Source: Oscillospiraceae bacterium (GTDB lineage Bacteria; Bacillota; Clostridia; Oscillospirales; Ruminococcaceae). Taken from it: a stretch of 64,000 nucleotides of DNA. Made by a program: the position numbers and the translations under genes. Positions 1-64,000 of this stretch are shown here, one piece after another. Position 1 is the stretch's first letter. Each line of letters opens with the position of its first letter. The stretch lies in assembly GCA_018110985.1 (NCBI GenBank), contig JAGAWT010000033.1, positions 62,001 through 126,000 on the forward strand. Direction: 5' to 3'. The notes under the pieces were generated by a model that made no database searches, was not told the DNA's origin, and was given only the letters and a program-made list of their open reading frames with translations.

Positions 1-1128
1 ATTGATAAACACCTGTCTCAGCCTGTTCCTGTCGCCGTAAACTATGGGAAGATCATCGGGCTCGGTATATACCAGCTCAATGCCCTCCTGCCTTGCCTTT
101 TCCGTGTAGATGAGGACAGTTTCTCCCAGCTCGGCAAGCACATCCACACTTCCCTTTTCAAGGGTCAGCTTACCGTTCTGCATCCGTGAAAAGTCCAGTA
201 GATCCTCTACCATCTGGGAAAGGCGCTCGGTCTCCGAATCTATGACGTGCATTCCCTTGGAGGTCATCTCCGGGTCGTCAGGCATCGCCTCTATGGTCTC
301 TGCCCAGCCCTTTATGGCTGTGAGAGGCGTCCTCAGCTCATGGGAAACACTGGATATGAATTCGTTTTTCATCTGCTCCGACTCTGCCAGACTGTCTGCC
401 ATTTTGTTAATGAGCCTGCACAGCTCACCTATCTCGTCGTTGCTCTCTACAGGTATGCGGACGGAGAAATCCCCTCTTGCATATCGCCTTGCGGTGTTTC
501 CCAAACGGTTCACGGGAATGACGATGGACTTTACAAAGTACATCCCCGAAAATATCATCAGCACAAGAATGGCAGCTCCGACAAGGGAGATAAAGAGTAT
601 ATACAGCCTTATGTGACTGTCTACCCTTTTAAGGGAGCTGACTATCCTTATCACATTGCAGTCGCCTGTGGTATCAGGGGTCACCATGCTCACAGCCACT
701 ACCTTCTCGCCGTCCGGGAGCCGCCCTCTGAAAAAGCCCGTAGAGCCCGATCTGAGAGCATCCGTATAGTCGGAGGCAAGTATATCCTTTGTGGGAGAAA
801 AGCCGGAGGAGGTCATGGTAACATGGCCGTCGGCGCCTATTGCCATAAGCTCTGTGGTGTCCTTGTCGTCCCAGTCCTGTATAAAGGTCCTCACCTGTGT
901 GTTGAAGGTGTTGGGATTATCCGAGTAATACTGGCTCAGAAGGCTCGACACCGTGTTCAGTCTGGAGGTCACATACTGACCTGCGGAGTTTGTATAATAA
1001 AAGCTGATTATCACCGAAAAAGCAAAGACCACAGTCAGCAGAACGACAGCGCTGACTCCCAGGTTGTTCACCAGCCACCGCCTTGTTATCGTCTCTCTCG
1101 GTGCCTTTCTTACAGCAGGCTTTGCCAT
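1..1128 (-). CDS. sensor histidine kinase (partial, C-terminus off window)
   Basis: Read on the minus strand from an ATG at 1126-1128, six bases after the stop of the response regulator gene, with an AGAGGAA-type ribosome site inside the end of that gene. The N-terminus (MAKPAVRK...) is followed by a hydrophobic segment at about residues 23-43, an extracytoplasmic region of about 130 residues, a second membrane segment, a HAMP linker and a dimerisation/phosphoacceptor helix with the H box SSVSHELRTPLTAIKGW. The sequence leaves the window at the start of the N box (RLRQVFINVI), so the ATP-binding domain is not visible. It is expected to autophosphorylate and pass phosphate to the adjacent OmpR-type regulator. 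The ligand is unknown; linkage to pullulanase suggests, but does not prove, a carbohydrate or envelope signal. Confidence 0.9.
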   Translation of the reverse strand, partial: MAKPAVRKAPRETITRRWLVNNLGVSAVVLLTVVFAFSVIISFYYTNSAGQYVTSRLNTVSSLLSQYYSDNPNTFNTQVRTFIQDWDDKDTTELMAIGADGHVTMTSSGFSPTKDILASDYTDALRSGSTGFFRGRLPDGEKVVAVSMVTPDTTGDCNVIRIVSSLKRVDSHIRLYILFISLVGAAILVLMIFSGMYFVKSIVIPVNRLGNTARRYARGDFSVRIPVESNDEIGELCRLINKMADSLAESEQMKNEFISSVSHELRTPLTAIKGWAETIEAMPDDPEMTSKGMHVIDSETERLSQMVEDLLDFSRMQNGKLTLEKGSVDVLAELGETVLIYTEKARQEGIELVYTEPDDLPIVYGDRNRLRQVFIN

Positions 1129-1134
1129 GCTCTT

Positions 1135-1854
1135 TTAACTTTCCTCTTCTTCCGGGTTTCCGTCGGACCACTTGTAGCCGAATCCCCAGATAGTTTTTAC
1201 ATACTTTGGCTTGGAGGGCTCATCCTCTATTTTCAGCCTGATCCTTCTTACGTTCACATCAACGATCTTGTCGTCTCCCGGGTAATTCTCTCCCCAGATG
1301 TGATGTAGTATGCTGCGCCTGTCAAGGGCAGTGTTCTGGTTCATTATGAAGTATTCGAGTATCTGGTACTCCACCTGTGTAAGGTCTATGACCTCATCCC
1401 CCTTTGATACCGTCCTGCTTTTCAGGTTGAGGGTAAAGGGACCCGATACCACGGTGGTGACCTTCTCTTCTCTCACAAAGGTCATGCTGACACGCCTGTA
1501 CACCGCATCTATCCTGGCAGTAAGCTCCGAGGGAGAGAAGGGCTTTGTGATGTAGTCATCAGCCCCCAGCATGAGTCCGGAGACCTTGTCCATCTCCTGG
1601 GTCTTGGCGGAGAGCATTATTATCCCCAGCGTGGCGCTCCTGTTCCTCAGCTCCTTGCACACATGGAAGCCGTCCATGCCGGGCATCATTATATCAAGAA
1701 GAACTATGTCGAAATTGCCGTTTTCCCTGTCGAAAACAGCCAGGGCATCCTCACCGCAGTTCACGTCTACCACATCATAGCCCGCTCTGCTCAGGTTGAT
1801 GACCACAAAATCCCTGATGACATCTTCATCTTCACAAACAAGAATCCTTTTCAT
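1135..1854 (-). CDS. OmpR/PhoB-family response regulator
   Basis: 239 residues. An N-terminal receiver domain has the acidic pocket at residues 8-10 (CEDED) and the phosphoacceptor Asp54 in DIVLLDIMMPGMDG, with the conserved Lys in DDYITKPF. The C-terminal third is an OmpR-type winged helix (ILHHIWGENYPGDDKIVDVNV...). It lies between the pullulanase gene (33 bases upstream) and the histidine kinase (6 bases downstream), so the three are probably cotranscribed, with the kinase as its partner. Family is clear; target genes are unknown. Confidence 0.95.
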   Translation of the reverse strand: MKRILVCEDEDVIRDFVVINLSRAGYDVVDVNCGEDALAVFDRENGNFDIVLLDIMMPGMDGFHVCKELRNRSATLGIIMLSAKTQEMDKVSGLMLGADDYITKPFSPSELTARIDAVYRRVSMTFVREEKVTTVVSGPFTLNLKSRTVSKGDEVIDLTQVEYQILEYFIMNQNTALDRRSILHHIWGENYPGDDKIVDVNVRRIRLKIEDEPSKPKYVKTIWGFGYKWSDGNPEEEES

Positions 1855-1887
1855 AATATCACCTTTGTTTCATCCGGAAAGAGAACA

Positions 1888-3813
1888 TCATTCCTTTTTC
1901 TTGCCCATGACAAGGGTGGAATACCCTTTCAGTTCATAGTCCCCCTCCACCTTGTAAAGAGGGACGTTCCCGGCTCTGTCGCCGTCTATATACACATCAT
2001 ATTCGCCGAAGGCGAACAGCTTCACGCCGTAGGGCGAGGGGTTAAAGAATACGGCAATCTCTTCAAGGTCGCAGTCGCCGTAAAGACCGAAGCCCACTAC
2101 CCTCTGGGGGAGCTTGTCGAAATAGCGCATATTGCGCCCTACTTCTTCGGTCGTTGACATCCTGAGAGCGGAGTGAGCCTTCCTGAATTCTATAAGCCCC
2201 TTGTAGTATTCAAAAATATGCTTGAATTCCGACTTCCTGCCCCATTTCAGGGAATTTACCACATCCGGGGAGCAGTAGCTGTTATGGTCGAAGGCACCGC
2301 CGGGGAGGGGCTTGGAGCGCAGGAATTCCTGCCCTGCCTGTATAAGCGCTATCCCCTGTGACAGCATCACCATGGCAGCAGCCATCTTGTCCATGCGGCA
2401 ACGTACTTCCGTGCTGTCCGTGGGGTTGGTACAGCACAGCTTGTCCCACAGGGTAAGGTTGTCATGTACTTCCACATAGTTTACGGTCTGGCAGGGAGAG
2501 ACTGCCCATGAATATTTGTCAAGGTTCGGCAGCTGGGGGTGAGGCACTCTTCCGCACATTACCTCTTTTACATATTCCTCGTTTCCTATGGCACCGTTCA
2601 CATAGCCCTTTGAGGAGTTTTCAAAGTTGTTTCCCTTTACGGTATCCCTGAAATCATCGGAGAAAAAGCCGTAGCCCGGCGTGTGGCGGGCATTGAGCTT
2701 CATGGCTCTCATGCCGTCGGGAAGTGCGCTGCCGCCGCCTGTCCAGCCCTCTCCGTAGAGGATGATCTCGGGGTTTATGCTCTTTAGCTTCTGCTCTGCG
2801 AGATTGAGAGTCTCTATGTCGTAAAGCCCCATCAGGTCAAAGCGGAAGCCGTCGATAAGGTATTCCTTTGCCCAGTAGCAAAGGCTGTCTATTATGAACT
2901 TGCGCACCATTTTTCTTTCGGTGGCTATCTCATTCCCGCAGCCGGAGCCGTTGGAAAAATACTCGTTGTTGGGACCGCAAAGCCTGTAATAATACTTGGG
3001 GAAGGTCTTGTTGAAGGGAGAGTCCGCAGTGGCGTAGGTGTGGTTGTACACCACATCCATTATAACTCTGATACCCGCCTTGTGAAGAGCGTGTACCATC
3101 TTTTTGAACTCCTCCACCCTCTTGTGGCCGCTGAAGGGGTTGGTGGAATAGGAACCCTCCGGAACATTGAAATTCAGAGGATCGTAGCCCCAGTTGAACT
3201 GCGGTCTGTGGTAGTCGGATTCATCCACGGTCTGGAAGTCGAACACAGGCTGGAGCTGAACATGGGTGACACCCAGCTCTTTCAGGTGGTCGATGCCCAC
3301 CTTGTCCCCTGCGGCATTTACCAGTCCCTTTTCCGTAAAGGCGAGGAAACGCCCCTTGTATACGAAATTGCCGCTTTCGTCAATGGAGAAATCCCTTACA
3401 TGGAGCTCGTACACCACGGCATCTGTGGGGGATTTCATTTCGGGGAGTCGGTAATCCCCCCATCCCTTGGGGTTGAGGCGGGCGGTGTCGATGACCATAC
3501 CCATGATACCGTTTACACCCGCTGCCTTTGCGTAGATGTCTATGGTCTCCACGGGAACATCGTCCATAACGATCTCATAGGTGTAGTAAACGCCTTCCAT
3601 ATCGCCGTTTGCGACTTTCTCCCATACTCCCTTGCGGCTTTTTTTCATTGGGAGCCTGCGGAAGGGGCGCTCATCCCTGCACCTTCTGTAGAGCAGGACA
3701 GAAGCAGCGGAGGCATAGGGAGACCACACCTTGAAAACGGTCTTGTTGCCCATGTAGACCGCTCCCAGGTCATCCCCGTCGTAATAATATCTGTTTTCCG
3801 CCTCTGTAAACAT
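1888..3813 (-). CDS. pulA: type I pullulanase (GH13 debranching enzyme)
   Basis: 641 residues without a signal peptide, so probably cytoplasmic debranching of glycogen or imported maltodextrin (hydrolysis of alpha-1,6 bonds). A CBM48-like N-terminal domain (about 10-110) precedes the GH13 barrel. Visible motifs are the pullulanase signature FNWGYDP (206-212), VVYNHTY (254-260), GFRFDLMG with nucleophile Asp326, LYGEGW with acid/base Glu355, and VHDN. Length fits the short Firmicute type I enzymes. The start ATG (3811-3813) follows a GGGAGAG ribosome site; a consensus promoter lies at 3882-3910. It heads a cluster with a two-component system and acts in the same pathway as the glycogen phosphorylase at 8.5 kb. 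Confidence 0.94.
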   Translation of the reverse strand: MFTEAENRYYYDGDDLGAVYMGNKTVFKVWSPYASAASVLLYRRCRDERPFRRLPMKKSRKGVWEKVANGDMEGVYYTYEIVMDDVPVETIDIYAKAAGVNGIMGMVIDTARLNPKGWGDYRLPEMKSPTDAVVYELHVRDFSIDESGNFVYKGRFLAFTEKGLVNAAGDKVGIDHLKELGVTHVQLQPVFDFQTVDESDYHRPQFNWGYDPLNFNVPEGSYSTNPFSGHKRVEEFKKMVHALHKAGIRVIMDVVYNHTYATADSPFNKTFPKYYYRLCGPNNEYFSNGSGCGNEIATERKMVRKFIIDSLCYWAKEYLIDGFRFDLMGLYDIETLNLAEQKLKSINPEIILYGEGWTGGGSALPDGMRAMKLNARHTPGYGFFSDDFRDTVKGNNFENSSKGYVNGAIGNEEYVKEVMCGRVPHPQLPNLDKYSWAVSPCQTVNYVEVHDNLTLWDKLCCTNPTDSTEVRCRMDKMAAAMVMLSQGIALIQAGQEFLRSKPLPGGAFDHNSYCSPDVVNSLKWGRKSEFKHIFEYYKGLIEFRKAHSALRMSTTEEVGRNMRYFDKLPQRVVGFGLYGDCDLEEIAVFFNPSPYGVKLFAFGEYDVYIDGDRAGNVPLYKVEGDYELKGYSTLVMGKKKE

Positions 3814-3881
3814 TCCAACACTCTCCCGTATCTCACAGGTCTTTGGAAAAGCCCTTTATCTGTAAGAATTGACTGTATGTA

Positions 3882-3910
3882 ATTATAACATATTTATATT
3901 TCTGTGTAAA
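3882..3910 (-). promoter_or_regulatory. sigma-A promoter of pullulanase gene
   Basis: Minus-strand TTTACA (3905-3910), 17-base spacer, TATAAT (3882-3887), about 70 bases upstream of the pullulanase start. Confidence 0.75.
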
Positions 3911-3984
3911 GGTGTTTTATAAAATATTCATTATAGTACAGCAATATGCACAATGCTTTGCGCTATATTATGTGGATAATGCTG

Positions 3985-5886
3985 TTATTTCTTTCTCATC
4001 CACACTCTCATCTGGTTCTCGCCCCTGTTGCACCATGCGTAATAGGGGATGGCAGCGGCTTTCACCTTTTTTTGTGCGGGTGCTTCAAAGGAGTAGAGCT
4101 CATCCTCTGCTTCATCTCTGTATGCTGTCACTCTGAGGCAGTCTGTGCCAAGCTCACTGCAGGAGCCGATCTCTATCCCTGAGGCGGTGTCAAGGCTCAG
4201 TCCCACCACATCACCGTCATTGTCCTTTCCCTCAAAGCAGTATACGAGAGGACCCTTTGAAAGGCAGACCATTCCCGCAACGGAGGGGATACGGGGAGAT
4301 GCGAAGTTGAAGCGGGGCGTGCAGTCAAGGGTGAGGGTCAGGGTGTCTCCGTCATTAAGACTGATATAGGCATAGCCTTTGACAGTCTCTGCGGAGATCT
4401 CGGTGCCGTTCAGGGCTATGGACCGCTTTTTGCTCCAGACGGGTATGCGCACGGCGATATTTCCGCCTTTTACGGCGCTGATAACTATCCTGTCGGAATA
4501 GGGGTACTCCGTATCGATGTTTATATGAAGTCCGCAGCCGAACTTTACTTCTCCTGCCGCATACAGGTGAACAAAGCCTGTATCCTCGTTCTCTCCGAAG
4601 GCATATTCCCCGAAGGACATTATCACCCTTGCAAGGTTGGGAGGGCAGCAGGCGCAGGCATACCAGCCCGGACGGGTGGTAAGTGTATGGCGGTGGGTGC
4701 GGGTCTTTCCGGAGATACCGGGCAGGCTCTCAAGCACGTTCACATAGAAAAAGCTCTTTCCGTCAAGCTGCATACCTGCAAGGGCGGTGTTGTAGAAAGC
4801 TCTTTCCATCACATCGGCATATCTGCTGTCAGTTTCGTGCTCCAGCATTGCCGCCGCAAAGAACATAAGACCCAGTGAGGCGCAGGTCTCACAATAGGCG
4901 GTGTCCGTTGGCAGGTCGTAGTCCTCCGTGAATGCTTCCCCCTCAACAGTGGAGCCTATGCCTCCGGTTATGTACATCCTTTTTTTGGTGATGCTGTTCC
5001 ACAGCCTGTGGCAGGCATCCTCAAGGGATCTGTCCCCCGTTTCGCAAAGGAGCCCCGCCATGGCGGCGTAAAGGTAGACTGCCCTTACTGCGTGACCCGT
5101 GGCATCCTTTTGCTCTCTCACGGGTGCGCCGCTCTGCTGATAATCCCTGTCCGAGCCGTCATTCCCCCACACGGTCCAGTCTCTTTTTTCCTTTTCCCTG
5201 ATAAAAAAGTCGGGGTCCTTGCCTCTTACATTCACAAAGTGGGATGCCAGTTCGAGCGCCTTTTTGTCGCCCGTGGTGCGGTACAGCTTTATCAGTGCCT
5301 GCTCTATCTCCGGGTGTCCGGGGTACCCTTCCTCTCCCTTTGTGACAAAGTGATCGTAGATGTGTTCCATGTTCCTGAGCATCACATCCAGGAGCTTTCT
5401 CTTTCCCGTCACTTTGTAATAGGCGGCGGTTGCTTCGATCATGTGTCCGGAGCAGTACAGCTCATGCCCCTCCAGCAGGTTTGTAAAGCGCTTGTCCCTG
5501 TCCTTTACGGTGAAATAGGTGTCAAGATAACCGTCCTCATCCTGGGCATCGGCTATTATATCTATCAGCTCATCTATTTTGTTCTCAAGCTCACTGTCGG
5601 GGAAATTCACAAGAGAAAAGGCTGCGGCCTCTATCCATTTTGCAGCATCCGAATCCTGAAAGACCATTCCGTAAAAGCCGTCTCCCGTATCTTCGCCCCT
5701 GATGGCTTTCCCTGCATTTATGAAATTCTGTACCACATGGCTTTTTTCGGTGTTCTCCCTTTTGTCCCACAAAACATCGTACTGGTAAGGTATGACCTCA
5801 TCCTTTACCAGCTTTGAGTATTTCCCTATAAAGCCCGACGGAGCGTATGCCCGCAGGTCTGTCCTGTGTGATGAAAACTCAGTCAT
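3985..5886 (-). CDS. GH127 beta-L-arabinofuranosidase
   Basis: 633 residues, no signal peptide. It resembles HypBA1-type GH127 enzymes, which release beta-L-arabinofuranose from plant glycans and glycoproteins using a zinc-bound cysteine nucleophile. Key residues visible are Glu333 and Cys335 in YCETC and the vicinal pair Cys413-Cys414 in CACCPPN, matching the Glu/Cys/Cys-Cys zinc site of the family. Also family-typical are QQSGAPVREQ (250-259), TGGIGS (307-312) and EDYDLP (321-326). The start overlaps the stop of the upstream response regulator by 8 bases, so the two are translationally coupled. Cytoplasmic location implies that short arabinosides are imported first. Confidence 0.92.
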   Translation of the reverse strand: MTEFSSHRTDLRAYAPSGFIGKYSKLVKDEVIPYQYDVLWDKRENTEKSHVVQNFINAGKAIRGEDTGDGFYGMVFQDSDAAKWIEAAAFSLVNFPDSELENKIDELIDIIADAQDEDGYLDTYFTVKDRDKRFTNLLEGHELYCSGHMIEATAAYYKVTGKRKLLDVMLRNMEHIYDHFVTKGEEGYPGHPEIEQALIKLYRTTGDKKALELASHFVNVRGKDPDFFIREKEKRDWTVWGNDGSDRDYQQSGAPVREQKDATGHAVRAVYLYAAMAGLLCETGDRSLEDACHRLWNSITKKRMYITGGIGSTVEGEAFTEDYDLPTDTAYCETCASLGLMFFAAAMLEHETDSRYADVMERAFYNTALAGMQLDGKSFFYVNVLESLPGISGKTRTHRHTLTTRPGWYACACCPPNLARVIMSFGEYAFGENEDTGFVHLYAAGEVKFGCGLHINIDTEYPYSDRIVISAVKGGNIAVRIPVWSKKRSIALNGTEISAETVKGYAYISLNDGDTLTLTLDCTPRFNFASPRIPSVAGMVCLSKGPLVYCFEGKDNDGDVVGLSLDTASGIEIGSCSELGTDCLRVTAYRDEAEDELYSFEAPAQKKVKAAAIPYYAWCNRGENQMRVWMRKK

Positions 5887-6571
5887 TGTTCTCCTCCTCG
5901 CTTTCCAGCTTGTAGCCTATGCCCCGCAGTGTCTTTATAGCCGTCTTTGAGCCCAGAAAGCTCAGTTTTTTCCGCAGGAAGGATACATAGACCTCCACAT
6001 TGTTGTCCTGTGCATCCGAATCATAGCCCCATATCTTGGTGATGAGCATATCCTTGCTTATGGCGTTGCCTTTGTTTATCATCAGCATTTCCAGTATGGA
6101 ATATTCCTTCAGACCCAGCTTTACGCTCTTCTGACCGCAGCTTACCTCAAAGGATGCGGTATCCAGCTTCAGATCACCGAAAGAAAGCTCATCCGATGAA
6201 ACTATACCCGCCGTGCTCCGCCTTCCGAGAGCCCTTACCCTTGCAAGCAGCTCCTCTGTCACGAACGGCTTTGTAAGGTAGTCGTCCGCTCCCCTGTCGA
6301 GCCCCTTTACCTTGTCCGTTACCGCACTTTTGGCGGTCAGCATCATGACGGGGGTCTCTATGCCCTCTTTCCGTATGTTCTCGATCACCGAAAAGCCGTC
6401 CATACCCGGGAGCATCACATCAAGTATTATCACGTCATAGATGGCGCTCAGCGCATTGTCAAGACCGTCTATGCCGTTATAGGACACATCGGTTATTATC
6501 TTTTCCTTTTCAAGCAGCAGCTTTATCGCATCCGCAAGCCGCTTTTCGTCCTCTACCACAAGTACACGCAC
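5879..6571 (-). CDS. OmpR-family response regulator without adjacent kinase
   Basis: 230 residues with a receiver domain (phosphoacceptor Asp51 in DVIILDVMLPGMDG, Lys in DDYLTKPF) and a C-terminal OmpR winged helix. No histidine kinase is next to it: the downstream gene, overlapping by 8 bases, is the GH127 arabinofuranosidase, and upstream lies a 669-base non-coding tract. It is therefore an orphan regulator within this window. A consensus promoter sits at 6614-6642. Confidence 0.94.
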   Translation of the reverse strand: MRVLVVEDEKRLADAIKLLLEKEKIITDVSYNGIDGLDNALSAIYDVIILDVMLPGMDGFSVIENIRKEGIETPVMMLTAKSAVTDKVKGLDRGADDYLTKPFVTEELLARVRALGRRSTAGIVSSDELSFGDLKLDTASFEVSCGQKSVKLGLKEYSILEMLMINKGNAISKDMLITKIWGYDSDAQDNNVEVYVSFLRKKLSFLGSKTAIKTLRGIGYKLESEEENND

Positions 6572-6613
6572 GCTTGATCCTCCCTTTCGGTAACAAATTC
6601 CTGCATACCCCCT

Positions 6614-6642
6614 ATTCTACCACCAAAACCCCTTTTTGTCAA
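6614..6642 (-). promoter_or_regulatory. sigma-A promoter of regulator-GH127 operon
   Basis: Minus-strand TTGACA (6637-6642), 17-base spacer, TAGAAT (6614-6619), about 45 bases before the response regulator start. Confidence 0.75.
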
Positions 6643-7206
6643 GGCGGGCAGTACTGACATTGACCTGCTGAACTCCCTCCGTCACGGCTCGTCGCCGTGA
6701 CACATCCCGTCCTGCCCTTTTCTTTGTGGTGCGGATCTCCTTCGTTTTTTTGCTACATCCTATGATTTCTGCTACACCTTGATCCGCTCCTGTAAAGGCT
6801 TAGAGGGCTTTGTAGCAGAATTTTCCGGTTTTTTGTTTAAAACTATATTATTCTATTTTTTCTCTCATAATAGAAAATAATTCTGCTATTCTGCTACATT
6901 ACACTGACAACCTTGATGACATAGGCGTTTGTGACGTAGCAGTTTTTTTGCTTTTTGCTACACTATCCCCGCGATCCGCTATATATCGGGATCCTTGTGT
7001 AGCAGAATTCTTTCCTTTTTTTGCTACATGACCGATGAAGATACATCATCATAAACATTATACCATGTTTGAAAGCGCAAATCAATAGCTTTCATAAAAT
7101 GATTTGCGCAAATATTGTGGTCTTGTATACCTGCACAAACAGGCTCTCTGTTTTTTTTCTGTTTTATGTGCCGCTCTCATCGTGAACAGGGTGCACAGCA
7201 AAAGAG
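6643..7206. repeat. non-coding tract with TGCTACA/TGTAGCA heptamer cluster
   Basis: No credible gene lies here. The heptamer TGCTACA occurs at 6751, 6770, 6892, 6956 and 7022, and its complement TGTAGCA at 6811 and 6998, with a one-base variant at 6935. Three pairs face each other at 48-50 base spans (6770/6817, 6892/6941, 6956/7004). The tract also holds an 8-bp stem at 6681-6701 (GTCACGGC/GCCGTGAC) and a perfect 10-bp inverted repeat GCGCAAATCA/TGATTTGCGC at 7075-7109. The function is not recognised; it could be a regulator-binding array or the iteron-like remnant of a mobile element. Confidence 0.6.
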
Positions 7207-7233
7207 AATGCCCTCACACAAAATGAGAGGGCA
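7207..7233 (-). terminator. intrinsic terminator of metA
   Basis: Minus-strand stem GCCCTC/GAGGGC (extended by TCA/TGA) followed by ATTCTCTTTT, 8 bases after the metA stop. Confidence 0.75.
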
Positions 7234-7240
7234 GAAAGTA

Positions 7241-8185
7241 TCAGCTCTTTGAATACAGGGTCTCCACCGGGGTGAGAGTATCCAGATCGTAGGGGGTGGA
7301 CTGGTATACGCAGTAGTTTATCCAGTTGGAAAAAAGCAGATTTGCGTGGCAGCGCCAGTTGAAGCGGGGCGGCATAAGAACATCATCATCCGGGAAATAG
7401 TTATACGGCTTTTTGATATCAAGACCCTTTTCAAGATCCCTGTAATACTCATTTCCCAATGTGAAGCGGTCGTATTCGGAGTGACCCGTGCAGAAAAAGA
7501 GCCTGTTTGAGGATTCCGTCACTATATGCACTCCCGATATGCGGGAGTAGGTCAGCACCTTCAGCCCCGGGACTTTTACTATATCCTCTTCACGCACTTC
7601 GGTATATCTTGAATGGGGAACGGTGAAATTATCGTCAAATCCCCTTACCAGCGGGTGATAGGAATCGTTTATGCGGTGCTCGAAAAGTCCGAACATCTTC
7701 TCCTTCAGGGCATATTTGGGCACACCGTAGTGGTGGTACAGCCCCGCCTGTGCTCCCCAGCATATATGGAACACGGAGTAGACATTTTCAAGGGACCAGT
7801 CCATGACTTCGCAAAGCTCTCCCCAGTAGTCCACATCCTCATATTCCAGCTGCTCCACCGGAGCACCTGTGATTATAAGGCCGTCAAAGCGCCTGTCCTT
7901 CACCTCATCGAATGTATAGTAAAATTTATTCAGATGAGAGCGGGGCGTGTTCTTGGATACATGGGACTTCATCTGCAGAAAGTCTATGTCCACCTGTATG
8001 GGTGTATTTGAAAGCAGCCTGAGTATCTGGGTCTCTGTCTCTATTTTCTTCGGCATAAGGTTCAGGATAAGTATACGGAGCGGGCGTATATCCTGGTGCG
8101 ATGCCGTGGAGTGGGTCATGCAGAATATGTTTTCTTTGCGCAGTGCTTCTATTGCGGGGAGATCATCCGGAATATTTATTGGCAT
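7241..8185 (-). CDS. metA: homoserine O-acetyltransferase, MetA family
   Basis: 314 residues from the ATG at 8183-8185, preferred over an upstream in-frame GTG at 8192-8194 because AGGA lies at a usable distance only for the ATG. MetA acylates homoserine, the first committed step of methionine synthesis. The nucleophile is Cys142 in HICWGAQA. The residue that sets acyl donor specificity (position 111 in MetA numbering) is Glu in [11 protein letters not shown], which in characterised MetA proteins goes with acetyl-CoA rather than succinyl-CoA (glycine there), so O-acetylhomoserine is predicted. Homoserine would come from lysC/hom at 57-60 kb. The leader holds a copy of the 105-bp palindromic element between promoter (8349-8377) and start. 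Confidence 0.93.
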
Positions 8186-8221
8186 AATTATCACATCCTG
8201 AGTGTGTAGGGTTCTTTGCTG

Positions 8222-8326
8222 ATACTAATTTCTGACCGATGTATAGACAAGAAACAAGCCGCAAATGCTTGAATATAAGGGATTTGAGGCTTGGAGATCG
8301 TCTATACATCGAGGAAGAATTAGTAT
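8222..8326 (+). repeat. 105-bp palindromic element, copy 1
   Basis: Exactly 105 bp, ends ATACTAATT...AATTAGTAT. The outer 27-base ends form an imperfect inverted repeat; an internal CAAGCC...GGCTTG inverted repeat of 12 bp makes a second stem with a 15-base loop. This copy is in the F orientation (defined here as starting ATACTRATTTCTGACCG). It lies between divergent metA and glgP, within the deduced metA leader. Confidence 0.92.
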
Positions 8327-8348
8327 GAAGGCGATAACACAGTACATA

Positions 8349-8377
8349 ATTATACTACATTATCCGCAAAAAATCAA
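8349..8377 (-). promoter_or_regulatory. sigma-A promoter of metA
   Basis: Minus-strand TTGATT (8372-8377), 17 bases, TATAAT (8349-8354). Transcription from it would run through palindromic copy 1 before reaching metA. Confidence 0.65.
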
Positions 8378-8464
8378 GTTAATTATTTTTATAGGCGATA
8401 TGCACAAATTTTCCTGCAAATAATTGCCTGTAATGTACATATTTCTTCATACTTTACAAATCTC

Positions 8465-8493
8465 TTGATTTTTATTTCAAATTATGATAAAAT
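8465..8493 (+). promoter_or_regulatory. sigma-A promoter of glgP
   Basis: TTGATT (8465-8470), 17 bases, TAAAAT (8488-8493), about 32 bases before the glgP start. Confidence 0.65.
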
Positions 8494-8524
8494 AGACTTA
8501 TGTTTGTGATTTTTTATGTAAGGG

Positions 8525-10885
8525 ATGATAAAATTGGATAAAAAGACATTTAAAGCAAGGATAGAGGAAAACCTTTCCACCGATGCCCGCACCGATATCG
8601 CCCATGCAGACCCCGCTCAGCTCCACAACGCTGTTTCAAGGGCTGTTATGACCGATATCATACCTTTCTGGAACGAGTGCGTGGAAAGGCACAACAGCTC
8701 CCGCAGAGCCTACTACCTTTCTGCGGAGTTCCTTATGGGAAGAGCCGTTTACAACAACCTCTACTGTGCAGGTCTTCTTGATGAGGCAAAGGAGCTTTTT
8801 GCGGAAAGCGGCATAGATATCGGCTGTCTTGAAGAGACGGAGGATGCGGCTCTCGGCAACGGCGGTCTGGGAAGGCTCGCAGCCTGCTTCCTGGATTCTG
8901 CGGCTTCCTGCGATATACCTCTCAACGGCTACGGCATACGCTACAAGTACGGCCTTTTCAAGCAGGGTATAAGCAACGGCTTCCAGACCGAAACTGCGGA
9001 TGTGTGGCTGGATCACGGCGACGCATGGAGCGTTCGTGCGGAGAATGACAGCGTGGTGGTTGAATTTGCGGGAGAGGCTGTAAGAGCCGTTCCTTATGAT
9101 ACTCCCATCATCGGCTTTGAGAGAAAGGCTGTGAATACTCTCCGTCTCTGGCAGGCAGAGAGCCTGTCCGGCTTCGATTTCGCCAGGTTCGACGCTCAGG
9201 ATTACGAGGGAGCCAACGCTTCCCTTATAAATGCTGATGCCATAAACGATGTGCTCTACCCCAACGACAACACCGAAAAGGGAAGAAGGCTCCGCCTGAA
9301 GCAGCAGTATTTCTTTGTTTCCGCCTCTGTACAGGATATAGTAAGGCGCTACAAGAAAAAGTACGGCGATGATTTCTCCCACTTTGCGGAGTGCTATGCT
9401 GTTCAGCTCAACGACACCCATCCCACGGTAGCCATACCGGAGCTTGTGCGCATACTCATGTTCAGGGAAGGCTTCTCCTTTAACGATGCCTTTGACATTG
9501 CCCGCAGGACCTTCAATTACACCAATCACACGGTCATGGGCGAGGCTCTCGAAAAATGGAGCATACCTCTGTTCAAGAGCGTTCTCCCCACGGTCTATGA
9601 GATAATAGTGCTTATCGACAGGAGCCTTGCAAAGTACCTTGAGAGCGTGGGCAAGGCGGACAAGATCCCCTCCATGCGCATTATAGACGGTGATGTGATT
9701 CACATGGCAAGGATGGCTGTATACGGCACCTCCCACACCAACGGCGTGGCACAGCTCCACACCAACATCCTGAAGGAGGATGTGCTCCGTGACTGGTACG
9801 AGCTCTATCCCGAAAGGTTCCAGAACAAGACCAACGGCATAACACCCAGAAGGTGGCTGGGTCTCTGTGACCCGGAGCTTTCCGCCCTTATCACCGAAAA
9901 GATCGGCAAGGGCTGGGAGACCGATCTGGACAGGCTCTCGGAGCTTAAAAAGTTCGTGGACGACCCGTCTGTCATCGAACGCTTCAACAAGATAAAGCAT
10001 GAGAAGAAGGAACAGCTCTGCAAATATCTGAAGGAGCATGAGGGAGTTGAGGTCAGCCCCGACTGGTGCTTCGATGTCCAGGTAAAGAGACTGCATGAGT
10101 ACAAGAGACAGCTCCTCAATGCCTTCTCCATCATGGATCTTTACTATCAGATAAAGGATCACAAGCTGCCTGACCTGCAGCCTACCTGCTTTATCTTCGG
10201 TGCAAAGGCTGCCCCCGCTTACCGCAGGGCAAAGGGCATAATCAAGTACATAAACGAGATCGCAAAGCTGGTGAACAACGATCCGGATACCAAGGACAAG
10301 CTGAAGGTGGTATTCGTTTCCAACTACAATGTTTCCTATGCCGAAAAGATCATCCCCGCTGCCGACATATCCGAGCAGATATCCACCGCAGGACTGGAAG
10401 CCTCCGGTACCGGCAACATGAAGCTGATGCTCAACGGTGCGGTCACTCTGGGCACATATGACGGTGCCAACGTGGAGATCGTGGAGGAAGCAGGCTGGGA
10501 GAACGAGTATATCTTCGGTGCAAGAGTTGAGGAGCTGGCTGTCATACGTCCCACCTATAATCCGAGAGAGAAGATATACTACAAGGATGAGCGTGTGAAG
10601 AGAGTTGTGAACACCCTTGTGAATGCCACCTTCAATGACGGCGATACGGGTATGTTCGGCGAGCTTTACAACTCCCTTATCAACGGCTGCTCATGGCACA
10701 GACCCGACAACTACTTCCTCCTTACGGATCTCAGGGGCTATGTGGATACCAAGCTGCGTGCCCTTTATGACTACAAGGACAGGAATATGTTCGGCAAGAA
10801 GTGCTGGATGAACATAGCAAGTGCAGGCAAATTCTCCTCCGACAGAACTGTGAAGCAGTACGCCGAGGAGCTTTGGAAGCTGTGA
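8525..10885 (+). CDS. glgP: glycogen/maltodextrin phosphorylase (GT35)
   Basis: 786 residues. It releases glucose-1-phosphate from alpha-1,4-glucans with pyridoxal phosphate as cofactor. The PLP lysine is Lys633 in EASGTGNMKLMLNG; other family motifs are GNGGLGRLAAC near residue 117, LNDTHPT and RVKRLHEYKR-like (QVKRLHEYKRQ). Slightly short for the family but complete. Start choice: AGGG abuts the ATG at 8525, whereas an in-frame TTG at 8534 has the same AGGG at a good 9-base distance, so translation may begin at 8534. The TGA stop ends on the first base of palindromic copy 2. It works with the pullulanase and with the downstream sugar-phosphate enzymes. Confidence 0.95.
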   Translation: MIKLDKKTFKARIEENLSTDARTDIAHADPAQLHNAVSRAVMTDIIPFWNECVERHNSSRRAYYLSAEFLMGRAVYNNLYCAGLLDEAKELFAESGIDIGCLEETEDAALGNGGLGRLAACFLDSAASCDIPLNGYGIRYKYGLFKQGISNGFQTETADVWLDHGDAWSVRAENDSVVVEFAGEAVRAVPYDTPIIGFERKAVNTLRLWQAESLSGFDFARFDAQDYEGANASLINADAINDVLYPNDNTEKGRRLRLKQQYFFVSASVQDIVRRYKKKYGDDFSHFAECYAVQLNDTHPTVAIPELVRILMFREGFSFNDAFDIARRTFNYTNHTVMGEALEKWSIPLFKSVLPTVYEIIVLIDRSLAKYLESVGKADKIPSMRIIDGDVIHMARMAVYGTSHTNGVAQLHTNILKEDVLRDWYELYPERFQNKTNGITPRRWLGLCDPELSALITEKIGKGWETDLDRLSELKKFVDDPSVIERFNKIKHEKKEQLCKYLKEHEGVEVSPDWCFDVQVKRLHEYKRQLLNAFSIMDLYYQIKDHKLPDLQPTCFIFGAKAAPAYRRAKGIIKYINEIAKLVNNDPDTKDKLKVVFVSNYNVSYAEKIIPAADISEQISTAGLEASGTGNMKLMLNGAVTLGTYDGANVEIVEEAGWENEYIFGARVEELAVIRPTYNPREKIYYKDERVKRVVNTLVNATFNDGDTGMFGELYNSLINGCSWHRPDNYFLLTDLRGYVDTKLRALYDYKDRNMFGKKCWMNIASAGKFSSDRTVKQYAEELWKL

Positions 10886-10989
10886 TACTGATCCTTCCCC
10901 GATGTATAGACGATCTTCAAGCCTCAGATCCCTTATATCCAAGCATTTGCGGCGTGTTTCTTGTCTATGCATCGGTCAGAGATCAGTAT
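10885..10989 (-). repeat. 105-bp palindromic element, copy 2
   Basis: 105 bp, R orientation on the plus strand. The first base is the A of the glgP TGA stop. Ends are ATACTGATC/GATCAGTAT, with both changes relative to copy 1 compensated on the other arm. It fills most of the gap between glgP and manA. Confidence 0.9.
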
Positions 10990-11024
10990 AAGAGAAAAAC
11001 GAGAAAAAGCAGAAAGAGGAAATT

Positions 11025-11990
11025 ATGGACGCAGTAAAACTTTCACCAGCCTTCAAGGATTACCTTTGGGGCGGTACAAGGCTGAGGGATGATTTCGGCA
11101 AGGATTGTGACTTTGAAAAGGTGGCGGAGAGCTGGGAGCTTTCCTGCCACAAGGACGGACCTTCCCGGATAGCAAGCGGCGAATTTGCGGGAAAGACCCT
11201 GCAGGAGGCAGTGGACGAATGCCCTGAGATACTGGGCACCGCCTGCTCCCGCTTCGACTTCTTCCCCATACTCATCAAGCTGATAGATGCCAAGGACAAC
11301 CTTTCCGTGCAGGTGCACCCCGACAACGAATATGCCATGAGGGTGGAGCATGAGTTCGGAAAGACGGAGATGTGGTATGTCATTGATGCGGATGAGGGAG
11401 CACAGCTGCTCTACGGCTTCAAGCATGAGATATCCAAGGAGGAATTCAGGGAGAGGATAGAAAACAACACCCTCCTTGATGTCGTAAACTCCGTGCCCGT
11501 CAGGAAAGGAGACTTCTTCTTCATCGAGAGCGGCACTCTCCACGCCATAGGCAAGGGCATACTCATCGCAGAGATACAGCAGAATTCCAACACCACCTAC
11601 CGTATCTACGACTATGGAAGAGTGGGTGCGGACGGCAAGCCCAGACAGCTCCACATCGACAAAGCCGTTGAGGTCACTAAGCTGTGTCCCCCCAATGTAC
11701 ACCCCAAGGGAGAGCCTGTTTCACATGAGGACGGCAACTGGGTGCAGACCACACTTGCCAGGTGTGAGTATTTCACGGTGAATGTGCTGGACATCAGGAA
11801 CCGTGCATGGCTGGAAGCCACAGAGCGTTCCTTCGTGCACATCCTCGTCCTTGACGGGGAGCTGGTATTTTCCTCCGGAAAGCAGGAGGATGTTAAGCTG
11901 AAAAAGGGCGACAGCCTTTTCATTCCCGCAGGCTACGGTAATTTTGAGCTTACGGGCGAAGCACAGGCTGTCATGACCAATATTGATTGA
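11025..11990 (+). CDS. manA: mannose-6-phosphate isomerase, class I
   Basis: 321 residues, the short Firmicute form. It interconverts mannose-6-phosphate and fructose-6-phosphate. Zinc-site motifs are visible: SVQVHPDNEYA (about residues 90-100), the Glu in KTEMWYVID, and the late His region in FIESGTLHAIGKG. An AGAGGAAATT ribosome site precedes the ATG. Its stop overlaps the in-frame upstream extension of the ROK kinase gene, so the two are probably cotranscribed. Confidence 0.93.
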   Translation: MDAVKLSPAFKDYLWGGTRLRDDFGKDCDFEKVAESWELSCHKDGPSRIASGEFAGKTLQEAVDECPEILGTACSRFDFFPILIKLIDAKDNLSVQVHPDNEYAMRVEHEFGKTEMWYVIDADEGAQLLYGFKHEISKEEFRERIENNTLLDVVNSVPVRKGDFFFIESGTLHAIGKGILIAEIQQNSNTTYRIYDYGRVGADGKPRQLHIDKAVEVTKLCPPNVHPKGEPVSHEDGNWVQTTLARCEYFTVNVLDIRNRAWLEATERSFVHILVLDGELVFSSGKQEDVKLKKGDSLFIPAGYGNFELTGEAQAVMTNID

Positions 11991-12001
11991 TGGGTGATCT
12001 G

Positions 12002-12967
12002 ATGAAGTATTATATAGGAATAGACCTTGGAGGCACAAACATCAAGGCAGGAGTGGTGGATGAGGATTACAACATCCTCGCAAAGGCTTCCGTCAAGACC
12101 AACTGCCCCCGTCCCGCAGAGGAGATCTGCGACGATATGGCAAGGGTATCTCTCATGGCTGCGGAGCAGGCAGGCATTTCCATTGACGACATAGAATGGA
12201 TAGGCATAGGCACTCCCGGCATAGCAGACAATGAGAACGGTGTTATAGTTTATTCCAACAATCTGGATTTTCACGATGTACCTGTGAGAAAGTACATACA
12301 GAAGACCATAAACAAGCCTGTTTATGTTGCAAATGATGCCAATGCGGCAGCCTACGGAGAGTATCTTGCGGGCGCTGCAAAGGGATCCGCAAACGCTGTG
12401 TGCATCACTCTCGGAACAGGTGTGGGCGCAGGCGTGGTCATAGAGGGAAAGCTCCTTGAGGGCTCAAACCTTGCGGGAGCTGAGATAGGCCACATGGTCA
12501 TAGGTGTGGACGGCCCCCAGTGTACCTGCGGAAGAAAGGGCTGCTTTGAGGTCTATTCATCTGCCACAGGTCTTATCAGGATGACCCGTGAGGCAGCAGA
12601 GAAGGATCCTTCAAGTGTTCTTGCACGCCTTTACAAGGAGGACAGGGATCATTATTCGGCTCGCCATGCCTTTATTGCCATGCGTGAGGGCGACAAGTCC
12701 GGAAAAGAGGTAGTCGATACCTATATCAAGTATCTTGCAGCAGGCATCACGAATGTTATCAACATTTTCCAGCCTGATATACTTTGCATAGGCGGCGGTG
12801 TATGCAATGAGGGCGACCCTCTCCTGCTGCCCCTGAGAGAGCTGGTCTCAAAGGAAGTATACACAAGGATGCTGAGCAGCAATACAAAGATAGTCATAGC
12901 TTCTCTCGGAAACGATGCCGGCATTATCGGCGGTGCTCTCCTGGGAAAGCAGAGCTCGCAGAGATAA
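12002..12967 (+). CDS. ROK-family glucokinase
   Basis: 321 residues from the ATG at 12002 (MKYYIGIDLGGTNIKAG); upstream in-frame TTG (11987) and ATG (11990) lack a ribosome site and would overlap manA. ATP-dependent sugar kinase of the ROK family: phosphate-binding IDLGGTNIK at the start, catalytic region TLGTGVGAGVV, AEIGHMV, and the zinc-binding CTCGRKGCFE motif. Glucose is the most likely substrate, which fits its position after phosphorylase and ManA, but ROK kinases also act on mannose or N-acetyl sugars. A terminator follows. Confidence 0.9.
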   Translation: MKYYIGIDLGGTNIKAGVVDEDYNILAKASVKTNCPRPAEEICDDMARVSLMAAEQAGISIDDIEWIGIGTPGIADNENGVIVYSNNLDFHDVPVRKYIQKTINKPVYVANDANAAAYGEYLAGAAKGSANAVCITLGTGVGAGVVIEGKLLEGSNLAGAEIGHMVIGVDGPQCTCGRKGCFEVYSSATGLIRMTREAAEKDPSSVLARLYKEDRDHYSARHAFIAMREGDKSGKEVVDTYIKYLAAGITNVINIFQPDILCIGGGVCNEGDPLLLPLRELVSKEVYTRMLSSNTKIVIASLGNDAGIIGGALLGKQSSQR

Positions 12968-12986
12968 AAGCAGCTCTTTGAACAGA

Positions 12987-13051
12987 CCCGAAGCAGAGGT
13001 ACGGGAAATGCGCATCAGTGTGTTCCCCTGCCTCTGTTCCGGGCTGTTTTT
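12987..13051 (+). terminator. probable terminator after the ROK kinase
   Basis: Stem CCCGAAGCAGAGG (from 12987) pairs with CCTCTGTTCCGGG (13031-13043), followed by CTGTTTTT. Confidence 0.6.
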
Positions 13052-13110
13052 GCTTATTGTACGTCCGTTTACCGGCGGCAGATACTGGACGGCCTGTCCG
13101 GCATTTGCTA

Positions 13111-13215
13111 ATACTAATTTCTGACCGATGTATAGACAAGAAACAAGCCGCAAATGCTTGGATATAAGGGATTTGAGGCTTGGATATCGTCTATACATCG
13201 AGGAAGAATTAGTAT
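13111..13215 (+). repeat. 105-bp palindromic element, copy 3
   Basis: 105 bp, F orientation, ends ATACTAATT/AATTAGTAT. It lies between the ROK kinase terminator and the promoter of the DUF58 gene, so this copy appears not to be transcribed by either. Confidence 0.92.
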
Positions 13216-13227
13216 AAGCGCTCTCTC

Positions 13228-13256
13228 TTGACAAAAGTCTCATTCCGTGTTATCAT
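13228..13256 (+). promoter_or_regulatory. sigma-A promoter of DUF58-transglutaminase operon
   Basis: TTGACA (13228-13233), 17 bases, TATCAT (13251-13256). The leader to the DUF58 start is about 85 bases. Confidence 0.7.
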
Positions 13257-13346
13257 ACTCATAGCTGATCCTGCGGAGATCGCTGCTGTTGTGTATCTCT
13301 GCGGCGTGCAGCGGACTTATAATCAGAATAAGGTTTGGAAATGTAA

Positions 13347-14339
13347 ATGTCTTTATTTCTTTATATTATTTTGCTGATATCGGCAGCGTTGTTTTACCCG
13401 CTGTATGAGAACGATCTCTCTTTTGCGGTACTGGCAGCGCTTTTAATTTTGCCCGTGATTATGCTCATCCAGATCGCAGTCACTGTAAGGGAACTGAAGG
13501 TCCTCTCAAAGAGCGGTGATACCGTGGCACACAAGGGAGAAAGGGGCGGGATAAATGTCGATATCATCAACGGCAGTCCCTTTGCGGTGTCGGAACTGAG
13601 GCTAAGGGTGCGCACAAGGACATCCCCCTGGGGAATAGACGACAAAAAGATCATAGATGCATCCGTGGGAGCCTCATCACGGATAAGATCGGTGATAGAG
13701 ACAGATACATCCCACTACGGGGTCACGGATCTTTACCTTGACAGTATGGAAGTAAGGGATGTGCTGGGGCTTTTCAGGTGGAAGGTAAAAACTCACGGCA
13801 GGAAGCTGGGGAGCCTGTTCGTTATCCCCCGTATAGACGAAGAGTACAGACCCTTTGCCGAAGGTATCGTGAATGCCGTGAGCTTCACCGAAGACGATGA
13901 CGGTGAAAAGACAGTGACCACAGGCCCCGGTGAGGTCATAGATTTCAGGGATTTCAGGGAGGGAGACAGAACGGTGCATATCCACCATAAGCTGAGTGCC
14001 CGCTTTGACAAGGATATCGTAAAGGTCATGGGAACGGACGATGTGAAGCCCTTTCTATTCATCCCCCTTGATGAGGACGGCATGGATCCGGACACAAGGG
14101 ACAGGATAATAGAGCGAACGCTGAATATAGCATATTTTGCGGGTAAGAGCGGACAGGGAGCCTTTGCGGAGGTGCTAAGCGGCGGTATACCCACAGAAAC
14201 GGAGATAAAGGACGAGGAGAGCTTCAATTCTGCCGCAATGCTGATGGCAGTCTCGGCTTTCCCCTATCCGGTGCCCGTAAAGGGCTATATATGCTGTGTT
14301 ACAGGCAGTGAGGAGGAGGCAGACTATGTCTCCCGTTAA
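13347..14339 (+). CDS. DUF58 domain membrane protein
   Basis: 330 residues. Two hydrophobic segments occupy roughly residues 3-20 and 26-47; the rest is cytoplasmic or envelope-facing. The DUF58 signature is DFRDFREGDRTVHIHHKLSAR (shown in parts: REGDR, then HHKLSAR) near residues 200-220. DUF58 proteins usually accompany a MoxR AAA+ ATPase and a transglutaminase membrane protein; here the transglutaminase follows directly, overlapping by 14 bases, but no MoxR gene is in the window. Molecular role unknown; presumed envelope-associated. Confidence 0.85.
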   Translation: MSLFLYIILLISAALFYPLYENDLSFAVLAALLILPVIMLIQIAVTVRELKVLSKSGDTVAHKGERGGINVDIINGSPFAVSELRLRVRTRTSPWGIDDKKIIDASVGASSRIRSVIETDTSHYGVTDLYLDSMEVRDVLGLFRWKVKTHGRKLGSLFVIPRIDEEYRPFAEGIVNAVSFTEDDDGEKTVTTGPGEVIDFRDFREGDRTVHIHHKLSARFDKDIVKVMGTDDVKPFLFIPLDEDGMDPDTRDRIIERTLNIAYFAGKSGQGAFAEVLSGGIPTETEIKDEESFNSAAMLMAVSAFPYPVPVKGYICCVTGSEEEADYVSR

Positions 14340-16743
14340 AAAAGAGAGCCTGCGTCCACCTGTTTTGCAGCTTCTGGCACTGCTTGGCCCCCTTTCGACA
14401 GTCTGCACCTTTATGTCTGCCATGAAAAGATTCTATCTTTTCGATGTGCCCGCAATGGTCGTCACCGTGATCGTATCATGGGCAGTCTACCTTTTCGCAT
14501 TTTCCGAAAGGAACAGAAAGGGAGCGGGACGACTGATAGGCATCGCTGCTGCGGCTGTGCTCCCCGTTGGAGCGCTTTTGAATTTCAGCCGCCTGACAGA
14601 GGGTCTGGCAGATTTCGTGTCACGCTTTTCTCCATATGTAAAAGAGGGCATTTTCCCCGCAGAGGGGTCTGTGTGTCCACATGAGAATTTTGTTCTTGGG
14701 CTGCTGGCTGTGCTCATCACATCGGTGTGTGTGTATGCTGTATGCGTATCGGGAAAGGTGCTCATAGTCTATGTTGTGACGGTGCCCCTGGCGGAGATAT
14801 GCCTGTTTTACGGGCTTGTGCCCTCATGGAGCGCCTTTGGCGGGCTTATGGTGTTCTGGGCTGTGATGGCGGCACTGGAAAGGGTATCTCATCCGAAAGG
14901 AACGGGATATCTGTCCCAGACGGCTGCTACGGCTGCGGCTGCGGCGGTCATCGCAGTGACGGCCGGATTTGCTGCTGCGCACATTCACGAAAGGAGCGAG
15001 GGCGTAAAGGGCATAAGAGAGGCATTCATAGAAAACCGCTTTACTCTTTCACAGTTTGCGGAGGATCTGAGAAATTCCCTTTTCCCGCCAAAGGATCACA
15101 AGCTGACCCATGACGGTGAACTTGGCAATATCGGGAAGATAGATTTTGACGGCTCCACCCTGCTTGAAGTCACCATGCCCGCAGATGCCTCTACGCTGTA
15201 TCTGAAAGGCTTCACGGGTTCGGATTATAACGGTACGGGCTGGAAGGAATACACCTTTGAGCCGAAGCTGGTTTCAAAGATAACCTCGGCGGAGTTCATC
15301 CCCATGAGGATACTGCACGACTATGATGCTTTTTCCGGGCTTGAAACGGATTTTATCATAGTCAGGAACACTTCCCTGTCTCCCAAGGCAAGGTATTATC
15401 CCTCCTATGCGGCGGGGCTACTTGAATCCGACGGCATAAGGCGCAAGTACTGGGGGTATTTTCCCTCCGGTGCGTGGCAGTCAAGGGTAATAGAGGATGC
15501 CCGATACACGGTTCTTCCGAATGAGCTGGCAGAGGATGAAAAGACACTTCGTGATGCGGCATACAGGGATTTTCTCTATGTTCCCCGTTCCTTTGACTGT
15601 GCGGAGGATTTCTTTTCCGCCTACGACGGTGAAGGTCTTACGGATGAGCTTTCCTACATCAGGACAAAGCTGGACGGTGAATGTGAATATACCCTTGAAT
15701 CGGGCAGAAAGCCCCCCGGAAAGGATTTTGCAAAGTGGTTCCTGACGGAGAACAAAAAGGGCTCCTGCACCCACTTTGCCACGGCTGCTGTCCTTCTCTG
15801 CCGTTCGAGGGGCATCCCTGCCAGGTACTGCGAGGGCTTTATCATCTCTCCCAGGGATGCGGGAGAGGATGCTGAGCTGAGCGACGGATACATCACTCTT
15901 TCGGTGCCCGATAACAGGGCGCACGCATGGGCAGAGATCTACATTGACGGTTACGGGTGGATGGTCTTTGAGTCCACTCCGGGCTACGGAAACTATATAA
16001 GACCCATGAAGGGCGCCTTCTCCGAGGAAGAGGGGCAGAGCCTGACAGAAGTGACTACCATGCCGCCCCTCCACAGAGAGGACCCTGTTGATACATCGGA
16101 GGGAGCTTCTCTGACATCTGCGCCCCCGGGCACAGAAATGCCGGAGGCTGCCGCAGGCGGGGCAGCTGCACAGACTGTAACGGAGGAAATACCCGCAGAG
16201 TCTTCCGCAGAAAGTGAAGGCAGTGATACCCGTAGCGAAACCAGCCTTGGGGACACACAGACACACACAGAGAGCAGTGCCGCCGAAGAGCCGCCTAACA
16301 GTGAGGAAAAAACGGCTGATATTGGAGCTGTGCTCAGAGTCGTGGGGATCATCGTCCTTGTCCTTTTATGTGCGGCGGGGCTCGTTATCCTTCGCAGATA
16401 CCTGAAAAAACGGCGCAGGGACAGGCTGATGAACGAACCTGACAGGGCTGTCATAGAAATGTTTTCAAGACTTGAACGTATAGCATCCCTGAACGGTACG
16501 GACATTTCGGAGCCGGATCAGGATACATACAAAAAGCTGAAGGGCATTGTTGATGAAAAAAGTGCGGAGGAGCTGATAAACATAGCCCTTGAAGCCCGTT
16601 TCGGGAGCGGTATATCTTCTGAAAAGGCAAAAAAGGCACTTTCGGCATACAGGAGGATAATGACAGCTTACAGGCTTGGAAAGGGAAAATACAGCCTGTT
16701 GCTGGACATATGGCGGTTTATAGTCTGCGACTACGGTATCTGA
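14326..16743 (+). CDS. transglutaminase-like membrane protein
   Basis: 805 residues from the ATG at 14326, which has GAGGAGG 8-14 bases upstream; the upstream in-frame ATG at 14296 lacks a site. Several membrane helices fill residues about 10-220, followed by an extracytoplasmic transglutaminase core with the catalytic Cys in KGSCTHFATAA, His in NRAHAWAEIY and Asp/Glu region in WMVFESTPG. A Ser/Thr/Glu-rich linker (about 590-660) and one further membrane helix (VGIIVLVLLCAAGLVILR) precede a short cytoplasmic tail. The catalytic triad is intact, unlike the transglutaminase-like gene at 48.5 kb. Probably a thiol protease or cross-linking enzyme acting outside the membrane together with the DUF58 protein. 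Confidence 0.88.
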   Translation: MSPVKKESLRPPVLQLLALLGPLSTVCTFMSAMKRFYLFDVPAMVVTVIVSWAVYLFAFSERNRKGAGRLIGIAAAAVLPVGALLNFSRLTEGLADFVSRFSPYVKEGIFPAEGSVCPHENFVLGLLAVLITSVCVYAVCVSGKVLIVYVVTVPLAEICLFYGLVPSWSAFGGLMVFWAVMAALERVSHPKGTGYLSQTAATAAAAAVIAVTAGFAAAHIHERSEGVKGIREAFIENRFTLSQFAEDLRNSLFPPKDHKLTHDGELGNIGKIDFDGSTLLEVTMPADASTLYLKGFTGSDYNGTGWKEYTFEPKLVSKITSAEFIPMRILHDYDAFSGLETDFIIVRNTSLSPKARYYPSYAAGLLESDGIRRKYWGYFPSGAWQSRVIEDARYTVLPNELAEDEKTLRDAAYRDFLYVPRSFDCAEDFFSAYDGEGLTDELSYIRTKLDGECEYTLESGRKPPGKDFAKWFLTENKKGSCTHFATAAVLLCRSRGIPARYCEGFIISPRDAGEDAELSDGYITLSVPDNRAHAWAEIYIDGYGWMVFESTPGYGNYIRPMKGAFSEEEGQSLTEVTTMPPLHREDPVDTSEGASLTSAPPGTEMPEAAAGGAAAQTVTEEIPAESSAESEGSDTRSETSLGDTQTHTESSAAEEPPNSEEKTADIGAVLRVVGIIVLVLLCAAGLVILRRYLKKRRRDRLMNEPDRAVIEMFSRLERIASLNGTDISEPDQDTYKKLKGIVDEKSAEELINIALEARFGSGISSEKAKKALSAYRRIMTAYRLGKGKYSLLLDIWRFIVCDYGI

Positions 16744-16840
16744 AAAGCAGGTTTGTTCTTACTGCATCCGTAAACATTAACAAAAAACATTTCAAAAATT
16801 GTCATCTTTTACAAAGATTTTGCGTATTTATGCTTGAAAC

Positions 16841-16869
16841 TTGACAATAGCTTAAAAATATCGGATAAT
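16841..16869 (+). promoter_or_regulatory. sigma-A promoter of the SDR gene
   Basis: TTGACA (16841-16846), 17 bases, GATAAT (16864-16869). The leader includes a small hairpin AGCCGG/CCGGCT at 16927-16943 just before the GGAGG ribosome site, which could modulate translation. Confidence 0.65.
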
Positions 16870-16962
16870 GTAGATGATATGCGTTTTTAACCTATGTTCT
16901 GTCTGCGGATGCAGGCAGATGCTGATAGCCGGCTTTACCGGCTGTAAGGAGGATCTATTATC

Positions 16963-17736
16963 ATGAAGAATTATTTTGATCTCAGCGGACAGGTAGCCAT
17001 TGTTACAGGCTGCTCCACAGGTCTCGGAGTGCAGATGGCAAAGGCTCTTGCAAACCAGGGAGCTAAGATCGTGGCTGTTGCAAGAAGGCAGAACCTTATA
17101 GATGAAGTGGCTGCCGATATCGCAAAGACCTACGGCGTTGAGACTCTGGCTGTCCGCTGCGACATTACAGATACCGATGCCGTGAATGCAATGGTGGATA
17201 AGGTGATGGAGAAGTTCGGCAGGGTCGATATCCTCATCAACAACGCAGGCACAGGCGCTGTGGCTCCCGCAGAGGATATAACGGACGACCAGTTCGCCAA
17301 TGAGATGAACATAGACCTTTTCGGTTCCTTCAAGGTAGCCCGTGCGGTCGCCAAGAAGGCTATGATCCCCGCAAAGTACGGCCGTGTCATAAACATTGCT
17401 TCCATGTACGGTCTTGTGGGCAACAAGATAGCCGGCTCCGCTCCCTACCATGCAGCAAAGGGCGGTGTTGTCAATCTGACAAGAGCTCTTGCATCCGAGT
17501 GGGGCAAGTACGGCATCACCGTAAATGCTATATGCCCCGGCTACTTCTACACAGATCTTACAAGGGATACCCTGAACTCCGATTTCTTCCAGCAGAACGC
17601 CAAGACCATGATACCCGAGGAGCGTTACGGCAATGAGGGCGAGCTTGACAGTGCGGCTATCTTCCTTGCATCCCCCGCATCCTCCTATGTAACGGGCGTG
17701 AACCTCCCCGTTGACGGCGGATATACCTGTATGTGA
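16963..17736 (+). CDS. short-chain dehydrogenase/reductase (gluconate/uronate type)
   Basis: 257 residues, classical SDR: NAD(P)-binding VTGCSTGLG (about 14-22), NNAG motif (INNAGTG), catalytic Ser in NIASMYG and YHAAK (Tyr-x3-Lys), C-terminal PVDGGYT. Similar in layout to gluconate 5-dehydrogenase and 2-deoxy-D-gluconate 3-dehydrogenase (KduD), so a sugar acid or polyol is a likely substrate, but the exact one cannot be read from sequence. Monocistronic: own promoter and a strong terminator. The ribosome site AGGAGG is strong. Confidence 0.88.
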   Translation: MKNYFDLSGQVAIVTGCSTGLGVQMAKALANQGAKIVAVARRQNLIDEVAADIAKTYGVETLAVRCDITDTDAVNAMVDKVMEKFGRVDILINNAGTGAVAPAEDITDDQFANEMNIDLFGSFKVARAVAKKAMIPAKYGRVINIASMYGLVGNKIAGSAPYHAAKGGVVNLTRALASEWGKYGITVNAICPGYFYTDLTRDTLNSDFFQQNAKTMIPEERYGNEGELDSAAIFLASPASSYVTGVNLPVDGGYTCM

Positions 17737-17771
17737 TCCCATACAGGTAAAGCTGCTGACCTGATAAAAAT

Positions 17772-17810
17772 AAGCTCCGAAGCGGTAAAACGCTTCGGAG
17801 CTTTCCTGTT
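17772..17810. terminator. bidirectional terminator between SDR and symporter genes
   Basis: A perfect 13-bp stem AAGCTCCGAAGCG (17772-17784) with CGCTTCGGAGCTT (17791-17803). T-rich sequence follows on both strands (TTCCTGTTT on plus, ATTTTTATC on minus), so it can serve both convergent genes. Confidence 0.8.
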
Positions 17811-17811
17811 T

Positions 17812-17905
17812 ATACTGATTTCTGACCGATGTATAGACAGGAAACAAGCCGCAATAATGGATTTGAGGCTTGGAGATTGTCTATACATCGAGGAAGAATT
17901 AGTAT
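17812..17905 (+). repeat. palindromic element, copy 4 (94 bp)
   Basis: F orientation, ends ATACTGATT/AATTAGTAT. It is 11 bp shorter than the standard copy; the missing bases are from the apical loop, leaving both stems. It lies between convergent genes, inside the 3' region of the symporter transcript. Confidence 0.9.
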
Positions 17906-17919
17906 TATGCCTGTACAGA

Positions 17920-19494
17920 TCAGTCGTCGCCTGTTTCCTTTATCCTTTTTGCGTTTTCAGCGTTCAGTTCGGGGAAGAAGGACAGAACGGGCTCTGCATC
18001 CTTGTTGTTCCTGATACGACGTTCGATGTAGCTCTTGGTTATCTTCATTACCAGGGGAGAAAGGAACACCACACCTATAAGGTTGGGTATCATCATCATT
18101 CCGTTGAAGGTGTCGGAGATATCCCATGCAAGGCTGGAGGTGAGCACCGCTCCGGAAAGGGTCATGATAACGAATATCACCTTGTATACCTTTACGGCGC
18201 CTGTGTGGTCTCCCGCAAGGTATTCAACTGCCTTTGAGCCGTAGTGTGACCATCCGAGAACGGTGGTAAAGGCAAAGAGAAGTATTGCAAGGGCGATAAA
18301 GCAGCGTCCCAGCTCAAAGTCGCCGATCTTGAACACGGTATTGAACGCTTCCGCCACAAGAGTGGAGTCACTGTCGGTGACGGCTATACCAGTGTTCAGG
18401 TCTATTACTCCGGATGTGAGAACAGTAAGAGCTGTCATGGTGCAGACGATGAATGTATCCGCAAACACCTCGAAAATGCCCCAGAGCCCCTGCTTTACAG
18501 GCTCTATAACATTTGAATTGGAATGTACCATTACGGAGGAACCAAGACCTGCCTCATTGGAGAATACTCCCCTCTTGCAGCCCATGGTGATGACCTGCTT
18601 TACGGTAAGTCCTCCTGCTGCGCCCCACGCAGCCTTTGCTGTGAATGCACCGCCGAAAATAGCAGAGAATGCGCTGCCGATGTGAGCCGCATTTTTCAGG
18701 ATTATGACCAGGGAGCCCAGCACAAATGCCACTACCATGAAAGGCACTATGGTCTCTGCAACACGGGCGATCCTCTGGAGACCGCCTATCACTATAAGAC
18801 CAATGAGGATCATCAGCACTATTCCCATGATGAGCATATAAAGGTTCACGGAGGCACCGTCTTCGGATGTGTAGAGTATCACATCAGAAAGGGGTCTGAT
18901 GTTGAAGGCGGTAGTAAAGTTCACAACTATCTTGTTTATCTGCCCCATGTTCCCTATGCCGAAGGAGGCAAAAACAGCAAATACGGAAAAAGCTACGGCA
19001 AGCACCTTTCCCACGGTCTTCATTCCCTTTTTGGAGCCGAGGCCGTCCTGAAGGTAGTACATGGCGCCTCCGGACCATTCGCCCTGCTTATTCTTTCTGC
19101 GGAAGTAGATCCCGAGGATGTTTTCGGAATAGTTGGTCATCATGCCGAAGAAGGCTGCCACCCACATCCAGAATACCGCACCGGGGCCTCCGGTCATTAT
19201 GGCGGCTGCAACTCCTGCGATATTTCCTACGCCCACGGTTGCGGCAAGGGCTGTGCAGAGTGCCTGGAACTGTGAGATGGAAGCCTTTTCCCCGGTGTGA
19301 CCCTTTACCTTGTTGTCACCGAGACTGCCTATGGTCTTTTTCAGCCAGTGACCTATATGGGTGACCTGGAAAAAGCCTGTGACACAGGTCATTATCACGC
19401 CTACGGCTATGAGCAGCCATACTCCCAACCGGGACCAGACGATTGTGTTGAGTGTATCATTGATGCTTGTTATTGTGTCGAGGAACGAATTCAT
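17920..19494 (-). CDS. Na+/alanine (glycine) symporter, AGCS family
   Basis: 524 residues with about ten hydrophobic segments. Family motifs include TGFFQVTHIGHW, GGPGAVFWMWVAAFFGM (shown in the family signature region, residues about 84-100), AVFASFGIGNMGQ and FSNEAGLGSS. It imports alanine or glycine with sodium. It follows the aldo/keto reductase gene by 39 bases on the same strand, so it may be the last gene of the GGDEF-DctP operon. Confidence 0.93.
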   Translation of the reverse strand: MNSFLDTITSINDTLNTIVWSRLGVWLLIAVGVIMTCVTGFFQVTHIGHWLKKTIGSLGDNKVKGHTGEKASISQFQALCTALAATVGVGNIAGVAAAIMTGGPGAVFWMWVAAFFGMMTNYSENILGIYFRRKNKQGEWSGGAMYYLQDGLGSKKGMKTVGKVLAVAFSVFAVFASFGIGNMGQINKIVVNFTTAFNIRPLSDVILYTSEDGASVNLYMLIMGIVLMILIGLIVIGGLQRIARVAETIVPFMVVAFVLGSLVIILKNAAHIGSAFSAIFGGAFTAKAAWGAAGGLTVKQVITMGCKRGVFSNEAGLGSSVMVHSNSNVIEPVKQGLWGIFEVFADTFIVCTMTALTVLTSGVIDLNTGIAVTDSDSTLVAEAFNTVFKIGDFELGRCFIALAILLFAFTTVLGWSHYGSKAVEYLAGDHTGAVKVYKVIFVIMTLSGAVLTSSLAWDISDTFNGMMMIPNLIGVVFLSPLVMKITKSYIERRIRNNKDAEPVLSFFPELNAENAKRIKETGDD

Positions 19495-19533
19495 TTTCTG
19501 TGTTCTCTGCCTTTCTTTAGGGGCGGAGCGTGG

Positions 19534-20556
19534 TCATACAGTGACCCTGCCCGCCAGGATATTTTTGTAGTCCTCCAGATTCTTTTTCAGAAGGGAGGGT
19601 ATTTTCAGACCGTAGGGACAGTGCTTCATGCACTTTCCGCAGGCGGTGCAGCTCTCTATCTTTGCCATCTCCTTCTGCCAGTAGTCATTGAGCCATGAGG
19701 CGGAGGGGGCTCTCCTTACCATCAGGGACATTCTTGCGCACTGGTTGATGATTATCCCGGAGGAGCAGGGCATACAATAGCCGCAGCCACGGCAGAAGTC
19801 TCCCGAAAGCTCCCGCCGTTCCTTTTCTATAAAGGCTTTGATATCTTCGGTCATCGAGGGCGTCTTCTCAAAGAAGGAAAGCCATGTATCCAGCTCCGTC
19901 TCACGCTGTATGCCCCATATGGGAAGAACGGGGTATTCAAGCATGAAAGCCATGCAGGCCTCTGCATTGGTGAGCAGGCCACCGGAAAGCCCCTTCATGG
20001 CAATAAAGCCGATGTCATTCTCCTTACAGCTTTGTACAAGGGCTGTTTCCCTTTCGGAGGCAAGATAGGAGAAGGGGTATTGAAGGGTCTCATACAGACC
20101 GCTTCCCGCTATCTCCTCCGCAACGCCTACCTTATGGGTGGTGATGCCTATATGCAGCACCTTGCCCTGCCGCTTTGCCTCACATAGAGCCTCATACATA
20201 CCTGTGCCGTCATCGGGGCGGTAGCACCGTGAAACACAGTGGAGCTGATAGATATCCAGATGATCGGTGCGCAGGTTGCGCAGGGTGGTGTCCAGATCCT
20301 TACGCAGTTCGTCGGGAGTTGCTGCCATAGTCTTTGATGCGATAAAGATCCTGTCTCTCATGCCCTCAAAGGCGGCACCTAATTTCTCTTCGCTGTCGGA
20401 ATATGCTCTTGCGGTATCAAAAAAGGTCATGCCGCCCTCATATGCACGCCTGAGGAGCTTTACTGCTTCACTTTTCCCGACCCTCTGTACGGGAAGGGCT
20501 CCGAAAGCGTTCTGCGGAGCAGTGATGCCTGTTTTACCTAAGGTGATGGTTTTCAT
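19534..20556 (-). CDS. aldo/keto reductase with C-terminal 4Fe-4S ferredoxin domain
   Basis: 340 residues. Residues 1-230 form an aldo/keto reductase barrel (catalytic-region motifs FFDTARAYSDSEEKLG, LDIYQLHCVS). The C-terminus carries a first Cys cluster CRGCGYCMPC and a second, CTACGKCMKHCPYG, consistent with one or two iron-sulfur clusters. Such fusions are common in anaerobes and are thought to exchange electrons with ferredoxin rather than only NAD(P)H; the substrate is unknown. It is 31 bases downstream of the ketopantoate-reductase-like gene. Confidence 0.9.
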   Translation of the reverse strand: MKTITLGKTGITAPQNAFGALPVQRVGKSEAVKLLRRAYEGGMTFFDTARAYSDSEEKLGAAFEGMRDRIFIASKTMAATPDELRKDLDTTLRNLRTDHLDIYQLHCVSRCYRPDDGTGMYEALCEAKRQGKVLHIGITTHKVGVAEEIAGSGLYETLQYPFSYLASERETALVQSCKENDIGFIAMKGLSGGLLTNAEACMAFMLEYPVLPIWGIQRETELDTWLSFFEKTPSMTEDIKAFIEKERRELSGDFCRGCGYCMPCSSGIIINQCARMSLMVRRAPSASWLNDYWQKEMAKIESCTACGKCMKHCPYGLKIPSLLKKNLEDYKNILAGRVTV

Positions 20557-20587
20557 GGGCTACTCTCCTTTTGGTGGTGAAGAACTG

Positions 20588-21685
20588 TCATTTGTTGTCC
20601 TTCACGGCTTTGGTGAAAGCGCTCACCGCAGCGGTGAGAAGAATGGCGCTGCCTGCGGCAAGGACTATCTTTCTGACAGGGACGGGAGGTGTTTTGAGGT
20701 CTTCCGACTTATCCCTGTTGTCATAGGTCTCATGAAGCTCCTCCCATGAGGGGGCGCTCCTCCTCAGCCTGTCAAAGGCGGGCATGGCAACATCCGGGTT
20801 TTCAAGGCGGAGCTTTTTGAAGCAGAGATCCAGCCACTCCATTTCCGATACCGCATTTTTGCAGTGAACGGAGGCTGCCAGCTCCCCTATCTTTGTTTTG
20901 CAGAAAAAGTGAAGTGCGCTTTTGATGCCTGTCATTTTGAGCCTGCTGTCAAACAGACTCTCGTCTCCCTCCGGGCGTATCTTTATGCCTGCCCTTTTCA
21001 GCAGTGCATAGCACTCCCTTATGGCGTCAAGGAGCTCCGAAAGGCGGGAGTTGCCTATATTCCGCAGGTCTCCTCCCAATGCATAACATTCAAGGGCTGC
21101 GGGCAGTATGAAGGCTGCATGGCTCCAGAGCCACCCGTGCATATCGTCCTCAAAGCGGAGAGAGTAATCGGTGCCGCTGAAAGCAGAGATAAGTGTTATC
21201 CTTTCTGCGGCGGACACCTCCTTGTGGAGCTTCCCGACGGTCATTGAGCCGTCACCCCAGTGGAGAACGGTCACCCTGTCCTCAAAGCGTTCCCCTGCCG
21301 TCCCCTGAAAGCCGAAGAGAACGGATCTGTTCCCCTCGCAGTGCTCCATGAACTTTTTCTCGGTCTCTTCACACAAGGGGTTGTTCCCCACAAAGATCAC
21401 CATGGGAGCCTTTGCCTTTCCAAGCTCTTCCAGAACGCTTTCCTGCTGTATCCCCTGCATTACGGAAAAGACTGCGTCAAACTCCTCATCCGGGAGGGTA
21501 TCCGTTACCCTGAAATGATCCACAGTTTCCTTCCTTTGCAGATAGTGGCGGATATGGAGCCCCTTTTCCTTCAGCACCTCTCCCCACCTGCTCTTTGAGA
21601 CGACTGTCACATCGTTTCCTGCCTTGCACAGCACATGGATGAGCTGGGAGCCTATTACTCCGCAGCCGTACACCAGTACCTTCAT
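20588..21685 (-). CDS. ketopantoate reductase (ApbA/PanE)-like protein
   Basis: 365 residues. The N-terminus is a Rossmann fold with GCGVIGSQ (residues 8-15), and the middle is the ApbA C-terminal helical domain. The family reduces 2-dehydropantoate or related 2-oxo acids. This one is longer than PanE (about 300) and ends in a hydrophobic helix (IVLAAGSAILLTAAVSAF) that could anchor it in the membrane, so the assignment to pantothenate synthesis is doubtful. It lies between the DctP-like and aldo/keto reductase genes. Confidence 0.8.
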   Translation of the reverse strand: MKVLVYGCGVIGSQLIHVLCKAGNDVTVVSKSRWGEVLKEKGLHIRHYLQRKETVDHFRVTDTLPDEEFDAVFSVMQGIQQESVLEELGKAKAPMVIFVGNNPLCEETEKKFMEHCEGNRSVLFGFQGTAGERFEDRVTVLHWGDGSMTVGKLHKEVSAAERITLISAFSGTDYSLRFEDDMHGWLWSHAAFILPAALECYALGGDLRNIGNSRLSELLDAIRECYALLKRAGIKIRPEGDESLFDSRLKMTGIKSALHFFCKTKIGELAASVHCKNAVSEMEWLDLCFKKLRLENPDVAMPAFDRLRRSAPSWEELHETYDNRDKSEDLKTPPVPVRKIVLAAGSAILLTAAVSAFTKAVKDNK

Positions 21686-21716
21686 CTAACCACCTCATGG
21701 TACAATAAAATTTGAT

Positions 21717-22772
21717 CTATTCTGTAAGATCGTATATATCTTCTGCCAGTTCTTTGCCGTAAACATTTGCAAAGACCTTTATAACGTCCTTTGTCTGTCG
21801 CCTGAATCCGTCGGTGTTGGGGTAGACTATGGTCATTCCCTCCTGTTCCAGCAGTGAGATACACTCCTCTGTCTGTGCCTTTACAAGCTCTCTGTCAGTT
21901 TTCTGTGCCTCCTTTGCAGCGTAGGATATCATCATCCTGTCTTCGGGATCAAGTCCGTCCCACAGGCTCTTTCTTATGGTAAGGGGCATAGCATCGTAGC
22001 TGTGGTTTGTGAGAGAAAGGTATTTCTGTTCCTCGTAGAGCCTGCTGCTGTGTATCATGGGGACAGAGCTTTCCTGTGCGTCAAACAGACCGCTTTTCAG
22101 CGCTGCTTTCAGGTCTGTGTACGGAAAGCTGCGGGGAGATGCACCCAGGGATGACATGGTCTCCAGAGCGATCTGATCGCCGGAGGTGCATATCCTCAGC
22201 CCTGTCATATCCCCCGTGCGGCGTACAGGGCCTGCCGCTTCCGATGAGGTCACACATTTGAAGCCGTTGTCAAAGTAGGAAAGAACATGGAGATCGTATG
22301 CCTCCAGCTCGGGATTTACCCCCTGCTGAACGGGACCGTCGATGAATCTCCATGCGCTCTCAAAGTCGTCAAAAAGAAAGGGAAGAGCGGAAATGCTTAT
22401 CTTTGGGACATAGACCGCATAGTCTTCCGCTGAGGCAGCGGCGATATCCATGTCGCCGTTTATCTCCTTCTCTATAAGCTCCCCGCCGCTGTCCGTCCGT
22501 TCGTCGGGGTACAGCTGTACAAGTATCCTGCCGCCGGTGCTTTCCTCTACCCTTTCCTTGAATTCCTGCAAGGCTATGCCTGCCGGTTCATCCTCGGATG
22601 CGGGATATGCCGCTTTGAGTGTCAGAGGGTATTCAATGACCGCCTTTTCTGTATCCTCAGGGATCTCATCCTGTGAAGTCTGAGTGTCCCCGTGGGGTGC
22701 CTGTGCCGTGGCGCAGGCAGAAAGAAGGATCAAAAGTGCGGGCAAAAGGGATCTGTATCTGATAATGATCAC
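21717..22772 (-). CDS. DctP-family (TRAP-type) solute-binding lipoprotein
   Basis: About 351 residues. The lipoprotein signal ends in the lipobox LLSAC; the mature part has DctP features (ALQEFKERVEESTGGRI, LRICTSGDQIALETM, SLTNHSYDAMPL). DctP proteins bind C4-dicarboxylates or other carboxylates. No TRAP membrane subunits (DctQ, DctM) are adjacent. The start is ambiguous: GTG at 22770-22772 gives a compact 20-residue signal but AGGGGA abuts it; TTG at 22785-22787 is the other in-frame option. It follows the GGDEF gene closely, suggesting it feeds a signal to that sensor. Confidence 0.83.
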   Translation of the reverse strand: MIIIRYRSLLPALLILLSACATAQAPHGDTQTSQDEIPEDTEKAVIEYPLTLKAAYPASEDEPAGIALQEFKERVEESTGGRILVQLYPDERTDSGGELIEKEINGDMDIAAASAEDYAVYVPKISISALPFLFDDFESAWRFIDGPVQQGVNPELEAYDLHVLSYFDNGFKCVTSSEAAGPVRRTGDMTGLRICTSGDQIALETMSSLGASPRSFPYTDLKAALKSGLFDAQESSVPMIHSSRLYEEQKYLSLTNHSYDAMPLTIRKSLWDGLDPEDRMMISYAAKEAQKTDRELVKAQTEECISLLEQEGMTIVYPNTDGFRRQTKDVIKVFANVYGKELAEDIYDLTE

Positions 22773-22790
22773 TCCCCTAAACTTCAAAGA

Positions 22791-24605
22791 TCATTCATCG
22801 CTGTAGACTGCGAAATAGTTCTTGCCCTCGTGCTTTACGGAGTACAGAGCCATATCTGCCGCCGTAAAAAGGGTCTCATAGTCTGAGGCATGGCGCGGGA
22901 AGCAGGCTATGCCCACGCTTGCGGACACAGGCACGGTCTTCTCACCGCTGCCGTAGCTTGCGGAAAGCGCTGTGATTATATCAAGGGCGTGCTTTTTTGG
23001 CTCGCTGTCATCCTCAAAACGGATGAGCACGGCAAACTCGTCGCCGCCTATACGGCCGATAGTTTCCAGTCTGCGGAATTTGGAACGCAGCTTTGAAGCC
23101 ACATCTGTCAGCACATCGTCCCCCACCGCATGACCCAGTGTATCGTTCACGGATTTGAAATTATCAAGATCTATCACGAAAAGGGCATATTTTTCGCTCT
23201 TGTCGGCTTTTTCAAGGATATGGGCGCATTTATCCTCAAAGGTGCCCTTGTTCAGGATATTTGTGAGCAGGTCTATGCTCGCCTTGTAGATAAGGTCTAT
23301 CTCACGGTTCATTTCCTCATCCACATTTTCAACAGAGCCCACATACTGGGAAAGCTCCCCGTGGGAATCGTAGACGGCGCTTATGGAAAGTCTGAACCAG
23401 TAATACTTTTTTTCGGGAGTAAGGAGCCTGAACTCGGTCTCGTAAACGGATTTCCCCCTCTTGCGCAGATCCAGCAGGTCGTTTTTGACGTGCAGATCCT
23501 CCGGGTGCAGCTTTGTGAAGAGGCTGACCAGATCTCTGTAGCTGTAATCCGTTCTGTCCTCCCCCGTTATGGAGGTGGGGCTGGTGTCGAATTTGAGCGT
23601 CTGTGTCCTGGGGTCGTAGGAGAAGATGGTGTTGTTGTGCCGCCTTGCCGCCATGATAAAGCGCTCGTTTGAGGATAGTATACGGCGGCTGTTCTTGATG
23701 AGCCTTACAATAAACAGGAAAACCACTGCAAAGACCACAGTGACCGCAGCCACCAGTATACCCACATATCCCGTTATCATAGAGGTCTGTATGCGGATCC
23801 TGTTTCTGGAGATGATGTAGCTGAAGTACCAGCCGTGAGAGCCGATGGGTACCAGGACCTGTATATAATCCTCACCGCCGCCCGAAAAATAACGCACGGC
23901 AGTTTCCTTTTCTGTGCCGTTCTCTGCTCCCTCTATCACATCGTGGATATGGGGTGAGCCCAGCTTTTCCTCCGGGATGCCCGACTGTGCCAGTATCATC
24001 CCGCTGCTGTCCGTCGCTATGGTCACGGAGTCTGTGTCCGTGCTGACGGAGCGGATTATGGAATCGAGTGTGGCTCTGGTAAAGGTGCCGAAAACAACGC
24101 CCACAGCCTTTTCGTCCTTTTTGATGGGTACCGTAAGAACAAGGACTTCCTCTCCGTCCTCATCGAGGACGATGGAATCCGAAACGGAGCTTTTGCCGCT
24201 CATTGCGTCCTTGAAGTGCTTCTGCAGGCGGATATTGCCTGAGCTTTCGCCTTTATAGTTGAGGGTGGCACCCGAGGAGTCTGCCACGCCCACATTTTTG
24301 AAGGAGCCGATGCCCCTGGTAGTCATGATCGTGCGCTTCATGGAATTGTAGTCGCTCATGTCCACATCGGAGAAGTACCTTGCCTGGGATTCCAGCATGG
24401 TGAGCTGATCCTGCATCAGGGTCTCGAGCACAGCTGCCCTTGCCTCCGCATTTTCGGTGATGTAGCCTTCGGTGGATCTTCTGATATAGTTTTCCAGCAC
24501 TCTGCTGAAGACAGTGAATATCATCACAAAGGAAATGGCAACGAACAGAAGCAGGAGAATATAGTCTTTTATGTTTATGAACGATGTCTTTTTCTTGTTC
24601 TGCAA
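22791..24605 (-). CDS. membrane diguanylate cyclase with Cache-like and PAS domains
   Basis: 604 residues. Membrane helix at about 15-35, extracytoplasmic Cache-like sensor (about 40-270), second helix (MITGYVGILVAAVTVVFAVVFLFIV), PAS domain (about 325-440), then GGDEF domain. The active-site motif is intact (RIGGDEFAVL), so it should make cyclic di-GMP. The inhibitory I-site RxxD is altered to RRLE. The start is TTG at 24603-24605 with GGAG about 10 bases upstream; an ATG just upstream is out of frame. Promoter at 24645-24673. The next gene encodes a DctP-like binding protein, a plausible sensory partner. Confidence 0.9.
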   Translation of the reverse strand: MQNKKKTSFINIKDYILLLLFVAISFVMIFTVFSRVLENYIRRSTEGYITENAEARAAVLETLMQDQLTMLESQARYFSDVDMSDYNSMKRTIMTTRGIGSFKNVGVADSSGATLNYKGESSGNIRLQKHFKDAMSGKSSVSDSIVLDEDGEEVLVLTVPIKKDEKAVGVVFGTFTRATLDSIIRSVSTDTDSVTIATDSSGMILAQSGIPEEKLGSPHIHDVIEGAENGTEKETAVRYFSGGGEDYIQVLVPIGSHGWYFSYIISRNRIRIQTSMITGYVGILVAAVTVVFAVVFLFIVRLIKNSRRILSSNERFIMAARRHNNTIFSYDPRTQTLKFDTSPTSITGEDRTDYSYRDLVSLFTKLHPEDLHVKNDLLDLRKRGKSVYETEFRLLTPEKKYYWFRLSISAVYDSHGELSQYVGSVENVDEEMNREIDLIYKASIDLLTNILNKGTFEDKCAHILEKADKSEKYALFVIDLDNFKSVNDTLGHAVGDDVLTDVASKLRSKFRRLETIGRIGGDEFAVLIRFEDDSEPKKHALDIITALSASYGSGEKTVPVSASVGIACFPRHASDYETLFTAADMALYSVKHEGKNYFAVYSDE

Positions 24606-24644
24606 GCTGTGTCATCTCCTTTACTGTAAACTCGACCATCTTAT

Positions 24645-24673
24645 ATTATAATTCAAAATCACTGTTTTGTCAA
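24645..24673 (-). promoter_or_regulatory. sigma-A promoter of the GGDEF operon
   Basis: Minus-strand TTGACA (24668-24673), 17 bases, TATAAT (24645-24650), about 40 bases before the gene. Confidence 0.8.
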
Positions 24674-24716
24674 TGAAAAGAAAGAAAATTATTGTTTTTT
24701 GGGAAGTAGGGCGATA

Positions 24717-24821
24717 ATACTGATTCTTCCTCGATGTATAGACGATCTCCAAGCCTCAAATCTCTTATATTCAAGCATTTGCGGCTTGTTTCTTGTCTAT
24801 ACATCGGTCAGAAATCAGTAT
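24717..24821 (-). repeat. 105-bp palindromic element, copy 5a
   Basis: 105 bp, R orientation, ends ATACTGATT/AATCAGTAT. First of two tandem copies, upstream of the GGDEF promoter and beyond the terminator of the sugar-binding lipoprotein gene. Confidence 0.92.
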
Positions 24822-24822
24822 A

Positions 24823-24922
24823 ATACTGATTCTTCCTCGATGTAGACGATCTCCAAGCCTCAAATCCCATATATTCAAGCATTTGCGGCTTGTTTCTTGC
24901 CTATACATCGGTCAGAAATCAG
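24823..24922 (-). repeat. palindromic element, copy 5b (tandem, 100 bp)
   Basis: Starts one base after copy 5a, same orientation. It lacks the last bases of the right end and has a two-base deletion in the outer stem (GATGTAGACG instead of GATGTATAGACG), so it looks like a decaying tandem duplicate. Confidence 0.9.
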
Positions 24923-24952
24923 AAAAAAAGCTGCCCCTCGGGACAGCTTTTT
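24923..24952 (-). terminator. terminator of the sugar-binding lipoprotein gene
   Basis: Stem AGCTGTCCC/GGGGCAGCT on the minus strand followed by seven T, 17 bases after the stop codon. Confidence 0.85.
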
Positions 24953-24968
24953 AATCGTAAGGTCGTTA

Positions 24969-26423
24969 TCAGCTCATGCTCTCAAGCTGCTGGTCTACCT
25001 CATCTACCAGCATCACAACAACATCGGAGATAGTGTCTCTTGTTGTCGCCCAGTCTATGCCGTGGAATGCCGCACGGAGACCGATCTCAGCTCCGCCGTC
25101 GGTGGTGAGGGACGCCACGTCGGTGGAAACGCCGGTGGCAAGATCAACTACGGGATACTTGGCAGCAAGCTCGTTTATCTCCTTGTTGTGAGCCAGAAGC
25201 TCCTCTGACCAGCCTGCATCCTCCATCAACTTCTTGTCGCCTATGGCAACGGCTTCGTCATTGGTGTTCGCAAGACGTGTGCACTCTGCAAGAATGGCAA
25301 CGCCTTCGGGGTTTGCGGCACCCTTGCAGATGACCCAGCCGTCAAGAGTAGCGGACTGATAGGGATCGGAGCCCTTGGGTGAGGGAACGGGTGCTATGCC
25401 CAGCTGCTCGGGGGGTATCTGGGATTCCCAGACCTCGGGAGCGCCTGTTACTCCCCATATGCCTATGAGGTAGAAAAGCTCCTTGCCCTCTCCCATAAAC
25501 TGGGGGTTTACAGACCAGTCAAACTTGGCAAGATCCAGTACAAGACCCTTCTGGTTCAGTTCATACTGCCAGTTCATCGCCTTTTCTATGGTGGGGTCGT
25601 TCAGGTTTACCTTCAGCCTTCCGTTTTCGGAGGTAACAGAGGGAACGCCTGCGGAAAGGAGCAGCGCCTTTTCGTTGTACCAGCCGTCAAGACCGTAATA
25701 CTCGTTATCCTCGTCTACGAAGTCCTCCAGCATCTGAGTGAAGGTGTCCCAGTTCCAGTTGCCCTCTTCATACAGCTCCCAGGGATCGTCAAAGCCGTGC
25801 TCCTCTATGGTCTGCTTGTTGTAGAGGACTACCTGTTCTGCGGATACGCTGTTTACCAGCTCGTAATGCTTGCCGTTGAAGTTGTATATCTCCATGGCAG
25901 GCTTTACATCCTTCCACAGCTCGGAATCAATGTCGATATATTCATCTACGGGCTGGAACATACCGCTTACTATTCCCTTGGGCAGAGCTGCGGTGTCACA
26001 GGGGAAGAAGTCGATGCCCTCTCCGCCGAGAACATAGGTGGAAAGATCGGAATAGCGGCCGTTCCATGTAGTGGCGTAGTATTTGACAGACCCGCCGTAC
26101 TTTGTTCTGAAAAGGTTGAGGTTGATGGATTCGGATGTGCCGCTGGCGGTGTTGGGGTTGATGTCATAGTGGGCGAGCCACTTGACTTCCTTGTTTTCAA
26201 GCTCCACATCACGGAGCATCCTGTCTGCTACCTCGTCAAGGGTCTCCTGATCCTCCTCGGCAACTGTGGCGGTGTTGAGCTCAACTGTAACTGCCGTAGT
26301 CTCGGAAACGGTGGTCGCTCCGGTCTCGGCGGCAGAGTCTGAGCTGCTGCCTCCGCAGGCAGTAAGGGCGGTGCACACTGAAAGGGCACAAAGGGCCGCA
26401 GCTGTGCGCTTGATATGGTTCAT
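24969..26423 (-). CDS. ABC-type extracellular sugar-binding lipoprotein (solitary)
   Basis: 484 residues from the ATG at 26421-26423, which has GGAGG 8 bases upstream (the upstream ATG at 26444 does not). Lipoprotein signal with lipobox LTAC; then a Thr/Ala-rich linker and a large periplasmic-binding-type domain of the family-1 sugar-binding kind (typical Trp/Tyr-rich sequences such as GNWNWDTFTQMLEDF and GIWGVTGAPEVWES). No ABC permease or ATPase genes are adjacent, so it must use distant partners or act as a receptor. Monocistronic, with promoter at 26475-26504 and a terminator. Confidence 0.87.
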   Translation of the reverse strand: MNHIKRTAAALCALSVCTALTACGGSSSDSAAETGATTVSETTAVTVELNTATVAEEDQETLDEVADRMLRDVELENKEVKWLAHYDINPNTASGTSESINLNLFRTKYGGSVKYYATTWNGRYSDLSTYVLGGEGIDFFPCDTAALPKGIVSGMFQPVDEYIDIDSELWKDVKPAMEIYNFNGKHYELVNSVSAEQVVLYNKQTIEEHGFDDPWELYEEGNWNWDTFTQMLEDFVDEDNEYYGLDGWYNEKALLLSAGVPSVTSENGRLKVNLNDPTIEKAMNWQYELNQKGLVLDLAKFDWSVNPQFMGEGKELFYLIGIWGVTGAPEVWESQIPPEQLGIAPVPSPKGSDPYQSATLDGWVICKGAANPEGVAILAECTRLANTNDEAVAIGDKKLMEDAGWSEELLAHNKEINELAAKYPVVDLATGVSTDVASLTTDGGAEIGLRAAFHGIDWATTRDTISDVVVMLVDEVDQQLESMS

Positions 26424-26474
26424 AACATTTACCTCCGGTGTCATCTCATGGTGAAAGGCTTTTTCTCAACAGAA

Positions 26475-26504
26475 ATTATAGCATAGACAACGGTTCTTTA
26501 TCAA
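26475..26504 (-). promoter_or_regulatory. sigma-A promoter of the sugar-binding lipoprotein gene
   Basis: Minus-strand TTGATA (26499-26504), 18 bases, TATAAT (26475-26480). Confidence 0.7.
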
Positions 26505-26559
26505 TATAAAAATAAACAAAGAAAATGAATTTTATGTAAACATTTTTTGGGAGCACATT

Positions 26560-28068
26560 TTAAAACCTGAGTCTTTGTATAACATCGGAGGGCAGCATAT
26601 TGGCTTCGCTTATGTCATCCGCCGCATTATCCGCAGCCTTTCCAAAAAGGTATGCCCCTGCTGCCGCACATTCACAGAGGCGGGTGCTCCCGGATGCAGC
26701 GCATATACCTGCGATAACGCCTGTAAGAGCATCCCCGCTGCCTCCCCTTGAAAGCCCCGGGTTTCCCGTATAGGAAGCATAAGCCCTTCCGTCGGGAGAG
26801 ACTATGTAGGTAGGCGTTCCCTTTGCAAGCACTATGGCTCCCGAAGCCTTTGTAAGGCGTTCCGCACAGCCGGAACGGTCGGAAAGGACGGCTGTAAGGG
26901 GCAGCCCCAGAAGCCTTGCAAGCTCTGCGGGATGAGGGGTAAGTACAGCCTTTGCCCCTTTGAGTATATCGGTGCCGATGCGGGCAAGACAGTTCAGTCC
27001 GTCACCGTCGATGATGATAGGTATGTCAAGCTTTTTTGCCGTGTCCACTACCTCACGGGTGAGTATGCACAGATCCTCCGATACCGTCAGGCCGCATCCG
27101 AAGGCTATGACCGTGGAGCTTCGGGCAAAGTTCTCTATCCTTTCGGCCGATGCGGAGGAAATGGCTCCGTCATCTGCGGGGATAAGGTCGGCATAGGTAC
27201 ATTCATACACGGAGGATGCCACACGGTCGCAGACCCTTGGGGTAGAGGCAAGGGAGACTATACCAGCTCCGCTGCGCAGTGCCGCACTTACAGCAAGGGC
27301 TGCGGCTCCGCTGTATCTTGCGCTTCCGCCCACTATCAGCAGCTTTCCGAAATTCCCCTTGTGGGAGGTCTCCCGCCTTTCGGGGATGACTGTCCGCAGG
27401 AGTTTTTCATCGCAGAGAACGGGGATGCCGCCCACACTTTCAAAATCCCTCTCGGTCATGCCTATGTCCCTGATCACGATCTCGGAGCAGAGGTTCTTTC
27501 CGGGCCAGAGGGTCATGCCCGTTTTCACGGTGCCGAAGGTAACGGTGATGTCGGGTATCATCACTCCCCTTGCGGCTTCTCCCGTGTCCGCATTTATTCC
27601 TGAGGGGATGTCTGCCGCCGCTTTGAAGGCACTGCTGCGGGAAAGAGCTGCAAAGGCAAGAGATATCTGCTCCGGGAGCTCTCCCCTGAATCCCGTTCCG
27701 AAAACGGCATCGACTATGATATCATAATCCTGTGAATAGTCAAGCTCCCCCACTCCTATCATCCTTATGTTTTCGGAAGCCAGAGCCGTGAACTGACGGT
27801 CTGCATTTCCTGTGGGAGCAGCGTTTATCATCAGGACTACGGTAACATCCGCCCCCAGCTTTTTAAGGTATCTGGCGCATACAAAGCCGTCACCGCCGTT
27901 GTTCCCCTTGCCGCAGAGGATGAGTGCTTTTTTTCCGTATACCTCCGTGCGGCGTGCTGTCTCCTCAGCAAGAGCACGTCCCGCATTCTCCATAAGGGTC
28001 AGCATGGAGCTTCTGGCGGAGGCTATCTCCTCTGCAGACCTCATTTGCTGAGCAGTACAAATATACAT
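26560..28068 (-). CDS. nnr: bifunctional NAD(P)H-hydrate epimerase / ADP-dependent dehydratase
   Basis: 502 residues. The N-terminal YjeF_N epimerase domain (about 1-215) has GKGNNGGDGFVCARYL and the FGTGFRGEL region; the C-terminal carbohydrate-kinase-like dehydratase domain (about 220-500) has the GGSARYSGAA start, LTPHPAELARLLG and the catalytic GGSGDALTG. Together they repair damaged NADHX and NADPHX. The fused form is the usual bacterial arrangement. Promoter at 28097-28126; monocistronic in the window. Confidence 0.94.
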   Translation of the reverse strand: MYICTAQQMRSAEEIASARSSMLTLMENAGRALAEETARRTEVYGKKALILCGKGNNGGDGFVCARYLKKLGADVTVVLMINAAPTGNADRQFTALASENIRMIGVGELDYSQDYDIIVDAVFGTGFRGELPEQISLAFAALSRSSAFKAAADIPSGINADTGEAARGVMIPDITVTFGTVKTGMTLWPGKNLCSEIVIRDIGMTERDFESVGGIPVLCDEKLLRTVIPERRETSHKGNFGKLLIVGGSARYSGAAALAVSAALRSGAGIVSLASTPRVCDRVASSVYECTYADLIPADDGAISSASAERIENFARSSTVIAFGCGLTVSEDLCILTREVVDTAKKLDIPIIIDGDGLNCLARIGTDILKGAKAVLTPHPAELARLLGLPLTAVLSDRSGCAERLTKASGAIVLAKGTPTYIVSPDGRAYASYTGNPGLSRGGSGDALTGVIAGICAASGSTRLCECAAAGAYLFGKAADNAADDISEANMLPSDVIQRLRF

Positions 28069-28096
28069 AATAAACTCCCCTTTCCCGTTTTTCTTA

Positions 28097-28126
28097 ATTA
28101 TACAACTTTTCGTCTTTGTCTGTCAA
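28097..28126 (-). promoter_or_regulatory. sigma-A promoter of the NAD(P)HX repair gene
   Basis: Minus-strand TTGACA (28121-28126), 18 bases, TATAAT (28097-28102). Confidence 0.75.
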
Positions 28127-28285
28127 GAGCACTGTATCCGATATAAAACCATGCGCTTCGGCGGATCGATGTATACGGCAGAGAGGTCGGAGGGTACATT
28201 TATTAAATGCTTTGTGCAAATGCTATAATAAATTATAGCTGCGTTTGTGTAAATTACGACATTTCTACAAAATCTTCCAATTCCC

Positions 28286-28314
28286 TTGACAAAGGAAGTA
28301 TTATATGATAATAT
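28286..28314 (+). promoter_or_regulatory. sigma-A promoter of the tRNA gene
   Basis: TTGACA (28286-28291), 17 bases, TAATAT (28309-28314); the tRNA begins 36 bases later. Confidence 0.75.
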
Positions 28315-28350
28315 ATTTAAGTCGCTTGAAACAAAAGCGGCAGACAATAT

Positions 28351-28427
<77 letters not shown>

Positions 28428-28430
28428 GTA

Positions 28431-28459
28431 AGACCCTTGGTTTTTCCAAGGGTCTCTTT
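28431..28459 (+). terminator. terminator after the tRNA
   Basis: Perfect 10-bp stem AGACCCTTGG/CCAAGGGTCT with a five-T loop, followed by CTTTATG. A second stem-loop GCAGCCTG/CAGGCTGC with six T follows at 28477-28513. Confidence 0.75.
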
Positions 28460-28476
28460 ATGTGTTCTGATAAGTG

Positions 28477-28513
28477 AAGCAGCCTGCACAAATGAGAACA
28501 GGCTGCTTTTTTC
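28477..28513 (+). terminator. second terminator-like hairpin downstream of the tRNA
   Basis: Stem GCAGCCTG (28479-28486) with CAGGCTGC, followed by TTTTTT on the plus strand. It lies between the tRNA and the convergent flavodoxin gene. Confidence 0.65.
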
Positions 28514-28533
28514 TGCGGTCACAGGTAATACCC

Positions 28534-29049
28534 CTATTCCAGAACAAATCTTATCAGCGGCCGGATGTTCTCCCTGTCCGAAAAATCAACGGGTGTATCG
28601 TAGGCATCGAGCATCCCCTGCTCATCCTCGGTGCGCTCTTTTTTGCTCTGTAAACGCAGTTTCAGCATTTGCATAAGCACCTTGTCCGCTGCGCTCAGTT
28701 TGCCATAGTCGAAGCCTCCCCGCAGATAAAAACAGCCTATGTATCCCTGCTGCTCATGTGTCAGCACCCTGTCCCAGAAAACCTTCATCTCGTGCTCCCT
28801 GCCGGGATTTGAGCCTACCGCAAACAAGGCTATCTTCTTTCCCGACAGTTTATCGAGATTTTTTGTGATGAGCTTGCCGCCGTTAAAACCGCCTGCGTAC
28901 ATTCCGCCGCCGCAGATGATAGTATCATATCCCAGAATATCGGAAAGCTCAGGGTCTTCTTTGATATCGCAGCCAAGCTCCTCAGCTATCCACTGTGCAT
29001 ATTTTTTTGTGTAGCCTGATTTTGATCTGTAAGCAACTATTGTTTTCAT
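28534..29049 (-). CDS. flavodoxin-domain protein
   Basis: 171 residues. FMN phosphate loop YRSKSGYTKKYA (about 6-17) and a GGGMYAGGFNG loop near residue 45 identify a flavodoxin-like fold. It resembles the HemG/protoporphyrinogen-oxidase-like group of flavodoxins rather than classical short flavodoxin. Probably a small redox or stress protein. An operator-bearing promoter lies about 220 bases upstream (29279-29307). Confidence 0.85.
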   Translation of the reverse strand: MKTIVAYRSKSGYTKKYAQWIAEELGCDIKEDPELSDILGYDTIICGGGMYAGGFNGGKLITKNLDKLSGKKIALFAVGSNPGREHEMKVFWDRVLTHEQQGYIGCFYLRGGFDYGKLSAADKVLMQMLKLRLQSKKERTEDEQGMLDAYDTPVDFSDRENIRPLIRFVLE

Positions 29050-29255
29050 GGTATTCTCTCCTTGTTATCCATCGTTTTCTTTTTATGTTCACAAAGTGTG
29101 TCACACAGCTTTGCAGGTGCGGAGCAATAGGCGGTAGTTCCATCCTATGTCAGGCAGTAAACAGCTTATATACAAATCGGATATACTGCCCGTCTTTTTT
29201 GGCGCAAAGGTGCTGATCCGTATTTTCAAGATCGTACATTATGTCTATGTTGATA

Positions 29256-29288
29256 GGTAGTATACTGCCGATATAGGTAGTATACTAC
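29256..29288 (-). promoter_or_regulatory. two palindromic operators overlapping a promoter
   Basis: GTAGTATACTAC (29277-29288) is a perfect 12-bp palindrome; a near copy, GTAGTATACTGC, lies at 29257-29268, exactly 20 bases (two helical turns) away. The first overlaps the -10 of the flavodoxin promoter. The pattern suggests cooperative binding of a small dimeric repressor. No gene for it is obvious nearby. Confidence 0.65.
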
Positions 29289-29307
29289 ATAAACTTAGCA
29301 TTGTCAA
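29279..29307 (-). promoter_or_regulatory. sigma-A promoter upstream of the flavodoxin gene
   Basis: Minus-strand TTGACA (29302-29307), 17 bases, TATACT (29279-29284). The transcript would have a leader of about 220 bases with no convincing gene in it. Confidence 0.7.
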
Positions 29308-29314
29308 GAGTTTT

Positions 29315-29358
29315 TATAAAAAATCAGCCACATTCTCCGATCACGGAGGATATGGCTG
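29315..29358 (-). terminator. terminator of the VOC-protein operon
   Basis: Minus-strand 15-base stem between 29344-29358 and 29325-29339, loop of four, followed by ATTTTTTATAAAAA. Confidence 0.8.
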
Positions 29359-29404
29359 TTCATCTTGTCAGTTGTATGATCCCACGACAGCTCTTGCTGT
29401 TATA

Positions 29405-29806
29405 TCAGCGGTCAAATGGTCTGTTGAAAGAGCCTATCTCAATAAGGTTCCCTTCCGGGTCTGCAATATAGCAGGTGCGCTGCCCCCAGGGTTCGGTTGT
29501 CGGCTCCAAAACGGGTGCAGCACCCCTGCTGACCGCATCATTGAACGCAAGATCGACTTCATCAAAAGTGTCCACATACAATGCTATCTCGGAATGACCG
29601 TTCAAGCCCTTGATATACTCATATTTACGGCCGGTCATGTTCTCGAAATCCTTTCTGCCGTAAAGCAGGAACAGGGTGCCGTCCTTCACAAGATACACAT
29701 TGGAAGTATCCTCTGCTTCTTTGATCTCAAAGCCGAGGACATCTCTGTAAAAGCGTATCATTTTACCCATATCATTCACAAAAAGACCGAATCCGTCAAG
29801 CTTCAT
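29405..29806 (-). CDS. VOC-family (glyoxalase/bleomycin-resistance-like) protein
   Basis: 133 residues with the paired beta-alpha-beta-beta-beta modules of the VOC fold: GFGLFVNDMGKMIRFYRDVLG at the start (shown in two parts: VNDMGKM, FYRDVLGFE) and the second half HSEIALYVDTFDEV ... DPEGNLIEIG. VOC proteins bind metals or sequester or modify small toxic molecules. It is the last gene of the accessory operon that starts near 33 kb and is followed by a terminator. Confidence 0.85.
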   Translation of the reverse strand: MKLDGFGLFVNDMGKMIRFYRDVLGFEIKEAEDTSNVYLVKDGTLFLLYGRKDFENMTGRKYEYIKGLNGHSEIALYVDTFDEVDLAFNDAVSRGAAPVLEPTTEPWGQRTCYIADPEGNLIEIGSFNRPFDR

Positions 29807-29819
29807 AAAGTTGCTCCTT

Positions 29820-30446
29820 TCATTTTATCGGGTGTCTGATAACTGTTTTCAGCCTGTCGGGGGACACTTTTCTTGCGTCCGAAAGATATATCTCGTGGTG
29901 ACGGCGGCTGTCGGAAATATCAAGGGAATATCCCTGAGCTCTCATGTATTCGTGCATAAGGGCGACTGTTTCAGGTTCATTGTCATAGCTGCCGATGTGC
30001 ATACACTGCACGCACAAGCCCTCGTTACAGGTGAGAAACTCGACTTTGGAAAAGTCGGTCTTCTTCTTGCGTGCCGCTTCCTCTTTCGCACGGTCAAAGT
30101 CTGTTTTTGTCACAAGATCAGGCAGACGGATAAGCGACACCCATTTGAAAGCTTCCTTATGCGAATAGTCGATATCCTGCACCCCGTCCTGCCACCAGAA
30201 GCCTTCAAGAGGCGGTACCACATAATCAAAGCAGCCCCCAGTCAGATGACCGCCTTTCCCGTTCATCCTGATAGTGTAGGCTAATCCGTAGAGCAGCCCG
30301 ACAGCCTGCTTGTACTCACCGCCTTCGGTGTTCGGATCTCCCTCACCCCGCAGGGCGATATAGTTCATCTGCGGAACCTTGACTATGGTAGGCTTTTTCG
30401 GAGGCATATAGTATTCCCTGTATTCTTTCTTGAAGTCGAAGGGCAT
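29820..30446 (-). CDS. GyrI-like small-molecule-binding protein
   Basis: 208 residues. MPFDFKKEYREYY, then KVPQMNYIALRGEGDPN and GLAYTIRM, as in the stand-alone GyrI-like domain proteins of Firmicutes (COG4832 type). These bind hydrophobic ligands or are distant relatives of drug-sensing domains; no enzymatic residue can be assigned. It starts within one base of the preceding gene's stop, and a GGAGAGA ribosome site lies inside that gene. Confidence 0.82.
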   Translation of the reverse strand: MPFDFKKEYREYYMPPKKPTIVKVPQMNYIALRGEGDPNTEGGEYKQAVGLLYGLAYTIRMNGKGGHLTGGCFDYVVPPLEGFWWQDGVQDIDYSHKEAFKWVSLIRLPDLVTKTDFDRAKEEAARKKKTDFSKVEFLTCNEGLCVQCMHIGSYDNEPETVALMHEYMRAQGYSLDISDSRRHHEIYLSDARKVSPDRLKTVIRHPIK

Positions 30447-30880
30447 TATTGTCTCTCCTTTCTGAAGGTGTTATCCGAGAAGTCCCATGTTTCTGTGTAC
30501 GGGACATCATTTTCGTATATCCATGATCTTATAACAGTAGGTGTTATCTCCAGCACACATTCCTCCGGGAGCATTGACCACCTTTTTACAGCATCGGGAT
30601 AGGACCTTTCCATAGCAGGTATGAATCCGGGGACATCATAGGGTCTGCCGAGGATACTGCATCTGCCCTCTATGGAGTATTTCCCGAAGCAAAGTGCGGC
30701 ATTGGGGTTTCGGTCTATCTGTCTGCATTTCAGATAATCCCTGTTGGTCTGGCAATAGAATTTCCCTCCGTACAACACAACGCTCATACTGCGTGATGTC
30801 ACTTTGTTGTCTGCGCAGGTGGAGAGCACCATTATCGCACCGCTGCTCATATCCTTCCACAGTCTTTCATATATGTTCAT
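30446..30880 (-). CDS. pyridoxamine 5'-phosphate oxidase-like flavin-binding protein
   Basis: 144 residues from the ATG at 30878-30880 (MNIYERLWKDM), which has GAGGG just upstream; an open frame continues further upstream but overlaps the next gene. Split-barrel FMN-binding fold: MVLSTCADNKVTSRSMSVV and FYCQTNRDYLKCRQI match the family's FMN-contact regions. Likely an oxidoreductase or flavin/heme-binding stress protein, not necessarily a vitamin B6 enzyme. Confidence 0.83.
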   Translation of the reverse strand: MNIYERLWKDMSSGAIMVLSTCADNKVTSRSMSVVLYGGKFYCQTNRDYLKCRQIDRNPNAALCFGKYSIEGRCSILGRPYDVPGFIPAMERSYPDAVKRWSMLPEECVLEITPTVIRSWIYENDVPYTETWDFSDNTFRKERQ

Positions 30881-31196
30881 TTGACCCTCTTTTCTTTGGC
30901 TCGGGAAGCTGGTCATACATTGCCGTAATAAGCCGATACAGAAATTCTCTGTCGTCCGTATTATCCACAAGGAGCATTTCCTTTGCACCTTCATAGGGTA
31001 TTTCAAGTCCTGCATACGGCATAAGCTCTCCTGCAGCCTTCACAGGCTTTACCAGAAAGCGGTCATCATAGATGCCGCCGAAGATCTTTCTGCGGAAGTA
31101 CAGGATGTATTCTCCCATCATGGGACGGTATGAGATATCATCAAGCAGGGAAAGCTGTTCAAGGATAAAGTCAAGATAATCCTTTGTCGATGCCAT
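30867..31196 (-). CDS. TfoX N-terminal domain protein
   Basis: 109 residues from the ATG at 31194-31196 with GGAGGG upstream. MASTKDYLDFILEQL, then SYRPMMGEYILYFRRKIFGGIYDDRFLVKPV is the typical TfoX_N pattern (quoted here only as its landmarks MMGEY and FGGIYDD). Small stand-alone TfoX_N proteins occur widely in Firmicutes without a known link to competence. It overlaps the next gene by 14 bases. Confidence 0.85.
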   Translation of the reverse strand: MASTKDYLDFILEQLSLLDDISYRPMMGEYILYFRRKIFGGIYDDRFLVKPVKAAGELMPYAGLEIPYEGAKEMLLVDNTDDREFLYRLITAMYDQLPEPKKRGSNEHI

Positions 31197-31197
31197 G

Positions 31198-31575
31198 TTA
31201 TCCCTCCTGTTTCCCGCAGTATGCCACCGCATCAGCCTGAAACAGCAGACCGTTCTCACCGCCTGAATGGGCAAATTCCGTCTGTATAGACTTGCGGACG
31301 GGATATTTTCCGTTAAAGCGCTTTTTGATGACTCTTTCCATTATGGGGATGTTCCACACATCTCTGAACGGACAGTCCATCTGCACCACATTCTCAAGGG
31401 TAAGACCAAACAGAGCGAGCCGCCTCTCCATTTCGTCAAAAGCCCCGTTTATCTGCTCCTCCGCCGTGCCGCCCACATTGCCCGCACAGTAATTCAGAAA
31501 GCAAAAGTCCCCTGCCCTGATGATCCCCGAATGTGCCCATTCTTCATTGACATCTTTTCTTATGATACCGTTCAT
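31198..31575 (-). CDS. RidA (YjgF/YER057c/UK114) family protein
   Basis: 125 residues. Landmarks are the N-terminal SGIIRAGDFCFLNYCAG and FDEMERRLALFGLTLENVVQM; the family acts on reactive enamine/imine intermediates. The canonical C-terminal arginine-containing motif (R-x-x-V/I-E) is not obvious here (PVRKSIQTEFAHSGG is the equivalent region), so it may belong to a non-deaminase subgroup. The start codon lies inside the 224-bp duplicated segment A. The next gene begins one base after its stop. Confidence 0.8.
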   Translation of the reverse strand: MNGIIRKDVNEEWAHSGIIRAGDFCFLNYCAGNVGGTAEEQINGAFDEMERRLALFGLTLENVVQMDCPFRDVWNIPIMERVIKKRFNGKYPVRKSIQTEFAHSGGENGLLFQADAVAYCGKQEG

Positions 31576-31781
31576 GAGCGCCTCCTTATCTTATACCGAT
31601 GTATATATGTATCTCGCAGTTTTCCGGGTCTGCGTTCCGGTATTCCTCAAAGTCGAAAACATAGGTGCGGTCAAGAGGCATTTCCCACAGCTGCTGCCAG
31701 AATCCTTTTACAGCCGTGACCATATCGCCGACCACTGTAAAAATGGCATACTTTCCTGCCGGGAGCGTGCGGACTTCAAAT
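31558..31781. repeat. 224-bp direct duplication, copy A
   Basis: Matches 32524-32747 at a constant offset of 966 bases with about 7 differences (near 97% identity). It contains the first bases of the RidA gene, the intergenic gap and the last 65 codons of a GyrI-like effector gene. Confidence 0.93.
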
Positions 31782-31804
31782 GAATGAGTATTATTGTGTG
31801 CCAT
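31586..31804 (-). pseudogene. truncated duplicate of the GyrI/effector-binding protein
   Basis: 72-codon frame whose last 65 residues (FEVRTLPAGKYA... to IHIYIGIR) are almost identical to the C-terminal half of the 149-residue protein at 32552-33001. The first residues (MAHNNTHS) come from the inserted DNA, so the N-terminal half of the domain is missing. It is most likely a non-functional 5'-truncated remnant made by the duplication, although it could still be translated. Confidence 0.85.
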
Positions 31805-31901
31805 GGAAAGCGCAGATCATGACACGCAAACACCATGCTGTATCCAATTCAGCGCGGCGTTTGTGCTTTCATCTATTTTATAAAGCCCATATTGTGGTAA
31901 A

Positions 31902-32510
31902 TCATGTACCTTGACCTATTGTCTTCATTATTCCGCATTTTTTACAATAGAAAAAATATATAAACAATTCTCCAAAAACAAAATCAATCTCTTTAATAAT
32001 ATGTGTCCAGTCACTAGTAATAGTAACAACATAATCCATCATATTTTTACATAAAGGACACTGAAGGTCAACATGTGTGTCAATCAAAGGTGGCGTTCCT
32101 AAACCTGTAACAAACATTTTGCTATATAAATCATCCAATATGCTATTATTGAAATGTGTAACTGGAATAAAAATTATGTTTTTCTGCAATAATGGACTTT
32201 CTATTGTATCATCAGTATTGATCCAATGCTCTGTGTCTGTATCAGATATACACTGTATTTCCTCATTTTCGTGATTAACTTTAAATATTTGATAATCCCA
32301 ACAAGATGAACAGTTTAAACATGAAACAATTGGCAATGTACATTCATTGCTATTTCTTAAATGTGAAAACAAAGGATCATTAAGGTCAATTAGTAAAATC
32401 TGATGATAGTTTGCATTGCAATTTTTACATACTGGTGTTTTCCAATTTTTTCCACCAAAAAAATGATTATATGAACCTTTTTTAAATTCAATTGTATAAT
32501 ATTTTTTCAT
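31902..32510 (-). CDS. AT-rich inserted gene: Cys-rich protein with four CxxC motifs
   Basis: 202 residues from the ATG at 32508-32510 (GGGTGAT upstream). Not recognised. Four CxxC pairs stand at (numbered from an upstream in-frame ATG at 32522) Cys32/35, Cys71/74, Cys155/158 and Cys193/196, giving two likely zinc-ribbon units of two pairs each, separated by about 80 residues. There is no signal peptide or membrane segment. Base composition is far more AT-rich than any neighbour and codons end mostly in A or T, which points to recent acquisition. It sits in a 742-bp insert bounded by a 224-bp direct duplication. Function unknown; zinc binding is inferred. Confidence 0.8.
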   Translation of the reverse strand: MKKYYTIEFKKGSYNHFFGGKNWKTPVCKNCNANYHQILLIDLNDPLFSHLRNSNECTLPIVSCLNCSSCWDYQIFKVNHENEEIQCISDTDTEHWINTDDTIESPLLQKNIIFIPVTHFNNSILDDLYSKMFVTGLGTPPLIDTHVDLQCPLCKNMMDYVVTITSDWTHIIKEIDFVFGELFIYFFYCKKCGIMKTIGQGT

Positions 32511-32523
32511 AGCATCACCCATA

Positions 32524-32747
32524 TCTTATGATATCGTTCATGAGCGTCTCCTTATCTTATACCGATGTATATATGTATCTCGCAGTTTTCCGGGTCTGTG
32601 TTCCGGTATTCCTCAAAGTCGAAAACATAGGTGCGGTCAAGAGGCATTTCCCACAGCTGCTGCCAGAAACCTTTTACAGCCGTGACCATATCGCCGACCA
32701 CTGTAAATCTGGCATACTTTCCTGCCGGGAGCGTGCGGACCTCAAAT
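32524..32747. repeat. 224-bp direct duplication, copy B
   Basis: Second copy of the segment at 31558-31781. Here it continues into the intact GyrI-like gene, so copy B (with its upstream continuation) is the ancestral context on that side and copy A on the RidA side. Confidence 0.93.
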
Positions 32748-33001
32748 CCTTCGGGTGCATCTCCCGTGACTGCACACCCCGTCATGAATGTATAGTCGCC
32801 CCTCTCGTCGCTTTCATAGTCGGTGTAAATGCCCAGGGCACTGCCGTTTATCTTATCGGGGATGGCGGAATACCCTCCCTCGGCGAAAAAGCGCTGCCAC
32901 AGTCCGCTTATGACATTTTCCATATCAGGCGACGAATTGTTTGTCCTTGCAGCAAGACCCGCTATCTTTGCTTCCTTTAATTCTACGATCTCATAGTGCA
33001 T
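32552..33001 (-). CDS. GyrI-like / effector-binding domain protein (intact copy)
   Basis: 149 residues: EIVELKEAKIAGLAARTNN, then GYSAIPDK, FMTGCAV, RTLPAGKYARFTV and a C-terminal HIYIGIR, the layout of stand-alone AraC-effector-binding/GyrI-like proteins (as in Bacillus YdeE-type proteins). Likely binds an organic ligand, perhaps a drug or metabolite. It begins 58 bases after the WYL regulator gene, in the same direction, and its 3' half is duplicated at 31.6 kb. Confidence 0.85.
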   Translation of the reverse strand: MHYEIVELKEAKIAGLAARTNNSSPDMENVISGLWQRFFAEGGYSAIPDKINGSALGIYTDYESDERGDYTFMTGCAVTGDAPEGFEVRTLPAGKYARFTVVGDMVTAVKGFWQQLWEMPLDRTYVFDFEEYRNTDPENCEIHIYIGIR

Positions 33002-33059
33002 ATGAATACCTCCTCAAGTGATATGCACATTTTACCGCAATAAAGGTGACAGCTGTGTG

Positions 33060-33968
33060 TCATATTTCATATCTGGCGCATATGTTTTTTACGAGAGCCG
33101 TAAATCCATTTCGGTATCCCTCGGGTGAGACTATCTCAGCACCGTCTCCGAATGACAGGATATACCTGTAAAAGCTGGGTGCATCCTCCCATGTAAGAGT
33201 AAGCATAATATCTCCGTTCTCATCAAAGCTTAGCATATCGGTGCCAAATTCATCTATGAGCCGCCATTTGAGGGATATGTCAAATCTGACCGTCGCCTTT
33301 ATCTCTCCCCTTGTATGCCGCAGCTTGTCACAGGTGTATTCCGGGACGTCCCTTTCTTCGCATTTTTCATCCGACTGTTTGAGCTCCGTCATTCGTGTGA
33401 GCTTGAACATACGGTAGTCCTGCCTTTCGGTGCAGTAGCCCCATACATACCATGAGGACCACTGAAACACCAGATGATAAGGCTCTATACGGCGTTTGCT
33501 CTCTCCGCCCGGTGAAAAATAGCGGAATGTGATGATATGCTGATGCTCAATAGCCCCTTTTATCATCTCTATCTTATCCGAGACCGCCGATCTGTCCCAC
33601 CGTGACAGGTCGATGATGATATGGCTGTCTGCATTTACGGAAGCCGTGTCGGCGGCAGAGAGCTTTTCCATAAGTCGGCGGTAGCGGTTAGTGCCGCTGA
33701 CACTGTCAAGACTGTGGAGCCCGGACAGTATCGCCTGCATATCGCCGGAAGAGAGGATGGTGCTGTCGATCTTGTAGCCCTCCATTACTGAAATGCCCCC
33801 GCCCTGTCCCTGCTCGGAAACTATGGGTATGCCCGCCATGTTCAGTGTCTCCACATCACGCAGTATAGTCCGCCGTGACACCTCGAACTTCTCTGCCAGC
33901 TCCTGTGACGTGACCTTCTCCTTTTGCAGAAGTATGGAGAGTATACCTATGAGCCTGTCTATTTTCAT
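33060..33968 (-). CDS. HTH-WYL domain transcriptional regulator (YafY type)
   Basis: 302 residues from the ATG at 33966-33968 (MKIDRLIGILSILLQ); longer upstream frames run through the promoter. N-terminal HTH_11 winged helix (about 5-60: VTSQELAEKFEVSRRTILRDV), middle WYL domain (EPYHLVFQWSSWYVWGYC) and the WYL C-terminal extension. WYL proteins respond to nucleic-acid or nucleotide ligands in several systems and others regulate small metabolic or stress operons. Here it directly precedes the GyrI/RidA/TfoX/PNPOx/VOC genes and is a likely regulator of them. Confidence 0.88.
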   Translation of the reverse strand: MKIDRLIGILSILLQKEKVTSQELAEKFEVSRRTILRDVETLNMAGIPIVSEQGQGGGISVMEGYKIDSTILSSGDMQAILSGLHSLDSVSGTNRYRRLMEKLSAADTASVNADSHIIIDLSRWDRSAVSDKIEMIKGAIEHQHIITFRYFSPGGESKRRIEPYHLVFQWSSWYVWGYCTERQDYRMFKLTRMTELKQSDEKCEERDVPEYTCDKLRHTRGEIKATVRFDISLKWRLIDEFGTDMLSFDENGDIMLTLTWEDAPSFYRYILSFGDGAEIVSPEGYRNGFTALVKNICARYEI

Positions 33969-34002
33969 TCTCTGCGCCTGCTTTCTGTATGGTGCTTGAT
34001 AC

Positions 34003-34031
34003 ATTATAGCACAGACATCACCCTTAGTCAA
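34003..34031 (-). promoter_or_regulatory. sigma-A promoter of the WYL regulator operon
   Basis: Minus-strand TTGACT (34026-34031), 17 bases, TATAAT (34003-34008), 35 bases before the chosen start; this decides against the longer frames. Confidence 0.8.
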
Positions 34032-34051
34032 TCGGTACTGCCGTTTCTGAA

Positions 34052-34084
34052 AGAAAAAGTGCGTTACCGTGAATAACGCACTTT
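34052..34084 (-). terminator. terminator of the CPBP protease gene
   Basis: Stem AAAGTGCGTTA/TAACGCACTTT with loop TTCACGG on the minus strand, followed by TTCTTTC. Confidence 0.75.
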
Positions 34085-34126
34085 GATGGGATAGTATATC
34101 CTGCTCAGTTTTTGTCTTTCTTTTTT

Positions 34127-34885
34127 TCAGAAAATAATGATCCAGATGGTCCTGCTGACTATATGTGTCACTATATGAGCTATCATCGCATATTGTATGC
34201 CGTATTTGCGGTAAAGCCGCCCGTACACGATGCCAAAGGAACCGTTCATCAGAAAGCATCTGAACACTACCAAGGGTGTGAGCTGTCCGAGGGCAGTTAT
34301 CGTTGCGGGCAGGTGCCCTGCGGCAAATAACAAGGATGCAATGACATTTGAGACAATGAATATTCTTTCGGGAACGGTGTCCTCTTTTTTGCAGAACAGC
34401 TTCCGGCCGATGAGTGACAGCAGGCTCATAAGGAAAAGCCGCAGCATAACTTCCTCGATGACACCGCCGTAAAGTACAGAGGCGATCCAGACGTGAGCAT
34501 CAAAGGAGCCTGATGCTTTGTAGACATCTTCAAGCAGGGGTATGAAATGTACAAAGACAAAAGCATCCGTACTCAGGACGAAGCCGCAGACGGCTCCTGC
34601 AGTCATGGTGATGACCGTCTCCTTTCCTGAGAGACCGAATTGGCGGAGCAGACCTATCTTACCGGAAATGATATACCCGAAAAAGCCACAGATGACTGCA
34701 ATGATGACAGACTGCAGCACTGATGCCAGCATGATGATCTCCAAGCTCCCTGCCTGCTGCACGGCAGCTTCAAGGGTCTTTTCATCCATATCTGCAAGAG
34801 ATATTTTTGCTGTTGACCAACTGCCCAAAGCTGCGATCGGTAAAAGGCATAATGTGAACAGCAGCGGTTTTTTGAGTTTTGTCAT
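34127..34885 (-). CDS. CPBP-family intramembrane metalloprotease (CAAX protease-like)
   Basis: 252 residues with about seven hydrophobic segments. The family motifs are present: EEVMLR (Glu-Glu-x3-Arg), FAAGH in the next motif and HIVTHIV near the C-terminus, giving the expected metal-binding glutamates and histidines. Bacterial members often confer bacteriocin self-immunity or process membrane proteins. Promoter at 34959-34987, within an inverted repeat. Confidence 0.87.
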   Translation of the reverse strand: MTKLKKPLLFTLCLLPIAALGSWSTAKISLADMDEKTLEAAVQQAGSLEIIMLASVLQSVIIAVICGFFGYIISGKIGLLRQFGLSGKETVITMTAGAVCGFVLSTDAFVFVHFIPLLEDVYKASGSFDAHVWIASVLYGGVIEEVMLRLFLMSLLSLIGRKLFCKKEDTVPERIFIVSNVIASLLFAAGHLPATITALGQLTPLVVFRCFLMNGSFGIVYGRLYRKYGIQYAMIAHIVTHIVSRTIWIIIF

Positions 34886-34943
34886 TTTTTCCTCCTACGA
34901 AACAGGTGCGCAGAAAAGCATATGCGCAGCGGGATCATTATAG

Positions 34944-34987
34944 CAATTATCAATATGTATTATAATATCAAAAATGATAATTGTCAA
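34944..34987 (-). promoter_or_regulatory. promoter of the CPBP gene flanked by a perfect inverted repeat
   Basis: Minus-strand TTGACA (34982-34987), 17 bases, TATAAT (34959-34964). CAATTATCA (34944-34952) and TGATAATTG (34975-34983) are perfect inverted repeats 22 bases apart, one touching the -35 and the other just past the -10, an arrangement typical of a repressor site. Confidence 0.65.
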
Positions 34988-35092
34988 TAACTTCACAGAA
35001 AGTTTACGATTCAGGGATGTGCTGTCATCTGAACTATGTTGTGAGGAGTGAATATTTGTCTATATTGCACAAATATTTATTTTAAATGAATA

Positions 35093-35121
35093 TTGACATT
35101 AAAAATTATTTTTAGTATGAT
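35093..35121 (+). promoter_or_regulatory. sigma-A promoter of the serine hydrolase gene
   Basis: TTGACA (35093-35098), 17 bases, TATGAT (35116-35121), 45 bases before the start. Confidence 0.75.
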
Positions 35122-35165
35122 ATATTCTCACAAGAACAATGTATTATGAGAAAGGAAGGATCATC

Positions 35166-36125
35166 ATGGATCACACAGTGGACAATATCACAGGTATTAC
35201 TGTTATCAGGAACGGGAACACTGTCTTTGAGCAGTACGCCGACGGTGTGACAAGGGAGGACAAATGGAACGTGATGTCTGTCACGAAAAGCGTTTGCGCT
35301 CTTCTCTGTCTCATCGCAATGGACAGGGGCTTTATTGAAAGTGCGGATGCGAGGGTCATGGACTTCTTTCCGGAGGCAGTCCTGAACAGAGGGGAAAAAA
35401 CGGCTTATGATGTAAGGCTTTTTCACCTGCTTACCATGACCGCACCCTACAAGTTCCGCAGTGAACCCTGGACAAAGATCTGTACTTCCGATGACTGGAC
35501 CTTATCCGCTCTGAGATTTCTCGGAGGAAAGAATGGCATCAGCGGGAATTTCAGATATACTACCCTCGGCATACAGATACTGACGGGTATCATAGAAAGG
35601 GCTTCTGGTATGAGCTGCATCGATCTTGCCAACAAATATCTGTTTGAGCCTTTGTCCATAGGACCCCGCAGACTGCACGGCGGATCCGATAAGGACGACC
35701 AGAGGGATTTTACCCTGAATAAGCTGCCCCATCCGGCAGAATGGTACAATGACCCTGTTGGCAGTGTTACGGCGGGCTGGGGGCTGTGCTTATCATCGGA
35801 GGAAATGGCAAAGATAGGTCAGCTGGTCCTGGACAGGGGTTTGTATAACGGGAAAAGGGTCATCTCGGAGGAAAGGATAGACGAAATGACCTCACCTCAT
35901 ATAAAGGAGACGGGTGAAATGTTTGGCAACATGGCATACGGTTACCTGTGGTGGCTCCCCAAAGGGGACAGGCCTGTTTTTGCGGCTGTGGGCGACGGCG
36001 GGAATGTGATATACGCCGATGGTAAAAAAAATGTCACCGTCGGTGTGACGGCGACATTCAAACCCCGTATTTTTGACAGGCTGGAGTATATAGAGAAGGT
36101 AATAATACCGAAAGCTGTTACCTGA
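35166..36125 (+). CDS. class C beta-lactamase-like serine hydrolase
   Basis: 319 residues from the ATG at 35166, which follows GAAAGGAAGG; an upstream in-frame ATG (35139) has no site. The SxxK motif is SVTKS (MSVTKSVCAL); the Tyr motif is RYTTLG, where the usual YxN is YTT. No signal peptide is evident, so it is probably a cytoplasmic esterase or peptidase rather than a secreted beta-lactamase. It converges on the GH39 gene with an 8-base overlap of the coding ends. Confidence 0.85.
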   Translation: MDHTVDNITGITVIRNGNTVFEQYADGVTREDKWNVMSVTKSVCALLCLIAMDRGFIESADARVMDFFPEAVLNRGEKTAYDVRLFHLLTMTAPYKFRSEPWTKICTSDDWTLSALRFLGGKNGISGNFRYTTLGIQILTGIIERASGMSCIDLANKYLFEPLSIGPRRLHGGSDKDDQRDFTLNKLPHPAEWYNDPVGSVTAGWGLCLSSEEMAKIGQLVLDRGLYNGKRVISEERIDEMTSPHIKETGEMFGNMAYGYLWWLPKGDRPVFAAVGDGGNVIYADGKKNVTVGVTATFKPRIFDRLEYIEKVIIPKAVT

Positions 36126-37617
36126 AGGATATGACCTTTTCGTAGTCGTAGCCCCTGTCGGGTGTGAAGCTCCTTTCGGCGAGCTCGAAGTATACGACCC
36201 CGTTTTTTCTGACCGTGAACGTGATCTCTGCCTTCCCGTTTTCAGGCTTCACAACTGCCGTTTCCACAGCGGGAAAGGCAGCCGATCTTATTGCCGAGAT
36301 CGCATCCTGTTTCGGATATGCGGGTTCTCCCAGATCGTGCCATACTTTCAGCGGGTTGCAGGTCTTTTCGTCAACAGTATTCGTCAACAGTGAGTATTCC
36401 CCGCAGGGAACACCAAGCTCCGTTCCGATCACTATATCTTCATTGTCAGTATTCCACATCACTCCTGCATATCCCATTTCTGTCCTGCAGATCACGGCAT
36501 TTTTTCCCTTGTATACACAGGATACGGTCTTGTCCTTCAGCTTTTTGTAGAAGGCAAAAGTCCACAGTGTAGGCTTGGGTATATTGTTTGCGGCGCAAAG
36601 ACCGAAGCCGCCGTGGAACAGTGAAAAAGGTACTCCCACTTCTTCAAATACATCTCCGTATGTCCAGTAGGAATAGCTTTCATTCATGTCTCCAAGCCTT
36701 GAAAGCTGCTCTGCGATGTAGGCTGCATTCAGGTTTGTATCATGTATGACCCCTCTCGGAGTGTAGGAGGTGGAAAACTCCGTAATGTGTATGGGCTTTC
36801 CCCTGTATCTCTCAAAGCTGTCGATGATGTCCCTTGTGGACTGCAGATTGCTCATTCTTTCATCGGGATCCTGGAGCTTTGAATAGTCATAATGACCGAT
36901 CCTCTCAGGGAATTCAACAGTGTAGTGATGACGGGTGATGATATCAGGCTCCAGATCGTTTTCAAGGCAAAAGTCAAGGAATGCCTTTATCCAGACCGCA
37001 TCCTTTACGCCGCATATGGCAGGCCCACCTACCATGAACCTGCTGTCATATGCCTTTATGGCACAAAAGTTCTCCTTGAAAAGGCGGAAATATGCCTCCA
37101 TATCCGCATCTTTCCAGAATCCGGGAAGATTGGGCTCGTTCCACACTTCTATGGGCCAGGTAACGACTTCCTCCCCGTAGCGATCCTTTAGGTGCGCCAG
37201 AAGTGCGATGACCATATCCGTCCATTTCCCGTGATCCTTCGGAGGCGTCACGTTACCCTTCCAGTAGAAGATAGTCTGTTCTCCGGTCGCCATTTTTTCG
37301 GGCATGAAACCAAGTTCAAGATATGGCCTTATGCCGAGGCGGATGTAGCTGTCGATTATCCTGTCGATGTAGGTGTAGTTGTATTCGGTCTTTACTTCGC
37401 CGTTTTCCTCATATTCCTGATATATAGCCACATCATCCGTAAAAAGACCGTGACCCCTGATGAATTTGAAGCCTATCTCCCTATGTACGAATTCAAGCTC
37501 TTTCAGGTACTCCTCCGTAAGCGCAAGACCAAGCCTGCCTGTACCCACGCAAAAATCAACATTATTGTTGAAGCGTATGCTTTCGTTTCCCTTTACCGAT
37601 ATATCCAAGATCTTCAC
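36118..37617 (-). CDS. GH39 beta-xylosidase-like glycoside hydrolase
   Basis: 499 residues, no signal peptide. The GH39 acid/base Glu lies in IEVWNEPNLPGFW and the nucleophile Glu in HITEFSTSY; the C-terminal part is a beta-sandwich. The family includes beta-xylosidases and alpha-L-iduronidases, with xylosidase most likely for a plant-glycan bacterium. It is the last gene of an operon with an FMN-dependent hydroxy-acid oxidase-like protein (2 bases away) and a TIM-barrel isomerase. Confidence 0.9.
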   Translation of the reverse strand: MKILDISVKGNESIRFNNNVDFCVGTGRLGLALTEEYLKELEFVHREIGFKFIRGHGLFTDDVAIYQEYEENGEVKTEYNYTYIDRIIDSYIRLGIRPYLELGFMPEKMATGEQTIFYWKGNVTPPKDHGKWTDMVIALLAHLKDRYGEEVVTWPIEVWNEPNLPGFWKDADMEAYFRLFKENFCAIKAYDSRFMVGGPAICGVKDAVWIKAFLDFCLENDLEPDIITRHHYTVEFPERIGHYDYSKLQDPDERMSNLQSTRDIIDSFERYRGKPIHITEFSTSYTPRGVIHDTNLNAAYIAEQLSRLGDMNESYSYWTYGDVFEEVGVPFSLFHGGFGLCAANNIPKPTLWTFAFYKKLKDKTVSCVYKGKNAVICRTEMGYAGVMWNTDNEDIVIGTELGVPCGEYSLLTNTVDEKTCNPLKVWHDLGEPAYPKQDAISAIRSAAFPAVETAVVKPENGKAEITFTVRKNGVVYFELAERSFTPDRGYDYEKVISFR

Positions 37618-37619
37618 CT

Positions 37620-38525
37620 TTACCTTTCACCCATGAAGTGCAGCGTGCTGCTGTCAATGTCTTTTACTGTCCCTGCACCCGTAAAGCTCATTATGTACCT
37701 GAGTTCCTTTCCTACTCCGGTCAAAAAGTCTGTGACCCCCTTGATGCCCCCGCTTTCAAGGGGTGCCATCATAGACCTGCCCACACAGGCTCCGTCTGCA
37801 CCAAGGGCAAGAGCTTTGTAAACATCGGCGCCGCTTGAGATGCCGCAGTCCACAAGGATCTTTACATCCCGCCCTTCAAGGGCTTTTTTTATTTTCGGAA
37901 GGATCATCATGGGAGGTACGGCGAAGGGCATCCTGCCGTGGTGGTGACTGACCATTATACATTTTACGCCAATGTCCGCACACTTGATCGCATCAGAGAC
38001 ACTGAGAACACCCTTTACAAAGAAGGGCAGCTTTGTACTGCTGACATAGGATGCAAGCATATCCTCGGTCTGGGAAGCCATTTCTTCTCCCACACATATG
38101 TCGTAGCCGTTCTCACCGAAAATATGGTCTATGTCCATTCCTATACCGAATGCGCCCGCATCCTCCGCATAGCGCATCTGATCCCGCACCTTTGCGTTAT
38201 CCGCATAGGGCTTTACTATCCTGACCGTCTTTGCGCCTGTTTCTGCGATCTTTTGAAACATATCGTTCTCGGTCATACCGATGAAATTCAGTATACCGAG
38301 CTTCCTGGCTGCTGCGGAATACTCTTCAAGACCCGTCATCTCTCTGCCGTGAAGTTTGCCGATGTGTGAAAAGGCAGGTGTCATGACCGGCATTGAGAAT
38401 GTTGTGCCAAACAGCTTTACCGATGTATCTGCTGCAACGGAGCCGATAAGCCTTTCTTCTATAAGTATGCTGTCCATGTACCTTTCGTTTATCTTATTGG
38501 CATCGGATGATCTTGTATAGTCCAT
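37620..38525 (-). CDS. FMN-dependent alpha-hydroxy-acid dehydrogenase family protein
   Basis: 301 residues. TIM barrel of the lactate/glycolate-oxidase group: substrate/flavin landmarks FSMPVMTPAFSHIGKLHG, FFVKGVLSVSDAIKCADIG, MVSHHHGR (with the catalytic His) and LVDCGISSGADVYKALALGADGACVGR (given as landmarks only: CGISSGADV and GADGACVGR). Shorter than the canonical 350-380. In this operon it could oxidise a sugar-derived hydroxy acid. GAAGGAGG precedes the start, which overlaps the upstream isomerase gene by 32 bases. Confidence 0.87.
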   Translation of the reverse strand: MDYTRSSDANKINERYMDSILIEERLIGSVAADTSVKLFGTTFSMPVMTPAFSHIGKLHGREMTGLEEYSAAARKLGILNFIGMTENDMFQKIAETGAKTVRIVKPYADNAKVRDQMRYAEDAGAFGIGMDIDHIFGENGYDICVGEEMASQTEDMLASYVSSTKLPFFVKGVLSVSDAIKCADIGVKCIMVSHHHGRMPFAVPPMMILPKIKKALEGRDVKILVDCGISSGADVYKALALGADGACVGRSMMAPLESGGIKGVTDFLTGVGKELRYIMSFTGAGTVKDIDSSTLHFMGER

Positions 38526-39336
38526 TGAGTTCCTCCTTCAGGTAGTTAAAGTATGTGATGTATTCTTCGTCCGAATCAAGGTGCTCCAGTATCACAGGCA
38601 TTTCACAGTCTGCTTTGTCAAGAGCTTCCGCATAGTGTCTGAGGGGGAATTCTCCCATGCCCGGCGCACATTCTTCAAGCTGCAGAGTGAACTCCTCTTT
38701 CAGATGCACATCCTTTATGTGACAGCTCCTTATCCTGTCTCCGAGCAGGGATACGCACCTGTCTGTGAACTTTTCCGGGGAAAAATACCTGTCTGCCGAA
38801 TTTATCATGTTGATGATGTCAAGGTGGACTGCAAAACGCTCCCTGTTCACCGCCTCTATCAGCTTCAGATATTCTTCCGGACCCGTGGGAATCATCCACG
38901 GCATAGGCTCCAGAGTGAAATAGGTGTTCGTTATCTCAGCCCTGTCTATTATCTCACGGACAGTTTTTACGGTAAGCTCAAAGACCTCATCCGAAAAATT
39001 GTCCCTGTATCCTCCGTCCCACCGCTTTCCTCTCGACCCTGCCACATTGACTGCGCAGCGTGCTCCGAGGCTGTCTGCCAGCTTTAGCTGACCTACTGAG
39101 TGATCTATGTTCCTTTTCCTTTCGTCGGGATCGGAGGAAAGGGCGTTGCGCCATATGCCCACTTCCGCTATCATAAGCCCTTTTTCGTCTGCCGCCTTTT
39201 TGTACGCTTTTATCTTTTCCTCGCTGTCATTGCAGGAAAGAGGAAAAACCACGGCAGTGCAGCCAAGATCTGTCTGCTTTTCTGCCCATTCCTCCGGTGA
39301 AGAGTGGGAAAGAGGTGAAGAAATACCAAGTCTCAT
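38494..39336 (-). CDS. sugar phosphate isomerase/epimerase-like TIM-barrel protein
   Basis: 280 residues from the ATG at 39334-39336 (MRLGISSPLS) with AAAGGAG upstream; a longer frame exists but has no ribosome site. AP-endonuclease-2-like barrel: metal ligands expected in TLEPMPWMI (Glu), VHLDIINM (Asp), SCHIKDVH (His) and PVILEHLD (Glu). The family isomerises or epimerises free or phosphorylated sugars. First gene of the three-gene operon with the FMN enzyme and GH39. Promoter at 39584-39612, with palindromic copy 6 inside its leader. Confidence 0.86.
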   Translation of the reverse strand: MRLGISSPLSHSSPEEWAEKQTDLGCTAVVFPLSCNDSEEKIKAYKKAADEKGLMIAEVGIWRNALSSDPDERKRNIDHSVGQLKLADSLGARCAVNVAGSRGKRWDGGYRDNFSDEVFELTVKTVREIIDRAEITNTYFTLEPMPWMIPTGPEEYLKLIEAVNRERFAVHLDIINMINSADRYFSPEKFTDRCVSLLGDRIRSCHIKDVHLKEEFTLQLEECAPGMGEFPLRHYAEALDKADCEMPVILEHLDSDEEYITYFNYLKEELNGLYKIIRCQ

Positions 39337-39441
39337 GCTATCGCTCCTTTGTGTTGTCGGGATAATGAAGTCTGTAAAGTTGTTTGGATGATACAAAGCT
39401 CTGCTTTCATAAAAGCAGCGGCAAGGGTGATATCAAGTGTT

Positions 39442-39546
39442 ATACTGATTTCTGACCGATGTATAGACAAGAAACAAGCCGCAAATGCTTGGATATAAGG
39501 GATCTGAGGCTTGGAGATTGTCTATACATCGAGGAAGAATTTGTAT
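39442..39546 (+). repeat. 105-bp palindromic element, copy 6
   Basis: 105 bp, F orientation on the plus strand, ends ATACTGATT/AATTTGTAT (one uncompensated change). It lies between the minus-strand promoter at 39584-39612 and the isomerase start, hence inside that gene's leader. Confidence 0.92.
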
Positions 39547-39583
39547 TGGTTGCCGTTTGCAGGCATGGAACATCGCTGCCTTG

Positions 39584-39612
39584 ATTATAGCATTTCTGTA
39601 TGGATTTGTCTA
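39584..39612 (-). promoter_or_regulatory. sigma-A promoter of the isomerase-FMN enzyme-GH39 operon
   Basis: Minus-strand TAGACA (39607-39612), 17 bases, TATAAT (39584-39589); leader of about 240 bases. Confidence 0.6.
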
Positions 39613-39683
39613 TATCTTACAAAAAATCAGCAAAAAACGAAAGATTATTGTTTTGTAAAGCAAAAATAGTTTGGGTTTTGCTC

Positions 39684-39736
39684 TTGACAGACCGAAAAAT
39701 ATAGTGTATACTGTGTTTAATTAAACGCGTTTAATT
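39684..39736 (+). promoter_or_regulatory. TetR operon promoter with palindromic operator
   Basis: TTGACA (39684-39689), 17 bases, TATACT (39707-39712). A perfect 18-bp palindrome AATTAAACGCGTTTAATT (39719-39736) covers the transcription start, as expected for an autoregulating TetR repressor. Confidence 0.8.
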
Positions 39737-39748
39737 ATGAGGTGGGTT

Positions 39749-40324
39749 ATGAAAAGAGATGCAGACAAAACAAGGCAAGCACTTATAGACGCAGCTGAAA
39801 GACTGATGACCCATTGTGACGACCCTTCACTTGTCACAGCCCGTGCCATCACCAAAGAGGCAAATGTGAACCTTGCCATGATAAATTATTTCTTCGGTTC
39901 CAGAGAGGGACTTATCTTTGAGGTCTTTTCAAAGCTGCAGAGGGAGGCTGCCGAAAAGGATCCGGGTTTTTCAAAGATCCTTGAAGACGGCATACCGCCA
40001 AAGGAAAAGCTGAAGGAGATACACTTCCGCTCCATGAAGCTGATGCTTGAAAATTACTCCTACTGCAAAGCACTTACGAAATATATACTCATAAACCGCA
40101 GTATAAACGGGGAAAGAGGAAGTGTCCGCTTTATTGAGGAGCATTTTAAGGGTAAAAAAACAGAGGGAGAATGCCGGCTCATAGCTTTTGAGCTTTCAAG
40201 CCTGCATGAGCTGGCAGTTCTGAGAAAGGACGAGCTCCATGACATTTGCGGGATAGACCTTAGTGATGACAGTATTCTGAAAAGGTATATAAATGAAAAT
40301 GTGGATCGTTTTCTGGGGGAATAG
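39749..40324 (+). CDS. TetR-family transcriptional regulator
   Basis: 191 residues from the ATG at 39749 (GAGGTGG upstream), preferred over 39737. N-terminal TetR HTH: ALIDAAERLM, ARAITKEANVNLAMINYFFGSREGL. The C-terminal ligand domain is not classifiable by eye. It is 2 bases upstream of the PEP-utilising enzyme gene, so both are under the palindromic operator and the enzyme's substrate or an analogue may be the inducer. Confidence 0.9.
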   Translation: MKRDADKTRQALIDAAERLMTHCDDPSLVTARAITKEANVNLAMINYFFGSREGLIFEVFSKLQREAAEKDPGFSKILEDGIPPKEKLKEIHFRSMKLMLENYSYCKALTKYILINRSINGERGSVRFIEEHFKGKKTEGECRLIAFELSSLHELAVLRKDELHDICGIDLSDDSILKRYINENVDRFLGE

Positions 40325-40326
40325 CT

Positions 40327-42678
40327 ATGTATATTTACTCTCTTAAAGATGCGGCAAAGGCGGGAAAAGATGCAGGGGGAAAGGCAGAAAGTCTGGGCAG
40401 GATGATAAATATGCACCTGCCTGTCCCCGCAGGCTTTGTTATCACATCAAATGCTTTTGAAAAGGGCGGAATAAAAAAGGGGGCGCTTGCGGAACTCAAC
40501 GCCCTTGTCAAAAAGCTGGATCCTTCGGTCACATATGCTGTCCGTTCCTCTGCGGCTGCTGAGGACGGAAAGGACAATTCCTTTGCCGGAGCCTATGACA
40601 CGGTGACAGATGTGAAGACCTGCGATATCCTTGATGCCGTTCTTCGGGTGGTGCGTTCCGCTGATAATGAAAGGGCAGCGGTCTATGCCTCTGAAAGGAA
40701 TACGGAGCGTGGAAGGACTGCGGTGGTCATACAGGAATTTATCAGGGCGGAGATGGCAGGTGTGCTGTTCACGGCTGATCCCGTAACCGCCAACAGGAGC
40801 GTCATGAAGGGCAGCTTTGTGTACGGAGACGGTGAGGGTCTGGTCTCAGGTGAGAGGATGGACGGTGGATTCACCATAGATGCCCTGACTGCCGCCTTCA
40901 CCGGCAGTGAGGAAATGGAGCCCTACACCGGAAAGCTGCTCAAATACGCTTTGAAGCTCTCATCAGATATGCCTGTGGATATAGAATTCTGCATAGCCCG
41001 CAAAAAGCTGTACCTGCTCCAGTGCAGACCCATCACCACTCTCTTTAAAAACGACCTTGACAGCTTTGACATAAACGATTCCCTGGAGGGTGAGTTTCTG
41101 CTCTCAAAGACCAATGTGGGCGAGATATTCCTGCGCCCCGTGTCCCCCGTTACTTATTCAATGCTCAGAAACATCTGTGAGACCATAGGTATCCCACTTA
41201 TATCAAATATCTGCGGACAGCTCTATCTGAACATAAGCGGTGTGTGCTCGATGATAATGTCGCTGGGTGTGAGCAAGAAAAAAGCCTTTTCCCTTATCAA
41301 GGAGATAGCCGGGGGCATACCTGACGGTCTTGACATCCCCGTATACAGATTTGACAAAAAGATAATAGGCAGATCTGTGATGAATGTAATAAAAAGCAGC
41401 TTTACCTCCAAAAAGGTAAAGGAGTACAGCAGCAGGAACATAAAGGGTCACATAACCGAAAAAAGCTTTGAGATAATTGAAATGATACACGCTGCAAAAA
41501 GCAGGAAACAGCTTTCGGAGCTCTGGGAAAACAGGTGCGTCCCCTTTATGAACGGCACACTGTCCGTTATCATGACGGGGCTTTCGGTAAAGCCGCTGTT
41601 TACCACAAGAGAGAAGCTCGAAAAGATATGCGGCTCCGATCTTACTGACAGGCTCCTTTCGGACTGCTCCGAAAACGGCCGTATAGAAAGCCTTGGCCCT
41701 CTTCTTGCCATAGAGGATGTAGCGGAAGGACGAATGAGCAGGGAGGAATACATCAGGCGCTACGGTCACAGACACGCCAATGAGATGGAGCTTGCTCTCC
41801 CCTACCCCTATGAGGACCCTGCTTTTCCGGAAAATGCGATAGAAGAATACAGGAGCTCGTCCATTGACCCGAAGGAAATGAAATCCGCACAGGAGAAAAG
41901 GCACAGAGCGGCTTTGAAGGAATTTGACAGCAGGTATCCTGCTCATTCTGCGGAAATGAGGAAGCTGCTGAAAAAGTATTCGGAAGCTGTTTACGGAAGA
42001 GAGCTCATCAGGAGCGATGCGCTGCGCTTTTTCTGTATGATAAGGGAATACCTTAAAAAGGCTGGAGAGCTGACAGGTCTCGGAGAAGATATCTTCATGC
42101 TCTATATAGACGAAGTGTCGAAGCTCCTAAAGGGCGATGAAAGCTGTCTTTCCTTTGTGGAAAAGCGCAGAGGAACATATGAAAAACAGTGCTCCTATCC
42201 CAACTTCCCCAACACCGTTATCGGCAGGTTCACCGTGGATGAGTGGACGGCAAGCGGTAGAACCGGCGGATATTACCGTTTCGGAGAGAGCGGAGGCAGC
42301 GAAAGCACCGATGTCATCTGCGGCATTGCAGGTGCGGTGGGTCAGTGTGAGGGGGTCGCAAGGGTACTCGGCAGCATAGATGAGGCGGAGACCATAGAAC
42401 AGGGAGAGATACTGGTCGTGCCTGCCGCAAACATCGGCTGGGTAAAGGTTTTCCCCAGAATATCCGGGCTGGTGACTGACATCGGCGCTCCCCTTTCCCA
42501 TGCGGTCATAGTGGCAAGAGAACTGGGCATACCCGCTGTGGTGAGCTGTCAGAGCGCAGCCTCACAGCTTGAGAGCGGAGACAGGATAAGGATCGACGGG
42601 ACACAGGGAAAGGTATATATACTTGAAAGAAAAGCAGGTACATACGCAGGAGATAACAGTGTCCTCTCAGCCATATAA
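40327..42678 (+). CDS. PEP synthase-like / rifampin phosphotransferase-like enzyme
   Basis: 783 residues. N-terminal ATP-grasp domain of the PPDK_N type (AESLGRMI, VPAGFVIT, AVRSSAAAEDG, FIRAEMAGVLFTADPV, LLQCRPITT), a long middle domain (about 330-640), and a C-terminal swivelling phosphohistidine domain with His725 in GAPLSHAVIVARELGIPAVV. It lacks the C-terminal PEP/pyruvate barrel of true PEP synthase or PPDK, the same three-part plan as rifampin phosphotransferase (ATP, rifampin-binding, His domains). Substrate is unproven. Coupled to a TetR repressor, so probably inducible detoxification or small-molecule phosphorylation. Confidence 0.82.
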   Translation: MYIYSLKDAAKAGKDAGGKAESLGRMINMHLPVPAGFVITSNAFEKGGIKKGALAELNALVKKLDPSVTYAVRSSAAAEDGKDNSFAGAYDTVTDVKTCDILDAVLRVVRSADNERAAVYASERNTERGRTAVVIQEFIRAEMAGVLFTADPVTANRSVMKGSFVYGDGEGLVSGERMDGGFTIDALTAAFTGSEEMEPYTGKLLKYALKLSSDMPVDIEFCIARKKLYLLQCRPITTLFKNDLDSFDINDSLEGEFLLSKTNVGEIFLRPVSPVTYSMLRNICETIGIPLISNICGQLYLNISGVCSMIMSLGVSKKKAFSLIKEIAGGIPDGLDIPVYRFDKKIIGRSVMNVIKSSFTSKKVKEYSSRNIKGHITEKSFEIIEMIHAAKSRKQLSELWENRCVPFMNGTLSVIMTGLSVKPLFTTREKLEKICGSDLTDRLLSDCSENGRIESLGPLLAIEDVAEGRMSREEYIRRYGHRHANEMELALPYPYEDPAFPENAIEEYRSSSIDPKEMKSAQEKRHRAALKEFDSRYPAHSAEMRKLLKKYSEAVYGRELIRSDALRFFCMIREYLKKAGELTGLGEDIFMLYIDEVSKLLKGDESCLSFVEKRRGTYEKQCSYPNFPNTVIGRFTVDEWTASGRTGGYYRFGESGGSESTDVICGIAGAVGQCEGVARVLGSIDEAETIEQGEILVVPAANIGWVKVFPRISGLVTDIGAPLSHAVIVARELGIPAVVSCQSAASQLESGDRIRIDGTQGKVYILERKAGTYAGDNSVLSAI

Positions 42679-42694
42679 ACCCATATAAACTAAT

Positions 42695-42716
42695 TGCCCC
42701 CGGTCTGTCCGGGGGC
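42695..42716. terminator. GC-rich hairpin between convergent genes
   Basis: Stem GCCCCCGG/CCGGGGGC with a four-base loop. There is no T tract on the plus strand and only a weak AATTAGTTT on the minus strand, so it is a possible, not certain, terminator. Confidence 0.45.
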
Positions 42717-42743
42717 ATGATCGCTGTATGGGAATGTCTGATG

Positions 42744-43550
42744 TTATTTGACCAGTGATATCACCTGGTTTTTGTAGGCTGCACTGTGAGGATCCTTCCC
42801 CTTTGCTTCAAAAAGCTCGGAGACAGTCACAAGCTGATAGCCCTGATCCTGCAGTTCGGGGATTATGGTATCAAGGGCAAATGCAGTGGGGTAATTTGAG
42901 TCAAAGTCATGAAGAAGGATTATGGCACCATCCTGGGCAGAGTTCAGAACGCCGTCTATGCGTTCTTCCTTTGTGGTGGTGGCGACCCAGTCATTACAGC
43001 CGAATCCGCATATAAACGGCATATCTATGGTCTGGTACATGGTGGGACTTACAGCTATGTAAGGAGGTCTGAAAAAGACAGGCTCCACACCGACGGCATC
43101 CTTTATGCGCTTGTTGGTCTCGGTGATCTCTGCCTCTATCTCCTCTGCGGTCATTTTATCCATATAGGAGTGGGTGAGAGAGTGGCTCCCTATCTCGCAG
43201 CCCATCTCATAGGCTCTGCGTGCCTGCTCGGCGCTTTCGTCGTTTATATTGTTCCCTATGAGGAAAAATGTACCCACCGCATCGTACTTTTCAAGGGTGT
43301 CCAGAACTCTGGGCGTTACCTTGGTGTTGGGACCGTCATCAAATGTGAGGGCTATCACAGGCTTGGTGGGGTCTATGTCTCTTTCCTTGGGAGCGGCTTC
43401 CTCCGATACTGTCTGTGAAGCGGTGGTCTGTGCCGCAGTTTCTGCTGCTTTGGGCGCCGATGTTTCCTGTGCGGCAGAGTTCGCTGCACCTCCGCAGCCT
43501 GTAAGGACTATGGCTCCAATGATAAGTTCTGCTATGGCTTTGATGTTCAT
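42744..43550 (-). CDS. polysaccharide deacetylase lipoprotein (CE4/NodB)
   Basis: 268 residues. Lipoprotein signal with lipobox VLTGC, an Ala/Thr/Glu-rich linker to about residue 60, then a NodB domain: motif 1 TFDDGPN (catalytic Asp and metal Asp), motif 2 HSLTH (metal His), motif 3 FFRPPY. It deacetylates GlcNAc in peptidoglycan or acetyl groups on xylan/chitin at the cell surface. The late LLHDFDS supplies the expected motif 5 His. Confidence 0.92.
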   Translation of the reverse strand: MNIKAIAELIIGAIVLTGCGGAANSAAQETSAPKAAETAAQTTASQTVSEEAAPKERDIDPTKPVIALTFDDGPNTKVTPRVLDTLEKYDAVGTFFLIGNNINDESAEQARRAYEMGCEIGSHSLTHSYMDKMTAEEIEAEITETNKRIKDAVGVEPVFFRPPYIAVSPTMYQTIDMPFICGFGCNDWVATTTKEERIDGVLNSAQDGAIILLHDFDSNYPTAFALDTIIPELQDQGYQLVTVSELFEAKGKDPHSAAYKNQVISLVK

Positions 43551-43669
43551 GGAAATTCTCCCTTTGTGAGCAAATGTGTCGCTAAATTGCTTTAAACATA
43601 TTCTACAATATCAGGCTGTAAAAATCAAATGCTTTTGTGGATATCCGCAAAAAATATAAAGATTTGAGC

Positions 43670-43698
43670 AAAAAACGCCGAAAAATACGGCGTTTTCG
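43670..43698 (-). terminator. terminator of the LysR gene, beyond palindromic copy 7
   Basis: Minus-strand stem AAAACGCCG/CGGCGTTTT followed by T residues. It lies about 150 bases after the LysR stop with the palindromic element in between. Confidence 0.65.
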
Positions 43699-43706
43699 CA
43701 GTCCAT

Positions 43707-43811
43707 ATACTAATTCTTCCTCGATGTATAGACGATCTCCAAGCCTCAAATCCCTTATATTCAAGCATTTGAGGCTTGTTTCTTGTCTATACATCGGTCA
43801 GAAATCAGTAT
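43707..43811 (-). repeat. 105-bp palindromic element, copy 7
   Basis: 105 bp, R orientation on plus, so F orientation in the LysR transcript, between its stop codon and terminator. Inner stem is perfect here (CAAGCCTCAAAT/ATTTGAGGCTTG). Confidence 0.93.
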
Positions 43812-43844
43812 TAATGAGAATGATATAATTAATGATATAATTAT

Positions 43845-44756
43845 TTAATTGATATTAAGGTAATTCTTTATTTCTTCTATATAGATCTCTCCCATGGGGC
43901 TCAGCATAACATTTTTCAGCTTTATGTAGCCTATCTCCATGGTATCACCCGTAGGGTCTTCAAACGGAACGGCGATGTAGTCGCTGCCGTTGAGCTCTTC
44001 GCAGATTATTCCCGAACAAAGTGTGTAGCCGTTCAGACCTATCATAAGGTTCAGCATGGTGGCACGGTCGTTTGCCTTTATGGTCCTGGGATAGTCTGAT
44101 GTGCTGAGTATCTCCTCCGCAAGGTAGAAGGTGCTGTTGTCACCCTGCTCAAAGGAAAGGCAGGGATAGGGCTCCAGTTCCTCAAAGCTGATCTTTTCGT
44201 TTTTGGCAAGAGGGTGCCCCTTCCACAGATAGACAAAGGGGTAGCACCTGGTAAGTGTGGTGAATTCCAGTCCGTTCGAGTGCAGCAGCTTTGTCAGGGA
44301 CTTTCGGTTGAAGTCGTTGAAATAGATGATACCTATCTCACTTCGGAGAGTTGCCACATCGTTTATGACCTCGGCAGTCTTTGTCTCTCTGATGGCAAAC
44401 TCATATTCTGCGGTGTCAAAGTCCTTTACCATTTCCACGAATGCCTTTACCGCAAAGGAATAGTGCTGTGTGGAAACACCGAATTTCTTTTTGATATTAG
44501 GCTTGAAGATGTATTTTTCGGAAAGGACATCAAACTGTACCACCACCTGCTTCGCATACTGTACAAATTCAACACCGTCGTTTGTCAGTGTAACTCCCCT
44601 GCCTCCACGGTTGAAGATCTTGATGCCGATCTCCTTTTCAAGCTCTTGTACGGAGGATGTCAGGGAAGGCTGCGAAACATAGAGTTGCTCGGCTGCTTTG
44701 TTCATGGAGCCTGTGGAAGAAATGGTCAGGATATACTTTAGCTGCTGAAGTGTCAT
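43845..44756 (-). CDS. LysR-family transcriptional regulator
   Basis: 303 residues, the standard length. N-terminal winged HTH (MTLQQLKYILTISSTGSMNKAAEQLYVSQPSLTSS in outline; landmark AAEQLYVSQPSLT) and a C-terminal periplasmic-binding-like effector domain. It is divergent from the alpha/beta hydrolase gene, 324 bases away, which is its most likely local target. Its 3' region carries palindromic copy 7. Confidence 0.93.
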   Translation of the reverse strand: MTLQQLKYILTISSTGSMNKAAEQLYVSQPSLTSSVQELEKEIGIKIFNRGGRGVTLTNDGVEFVQYAKQVVVQFDVLSEKYIFKPNIKKKFGVSTQHYSFAVKAFVEMVKDFDTAEYEFAIRETKTAEVINDVATLRSEIGIIYFNDFNRKSLTKLLHSNGLEFTTLTRCYPFVYLWKGHPLAKNEKISFEELEPYPCLSFEQGDNSTFYLAEEILSTSDYPRTIKANDRATMLNLMIGLNGYTLCSGIICEELNGSDYIAVPFEDPTGDTMEIGYIKLKNVMLSPMGEIYIEEIKNYLNIN

Positions 44757-44813
44757 TTAAGATCCCCTCTTTTTATAATGTCAGTAAATAGGTTATGATG
44801 TCATAATAAATTT

Positions 44814-44920
44814 GTCTGACCTGCCGCCGGTGCAAGACTGTGTATGGGATCCGCAAAGGCTTTGATATACGGTGTCTGAGGATCCTACACGGTCTGTGTA
44901 CAGGGGAAGGATCAGAATTA
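44814..44920. repeat. possible diverged relative of the palindromic element
   Basis: About 105 bases containing CTGACC, CCGCAAAGGCTTTGATATACGG, a GTCTGTGTACAGGGGAAGGATCAGAA-type right end (landmarks only: CCGCAAAG, TCTGAGGA, GGGGAAGGATCAG) in the same order as the standard element. Its own arms pair (AGACTGTGTATGGGATCC with GGATCCTACACGGTCT, allowing a two-base gap). Similarity is partial, so this is tentative. The rest of the 324-base LysR/hydrolase gap is AT-rich with no gene. Confidence 0.4.
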
Positions 44921-45080
44921 TGCTTTGTAATATCACATAAATATGTTTCCTTTATGCTGTTTCGGTGTTATGAAAACTGCCGAAACTGTATTAGAGTTTG
45001 ATTAAAAGTATTTTATTTGCCTTGTTGCTGTGTTATGATGTATGTGTCTCGGGACAATAAACACACAGGGAGAGAATGAG

Positions 45081-46148
45081 ATGAAAAAAAGATCAAAGCT
45101 GAAAGTTTTCTTTATCATCCTGTTTGCGGTGCTTCTGGTGCTGACAGTGGGATTTTATTTTTTGTGCGCAGGCATCTACACGGAAAACTTCGGCCCCCGT
45201 TTCAACAGCTATGAGCCTTTGATGCTGAGTACGGATGATTTTGAGGGTCTGAGCCGAACAAAGTATGAGTTCCCCTCCGATAAGGGTCAGATGCTCACGG
45301 GCTATATGTACAGCGCAGGTGAGGATCAGAAGGGCATTATCGTAATGGCTCACGGCTTTGGCGGAGGCGGACACAATTCCTATATGAATGTAGCCGATTA
45401 TTTTGCCCGCAGCGGCTATTATGTATTCGGATACGATGTCACAGGCTGCGATGAAAGCGAAGGAGACGGCGTGGGAGGCATTCCTCAGGGTGTCATAGAC
45501 CTCGACAGGGCTATCACCTTTGTGGAGGAAAGCGGGAATTTCCCCGATCTTCCCATATGCCTTTTCGGTCACAGCTGGGGCGGTTACTGTGCTTCAAGCG
45601 TGCTGACCTTTCATCCCGAGGTTAAGGCAGTAGTTGAGTGTTCGGGTCCCTTTGCGTCCTACGCTATGTTTGAGTCGGGAGGAAAAAGTCAGGCAGGTGA
45701 TTTTATCTATGCCATGACTCCCTTTGTAAGGCTCCATGAATACATAAACTACGGCAAATATGCTTCAAACACCGCTCTTGACGGCTTTAAGGCAAGCAGT
45801 GCTGCCGTTATGTGCGTTCACAGTGCTGATGATGATGTTATCGGCATAGAGTACGGTCTTGACAAGTACCTTGAAAGCTATCAGGACGATCCCCGCTTTA
45901 CATTCATCCGTTTTGAGGACAGGGGCCATAATCATGTATTTGATGATACTTCCTACCTGAATGAATTCAACAGCGGCTTTGATGAATGGCTCGCTACTCT
46001 GGACTACGACTACAAGACCGACACTGAGCGCTTTGCCAAAGACAAGGCAGACTATATGCACAAGAACCTTGACAGATACAGGTACAGCCATATGCTGGAC
46101 GAGGAGCTGTTTGCACGCTTTCTGGAATTCTACGACAAGAACATATGA
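45081..46148 (+). CDS. membrane-anchored alpha/beta hydrolase
   Basis: 355 residues from the ATG at 45081, with GGGAGAG upstream; the ATG at 45042 lacks a site. One N-terminal membrane helix (VFFIILFAVLLVLTVGFYFLC, about 9-29) then an extracytoplasmic alpha/beta hydrolase domain with the oxyanion region AHGFGGGGH, nucleophile Ser in FGHSWGGY and a late His in DRGHNHVF. Esterase, lipase or peptidase; substrate unknown. The TGA stop ends on the first base of palindromic copy 8, and the terminator lies after that copy. Confidence 0.87.
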   Translation: MKKRSKLKVFFIILFAVLLVLTVGFYFLCAGIYTENFGPRFNSYEPLMLSTDDFEGLSRTKYEFPSDKGQMLTGYMYSAGEDQKGIIVMAHGFGGGGHNSYMNVADYFARSGYYVFGYDVTGCDESEGDGVGGIPQGVIDLDRAITFVEESGNFPDLPICLFGHSWGGYCASSVLTFHPEVKAVVECSGPFASYAMFESGGKSQAGDFIYAMTPFVRLHEYINYGKYASNTALDGFKASSAAVMCVHSADDDVIGIEYGLDKYLESYQDDPRFTFIRFEDRGHNHVFDDTSYLNEFNSGFDEWLATLDYDYKTDTERFAKDKADYMHKNLDRYRYSHMLDEELFARFLEFYDKNI

Positions 46149-46252
46149 TACTGAACTCTGACCGAGGTATAGACAGGAAACAAGCCGCAAATGCTTGAAT
46201 ATAAGGGATCTGAGGCATGGAGATCGTCTATACATCGAGGAAGGAACAGTAT
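46148..46252 (+). repeat. 105-bp palindromic element, copy 8
   Basis: 105 bp, F orientation, ends ATACTGAAC/GAACAGTAT. It begins on the last base of the hydrolase stop codon and separates that stop from the terminator at 46264-46298. Confidence 0.9.
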
Positions 46253-46263
46253 GTTCCCTACGG

Positions 46264-46298
46264 GAGCGCCGGATCTGACAACCGGCGCTCTTTTTTGC
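46264..46298 (+). terminator. terminator of the hydrolase gene
   Basis: Stem GAGCGCCGG/CCGGCGCTC followed by six T. Confidence 0.85.
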
Positions 46299-46317
46299 AT
46301 CTCCGGCCTGCCGTACT

Positions 46318-46348
46318 TTAAAAAATGACCGCAGTTCATGCGGCCATT
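46318..46348 (-). terminator. terminator of the CapD-like gene
   Basis: Minus-strand stem ATGGCCGCA/TGCGGTCAT followed by TTTTTAAAG, 5 bases after the stop. Confidence 0.75.
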
Positions 46349-46352
46349 TCGA

Positions 46353-48338
46353 TCATGATACCTTTGCGCCCTTTTCGGGGTGATAGGTGGTAACAATGCT
46401 TTCCACAAAGCTCGTTATGTCCTTGCTGTTGGAGTAAGCAACGCTCATGAGCTGTTCCAGCTCTCCAAGGAAATGATCCACATCAAAGGGAATGTGCGAA
46501 CCGATGTGTATAAGGTCGTTTTCGGTCTTTTTAAGACCCTCCTCCGACATCAGCTTTTCTTCATACAGCTTTTCGCCGGGGCGAAGTCCCGTGTATTCGA
46601 TCTTTATGTCCACATCGGGCTTGTAGCCGCTGAGCCTTATAAGGTTCCTGGCAAGGTCTGCGATCTTTACGGGGCTGCCCATGTCCAGCACGAAGATCTC
46701 ACCGCCCTTGGCGTAGGTGCCTGCCAGCATAACAAGGTTCACTGCTTCGGGTATGGTCATAAAATAGCGGATTATATCGGGATGGGTCACGGTAACGGGG
46801 CCGCCTGATTCTATCTGCTTTTTGAAAATGGGGATCACAGAACCGTTTGAGCCCAGAACATTTCCGAACCTTACAGCCACAAACTCTGTCTTTATATCCC
46901 TGAATACCTGTCCCGTGCCGTCCTTGTCCGCATTTTCAAGACCGGAGTGCGTAAAGAGCTGAGGGATGTCCTTTGCCATGCCTGCCTTGATCTTTTCATC
47001 AAAGCTCTGTATTATCATTTCGCAGAGGCGCTTTGATGCACCCATGATGTTGGTGGGGTTTACCGCCTTGTCGGTGCTTATGAGCACAAAGCGCTCACAG
47101 CCGTTCACCATGGCGGCATAGGCTGTCTTGTAGGTGCCTATTGCGTTGTTCTTTACTGCCTCGCAGGGGCTGTCCTCCATGAGGGGAACGTGCTTGTGTG
47201 CTGCGGCATGGTAGACTATCTGGGGCCTGTACTCCTTGAATACCTGGAATATCCTTCGGCTGTCCCTTACTGAGCCTATAAGGGTCTCAAGATCGAGAGC
47301 CGGGTATTTTTCCCTCAGTTCTAGCTGTATAGAGTAGGCGTTGTTCTCATACACATCGAAAATGATGAGCTTTTTCGGGTTATGTGCGGCTATCTGCCTG
47401 CAAAGCTCGGAGCCTATGCTGCCGCCTCCGCCGGTGACCAGTACCACCTTGTCGTTTATGAACTCGAATACCTCTCTCATATCCGCTTTTATGGGCTCAC
47501 GCCCCAGCAGATCCTCCACGGAAACATTCTTCATGGAGCTCACGCTCACCTGTCCCAGCACGAACTGATACATACCCGGGAGCTGCATGAGCTTGCAGCC
47601 GCTCTCGCTGCATATATTGAGGATGTCACGCTTTACTTCCGCAGATTCACTGGGGATCGCAAGAAAGATCTTGTCTATGCCGTACTGCTCTGCGGCGCTG
47701 AGTATATCATCCCTTCCGCCCACTACGGGGACTTCTTCTATGTACCTTCCCTGCTTTGCAGGGTCATCATCTATGAGACAGACAGGCTTTGCTCCGGTCA
47801 TTGATGACTGTTTCATATCCCTGACGAGCATCTGTCCCGCAGAGCCTGCACCGATTATCATTACCTTTTCTTCGTTTTCCCTGCTTTTCAGGTATTTGTA
47901 CCTGAAAGAAAGAGCGAATCTGTAAAGGAAACGAATGCCTATGATCATAGCCATCTGTATGATGGCTCCGAAAACATGGTAGGAACGGGGCATGGTGTGG
48001 AAATAGAACAGTCTGCACATGGCATATCCGACGGATGTGACAGCCGACGCCAGTATACAGCGTATCAGTTCATCAACTCCCGCATATCTCCACACACTGC
48101 TGTAAAGTCTGAAGATCCAGAAGACCAGTACAGCAGCAAGAGAGTAGATCGTTATGGAGTGGAAATACTGAAATAAATACTTTGGAGAAATGGCCTGGAA
48201 GCTGCAATCGAATCTGAACCACAGAGCCAGGAAATATGATGAATGTATGGCGAAGATATCCCAGAGCATGAGCAGAACTGCTATTTTTGCCCATTTTTCC
48301 GACGGTATCTTTTTGAACTTTTCAAGGTATTTGCTCAT
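46353..48338 (-). CDS. CapD/FlaA1-like nucleotide-sugar 4,6-dehydratase, membrane form
   Basis: 661 residues. Four membrane helices in about residues 15-135, a first Rossmann fold (VMIIGAGSAGQMLVRDM) and a second, catalytic SDR domain (VTGGGGSIGSELCRQI; STDKAVNPTNIMGASKR). Proteins of this layout (WbpM, CapD, PglF) convert UDP-GlcNAc to a 4-keto-6-deoxy sugar for capsule, O-antigen or protein glycans. In the catalytic motif the Tyr of YxxxK is replaced by Met (MGASK), as in WbpM/PglF-type enzymes. No other capsule genes are in the window. Confidence 0.92.
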   Translation of the reverse strand: MSKYLEKFKKIPSEKWAKIAVLLMLWDIFAIHSSYFLALWFRFDCSFQAISPKYLFQYFHSITIYSLAAVLVFWIFRLYSSVWRYAGVDELIRCILASAVTSVGYAMCRLFYFHTMPRSYHVFGAIIQMAMIIGIRFLYRFALSFRYKYLKSRENEEKVMIIGAGSAGQMLVRDMKQSSMTGAKPVCLIDDDPAKQGRYIEEVPVVGGRDDILSAAEQYGIDKIFLAIPSESAEVKRDILNICSESGCKLMQLPGMYQFVLGQVSVSSMKNVSVEDLLGREPIKADMREVFEFINDKVVLVTGGGGSIGSELCRQIAAHNPKKLIIFDVYENNAYSIQLELREKYPALDLETLIGSVRDSRRIFQVFKEYRPQIVYHAAAHKHVPLMEDSPCEAVKNNAIGTYKTAYAAMVNGCERFVLISTDKAVNPTNIMGASKRLCEMIIQSFDEKIKAGMAKDIPQLFTHSGLENADKDGTGQVFRDIKTEFVAVRFGNVLGSNGSVIPIFKKQIESGGPVTVTHPDIIRYFMTIPEAVNLVMLAGTYAKGGEIFVLDMGSPVKIADLARNLIRLSGYKPDVDIKIEYTGLRPGEKLYEEKLMSEEGLKKTENDLIHIGSHIPFDVDHFLGELEQLMSVAYSNSKDITSFVESIVTTYHPEKGAKVS

Positions 48339-48512
48339 GGGTGGTAAAGCACCTCACAAAAACTATTTAGCATATTAAATCAATAAAGATATTGTTTACA
48401 CACATATAGTATATTTTAACACTTTCAGCTTAATTTTTCAAGTAGCTATTTGCATATATCGGGACTTGATAACTATGCTGTTTTTGTGAGAAATATCTTG
48501 ATATAAGCGTAT

Positions 48513-49622
48513 CTACTTGTGGAACCTTACTACAGGTTCTTTTTCGTTCTCGTCAAACTCGTAATTTGTGTAATCGTGGGTGATGGTCAGCTCTCCTGAG
48601 TTGAAGTTCACATCCCACATAAGCTCCCGCATGAGCTCCTTGTTGTTAACATAATTCTCGACGACCTCCGGGGAGGAGAACTTTATCTCAAAGGAATCCT
48701 CTCCCCTTTCCACTGCTTTTTCACCCAGATGCCTGAAAGCGTTTTCATATTCTATCCTTTTCGAGGCATAGGCATCCGTCAGCTTGTAGTAATCGAGGCT
48801 GTCATCATCTGCGGGCAGAGAAAGCCCTGTATCGGACTGAAAATACACCGCCGACAGCTTTTCGTCGGAAATGAGGAAATACCTGTGGGAAAGGCCTTCA
48901 AGGTCATCTTCGGCAACATCGGCATTGTACCAGGTGCCGTCCAGAAGTACCTTGTTCCAGACCCTCTCCTCCCCTGTGCCGTAGGCTGCACCTTCCACAC
49001 ATACGCAGTCTATGCCGCTGCGCAGGCAGAGAAGGGCAAAGGCACGGGCGTAGCCGCCCCTGTTGGCATTCCCTTCCTCAAGGCAGCCGTAGGCAAAATG
49101 CACCTTTTGCCCGTATTCCGAAACATGAGCCTCTTTCATGATGGTGTCGTGGAAAAAACACAACTTCTCAAAGTCTGTCATATCCGCAGTCTGCGCTATG
49201 AGCTTATCACATACGGAATAGGCAGCGGACAGATCCTTTATATATTCCTCATGAGGGAGTATATATTCTGCCACGGCAGTCATACCGCTGTCAGCCGCTT
49301 TTATAGAGCCCACATTTGACATCAGAGGGTCGTACTCCGCCACGGCAAAGAGCTTATCCGTGTTCATACCCTCCATTGGTGAGGATATCCTCGCTTCTGC
49401 CCCGAAGGAGAGGCGCATCTGTCTGTACACCCGCAAAGTGGCATCATCGAAGAAGCGGCAGTATGCAGGAAGGTATTCATCATCTGCAGAGGGCTTTTCC
49501 TCCGCAGCACTTTCGCTTTCGGGAGATGTCACCCCCGGCGGGAGGGGCATATCCTCCGTGCTGCCGCAGGAGCAAAGGAGAAGTGCAGCGAGGGCAGCCG
49601 CCCATGACAAAGGTCTTGACAT
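48513..49622 (-). CDS. transglutaminase-like lipoprotein lacking catalytic residues
   Basis: 369 residues. Lipoprotein signal (lipobox-like LLLCSC, residues 14-19), acidic linker, then a transglutaminase-like core at about 150-245. Aligning to the family pattern C-x-G-Y-A and H-x-W-N, the Cys position is Arg188 (RGGYA) and the His position is Arg220 (RVWNKV), while the Asp (Asp235 in WYNADV) stays. It is therefore probably an inactive, binding or structural version at the cell surface. The start follows the galactokinase stop by zero bases, indicating cotranscription. Confidence 0.83.
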   Translation of the reverse strand: MSRPLSWAAALAALLLCSCGSTEDMPLPPGVTSPESESAAEEKPSADDEYLPAYCRFFDDATLRVYRQMRLSFGAEARISSPMEGMNTDKLFAVAEYDPLMSNVGSIKAADSGMTAVAEYILPHEEYIKDLSAAYSVCDKLIAQTADMTDFEKLCFFHDTIMKEAHVSEYGQKVHFAYGCLEEGNANRGGYARAFALLCLRSGIDCVCVEGAAYGTGEERVWNKVLLDGTWYNADVAEDDLEGLSHRYFLISDEKLSAVYFQSDTGLSLPADDDSLDYYKLTDAYASKRIEYENAFRHLGEKAVERGEDSFEIKFSSPEVVENYVNNKELMRELMWDVNFNSGELTITHDYTNYEFDENEKEPVVRFHK

Positions 49623-50855
49623 TTAAAGTATGATCTCGGTGCCGCCGGCAGACCTTATGTTAAGGCCGATGCAGCTCCCTTTTCCGAATATCTCTTCCAT
49701 CCTGCGGCTGAACTCCTCGGTCTTTGCCTTCGGGACAAATGCCTGTATGGTGCCTGCAAAGCCGCCTCCGTGTACCCTTGCGGCTCCGTCGCCTCCCAGT
49801 ATGTCCTTGGCAGCGTAGAGGGCGATGACCATTGCCTGATGAGCAGGGTCCTTGGTGGTATAAACATTTTGCAGGTACTCAAAGGAGCTTCTGCCGCTTT
49901 CGTTCACAAGATCGAAAAATCCCTGTATATCTCCGTTTCGGAGAGCTTCAGCCTGCCCGGTGACACGCTCGTTCTCATCAAAGAAATGGAATGCTCTTGC
50001 AACGGCTCTGTCGCCGCAGCTCCGGCGCAGCTCTGAAAGGCTGCGGTAAATGTCCTCTTTGCTCACATCTCTGAGCTCTCTGCCGCCCAAAGCCTGAGCT
50101 ACAGCCTTCATTTCCGTCGGTATTGCTGCATAGTCCGGGGTAAGGTCGGCGTGGTCTGCCTTGGTGTCCACTATACAGAGGTCGTATCCGGAAATATCAA
50201 AGGGAACGGACTCCACCACAGGCTTTCCTGTGTCCTTAAAGTCAATGGTGATGAATCCCCCCACGGAAGATGCCATCTGATCCATAAGACCGGAGGGCTT
50301 TCCGAAGTAGACGTTTTCCGCATACTGAGCTATCTTGGCTATCTCTACGGCATCAGCCTTTTCCTCATTTGCAAGACCTGAAAAGACAGTGCCTATAAGC
50401 ACTTCAAAAGCAGCAGAGGATGAGAGTCCGCTGCCTTTTAATACTGCGGATGTGGTATAGGCTGTAAAGCCGCAGACATTGAAGCCTTTTTCCTTGAAGC
50501 CTGCTGCCACTCCCCTTATAAGGGCGGCAGAGGTGTTTTTCTCTTCTTCCTTCACACTAAGGTCGGAAAGGTCCACCACATCCTCGGGAAAGCCCAGGGA
50601 CTTTACCCTGACGATGTTTTCCTTTTCGGGACGCACAACAGCTATAACATCAAGGTCTATGGCAGCAGCCAGTACCTTTCCCCTGTTATGGTCTGTGTGG
50701 TTCCCGCCTACCTCGGTGCGGCCGGGGGCTGAAAAGACCCTTATTCCGTCGGTGCTTCCGTACTGCCTTGAAAAGGCATCCACAGCCGTTCTTATGCGCA
50801 GAGCTGCCTGTGACTCGTATTTTTCCCCGTAAAGCTCCTTAACGCTGAGTTTCAT
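49623..50855 (-). CDS. galK: galactokinase
   Basis: 410 residues from the ATG at 50853-50855 with AGAGG upstream; an upstream GTG (50876) has none. GHMP kinase: substrate motif GRTEVGGNHTDHNRG, ATP loop LKGSGLSSSAAFE, catalytic Asp in GKPSGLMDQMAS, and motif 3 VHGGGFAGTIQAF. It phosphorylates galactose (Leloir pathway); no galT or galE lies nearby. Promoter at 50907-50935. Cotranscribed with the inactive transglutaminase-like lipoprotein. Confidence 0.94.
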   Translation of the reverse strand: MKLSVKELYGEKYESQAALRIRTAVDAFSRQYGSTDGIRVFSAPGRTEVGGNHTDHNRGKVLAAAIDLDVIAVVRPEKENIVRVKSLGFPEDVVDLSDLSVKEEEKNTSAALIRGVAAGFKEKGFNVCGFTAYTTSAVLKGSGLSSSAAFEVLIGTVFSGLANEEKADAVEIAKIAQYAENVYFGKPSGLMDQMASSVGGFITIDFKDTGKPVVESVPFDISGYDLCIVDTKADHADLTPDYAAIPTEMKAVAQALGGRELRDVSKEDIYRSLSELRRSCGDRAVARAFHFFDENERVTGQAEALRNGDIQGFFDLVNESGRSSFEYLQNVYTTKDPAHQAMVIALYAAKDILGGDGAARVHGGGFAGTIQAFVPKAKTEEFSRRMEEIFGKGSCIGLNIRSAGGTEIIL

Positions 50856-50906
50856 ATATATAGTCCTCTCTTTCACGGATCGTTTGGATCATTTGCTATA
50901 AGTATG

Positions 50907-50935
50907 ATTTTATCATCTAAAGAGGATAATGTCAA
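50907..50935 (-). promoter_or_regulatory. sigma-A promoter of galK
   Basis: Minus-strand TTGACA (50930-50935), 17 bases, TAAAAT (50907-50912). Confidence 0.75.
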
Positions 50936-51017
50936 GGGATTTTAATTTCGCATAAATAAAATTATGCGAATATGGATAGGCATATGATGATCCCCGCTGC
51001 GGGTACAGCGGGGAAAA

Positions 51018-51122
51018 ATACTGATTCTTCCTCGATGTATAGACGATCTCCAAGCCTCAAATCCCTTATATTCAAGCATCTGCGGCTTGTTTCTTGTCTA
51101 TACATCGGTCAGAGATCAGTAT
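51018..51122 (-). repeat. 105-bp palindromic element, copy 9
   Basis: 105 bp, R orientation on plus, F orientation in the prepilin-peptidase transcript, 15 bases after its stop. A GC stem CCCCGCTG/CAGCGGGG at 50992-51014 follows and may be the terminator, although no T tract is visible on the minus strand. Confidence 0.92.
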
Positions 51123-51137
51123 AAGACAGCCAAAGCA

Positions 51138-52127
51138 TTACCTGTACATCATGTTTTCAAGGTAGAAGTTGATAACTGCGCCGTTTATAAAGGCTGTGGT
51201 CACAAGACCTATGATAAGGAAAGGTCCGAAGGCAAAGGCATTCTCTCCCTCATCCGAAACTATCTTCTTGTAGACTCCGTACACCGCACCAAGTATCACG
51301 GCGATGAAGAATGCGGTGATGACAGCCTTTGTGCCCAGCATGAGACCGCCTGCCGCCATAAGGACAACATCACCCATGCCAAAGCCGAAAACAGGCTCCT
51401 TTTCCTTTACGGTTTTTTCCAGAGCCGCTATTTTGTCAGCGGTCTTTTTGTAGTCACTGCTGCCCTGGGAAAGCCCTTTCAGTGCTTTTTTGGCATCCTT
51501 CAGTTCCTTTCTGTCGGGATCCGCAAAGCTGTTGTAAAAGAGGGGGGTTATAACAAAGCCGAACAGCAGTATGACAAGGCTCACGCAAAACATACCTATG
51601 ATGCCGTCTTTAAGGTCTGTTTCCGGAAGGAGTATCTCAGGGAAGGCAAGATATCTGTTGGTGAGTGCCATTATTTGGGTGGCAGCGGCTATGAGTGCAG
51701 TATAGACCAGTACGCCCACTACCATTTCCCTGTTGTCTATATCCTGGAAGCAAAGAACTATAAGACCGCATATAAAGAGGCAGAGCATTACGGGATAGAG
51801 ACCGTAGATCTCAAAATTGTACCTGAGGAACACTCCAACAAACAAAAAGCCGGTCAAAGCCTCTACCAGCATATATCTCGGGGATATTTTCGCACCGCAT
51901 GCCCTGCATCTGCCTTTAAGGATCAGCCAGCTGAAAACGGGGATTAGGTCGTACCTTTTGATCTCCGTGCCGCAGGTCATACAGTGGGAATTGTTGGTGA
52001 TAAGTGATTCTCCTTTCGGCAGTCTCAGAATGCAGACATTGAGGAAGCTGCCTATGGTGATGCCGAACAGGAAGGAAAAGACCACGGTGACGATCTTCAT
52101 CATGGCCTCAAGCTGGTCAAGAGTCAT
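51138..52127 (-). CDS. type IV prepilin peptidase (A24 family)
   Basis: 329 residues from the ATG at 52125-52127 with AGAGGTG upstream. Family marks: GSFLNVCILRLPKGES near the N-terminus, a zinc site with CMTC and CRAC pairs, and two catalytic aspartates in CFQDIDNREM and GFGMGDVVLM, within about seven membrane segments. An unusual soluble Lys/Ala-rich insert (about 205-250) separates the two aspartates. It would cleave and methylate prepilin-like proteins, but no pilin or secretion genes are in the window. Confidence 0.9.
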   Translation of the reverse strand: MTLDQLEAMMKIVTVVFSFLFGITIGSFLNVCILRLPKGESLITNNSHCMTCGTEIKRYDLIPVFSWLILKGRCRACGAKISPRYMLVEALTGFLFVGVFLRYNFEIYGLYPVMLCLFICGLIVLCFQDIDNREMVVGVLVYTALIAAATQIMALTNRYLAFPEILLPETDLKDGIIGMFCVSLVILLFGFVITPLFYNSFADPDRKELKDAKKALKGLSQGSSDYKKTADKIAALEKTVKEKEPVFGFGMGDVVLMAAGGLMLGTKAVITAFFIAVILGAVYGVYKKIVSDEGENAFAFGPFLIIGLVTTAFINGAVINFYLENMMYR

Positions 52128-52220
52128 AATAACACCTCTCAAAAACGTTAATGTTTATACTATTCTATCACATATGATCCTTTTTTTCAAGAGATAGACA
52201 AAATATTTTTATAAGCAAAA

Positions 52221-52243
52221 GGGAGGAGAAAAGCTCTCCTCCC
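52221..52243 (-). terminator. terminator of the small NrdD-like gene
   Basis: Stem GGGAGGAGA/TCTCCTCCC on the minus strand followed by TTTTGC, 24 bases after the stop. Confidence 0.75.
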
Positions 52244-52266
52244 GAAAATACCATATCCAACGAAGA

Positions 52267-52524
52267 TCAGGCGCTTATGCCGTGCTTTACCCTGTCCCCT
52301 ACCTCTGAACGCTTCGCATCGTTGAAGCGGTCAAGGGTGCCTACAAGGTAGCCGGTGATCCTTCTGATCCTGTCAAAGGGAAGGATATGATAATCTATAT
52401 CCACATATTCGCCGTCAACGGCAATATCTATGCAAGTGGTGCCGGGATGGAGCTCCTCGGCTCTCTTTACATACATATCGATCTCTTCTTTGGGAAGTGT
52501 ACCCCCTGTAACATTTACCTGCAT
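52267..52524 (-). CDS. small NrdD-like (glycyl-radical C-terminal) protein
   Basis: 85 residues with a GGAGG-type site (AGGGAGGAATAATC) before the start. The C-terminal 30 residues (RRITGYLVGTLDRFN...DRVKHG) resemble the C-terminus of anaerobic ribonucleotide reductase NrdD, where the Gly of R-V-x-GYL carries the radical; the equivalent here is Gly58. The N-terminal 50 residues are not from NrdD and there is no Cys pair for the NrdD zinc site. A promoter with two NrdR boxes controls it. It may be a spare radical domain (as GrcA is for pyruvate formate-lyase) or an accessory/regulatory factor; this role is inference. Confidence 0.8.
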   Translation of the reverse strand: MQVNVTGGTLPKEEIDMYVKRAEELHPGTTCIDIAVDGEYVDIDYHILPFDRIRRITGYLVGTLDRFNDAKRSEVGDRVKHGISA

Positions 52525-52610
52525 GATTATTCCTCCCTTAAATTAAGACAAGTGAGCCGTGATAAGCTTTTATTCTGTATATTTCAAAAAGCTGTCGGTC
52601 ATAACGGCAA

Positions 52611-52658
52611 ACACTATATCTTGTGGTGCAAGAACTATTCTACCACAAGATATAGTGT
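52611..52658 (-). promoter_or_regulatory. pair of NrdR boxes
   Basis: ACACTATATCTTGTGG (52611-52626) and its exact complement CCACAAGATATAGTGT (52643-52658), separated by 16 bases, so centre-to-centre 32 bases or three helical turns. Sequence and spacing match the known paired NrdR boxes that repress ribonucleotide reductase genes. Confidence 0.85.
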
Positions 52659-52665
52659 TTGTAAA
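52637..52665 (-). promoter_or_regulatory. sigma-A promoter of the NrdD-like gene, overlapped by NrdR boxes
   Basis: Minus-strand TTTACA (52660-52665), 17 bases, TAGAAT (52637-52642). One NrdR box fills the spacer and the other lies over the start site, giving a clear mechanism for repression. Confidence 0.8.
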
Positions 52666-52815
52666 GTGTTTTTTTATTTTGCACACGAAAGAATGAAAGA
52701 AGTCCGGGGGACGGGACATGGCAGTTTAAAGCCCTTTGATAAGAAAGCTCACTCAAAGATTACAATTTGATAACAAATCTTTGTAGGCTTGCACAAAAAA
52801 CGATCTGCCTATTTG

Positions 52816-54015
52816 CTATTTTGCCAAGCCCAGTTCCCTTATATAGTCTGTCAGCTTCTTAGCAGCTTTTTCGTGGGTGGCCTCCGTAGGGTGCCAGTCG
52901 GTGGCATAGCCGTCTGCATTCACATCCTGTACGTCGAACATAAAGGCGGATATCCTTTCATCCCCGGTATCCTTCCTGTAAGCCTCCACCATGCTCTCGA
53001 TGCAGGGATAAAGCTGATTGCCCATTATGCCCAGGGAGCAGATGATATAGCTGTCGGGGTGTACCTCCCTCACATGGCGGACAAATTCATCGTACATTGA
53101 GATATAGACAGCCTGGTTCTCCTCATTGCTCCCGGCCCAGCTGGCATCGTTGGTGCCCAGGTTTATGACGATCACATCCGGCTCGAACTTTGAATGATCC
53201 CATTCAATGGTATCAGCCTTTTTCTCAAAGCCGAAGGAGGTGTAGGAAAAGCCGAATTTGTCGTAGTAAGTCGGGACCAGCTGGTTGGTGTTCTGCTTGC
53301 CGTTTGTGGTGTAGCCTGAACAGATGCCGTATCCCGAGTAGGAGACAAGGCTCACATCCGCATCAAGAGCTTCTGCGGTCTTATAGGCATAGGTCTTTGT
53401 GCAGTCCTCCGTGTCGGTCTTGAATGTGAGCTTGTGCTCCGGGTCGTCCACACCGTAGCCGCAGGTGATGGAATCCCCTATGAATTCCATTTTGAGGGCT
53501 TTTTCGGCGGCAGGCTTTATGCTGCCGTCTGTCTCAACGGCAGATACTCCGCAGACAGAATTAGTCGATTCCGACAGCTTTACCACCCTTACCTCGGCAG
53601 TGCGTTCGGTGTCTCCCTCAAAGACGGTCAGCTCCTTTTCACGCCTGTCCACCATTTCGTCAATAACACGTTCTCCGTCAAGGTAGACTGCAACTCTTGC
53701 CTTTGTGCCGTCCTGCCCCACAAGTGCGCCCGAATCTCCCGCCAGCTTTATTTTCAGGCTTTTTCCCGTCACATCAAATGCCATGCCGCTGCCTGACAGA
53801 GCCATCCAGACAGTGCCGCTCTCATCTGTGTAGGTGCGTCCCATGGGAAGGACTTTCTCGTAAAAGGGAGCATCCTCCTGAATAACGGAGCTCTCTGTCT
53901 CTGTTTGTACCTGCGCCGCAGCAGTCTCAGCGGGAGCATTGCCGGAGCCTGCGCATCCGGAAAAGGACGGCAGCAGAATGAGAAGAGAGAGCAGAAGTGC
54001 TGTTTTGTTTGTCAT
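52816..54015 (-). CDS. SGNH/GDSL esterase lipoprotein (CE2-like)
   Basis: 399 residues from the ATG at 54013-54015 with AAAGGA upstream. Lipoprotein signal (FSGCAG), Thr/Glu linker, a jelly-roll domain (about 55-175) and an SGNH hydrolase domain: Ser in FIGDSITCGYG, Asn in NLGTND, and the late Asp/His in TDWHPTEATH. The jelly-roll plus SGNH arrangement is that of CE2 acetyl esterases acting on plant polysaccharides. It follows tsaD by 18 bases and may be the last gene of that operon. Confidence 0.9.
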   Translation of the reverse strand: MTNKTALLLSLLILLPSFSGCAGSGNAPAETAAAQVQTETESSVIQEDAPFYEKVLPMGRTYTDESGTVWMALSGSGMAFDVTGKSLKIKLAGDSGALVGQDGTKARVAVYLDGERVIDEMVDRREKELTVFEGDTERTAEVRVVKLSESTNSVCGVSAVETDGSIKPAAEKALKMEFIGDSITCGYGVDDPEHKLTFKTDTEDCTKTYAYKTAEALDADVSLVSYSGYGICSGYTTNGKQNTNQLVPTYYDKFGFSYTSFGFEKKADTIEWDHSKFEPDVIVINLGTNDASWAGSNEENQAVYISMYDEFVRHVREVHPDSYIICSLGIMGNQLYPCIESMVEAYRKDTGDERISAFMFDVQDVNADGYATDWHPTEATHEKAAKKLTDYIRELGLAK

Positions 54016-54033
54016 AGTATATCCTTTCATGCA

Positions 54034-55047
54034 TCATGAGCCCAAGGGCAGTGTGGCAATAGCGTTAAGATCCTCTCCTGCGGTGTTTCCCGCCATCAGC
54101 TCGTAGTAGCCCTGACAGGCTATCATGGCACCGTTGTCTCCGCACAGAGAAAGAGGCGGCATATAAAGCGAGATGTTCCTTTCGGCACAGGCTTTTTCAA
54201 GTGCGCTCCTTACACCGCTGTTGGCGGAAACGCCGCCCGCAAGAGCCAGCTTTTTTGCACCTGTCAGCTCTGCGGCAGTCATGGCCTTTTCTGTCAGATA
54301 ATCCGATGCTGTTTTCTGAAAGGCTGCCGCAAGGCTGTCACCGTCTATGGTCTCACCCTTTTGCTCCGCATTATGGACAAGGTTGATAACGGCAGTTTTC
54401 AGACCCGAAAAGGAAAAGTCCAGTTCATTTCCTGAAAGATGAGGTGTGGGCAGCTTGTACAGGGTGCTGTCTCCCCGTGAGGCTGCCCTGTCTATATGCA
54501 CTCCTCCGGGATAGGGGTATCCCAGTACCCTTGCGCATTTGTCAAATGCTTCCCCCGCTGCATCGTCCCTTGTGGTGCCCAGGATCTCAAAATGCGTGTA
54601 GTCGGTGACTTTTGCTATCATGGTATGACCGCCGCTTGCCACAAGACACAGGAAGGGCGGCTCCAGATCCTCATGGGCGATGTAATTTGATGCTATGTGC
54701 CCTGCTATATGGTGGACGGGTATAAGTGGCAGGGAGGCTGCCATTGACAGCCCCTTTGCAAAAGAGGTGCCCACAAGCAGAGCGCCTATAAGACCGGGAG
54801 CGTAGGTGACTGCTATGCCGTCCAGGTCGGAAAGACCCGCTCCCGCACTGTTCAGTGCTTCCCTTACGGTGGTAAGTATGTTTTCACAGTGGCGCCGTGA
54901 TGCTATCTCCGGTACCACTCCCCCGTATTTTTTGTGCTCGTCTATCTGGGAATAAACGATGTTGGAAAGGATCTTCCGCCCGTTTACCGAAACTGCCGCA
55001 GCCGTTTCGTCACAGGAGCTTTCTATCCCCAGTATCAGTTTATCCAT
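54034..55047 (-). CDS. tsaD: tRNA N6-adenosine threonylcarbamoyltransferase TsaD
   Basis: 337 residues from the ATG at 55045-55047 (MDKLILGIESSCDET) with AAGGAAAG upstream; the open frame extends further but overlaps rimI. Metal-binding His pair in PVHHIAGHIASN, ATP-site SGGHT and GGVSANSG. It transfers the threonylcarbamoyl group to A37 of ANN-decoding tRNAs, with TsaB/TsaE (not in the window). Overlaps rimI by 8 bases. Confidence 0.96.
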   Translation of the reverse strand: MDKLILGIESSCDETAAAVSVNGRKILSNIVYSQIDEHKKYGGVVPEIASRRHCENILTTVREALNSAGAGLSDLDGIAVTYAPGLIGALLVGTSFAKGLSMAASLPLIPVHHIAGHIASNYIAHEDLEPPFLCLVASGGHTMIAKVTDYTHFEILGTTRDDAAGEAFDKCARVLGYPYPGGVHIDRAASRGDSTLYKLPTPHLSGNELDFSFSGLKTAVINLVHNAEQKGETIDGDSLAAAFQKTASDYLTEKAMTAAELTGAKKLALAGGVSANSGVRSALEKACAERNISLYMPPLSLCGDNGAMIACQGYYELMAGNTAGEDLNAIATLPLGS

Positions 55048-55474
55048 TTTGATCTTTCCTTCTGATATAGGTGTATCCGTCCTCGGCTGGGGACGAATAA
55101 AACCTCTTGCGAAGTGCAAGGCGTTCAAAGCCCAGCCTTTCGTAAAATGCAATGGCGGATGTGTTTGATACCCTGACATCAAGCACCGCATCCTGCGGGC
55201 ACCTGCTGCACAGGGCATCTATCAGAGCGGTGCCGCAGCCCTTTCTGCGGTACTCCGGCAGCACCCCTATCTTTTCTATGTAAACACAGTCCTCATCCGA
55301 TGCAAATAGATATCCCGCAAAATGTCCCTCGTCGTCAATTACCGCCAGTGACACAGAGGATGCCTTTTCAAGCTCGTTTTCTATGCCGTCTCTGCTCCAC
55401 GGATCGGGAAAAAGCAGTTCTTCGGCTTTAGCTGCATATTCTGTGTGACACGGCAGAAAAGGAACTACCCTCAT
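55040..55474 (-). CDS. rimI: ribosomal-protein-alanine N-acetyltransferase RimI-like
   Basis: 144 residues, GNAT fold with the acetyl-CoA loop VLPEYRRKGCGTALI and the late AIAFYERLGFE. Its place between rsmG and tsaD, with 4- and 8-base overlaps, is the usual context of RimI, which acetylates the N-terminus of ribosomal protein S18 or related proteins. Confidence 0.9.
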   Translation of the reverse strand: MRVVPFLPCHTEYAAKAEELLFPDPWSRDGIENELEKASSVSLAVIDDEGHFAGYLFASDEDCVYIEKIGVLPEYRRKGCGTALIDALCSRCPQDAVLDVRVSNTSAIAFYERLGFERLALRKRFYSSPAEDGYTYIRRKDQNG

Positions 55475-56142
55475 TTTATCCGCCGCCTCGGGTATTTCAG
55501 GTCACAGGGAGACACTTTTCTCACTATTATGAGCCTCCTTTTTTCACCGTCCGGCAGGGAGTATTCAAAGATGTTTTCGGTCTCACCGCCAAATATCTTC
55601 GGAACAGAGGTGTCGATCTCCTCACCCGGTCCCTTGTAGGCTGCAAATATGCCGCCTGTATGAGTGAGAGGAAGGCAGTATTCACAGAGAACATCGAACG
55701 CAGCCACAGCCCTTGCGGTACAAAGACCGAAGCTCTCACGCATTTTTCGTCCTGCCTCCTCTGCCCTCATATGTACACAGTTCATAGGCAGAGTGGCAGC
55801 ACTCACTTCCTTCAGAAATGAAATGCGCTTGTTGAGGCTGTCTATAAGCGTCATTTCCGTGGAGGGACTCATGATCTTCAGCACCGTTCCCGGAAAGCCC
55901 GCACCTGTCCCCACATCTGCGGCGGTGTCGGGCATCTGTACATACCGGAGCAGCATGGCACTGTCCAGCAGGTGCTTGCAGGTAATTTCTTCCGGCTCCG
56001 TAATGCGGGTCAGGTTCATGCTGCGGTTCGTTTCAAGGAGCATCCCGATGTAGGTGTCCATGAGACCGTACTGTTCTTCGGTCAGACAGAGCCCGTATCC
56101 CGAGAACAGCTCTGCGGTCCTTTCAAACTGAAGTATGTTCAT
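55471..56142 (-). CDS. rsmG: 16S rRNA (guanine-N7)-methyltransferase RsmG
   Basis: 223 residues from the ATG at 56140-56142, which overlaps the gltA stop by 4 bases and has AAAGGA upstream. SAM-binding DVGTGAGFPGTVLKI, upstream MNLTRI and HLLDSAMLL typical of RsmG/GidB. It methylates G527 (E. coli numbering) of 16S rRNA; loss gives low-level streptomycin resistance. Confidence 0.95.
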   Translation of the reverse strand: MNILQFERTAELFSGYGLCLTEEQYGLMDTYIGMLLETNRSMNLTRITEPEEITCKHLLDSAMLLRYVQMPDTAADVGTGAGFPGTVLKIMSPSTEMTLIDSLNKRISFLKEVSAATLPMNCVHMRAEEAGRKMRESFGLCTARAVAAFDVLCEYCLPLTHTGGIFAAYKGPGEEIDTSVPKIFGGETENIFEYSLPDGEKRRLIIVRKVSPCDLKYPRRRIK

Positions 56143-57482
56143 TGTATCCTTTTGTCTATCTCCACATATTCCTTGGATCTGAGTATGCTCTTGTATGCGG
56201 GGCGGATTATCCTCTTGCCGGTGGTGCATTCCTCAAAGCGGTGAGCACACCAGCCTGCCATTCTTGAAACTGCAAACAGCGGCGTGTAAAGATCCTCGGG
56301 GATGCCCAGCATCTTGTAAACAAAGCCCGAATACATATCCACATTTGCACACATTTGCTTGTCGGAGCCCTTGACGGTGCGCATAAGCTCGGGAGTCAAC
56401 TTCTCAATGGTCTGAAGGAGCCTGAATTCCGGCTCGAACTCGGAGCCCTCCGCCATTTTGCGGGCATTTTGCTTGAGTATGACTGCTCTGGGATCGGAAA
56501 GGGTGTAAACAGCATGACCCATGCCGTATATCAGGCCTGAGCCGTCACCTGCTTCCTTTTGGAGTATCTTTGTGAGGTAGGCTGCTACTTCGTCTTCGTT
56601 TTCCCAGTCCTCCAAATTTGCCATTATCTCTTTGTGCATCTGCAGTACCTTGTGGTTGGCACCGCCGTGACGAGGCCCCTTGAGGGAGCCTATGGCAGCG
56701 GAGTAGGCGGAATAGGGGTCGGTGCCCGAGGATGAGAGCACACGGCAGGTAAAGGTGGAGTTGTTTCCGCCGCCGTGCTCCGCATGGAGCATGAGCATGA
56801 TGTCAAGGAGCTTTGCCTCTTCGTCGGTGTATTGTCTGTCTGGCCTGAGAAGGGAGAGTATGAGCTGAGAGGTGGAAAGTCCCTTTATGATGGGGTGCAT
56901 TATGAGAGAGCTGTTCTCAAAGTACCTTTGCTTGACAAAGTAGGCATTTACCATGAATACGGGCATCTTTGAGATTATGGAAAGTGCGGTCTCCACTTCG
57001 TGCTCTACGGTCACGGTGTCAGGGTCGTCGTCGTAGGAATACAGGGAGAGGACTGAACGTGCCAGCTTGTTCATTATGTTTTTTGAGGGGGCTTTGAGTA
57101 TCATATCCTCAAAAAAGCCGTCCGGCAGCTCCCTGCGCTCATCGAGCAGATCTCTGAACTTGGAGAGCTGCTCGGTGGTGGGCAGCTTTCCGCAAAGGAG
57201 AAGATAGGCTATCTCTTCATAGCCGAAGCGCCCTTCCTTTACCACAGCATCCACAAGGTCGTTTATGCTGTATCCCCTGAAAATGAGCCTGCCCTCATCG
57301 GGGCTTTTCTCACCTTCGTTGAGCACATAACCGTGAACGTTGCAAATCTTGGTGACCCCCGCAAGAACACCGGAGCCGTCGGGGTTTCTCAGTCCCCTTT
57401 TTACATTATAGCTCTCGTAGTATTTGGGGTCTATCTTGTTTTCATCGATATAAGCCTTGTAAAGCTCATTTAAATTATCCAT
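56139..57482 (-). CDS. gltA: citrate synthase
   Basis: 447 residues. Catalytic regions: HAEHGGGNNSTFT, RHGGANHKV (His) and GMGHAVYTLSDPRA (His), then the late Asp-containing FVYKMLGIPEDLYTPLFA (landmark only). Condenses oxaloacetate and acetyl-CoA; in an organism without an evident full TCA cycle it would feed glutamate synthesis. It lies between lysC (36 bases) and rsmG (overlap), so amino-acid and housekeeping genes share a transcript. Confidence 0.95.
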   Translation of the reverse strand: MDNLNELYKAYIDENKIDPKYYESYNVKRGLRNPDGSGVLAGVTKICNVHGYVLNEGEKSPDEGRLIFRGYSINDLVDAVVKEGRFGYEEIAYLLLCGKLPTTEQLSKFRDLLDERRELPDGFFEDMILKAPSKNIMNKLARSVLSLYSYDDDPDTVTVEHEVETALSIISKMPVFMVNAYFVKQRYFENSSLIMHPIIKGLSTSQLILSLLRPDRQYTDEEAKLLDIMLMLHAEHGGGNNSTFTCRVLSSSGTDPYSAYSAAIGSLKGPRHGGANHKVLQMHKEIMANLEDWENEDEVAAYLTKILQKEAGDGSGLIYGMGHAVYTLSDPRAVILKQNARKMAEGSEFEPEFRLLQTIEKLTPELMRTVKGSDKQMCANVDMYSGFVYKMLGIPEDLYTPLFAVSRMAGWCAHRFEECTTGKRIIRPAYKSILRSKEYVEIDKRIQ

Positions 57483-57518
57483 TATCTACACCAATCTAAT
57501 CAAAAATTCAAGCTTGCT

Positions 57519-58838
57519 TTATACGGAAAGAACGAACATATCATAGATAGCCCTTATGGCTGCCTCGAAATCTTCTTCCTCCACACCGACAATGATATTG
57601 AGCTCGGAGGAGCCCTGATCTATCATCTTGACATTGATGCGTGCATGGGCAAGGGCTGAAAACAGCCTTCCCGCCGTACCTCTTGCCTTTCTCATGCCCC
57701 TTCCCACAACGGCGATGAGAGCAAGGTTGTTCTCTATCTCCAGTTTGTCGGGATGACAGCGGAAGTTTATCTCGTCAAGGACAGACTTTTCCTTTCCTAT
57801 AAGTGCATCGGACGAAACTATTACGCTCATGGTGTCGATGCCGGAGGGCATATGCTCAAAGGAAAGGTTGTTCTTTTCAAGGGCACGCAGGACATTCTTC
57901 CCGAATCCTATTTCGGAGTTCATCATGTCCTTTTCTATCTGGATGACGGAAAGCCCCTTCTTTCCTGCAATTCCCGTGATCGTGTACTGAGAGGTCTGGG
58001 CGGTCTCCGATACGATAAAAGTGCCCTCATCCTCGGGGGAATTGGTATTTCTGATGTTTATGGGGATGCCCGCTCTGCGGACAGGGAAAATAGCATCCTC
58101 GTGGAGAACGCCCGCACCCATGTAGGCAAGCTCTCTGAGTTCCTTGTAGGTGATGGTGGTTATGGGAACGGGATTGTCTACTATGGTGGGGTTTGCCACC
58201 AGGAAGCCCGAAACATCGGTCCAGTTTTCGTAGATGACTGCATCTACCGCATTTGCGACAATGGAACCGGTTATATCGGAGCCGCCTCTTGAAAAGGTCT
58301 TGATGGTATCGTTGGGCATGGAGCCGTAGAAGCCGGGTATAACAGCCTTTTCGGTCTTGGAGAGCCTTTCTCCCAGCTTTTCCCTTGTGGTATCAAGATC
58401 GAAGGCGCCTGTTTCGTCGAATTTGATATATCCCGCAGGATCCACAAATTCAAAGTTCAGATAAGCCGCAAGTATCTTTGAGTTAAGGTATTCTCCCCTG
58501 CTAGCTGCATAGTCACGTCCCGCCATGTGGGCAAAAGCATCCTTGATCCGTGTAAATTCCTTTTCAAGAGAAAGCTCCAGCCCCAGTCCCTCGATTATGT
58601 CGGTGAACCTTTTCTCTATGCACTCAAATTCCTTGTCGAACTCTTCGCCCTTTGCTGCCTTTTCGTAGCAGCCGTAGAGCATATCCGTTACCTTTGTGTC
58701 TCCGGAGAACCTTTTGCCGGGTGCGCTTGCTACCACAAAACGCCTTGCAGGCTCAGCCAGTACTATGGCAGCCACTTTCTTGAACTGCTCGGCGCTTGCC
58801 AGGGAGCTTCCTCCGAATTTTACTACCTTTGTTTCCAT
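57519..58838 (-). CDS. lysC: aspartate kinase
   Basis: 439 residues. N-terminal amino-acid kinase domain (VVKFGGSSLAS, TFSRGGSDITGS, NWTDVSGF) and two C-terminal ACT modules (about 300-439) that bind the feedback effector. First step of the Lys/Thr/Met branch. It follows hom by 22 bases; a monofunctional kinase next to monofunctional homoserine dehydrogenase suggests supply of homoserine for threonine and, via metA at 7-8 kb, methionine. Confidence 0.95.
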   Translation of the reverse strand: METKVVKFGGSSLASAEQFKKVAAIVLAEPARRFVVASAPGKRFSGDTKVTDMLYGCYEKAAKGEEFDKEFECIEKRFTDIIEGLGLELSLEKEFTRIKDAFAHMAGRDYAASRGEYLNSKILAAYLNFEFVDPAGYIKFDETGAFDLDTTREKLGERLSKTEKAVIPGFYGSMPNDTIKTFSRGGSDITGSIVANAVDAVIYENWTDVSGFLVANPTIVDNPVPITTITYKELRELAYMGAGVLHEDAIFPVRRAGIPINIRNTNSPEDEGTFIVSETAQTSQYTITGIAGKKGLSVIQIEKDMMNSEIGFGKNVLRALEKNNLSFEHMPSGIDTMSVIVSSDALIGKEKSVLDEINFRCHPDKLEIENNLALIAVVGRGMRKARGTAGRLFSALAHARINVKMIDQGSSELNIIVGVEEEDFEAAIRAIYDMFVLSV

Positions 58839-58860
58839 TTTTCTATCCCTTCCGTTTTTA

Positions 58861-60075
58861 TCAAAGAACTCTTATCTTGCCTGCAACAAAGCCGTCAAAG
58901 GCTTCAAGCCTGTCGTTTATTGCCGATTCCTTTTCCTCGGCTGTGATAAAGGCGGTCTCCCCGTCCTTTGCGCCCTTCAGGAACTCGGCACCCGGGAATG
59001 CTTTTGATGCTTCGCTCTCTGTCACACCTATGAGCCTTATGTACATACGCACCTTCTGATCCCTGTAATCTGCAATGAAGCTGTCGTCGGTGCTGTCCTC
59101 CCATGTGGCGGAGAGGATGGTGCCCTTTGTTTCGGCACATTCTATAACATCGCCCAGAACTGCGCTTGCGGTTGGCAGCTTTCCTGCGCCCTTTCCGTAG
59201 AACATGACCTCATCAAAGCCGTTTCCGTAGACCATAACGCCGTTGAAAACATCGTTTACAAAAGCAAGCTGATTTGAGAATGGTACGAAGCGGGGTGCCA
59301 CAAGGGGGAAGATCCTGCCGTCGTCGAGCTTTTTGACGGAGCCTATGAGCTTTACGGCATAGCCGTTTGCCTTTGCATAGGCGGCATCGGCTGCGGTTAT
59401 CTTTGTGATGCCCTCTGTGTGGACACTGTCGGGGTAAACGTGCTTTCCGTATACGAGGGAGGAGATGATGCAGATCTTTCTGCAGGCGTCGTGCCCCTCC
59501 ACATCCGCCGTTGGATCCTTTTCGGCATAGCCCTTTGCCTGTGCATCCGAAAGTGCCTTTTCAAAGGGGGTGGAGTGTTCTATCATCTGAGTGAGGATGT
59601 AGTTGGTGGTGCCGTTCAGTATGCCCTCCACCGCAGTTATCTCATTTCCTGCCAGATCTTTGTGCAGTGGTCTTATAAGAGGGATGGCACCGCCTGTGGA
59701 AGCCTCAAAGAGGAAGTTGCAGTTGTGGGCTTTTGCCAGTGCTATGAGCTCAGCACCCTTTTTTGCCACCAGCTCCTTGTTTGAGGTGCACACGCTCTTT
59801 CCTCTTTCAAGGCATTTCTTTACAAAGTCGAAAGCCGGGTTCACGCCGCCCATGACCTCTGCCACAACGGTCACATCGTCATCGTTCAGGATATCGTTTA
59901 TATCCTTTGTGAATCTGTCCGAATAGGGCAGACCGGGAAAGTCCCTTATATCAAGGATATATCCCAGTTCAAGGTCTGTGCCCTGACGGGAGTTTATCCT
60001 TTCCTTGTTTTTGAGGAACAGTTCCACCGTTCCCGAGCCCACCACTCCGTGACCCATTACTGCAAACTTTGACAT
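58861..60075 (-). CDS. hom: homoserine dehydrogenase
   Basis: 404 residues. NAD(P)-binding MGHGVVGSGTVELF, substrate loop EGILNGTTNYIL, catalytic Lys in YGKGAGKLPTASAV. The C-terminal part (about 345-404) is a short ACT-like extension, shorter than in some Firmicute enzymes. Converts aspartate semialdehyde to homoserine. Preceded by the ACT protein gene (31 bases). Confidence 0.95.
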   Translation of the reverse strand: MSKFAVMGHGVVGSGTVELFLKNKERINSRQGTDLELGYILDIRDFPGLPYSDRFTKDINDILNDDDVTVVAEVMGGVNPAFDFVKKCLERGKSVCTSNKELVAKKGAELIALAKAHNCNFLFEASTGGAIPLIRPLHKDLAGNEITAVEGILNGTTNYILTQMIEHSTPFEKALSDAQAKGYAEKDPTADVEGHDACRKICIISSLVYGKHVYPDSVHTEGITKITAADAAYAKANGYAVKLIGSVKKLDDGRIFPLVAPRFVPFSNQLAFVNDVFNGVMVYGNGFDEVMFYGKGAGKLPTASAVLGDVIECAETKGTILSATWEDSTDDSFIADYRDQKVRMYIRLIGVTESEASKAFPGAEFLKGAKDGETAFITAEEKESAINDRLEAFDGFVAGKIRVL

Positions 60076-60106
60076 AAATACACCTCATTTATTATAATGA
60101 CTTTTC

Positions 60107-60535
60107 CTACATTATTATTTTAAGCTCTACCACACCCGGTACTTCCGACAGCTGCTCTGTGATATGTCCGCTGTCGTATTCGGTGAATTTAAGGGTGAGA
60201 GTAACTGCCGCAGCACCGTTCACAGGCACGGACTGGTTGAGAGTCATCACATTGGCGCCCTGTGAATGTATTACGGACAAAAGGGAAGAAAGAACTCCCG
60301 GTTCGTCTTTCAGCACTGCGTATATAGAGAGTATGTCCGGCTTTCTTTCCTTTTCATAGGAGAAAACGCAGTCCTTGTATTTGTAGAAGGCGCTCCTTGA
60401 AATGCCTACCCTTCTGCACACGGCGGTGTGGCTCTTTTCGTCTCCCACAGCCAGCAGCCTTTTGGCTTCAAGTACCTTCAGCACCACGTCGGGCAGCACG
60501 CTGCGCCGCACAAGAAGAAGATCCTCGTCGGACAT
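60107..60535 (-). CDS. ACT-domain protein, PheB/UPF0735 type
   Basis: 142 residues from the ATG at 60533-60535 with AGAGGGTG upstream. An N-terminal helix-turn-helix-like part (LLAVGDEKSHTAVCRRVGISRSAFYKYKD in outline; landmark VGISRSAFYKYKD) and a C-terminal ACT domain (DEPGVLSSLLSVIHSQGAN). The combination suggests an amino-acid-responsive regulator, consistent with being first in the homoserine/aspartate-kinase operon; its direct target is unproven. Confidence 0.88.
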   Translation of the reverse strand: MSDEDLLLVRRSVLPDVVLKVLEAKRLLAVGDEKSHTAVCRRVGISRSAFYKYKDCVFSYEKERKPDILSIYAVLKDEPGVLSSLLSVIHSQGANVMTLNQSVPVNGAAAVTLTLKFTEYDSGHITEQLSEVPGVVELKIIM

Positions 60536-60560
60536 ATTATCACCCTCTTTTCGTGAAAAC

Positions 60561-60598
60561 AAAAAATACTACAGTACGGGCTTCAAGTCCGTACTGTA
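60561..60598 (-). terminator. terminator-like hairpin in the leader of the ACT-hom-lysC operon
   Basis: Minus-strand 10-bp perfect stem TACAGTACGG (60589-60598) with CCGTACTGTA (60570-60579), nine-base loop, then GTATTTTTT. It lies between promoter and first gene, so it would act as an attenuator or antiterminator target, not as an end-of-operon terminator. Confidence 0.75.
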
Positions 60599-60625
60599 AA
60601 TACAGTTGTGTTTGTGATAAATACA

Positions 60626-60654
60626 AGTATACCACAGATGGTTTTTATTGTCAA
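60626..60654 (-). promoter_or_regulatory. sigma-A promoter of the ACT-hom-lysC-gltA operon
   Basis: Minus-strand TTGACA (60649-60654), 17 bases, TATACT (60626-60631). Leader to the first start codon is about 85 bases and is mostly the attenuator hairpin. Confidence 0.85.
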
Positions 60655-60777
60655 TAAAACAAGAAAAATTTATCTATTTTGCACAAAGTGCGGTGAAAAG
60701 CTATGATTAAATTTAATTTATCACATAAAGGAAATTGAATACTGTATATGATTTGCGGATAAATTATATGTTTTCTG

Positions 60778-60806
60778 TTGATTTTCACAAAAAAATATGC
60801 TAAAAT
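60778..60806 (+). promoter_or_regulatory. sigma-A promoter of the lipid-kinase gene
   Basis: TTGATT (60778-60783), 17 bases, TAAAAT (60801-60806), about 60 bases before the start. Confidence 0.65.
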
Positions 60807-60865
60807 CATATATACAAGTTTAGATCTTCCTTTTAAAAAGGAAAACAGACCGGGAGTGTTCTTGC

Positions 60866-61792
60866 ATGGTCATAAATATAGTAGTAAATCCGAACGGAGC
60901 ATCGGGAAAGGCATGGAGCCTGTGGGAGGAACTGGAGCCCGTCATAAAGAAAAAGGGCTGCGAGTACAGAGTACACCGTTCAACTCCTCACGAAAGCATA
61001 AAAGGCATATGCAGCAGGATAAGCGGAAGGGGCGAAAAAAGCGCCGTGATAGTCATAGGGGGCGACGGCTCTGTAAACGAAGCGGTGAACGGCATTTCCG
61101 ACTTTGAGAATACTCTCTTCGGATTTGTTCCCTGCGGCACAGGCAGCGACATAGGGCGTGATATGGATCTACCCTCCGGCAAGAAGCAACTTTTTGCAGA
61201 AATGCTGGACTGTAAGGTAAAGCGCACATCCGATGTGGGGGAGCTGACCTTCTTTGAGGGCGGGAAAAAGATAATAAGGCGCTTCAATGTCAGCAGTGAT
61301 ATGGGTTTCGGGGCTGCCACCTGTGAATATGTCAACCGTTCGGGATTCAAGAGCATACTCAACAGGATAGGGCTCGGAAAGCTCATATATCTTATAGGTG
61401 CGGTAAAGGTGTGCTACTCTTCGGAGCCTGCTACTCTGTACATCACAGACAGGAAAGGGACAAGGTGCTATAAGAAATGCCTTTGCGCCATAGTCATGAA
61501 CCATACCTGCGAGGGGGGAGGCTTTGCCTTCTGCCCCGATGCGGACATCGACGACGGTCTGCTTGATGTATGCGTTGGCAGCGGTATCTCAAAGCTTGCG
61601 TTCCTGGGCGTGCTGCCAAAGGCATATATGGGAAAGCATACCGGCTCAAAGGGCATCTTTATGGATCGAACAGACAGGGTCATAATAAGATCCGATACAC
61701 TGTGCTGGGTACACACGGACGGTGAGGTAATAGGCAGGACGAACAAGGTGTATATGCGTATACTCCCCGAAAAGCTCAGATTGCTTCTGTGA
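60866..61792 (+). CDS. diacylglycerol/sphingosine kinase-like lipid kinase
   Basis: 308 residues, DAGK catalytic family: N-terminal VVNPNGASGKA, nucleotide motif VIGGDGSVNEAVNG, PCGTGSDIGRDM, and a C-terminal beta-sandwich with CEGGGFAFCPDADIDDGLLDV and the late HTDGEV. Homologues phosphorylate diacylglycerol or undecaprenol-like lipids (DgkB, YegS). Start is preceded by GGGAG. First of three plus-strand genes. Confidence 0.92.
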   Translation: MVINIVVNPNGASGKAWSLWEELEPVIKKKGCEYRVHRSTPHESIKGICSRISGRGEKSAVIVIGGDGSVNEAVNGISDFENTLFGFVPCGTGSDIGRDMDLPSGKKQLFAEMLDCKVKRTSDVGELTFFEGGKKIIRRFNVSSDMGFGAATCEYVNRSGFKSILNRIGLGKLIYLIGAVKVCYSSEPATLYITDRKGTRCYKKCLCAIVMNHTCEGGGFAFCPDADIDDGLLDVCVGSGISKLAFLGVLPKAYMGKHTGSKGIFMDRTDRVIIRSDTLCWVHTDGEVIGRTNKVYMRILPEKLRLLL

Positions 61793-61817
61793 GACCGTCC
61801 TTAACGATAAGGAGCCC

Positions 61818-62648
61818 ATGATGGCTGAACAGCTTGGATTTTTCCCCCGTGTGTCCGAAAGCGACCCCCGTCCTCCCGAAACTATTACATGGAACCCGTG
61901 GTGCGGCTGCACAAAAGTTTCCGAGGGGTGCAGGCACTGTTATATGTACCGCCGTTTCGAGTCGGTGGGCAGGGATCCTGCTGCCGTGAGCAGGACGCAG
62001 AGCTTTGGTCTTCCGGTAAAGCGCCTCCGGACGGGTGAGTATAAGGGGATGTACAAAGTGCCCTGCGGCTCCCGTATCTTCACCTGCTTTTCTTCGGATT
62101 TCTTTCACAGGGATGCGGACGTGTGGAGAGGCGAAGCATGGGATATGATGCTGGAAAGGCAGGACTGCACGTTTTTTATGATAACAAAGAGACCGGAAAG
62201 GATATTGGAGCATCTCCCCGCAGACGGTACCGACAGGTGTTCTCATATCACCATAGCCGTTACCTGTGAAGATCAGCGGGCTGCGGATAAACGCCTGCCC
62301 ATATATCTGGAGCTGCCTCTTTTGCACCGATCTGTTATGGTGGAGCCGATGCTGTCCCCTGTGGATCTTCGCCCTTACCTCAGGGACGGGCTCATAGAAA
62401 GCGTGAGCGCAGGCGGTGAATCGGGTCCCATGGCAAGAACCTGCGACTTTTCATGGGTGCAGGATCTGCAGAGCCAGTGTGTGGAATACGGCGTGTCCTT
62501 TTCCTATCATCAGACCGGAGCAAGGCTCATCAGAAACGGCAGGGAATATAACATACCCCGCAGGTATCAGCACATACAGGCGAAAAAAGCTCATCTTGAC
62601 TATGATCCAATAAACAGGGTCCTGCCGGATGATGTGCCCGTAGGATGA
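61818..62648 (+). CDS. DUF5131 (phage Gp37/Gp68-type) protein
   Basis: 276 residues. The N-terminal signature TWNPWCGCTKVSEGCRHCYMYR has the Cys pattern C-x7-C-x2-C followed by Tyr, reminiscent of a radical-SAM cluster loop, as in other DUF5131 proteins; later VEPMLSPVDL and SAGGESGP are also family-typical. The biochemical role is unknown and the phage name is historical. AAGGAG lies 3 bases from the ATG at 61818 and 6 from an adjacent ATG at 61821; the latter may be used. It is 25 bases after the lipid kinase gene. Confidence 0.88.
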   Translation: MMAEQLGFFPRVSESDPRPPETITWNPWCGCTKVSEGCRHCYMYRRFESVGRDPAAVSRTQSFGLPVKRLRTGEYKGMYKVPCGSRIFTCFSSDFFHRDADVWRGEAWDMMLERQDCTFFMITKRPERILEHLPADGTDRCSHITIAVTCEDQRAADKRLPIYLELPLLHRSVMVEPMLSPVDLRPYLRDGLIESVSAGGESGPMARTCDFSWVQDLQSQCVEYGVSFSYHQTGARLIRNGREYNIPRRYQHIQAKKAHLDYDPINRVLPDDVPVG

Positions 62649-62720
62649 CGGTCACAGCGATGCGGAGGAGCGGAACTCTTCCGAAAGTGTTTTATTATGT
62701 TGAAGAAAGGCGGTGCTTTT

Positions 62721-64000
62721 ATGCTGAAGGAATGGATAAAAGAAGAAAGACCCGATGACGATGTCATTGCCGAAAGGCTGGAAAAGGCAAGGAATGAACT
62801 GGCGGTAAGACAGATGCAGGTAAAGGAGAATTCCCTGCCTGTACTGGTGGTGCTGGACGGCTGGGGAGCCGCAGGAAAGGGAAGTGTGCTGGGCAGGGTG
62901 ATAAAGAACATGGATCCCCGCTTTTTCAAGTGCGAGACCCTTTCGGAGCCTACGGCGGATGAAAAGAGAAGACCTTTTCTCTACCGTTATTTTATCCGTA
63001 TACCCGCACAGGGGAAATTCGCCTTTTTTGACGGCAGCTGGATGGGCGATGTGACTTCCCGCTACCTGAGGGGCGACATGGGAGAAAAGGAATACAAGGA
63101 TCATATCACCAGCATAAAGCGTTTTGAAAGGCAGCTCAACGACAACGGCTACCTTGTGGTGAAGTTTTTCTTCCACATAGATGAAAAGACCCAGAAAAAG
63201 CGCCTGAAGGCACTTGAAGAGGACAAGGTGACCGCATGGCGAGTTTCCGAGGCAGACAGGTGGCAGAACAGGCACTATGAAAAGTGCATGGATGTCTTTG
63301 ATGAGTATATAGATGCGACCAATCAGTTCGTGGCTCCGTGGTACTTTATCGACGGCTCCAGCAAAAAATGGGCTGAGCTGCAGATGACGGAGATACTCCT
63401 GGCAAGCATAGACACCGCACTGAAAAACAAGGGTCTGAAGCAGTCTGCTCCCCTGCTGCAAAACACCTTCCCGCTAAAGCAGATGCCCCTTTTGTCGGAG
63501 ATATCTCTCGACAAGAGCGTGAGCGACGAGGAATACAGGCGAGAACTGGATGAGCTCCAGAAAAGGCTCGGTGAGCTCCACAACGAGCTGTATCTGAAAA
63601 AGAAGCCCGTCATCATCGCTTATGAGGGCTGGGATGCGGCAGGAAAGGGCGGAAACATCAAAAGGCTTGCGGCAGCACTGGATCCGAGAGGCTATGAGGT
63701 GCATCCCATCGCAAGTCCCGAGCCTGCGGAGAAAGCAAGGCACTATCTGTGGCGTTTCTGGAAAAGGCTCCCCAAGGACGGACATATCGCTGTTTTCGAT
63801 CGTACATGGTACGGCAGGGTGATGGTGGAAAGGCTGGAGGGCTTCTGCTCCGAAAATGACTGGCAGCGGGCCTACAATGAGATAAACGAGTTTGAAAAGG
63901 AACTTTATGACTGGGGAGCGGTCATTGTGAAGTTCTGGGTACAGATAGACAAGGATACCCAGCTGGCACGCTTTACAGAAAGGCAGAATACTCCCGAAAA
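62721..64000 (+). CDS. polyphosphate:AMP phosphotransferase-like PPK2 protein (partial)
   Basis: Starts at the ATG 62721 (MLKEWIKEERPDDD; AAAGG about 11 bases upstream; an in-frame ATG at 62697 is less likely) and runs off the right edge after 426 codons. Two PPK2 domains in tandem are visible, each with a Walker A: GWGAAGKG (47-54) and GWDAAGKG (about 303-310); the second has the FDRTWYGRVMVERLEG block intact, whereas the first has FDGSWMGDVT. This is the two-domain class II layout that uses polyphosphate to phosphorylate AMP to ADP. The first domain is usually degenerate, as it seems here. Confidence 0.9.
   Translation, partial: MLKEWIKEERPDDDVIAERLEKARNELAVRQMQVKENSLPVLVVLDGWGAAGKGSVLGRVIKNMDPRFFKCETLSEPTADEKRRPFLYRYFIRIPAQGKFAFFDGSWMGDVTSRYLRGDMGEKEYKDHITSIKRFERQLNDNGYLVVKFFFHIDEKTQKKRLKALEEDKVTAWRVSEADRWQNRHYEKCMDVFDEYIDATNQFVAPWYFIDGSSKKWAELQMTEILLASIDTALKNKGLKQSAPLLQNTFPLKQMPLLSEISLDKSVSDEEYRRELDELQKRLGELHNELYLKKKPVIIAYEGWDAAGKGGNIKRLAAALDPRGYEVHPIASPEPAEKARHYLWRFWKRLPKDGHIAVFDRTWYGRVMVERLEGFCSENDWQRAYNEINEFEKELYDWGAVIVKFWVQIDKDTQLARFTERQNTPE

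Follow-up and report, generated by a model that had tools for sequence, protein, structure and literature searches.

The window (the whole 64,000-nucleotide stretch of DNA analyzed here) carries on its minus strand, in the order of transcription, thrR, hom, lysC, and a gene for a gltA-type citrate synthase. The promoter and the genes are located as follows:

60649-60654, minus strand: -35 hexamer TTGACA (promoter scan)
60626-60631, minus strand: -10 hexamer TATACT, with TG ahead (promoter scan)
60107-60535, minus strand: thrR (pheB-type), encoding a 142-aa HTH plus ACT protein (NF003361 match and structural model)
58861-60075, minus strand: hom, homoserine dehydrogenase
57519-58838, minus strand: lysC, aspartate kinase of the NF006540 family
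56139-57482, minus strand: gltA-type citrate synthase

The two promoter hexamers are separated by a 17-nt spacer and match the consensus at 11 of 12 letters. Transcription of the operon is expected to start near 60619, and the resulting leader (60619-60536, ~84 nt) ends at the thrR ATG at 60535. We collected 126 thrR loci (16 from the genus, 80 further, and 30 at order level); hom is found on the thrR strand no more than 500 nt downstream in 116 of them. When the 19 genus lysC loci were analyzed by tblastn, hom was detected in the fetched flank of lysC in the window only, and a citrate synthase gene lies on the lysC strand in 16 of the 18 other loci. A 41-nt segment ahead of the divergent 308-aa gene (window positions 60778-60818) recurs elsewhere in the genome (G000:C26:22647-22687, 83%). 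No Rfam family matches the leader, and nothing was returned over 60400-60800 with E up to 1; at gathering threshold, the sole match in the whole window is a tRNA elsewhere. A T-box or riboswitch leader was rejected for want of such a match.

The thrR product matches NF003361 with 131.3 bits, barely above the cut-off of 131. In a structural model based on 31 aligned proteins (mean pLDDT 87.4, pTM 0.54), a helix-turn-helix (HTH) occupies residues 36-53, with helices at 36-43 and 47-53, and an ACT fold of beta-alpha-beta-beta-alpha-beta order occupies residues 67-140. The second HTH helix is largely unchanged across the 31 proteins, in which HTH residues S46, R47, S48, A49, Y51, K52, and Y53 are invariant. 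When 14 control genomes were searched for the PheB/ThrR family, only B. subtilis gave a match both at E ≤ 1e-30 and above the cut-off. A sequence search of the PDB with ThrR revealed no homologue. A fold search returned ACT-domain chains and, along the full length, NikR, which superposed with a poor rmsd of ~13-18 Å and offers a loose analogy only. We conclude that the first gene product is a PheB/ThrR-type HTH-ACT protein. Matches to thrR were present in 16 of 20 genus genomes and absent from the other four; the closest genus ThrR is only 61% identical to that of the window, and hence there is no close strain among the relatives compared.

Immediately 3' of the -10 box, an array of TGT and ACA half-sites begins:

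60586-60625, minus strand: 40-bp putative ThrR operator array, TGT-N13-ACA-N2-TGT-N13-AC(T), 11 of 12 half-site letters
60607-60625, minus strand: putative operator site 1, TGTATTTATCACAAACACA
60586-60604, minus strand: putative operator site 2, TGTATTTACAGTACGGACT, carrying the conserved GGAC

The array reads TGTATTTATCACAAACACA AC TGTATTTACAGTACGGACT and follows a grammar of two 19-bp TGT-N13-ACA sites with a 21-bp period, about two helical turns of DNA. A repeat finder independently reported an 8-nt direct repeat with 21-nt spacing within it. We scored upstream regions by the best 12-letter half-site match in ~250 nt, using all 126 thrR loci and, in addition, 30 phylum thrR loci, taken from the best 30 of 199 matching genomes. 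All 16 genus thrR leaders (15 relatives and the window), which share descent and are not independent counts, scored 11-12 of 12 (fraction of shuffled genus leaders scoring at least 11, 0.0000), and in each of them the array starts at an offset of 0 or -1 nt relative to the -10 box end. A score of at least 10 was reached at 60 of the 80 further loci (shuffles, 0.013), a set with many near-identical members that was dereplicated only for the letter-frequency count given below; 20 fell below 10. The same threshold was reached at 15 of the 30 order-level loci (shuffles, 0.011), with 15 below, and at 16 of the 22 phylum loci where thrR adjoins hom (shuffles, 0.008), with six below. Inspection of several other phylum thrR-hom promoters, L199, L201, L207, and L212 among them, showed the outer TGT and ACA at the 40-bp span with inner half-sites lost.

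An alignment anchored on the ACA-N2-TGT core near the -10 box comprised 118 leaders (80 after dereplication); from the 126 loci, L116, L118, L119, L122, L144, and L145 were removed by a motif filter, and L066 and L129 for want of a core. L004 and L019 are the same contig. In the 80 dereplicated leaders, the strongest letters outside the core are found 13 bases past TGT (A, 98%; C, 92%), and a G stands two bases ahead of this far A/C in 83%. GRAC occurs at offset 14 from TGT in 53 of the 80, regardless of the distance to the start codon. The TGT 13 bases ahead of ACA is less well conserved, its three letters occurring in 60, 48, and 65%. In L015, L060, L076, and L094, the right half-site forms, by eye, one part of a small inverted repeat (for instance TTGTGCG-N6-GCGCACAA), giving the impression of an added half-site. 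The first-pass annotation of this DNA had assigned a regulatory element to the leader, and the results support one: judged from the sequence, what relatives keep in the leader is an operator-like array directly adjoining the -10 box, and not the hairpin.

The same annotation had pointed to threonine codons in the leader. In the frame ATC ACA AAC ACA ACT GTA TTT ACA GTA CGG ACT TGA, five of the 11 sense codons are indeed Thr, and the TGA falls in the hairpin loop; as also claimed, no start codon precedes them, with no ATG, GTG, or TTG in the six in-frame codons ahead. All five Thr codons lie within the 40-bp array, at array positions 10, 16, 19, 28, and 37 (counted from 0). The run of Thr codons is, on the evidence of this overlap, explained by the array, since the array letters spell Thr codons. 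In the 15 genus relatives, the aligned 12 codons contain 2-4 Thr. We consider it extremely improbable that a threonine leader peptide is translated from this frame. The density of Thr codons would suit such a peptide, as would L012, which shares the TGA and in which the aligned frame holds an 11-codon ORF that begins with GTG and includes three Thr. However, the window frame is without a start codon, the window leader contains no closed ORF of at least six codons, 14 of the 15 relatives have no stop in the aligned codons, and the Thr codons coincide with operator letters.

The leader also contains the following elements:

60570-60598, minus strand: hairpin, perfect 10-bp stem TACAGTACGG / CCGTACTGTA, 9-nt loop
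60561-60566, minus strand: T6 run, 3 nt (GTA) past the stem

The first-pass annotation had described a promoter followed by a perfect 10-bp stem and TTTTTT, 26 bases before the start codon, and had considered regulation by termination likely. Promoter, stem, and T run are all present, but stem and T6 are not contiguous, and the T run is separated from the thrR ATG by 25 bases. The hairpin search gave one match in the window and none in 100 shuffles, and the repeat finder extended the stem to 14-nt arms at 93%. The leader folds with -22.6 kcal/mol (z -3.95, none of 200 shuffles as good), and the hairpin by itself with -14.3 kcal/mol. Given these fold and shuffle results, the window hairpin is more than chance locally. 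In the predicted leader fold (60536-60619, minus strand), UAUCAC at the 5' end is base-paired to GUGAUA, located at the thrR ribosome site.

Conservation of the hairpin was the check that the annotation itself had set beforehand as able to overturn its proposal, and the hairpin proved not to be conserved. A terminator-like hairpin (stem of at least six pairs plus a T-rich tail) past the array was detected in only two of the 118 leaders, those of the window and of L008, against 1.3 expected from shuffles, and a conserved terminator was rejected. At the positions of the window arms, 2-7 of the 10 pairs form in the 15 genus relatives. Regulation by termination is not supported by these counts. 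A lineage-specific attenuation, in which hairpin and T6 terminate a share of transcripts on top of ThrR control, either with a sensor or as constant damping, is unlikely. The length and stability of the stem, the T6 close behind it, and the z-score of the leader would agree with it, as would the overlap of the hairpin 5' arm with operator site 2, which would place bound ThrR and the hairpin on common sequence. Against this stand the rarity of the hairpin in relatives, the GTA between stem and T run, and the lack of both a leader peptide and an Rfam match. The best reading is that the hairpin is incidental or lineage-specific; that the operator reading gives no role to a locally non-random hairpin counts against that reading, and the hairpin may still terminate transcription in the window lineage.

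The array recurs at promoters of aspartate-pathway genes. We chose eight genomes for a B. subtilis-type thrR-pheA arrangement before hom was searched; recognized by eye from protein ends, a pheA-like neighbor is present in all eight and an obg-like one in seven (none shown for L204). The hom promoters of these genomes match 12 of 12 letters in 8/8 (shuffles at ≥10, 0.008), with the array starting at the -10 edge (-1) in five and at +14/+15 in three. As controls, we took places not expected to have an operator of their own: thrR upstream regions of the same genomes reached 10 in 0/8, and hom genes directly downstream of thrR in 0/24. Four further hom loci showed no thrR in the flank that was fetched; of these, L229 scored 11, and L242, L243, and L248 scored 8, L248 being one of two hom genes in a genome in which the first carries the array.

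For lysC, 17 of the 19 genus loci were counted, the window and the truncated L198 being left out; like the genus thrR loci, they share descent, and the counts are not independent. A score of at least 10 was obtained at 11 of these 17 lysC genes, none adjoining hom (L182, L185-L188, L190, L191, and L193-L196), and six scored below 10, one of which (L189) has only ~150 nt ahead of the gene. The typical lysC array is TGTCC-N7-AAATACAGCAGTATTT-N7-GGACA, and in 11/11 loci with an array it starts upstream of the lysC -10 box, 103-104 nt from the end of that hexamer. A second recurring box, approximately TTTGTCTTATATGGCAATTGA, runs into the lysC -35, for example in L188, L191, and L193. At thrD of B. 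subtilis-type genomes, searched as NF006540, the same family as the window lysC, the signal was weaker: 3/7 loci reached at least 10 (shuffles, 0.019), and four were below. The position of the thrD array was taken from the four of seven loci with a visible core (L250 placed by hand); it is 73-75 nt upstream in three of the four, and for L254 the array start is 10 nt past the best -10.

Other targets were sought in the same genome as the window. The thrC upstream region there scored 7, with no array, which counts against the operator reading. Scanning for AAATACA-N2-TGTATTT with up to two mismatches gave 13 sites per strand versus 21 in a backward control, and only the window site had a single mismatch; scanning for TGTATTT-N-TCACAAAYACA with up to three mismatches gave nine sites versus six in the control, the window site being the only perfect match. 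The second-best-looking site (L105/L113), one of eight loci whose setting was inspected, lies inside a large reading frame and was rejected.

Because it lies upstream of the lysC promoter in 11 of 17 separate lysC loci, the array is probably a DNA element. An array acting in RNA, with ThrR or another factor binding the leader transcript, is highly improbable. In favor of it, the transcript expected at thrR would include the array, and some leaders, those of L004 and L009 among them, form a hairpin at site 1; the place of the array ahead of the promoter at the 11 lysC loci does not fit this view, and DNA is indicated by the symmetry of the two sites, their 21-bp repeat, and the HTH. From gene context we infer that the protein binding the array is ThrR, and the first-pass annotation had likewise named the HTH plus ACT product of the first gene as a candidate RNA- or DNA-binding partner, which the results support as the likely one. 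It is quite improbable that a transcription factor other than ThrR binds there: the assignment does rest on genomic context, but the array is found at thrR-hom promoters and at hom in all eight B. subtilis-type genomes, which fits the known target of ThrR.

We therefore favor, as very probable, a model in which ThrR binds across the -10 edge and the start site and thereby prevents transcription from initiating at the thrR-hom-lysC-gltA operon, to which its own gene belongs. ThrR would occupy the array as two dimers or as a tetramer. Because the two 19-bp sites cover the region from the -10 edge to ~+34, bound ThrR would occlude RNA polymerase, and the operon, thrR included, would be repressed. 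The ACT domain would sense an aspartate-family amino acid, most likely threonine, and repression would presumably set in when the end product is plentiful. At lysC the array lies upstream of the promoter, and occlusion alone is hard to apply. Both this and the loci of each set that score below 10 weigh against the model. Its fixed upstream place at lysC and thrD would imply activation or looping, and we tentatively suggest, as a possibility short of even odds, that ThrR works in two ways through one 40-bp four-half-site operator, repressing at the thrR-hom start and acting by activation or looping at lysC and some thrD genes. If this is true, such an upstream site could not be accommodated in the window lineage, where lysC is part of the hom operon. 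With ThrR repression of its own operon as the preferred reading, the attenuator proposed for this leader is replaced by a testable operator, whose grammar (two TGT-N13-ACA sites, 21-bp period) recurs in the genus, the order, and more distant genomes of the phylum.

The enteric thr operon is controlled by a leader-peptide attenuator with Thr codons and a hairpin followed by a T run, and the window leader resembles it in having Thr codons, a hairpin, and a T run ahead of aspartate-pathway genes. In contrast to the enteric leader, that of the window is without a start codon, its hairpin is not conserved, and its Thr codons belong to the putative operator. Consecutive Thr codons ahead of a gene can thus arise simply from the letters of a site in the DNA. 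T-box leaders control amino-acid genes in Bacillota, and the likeness lies in leader control of such genes; the window leader differs in its length of ~84 nt and in matching no Rfam family.

The ThrR regulator and its hom target are already known. In Rosenberg 2016, ThrR reportedly binds to hom and to the aspartokinase gene thrD, in competition with RNA polymerase, and the four-half-site grammar may already stand there. In the literature searched, we found no four-half-site grammar, no autoregulated thrR-hom-lysC-gltA operon, no fixed lysC upstream site, and no match for "ThrR box," which does not show that the operator is unpublished. PMC8226366 describes ThrR of B. subtilis as the repressor of hom-thrC-thrB and gives 970 units of hom-lacZ beta-galactosidase, versus 275, with a mutation that affects the ThrR site in the hom promoter; PMC6522883 lists ThrR as a negative regulator of ThrC. 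The two systems share a PheB/ThrR-type HTH-ACT protein, a site in the hom promoter region, and control of homoserine dehydrogenase. An aspartokinase gene may be a further target in both, reportedly thrD in B. subtilis and here, putatively, lysC, which lies in the operon in the window and has the array upstream at 11 of 17 separate genus loci. They differ in the place of the regulator gene: in B. subtilis, thrR sits between obg and pheA (as given in PMC8226366), whereas here it heads an operon with hom, lysC, and gltA, with putative autoregulation.
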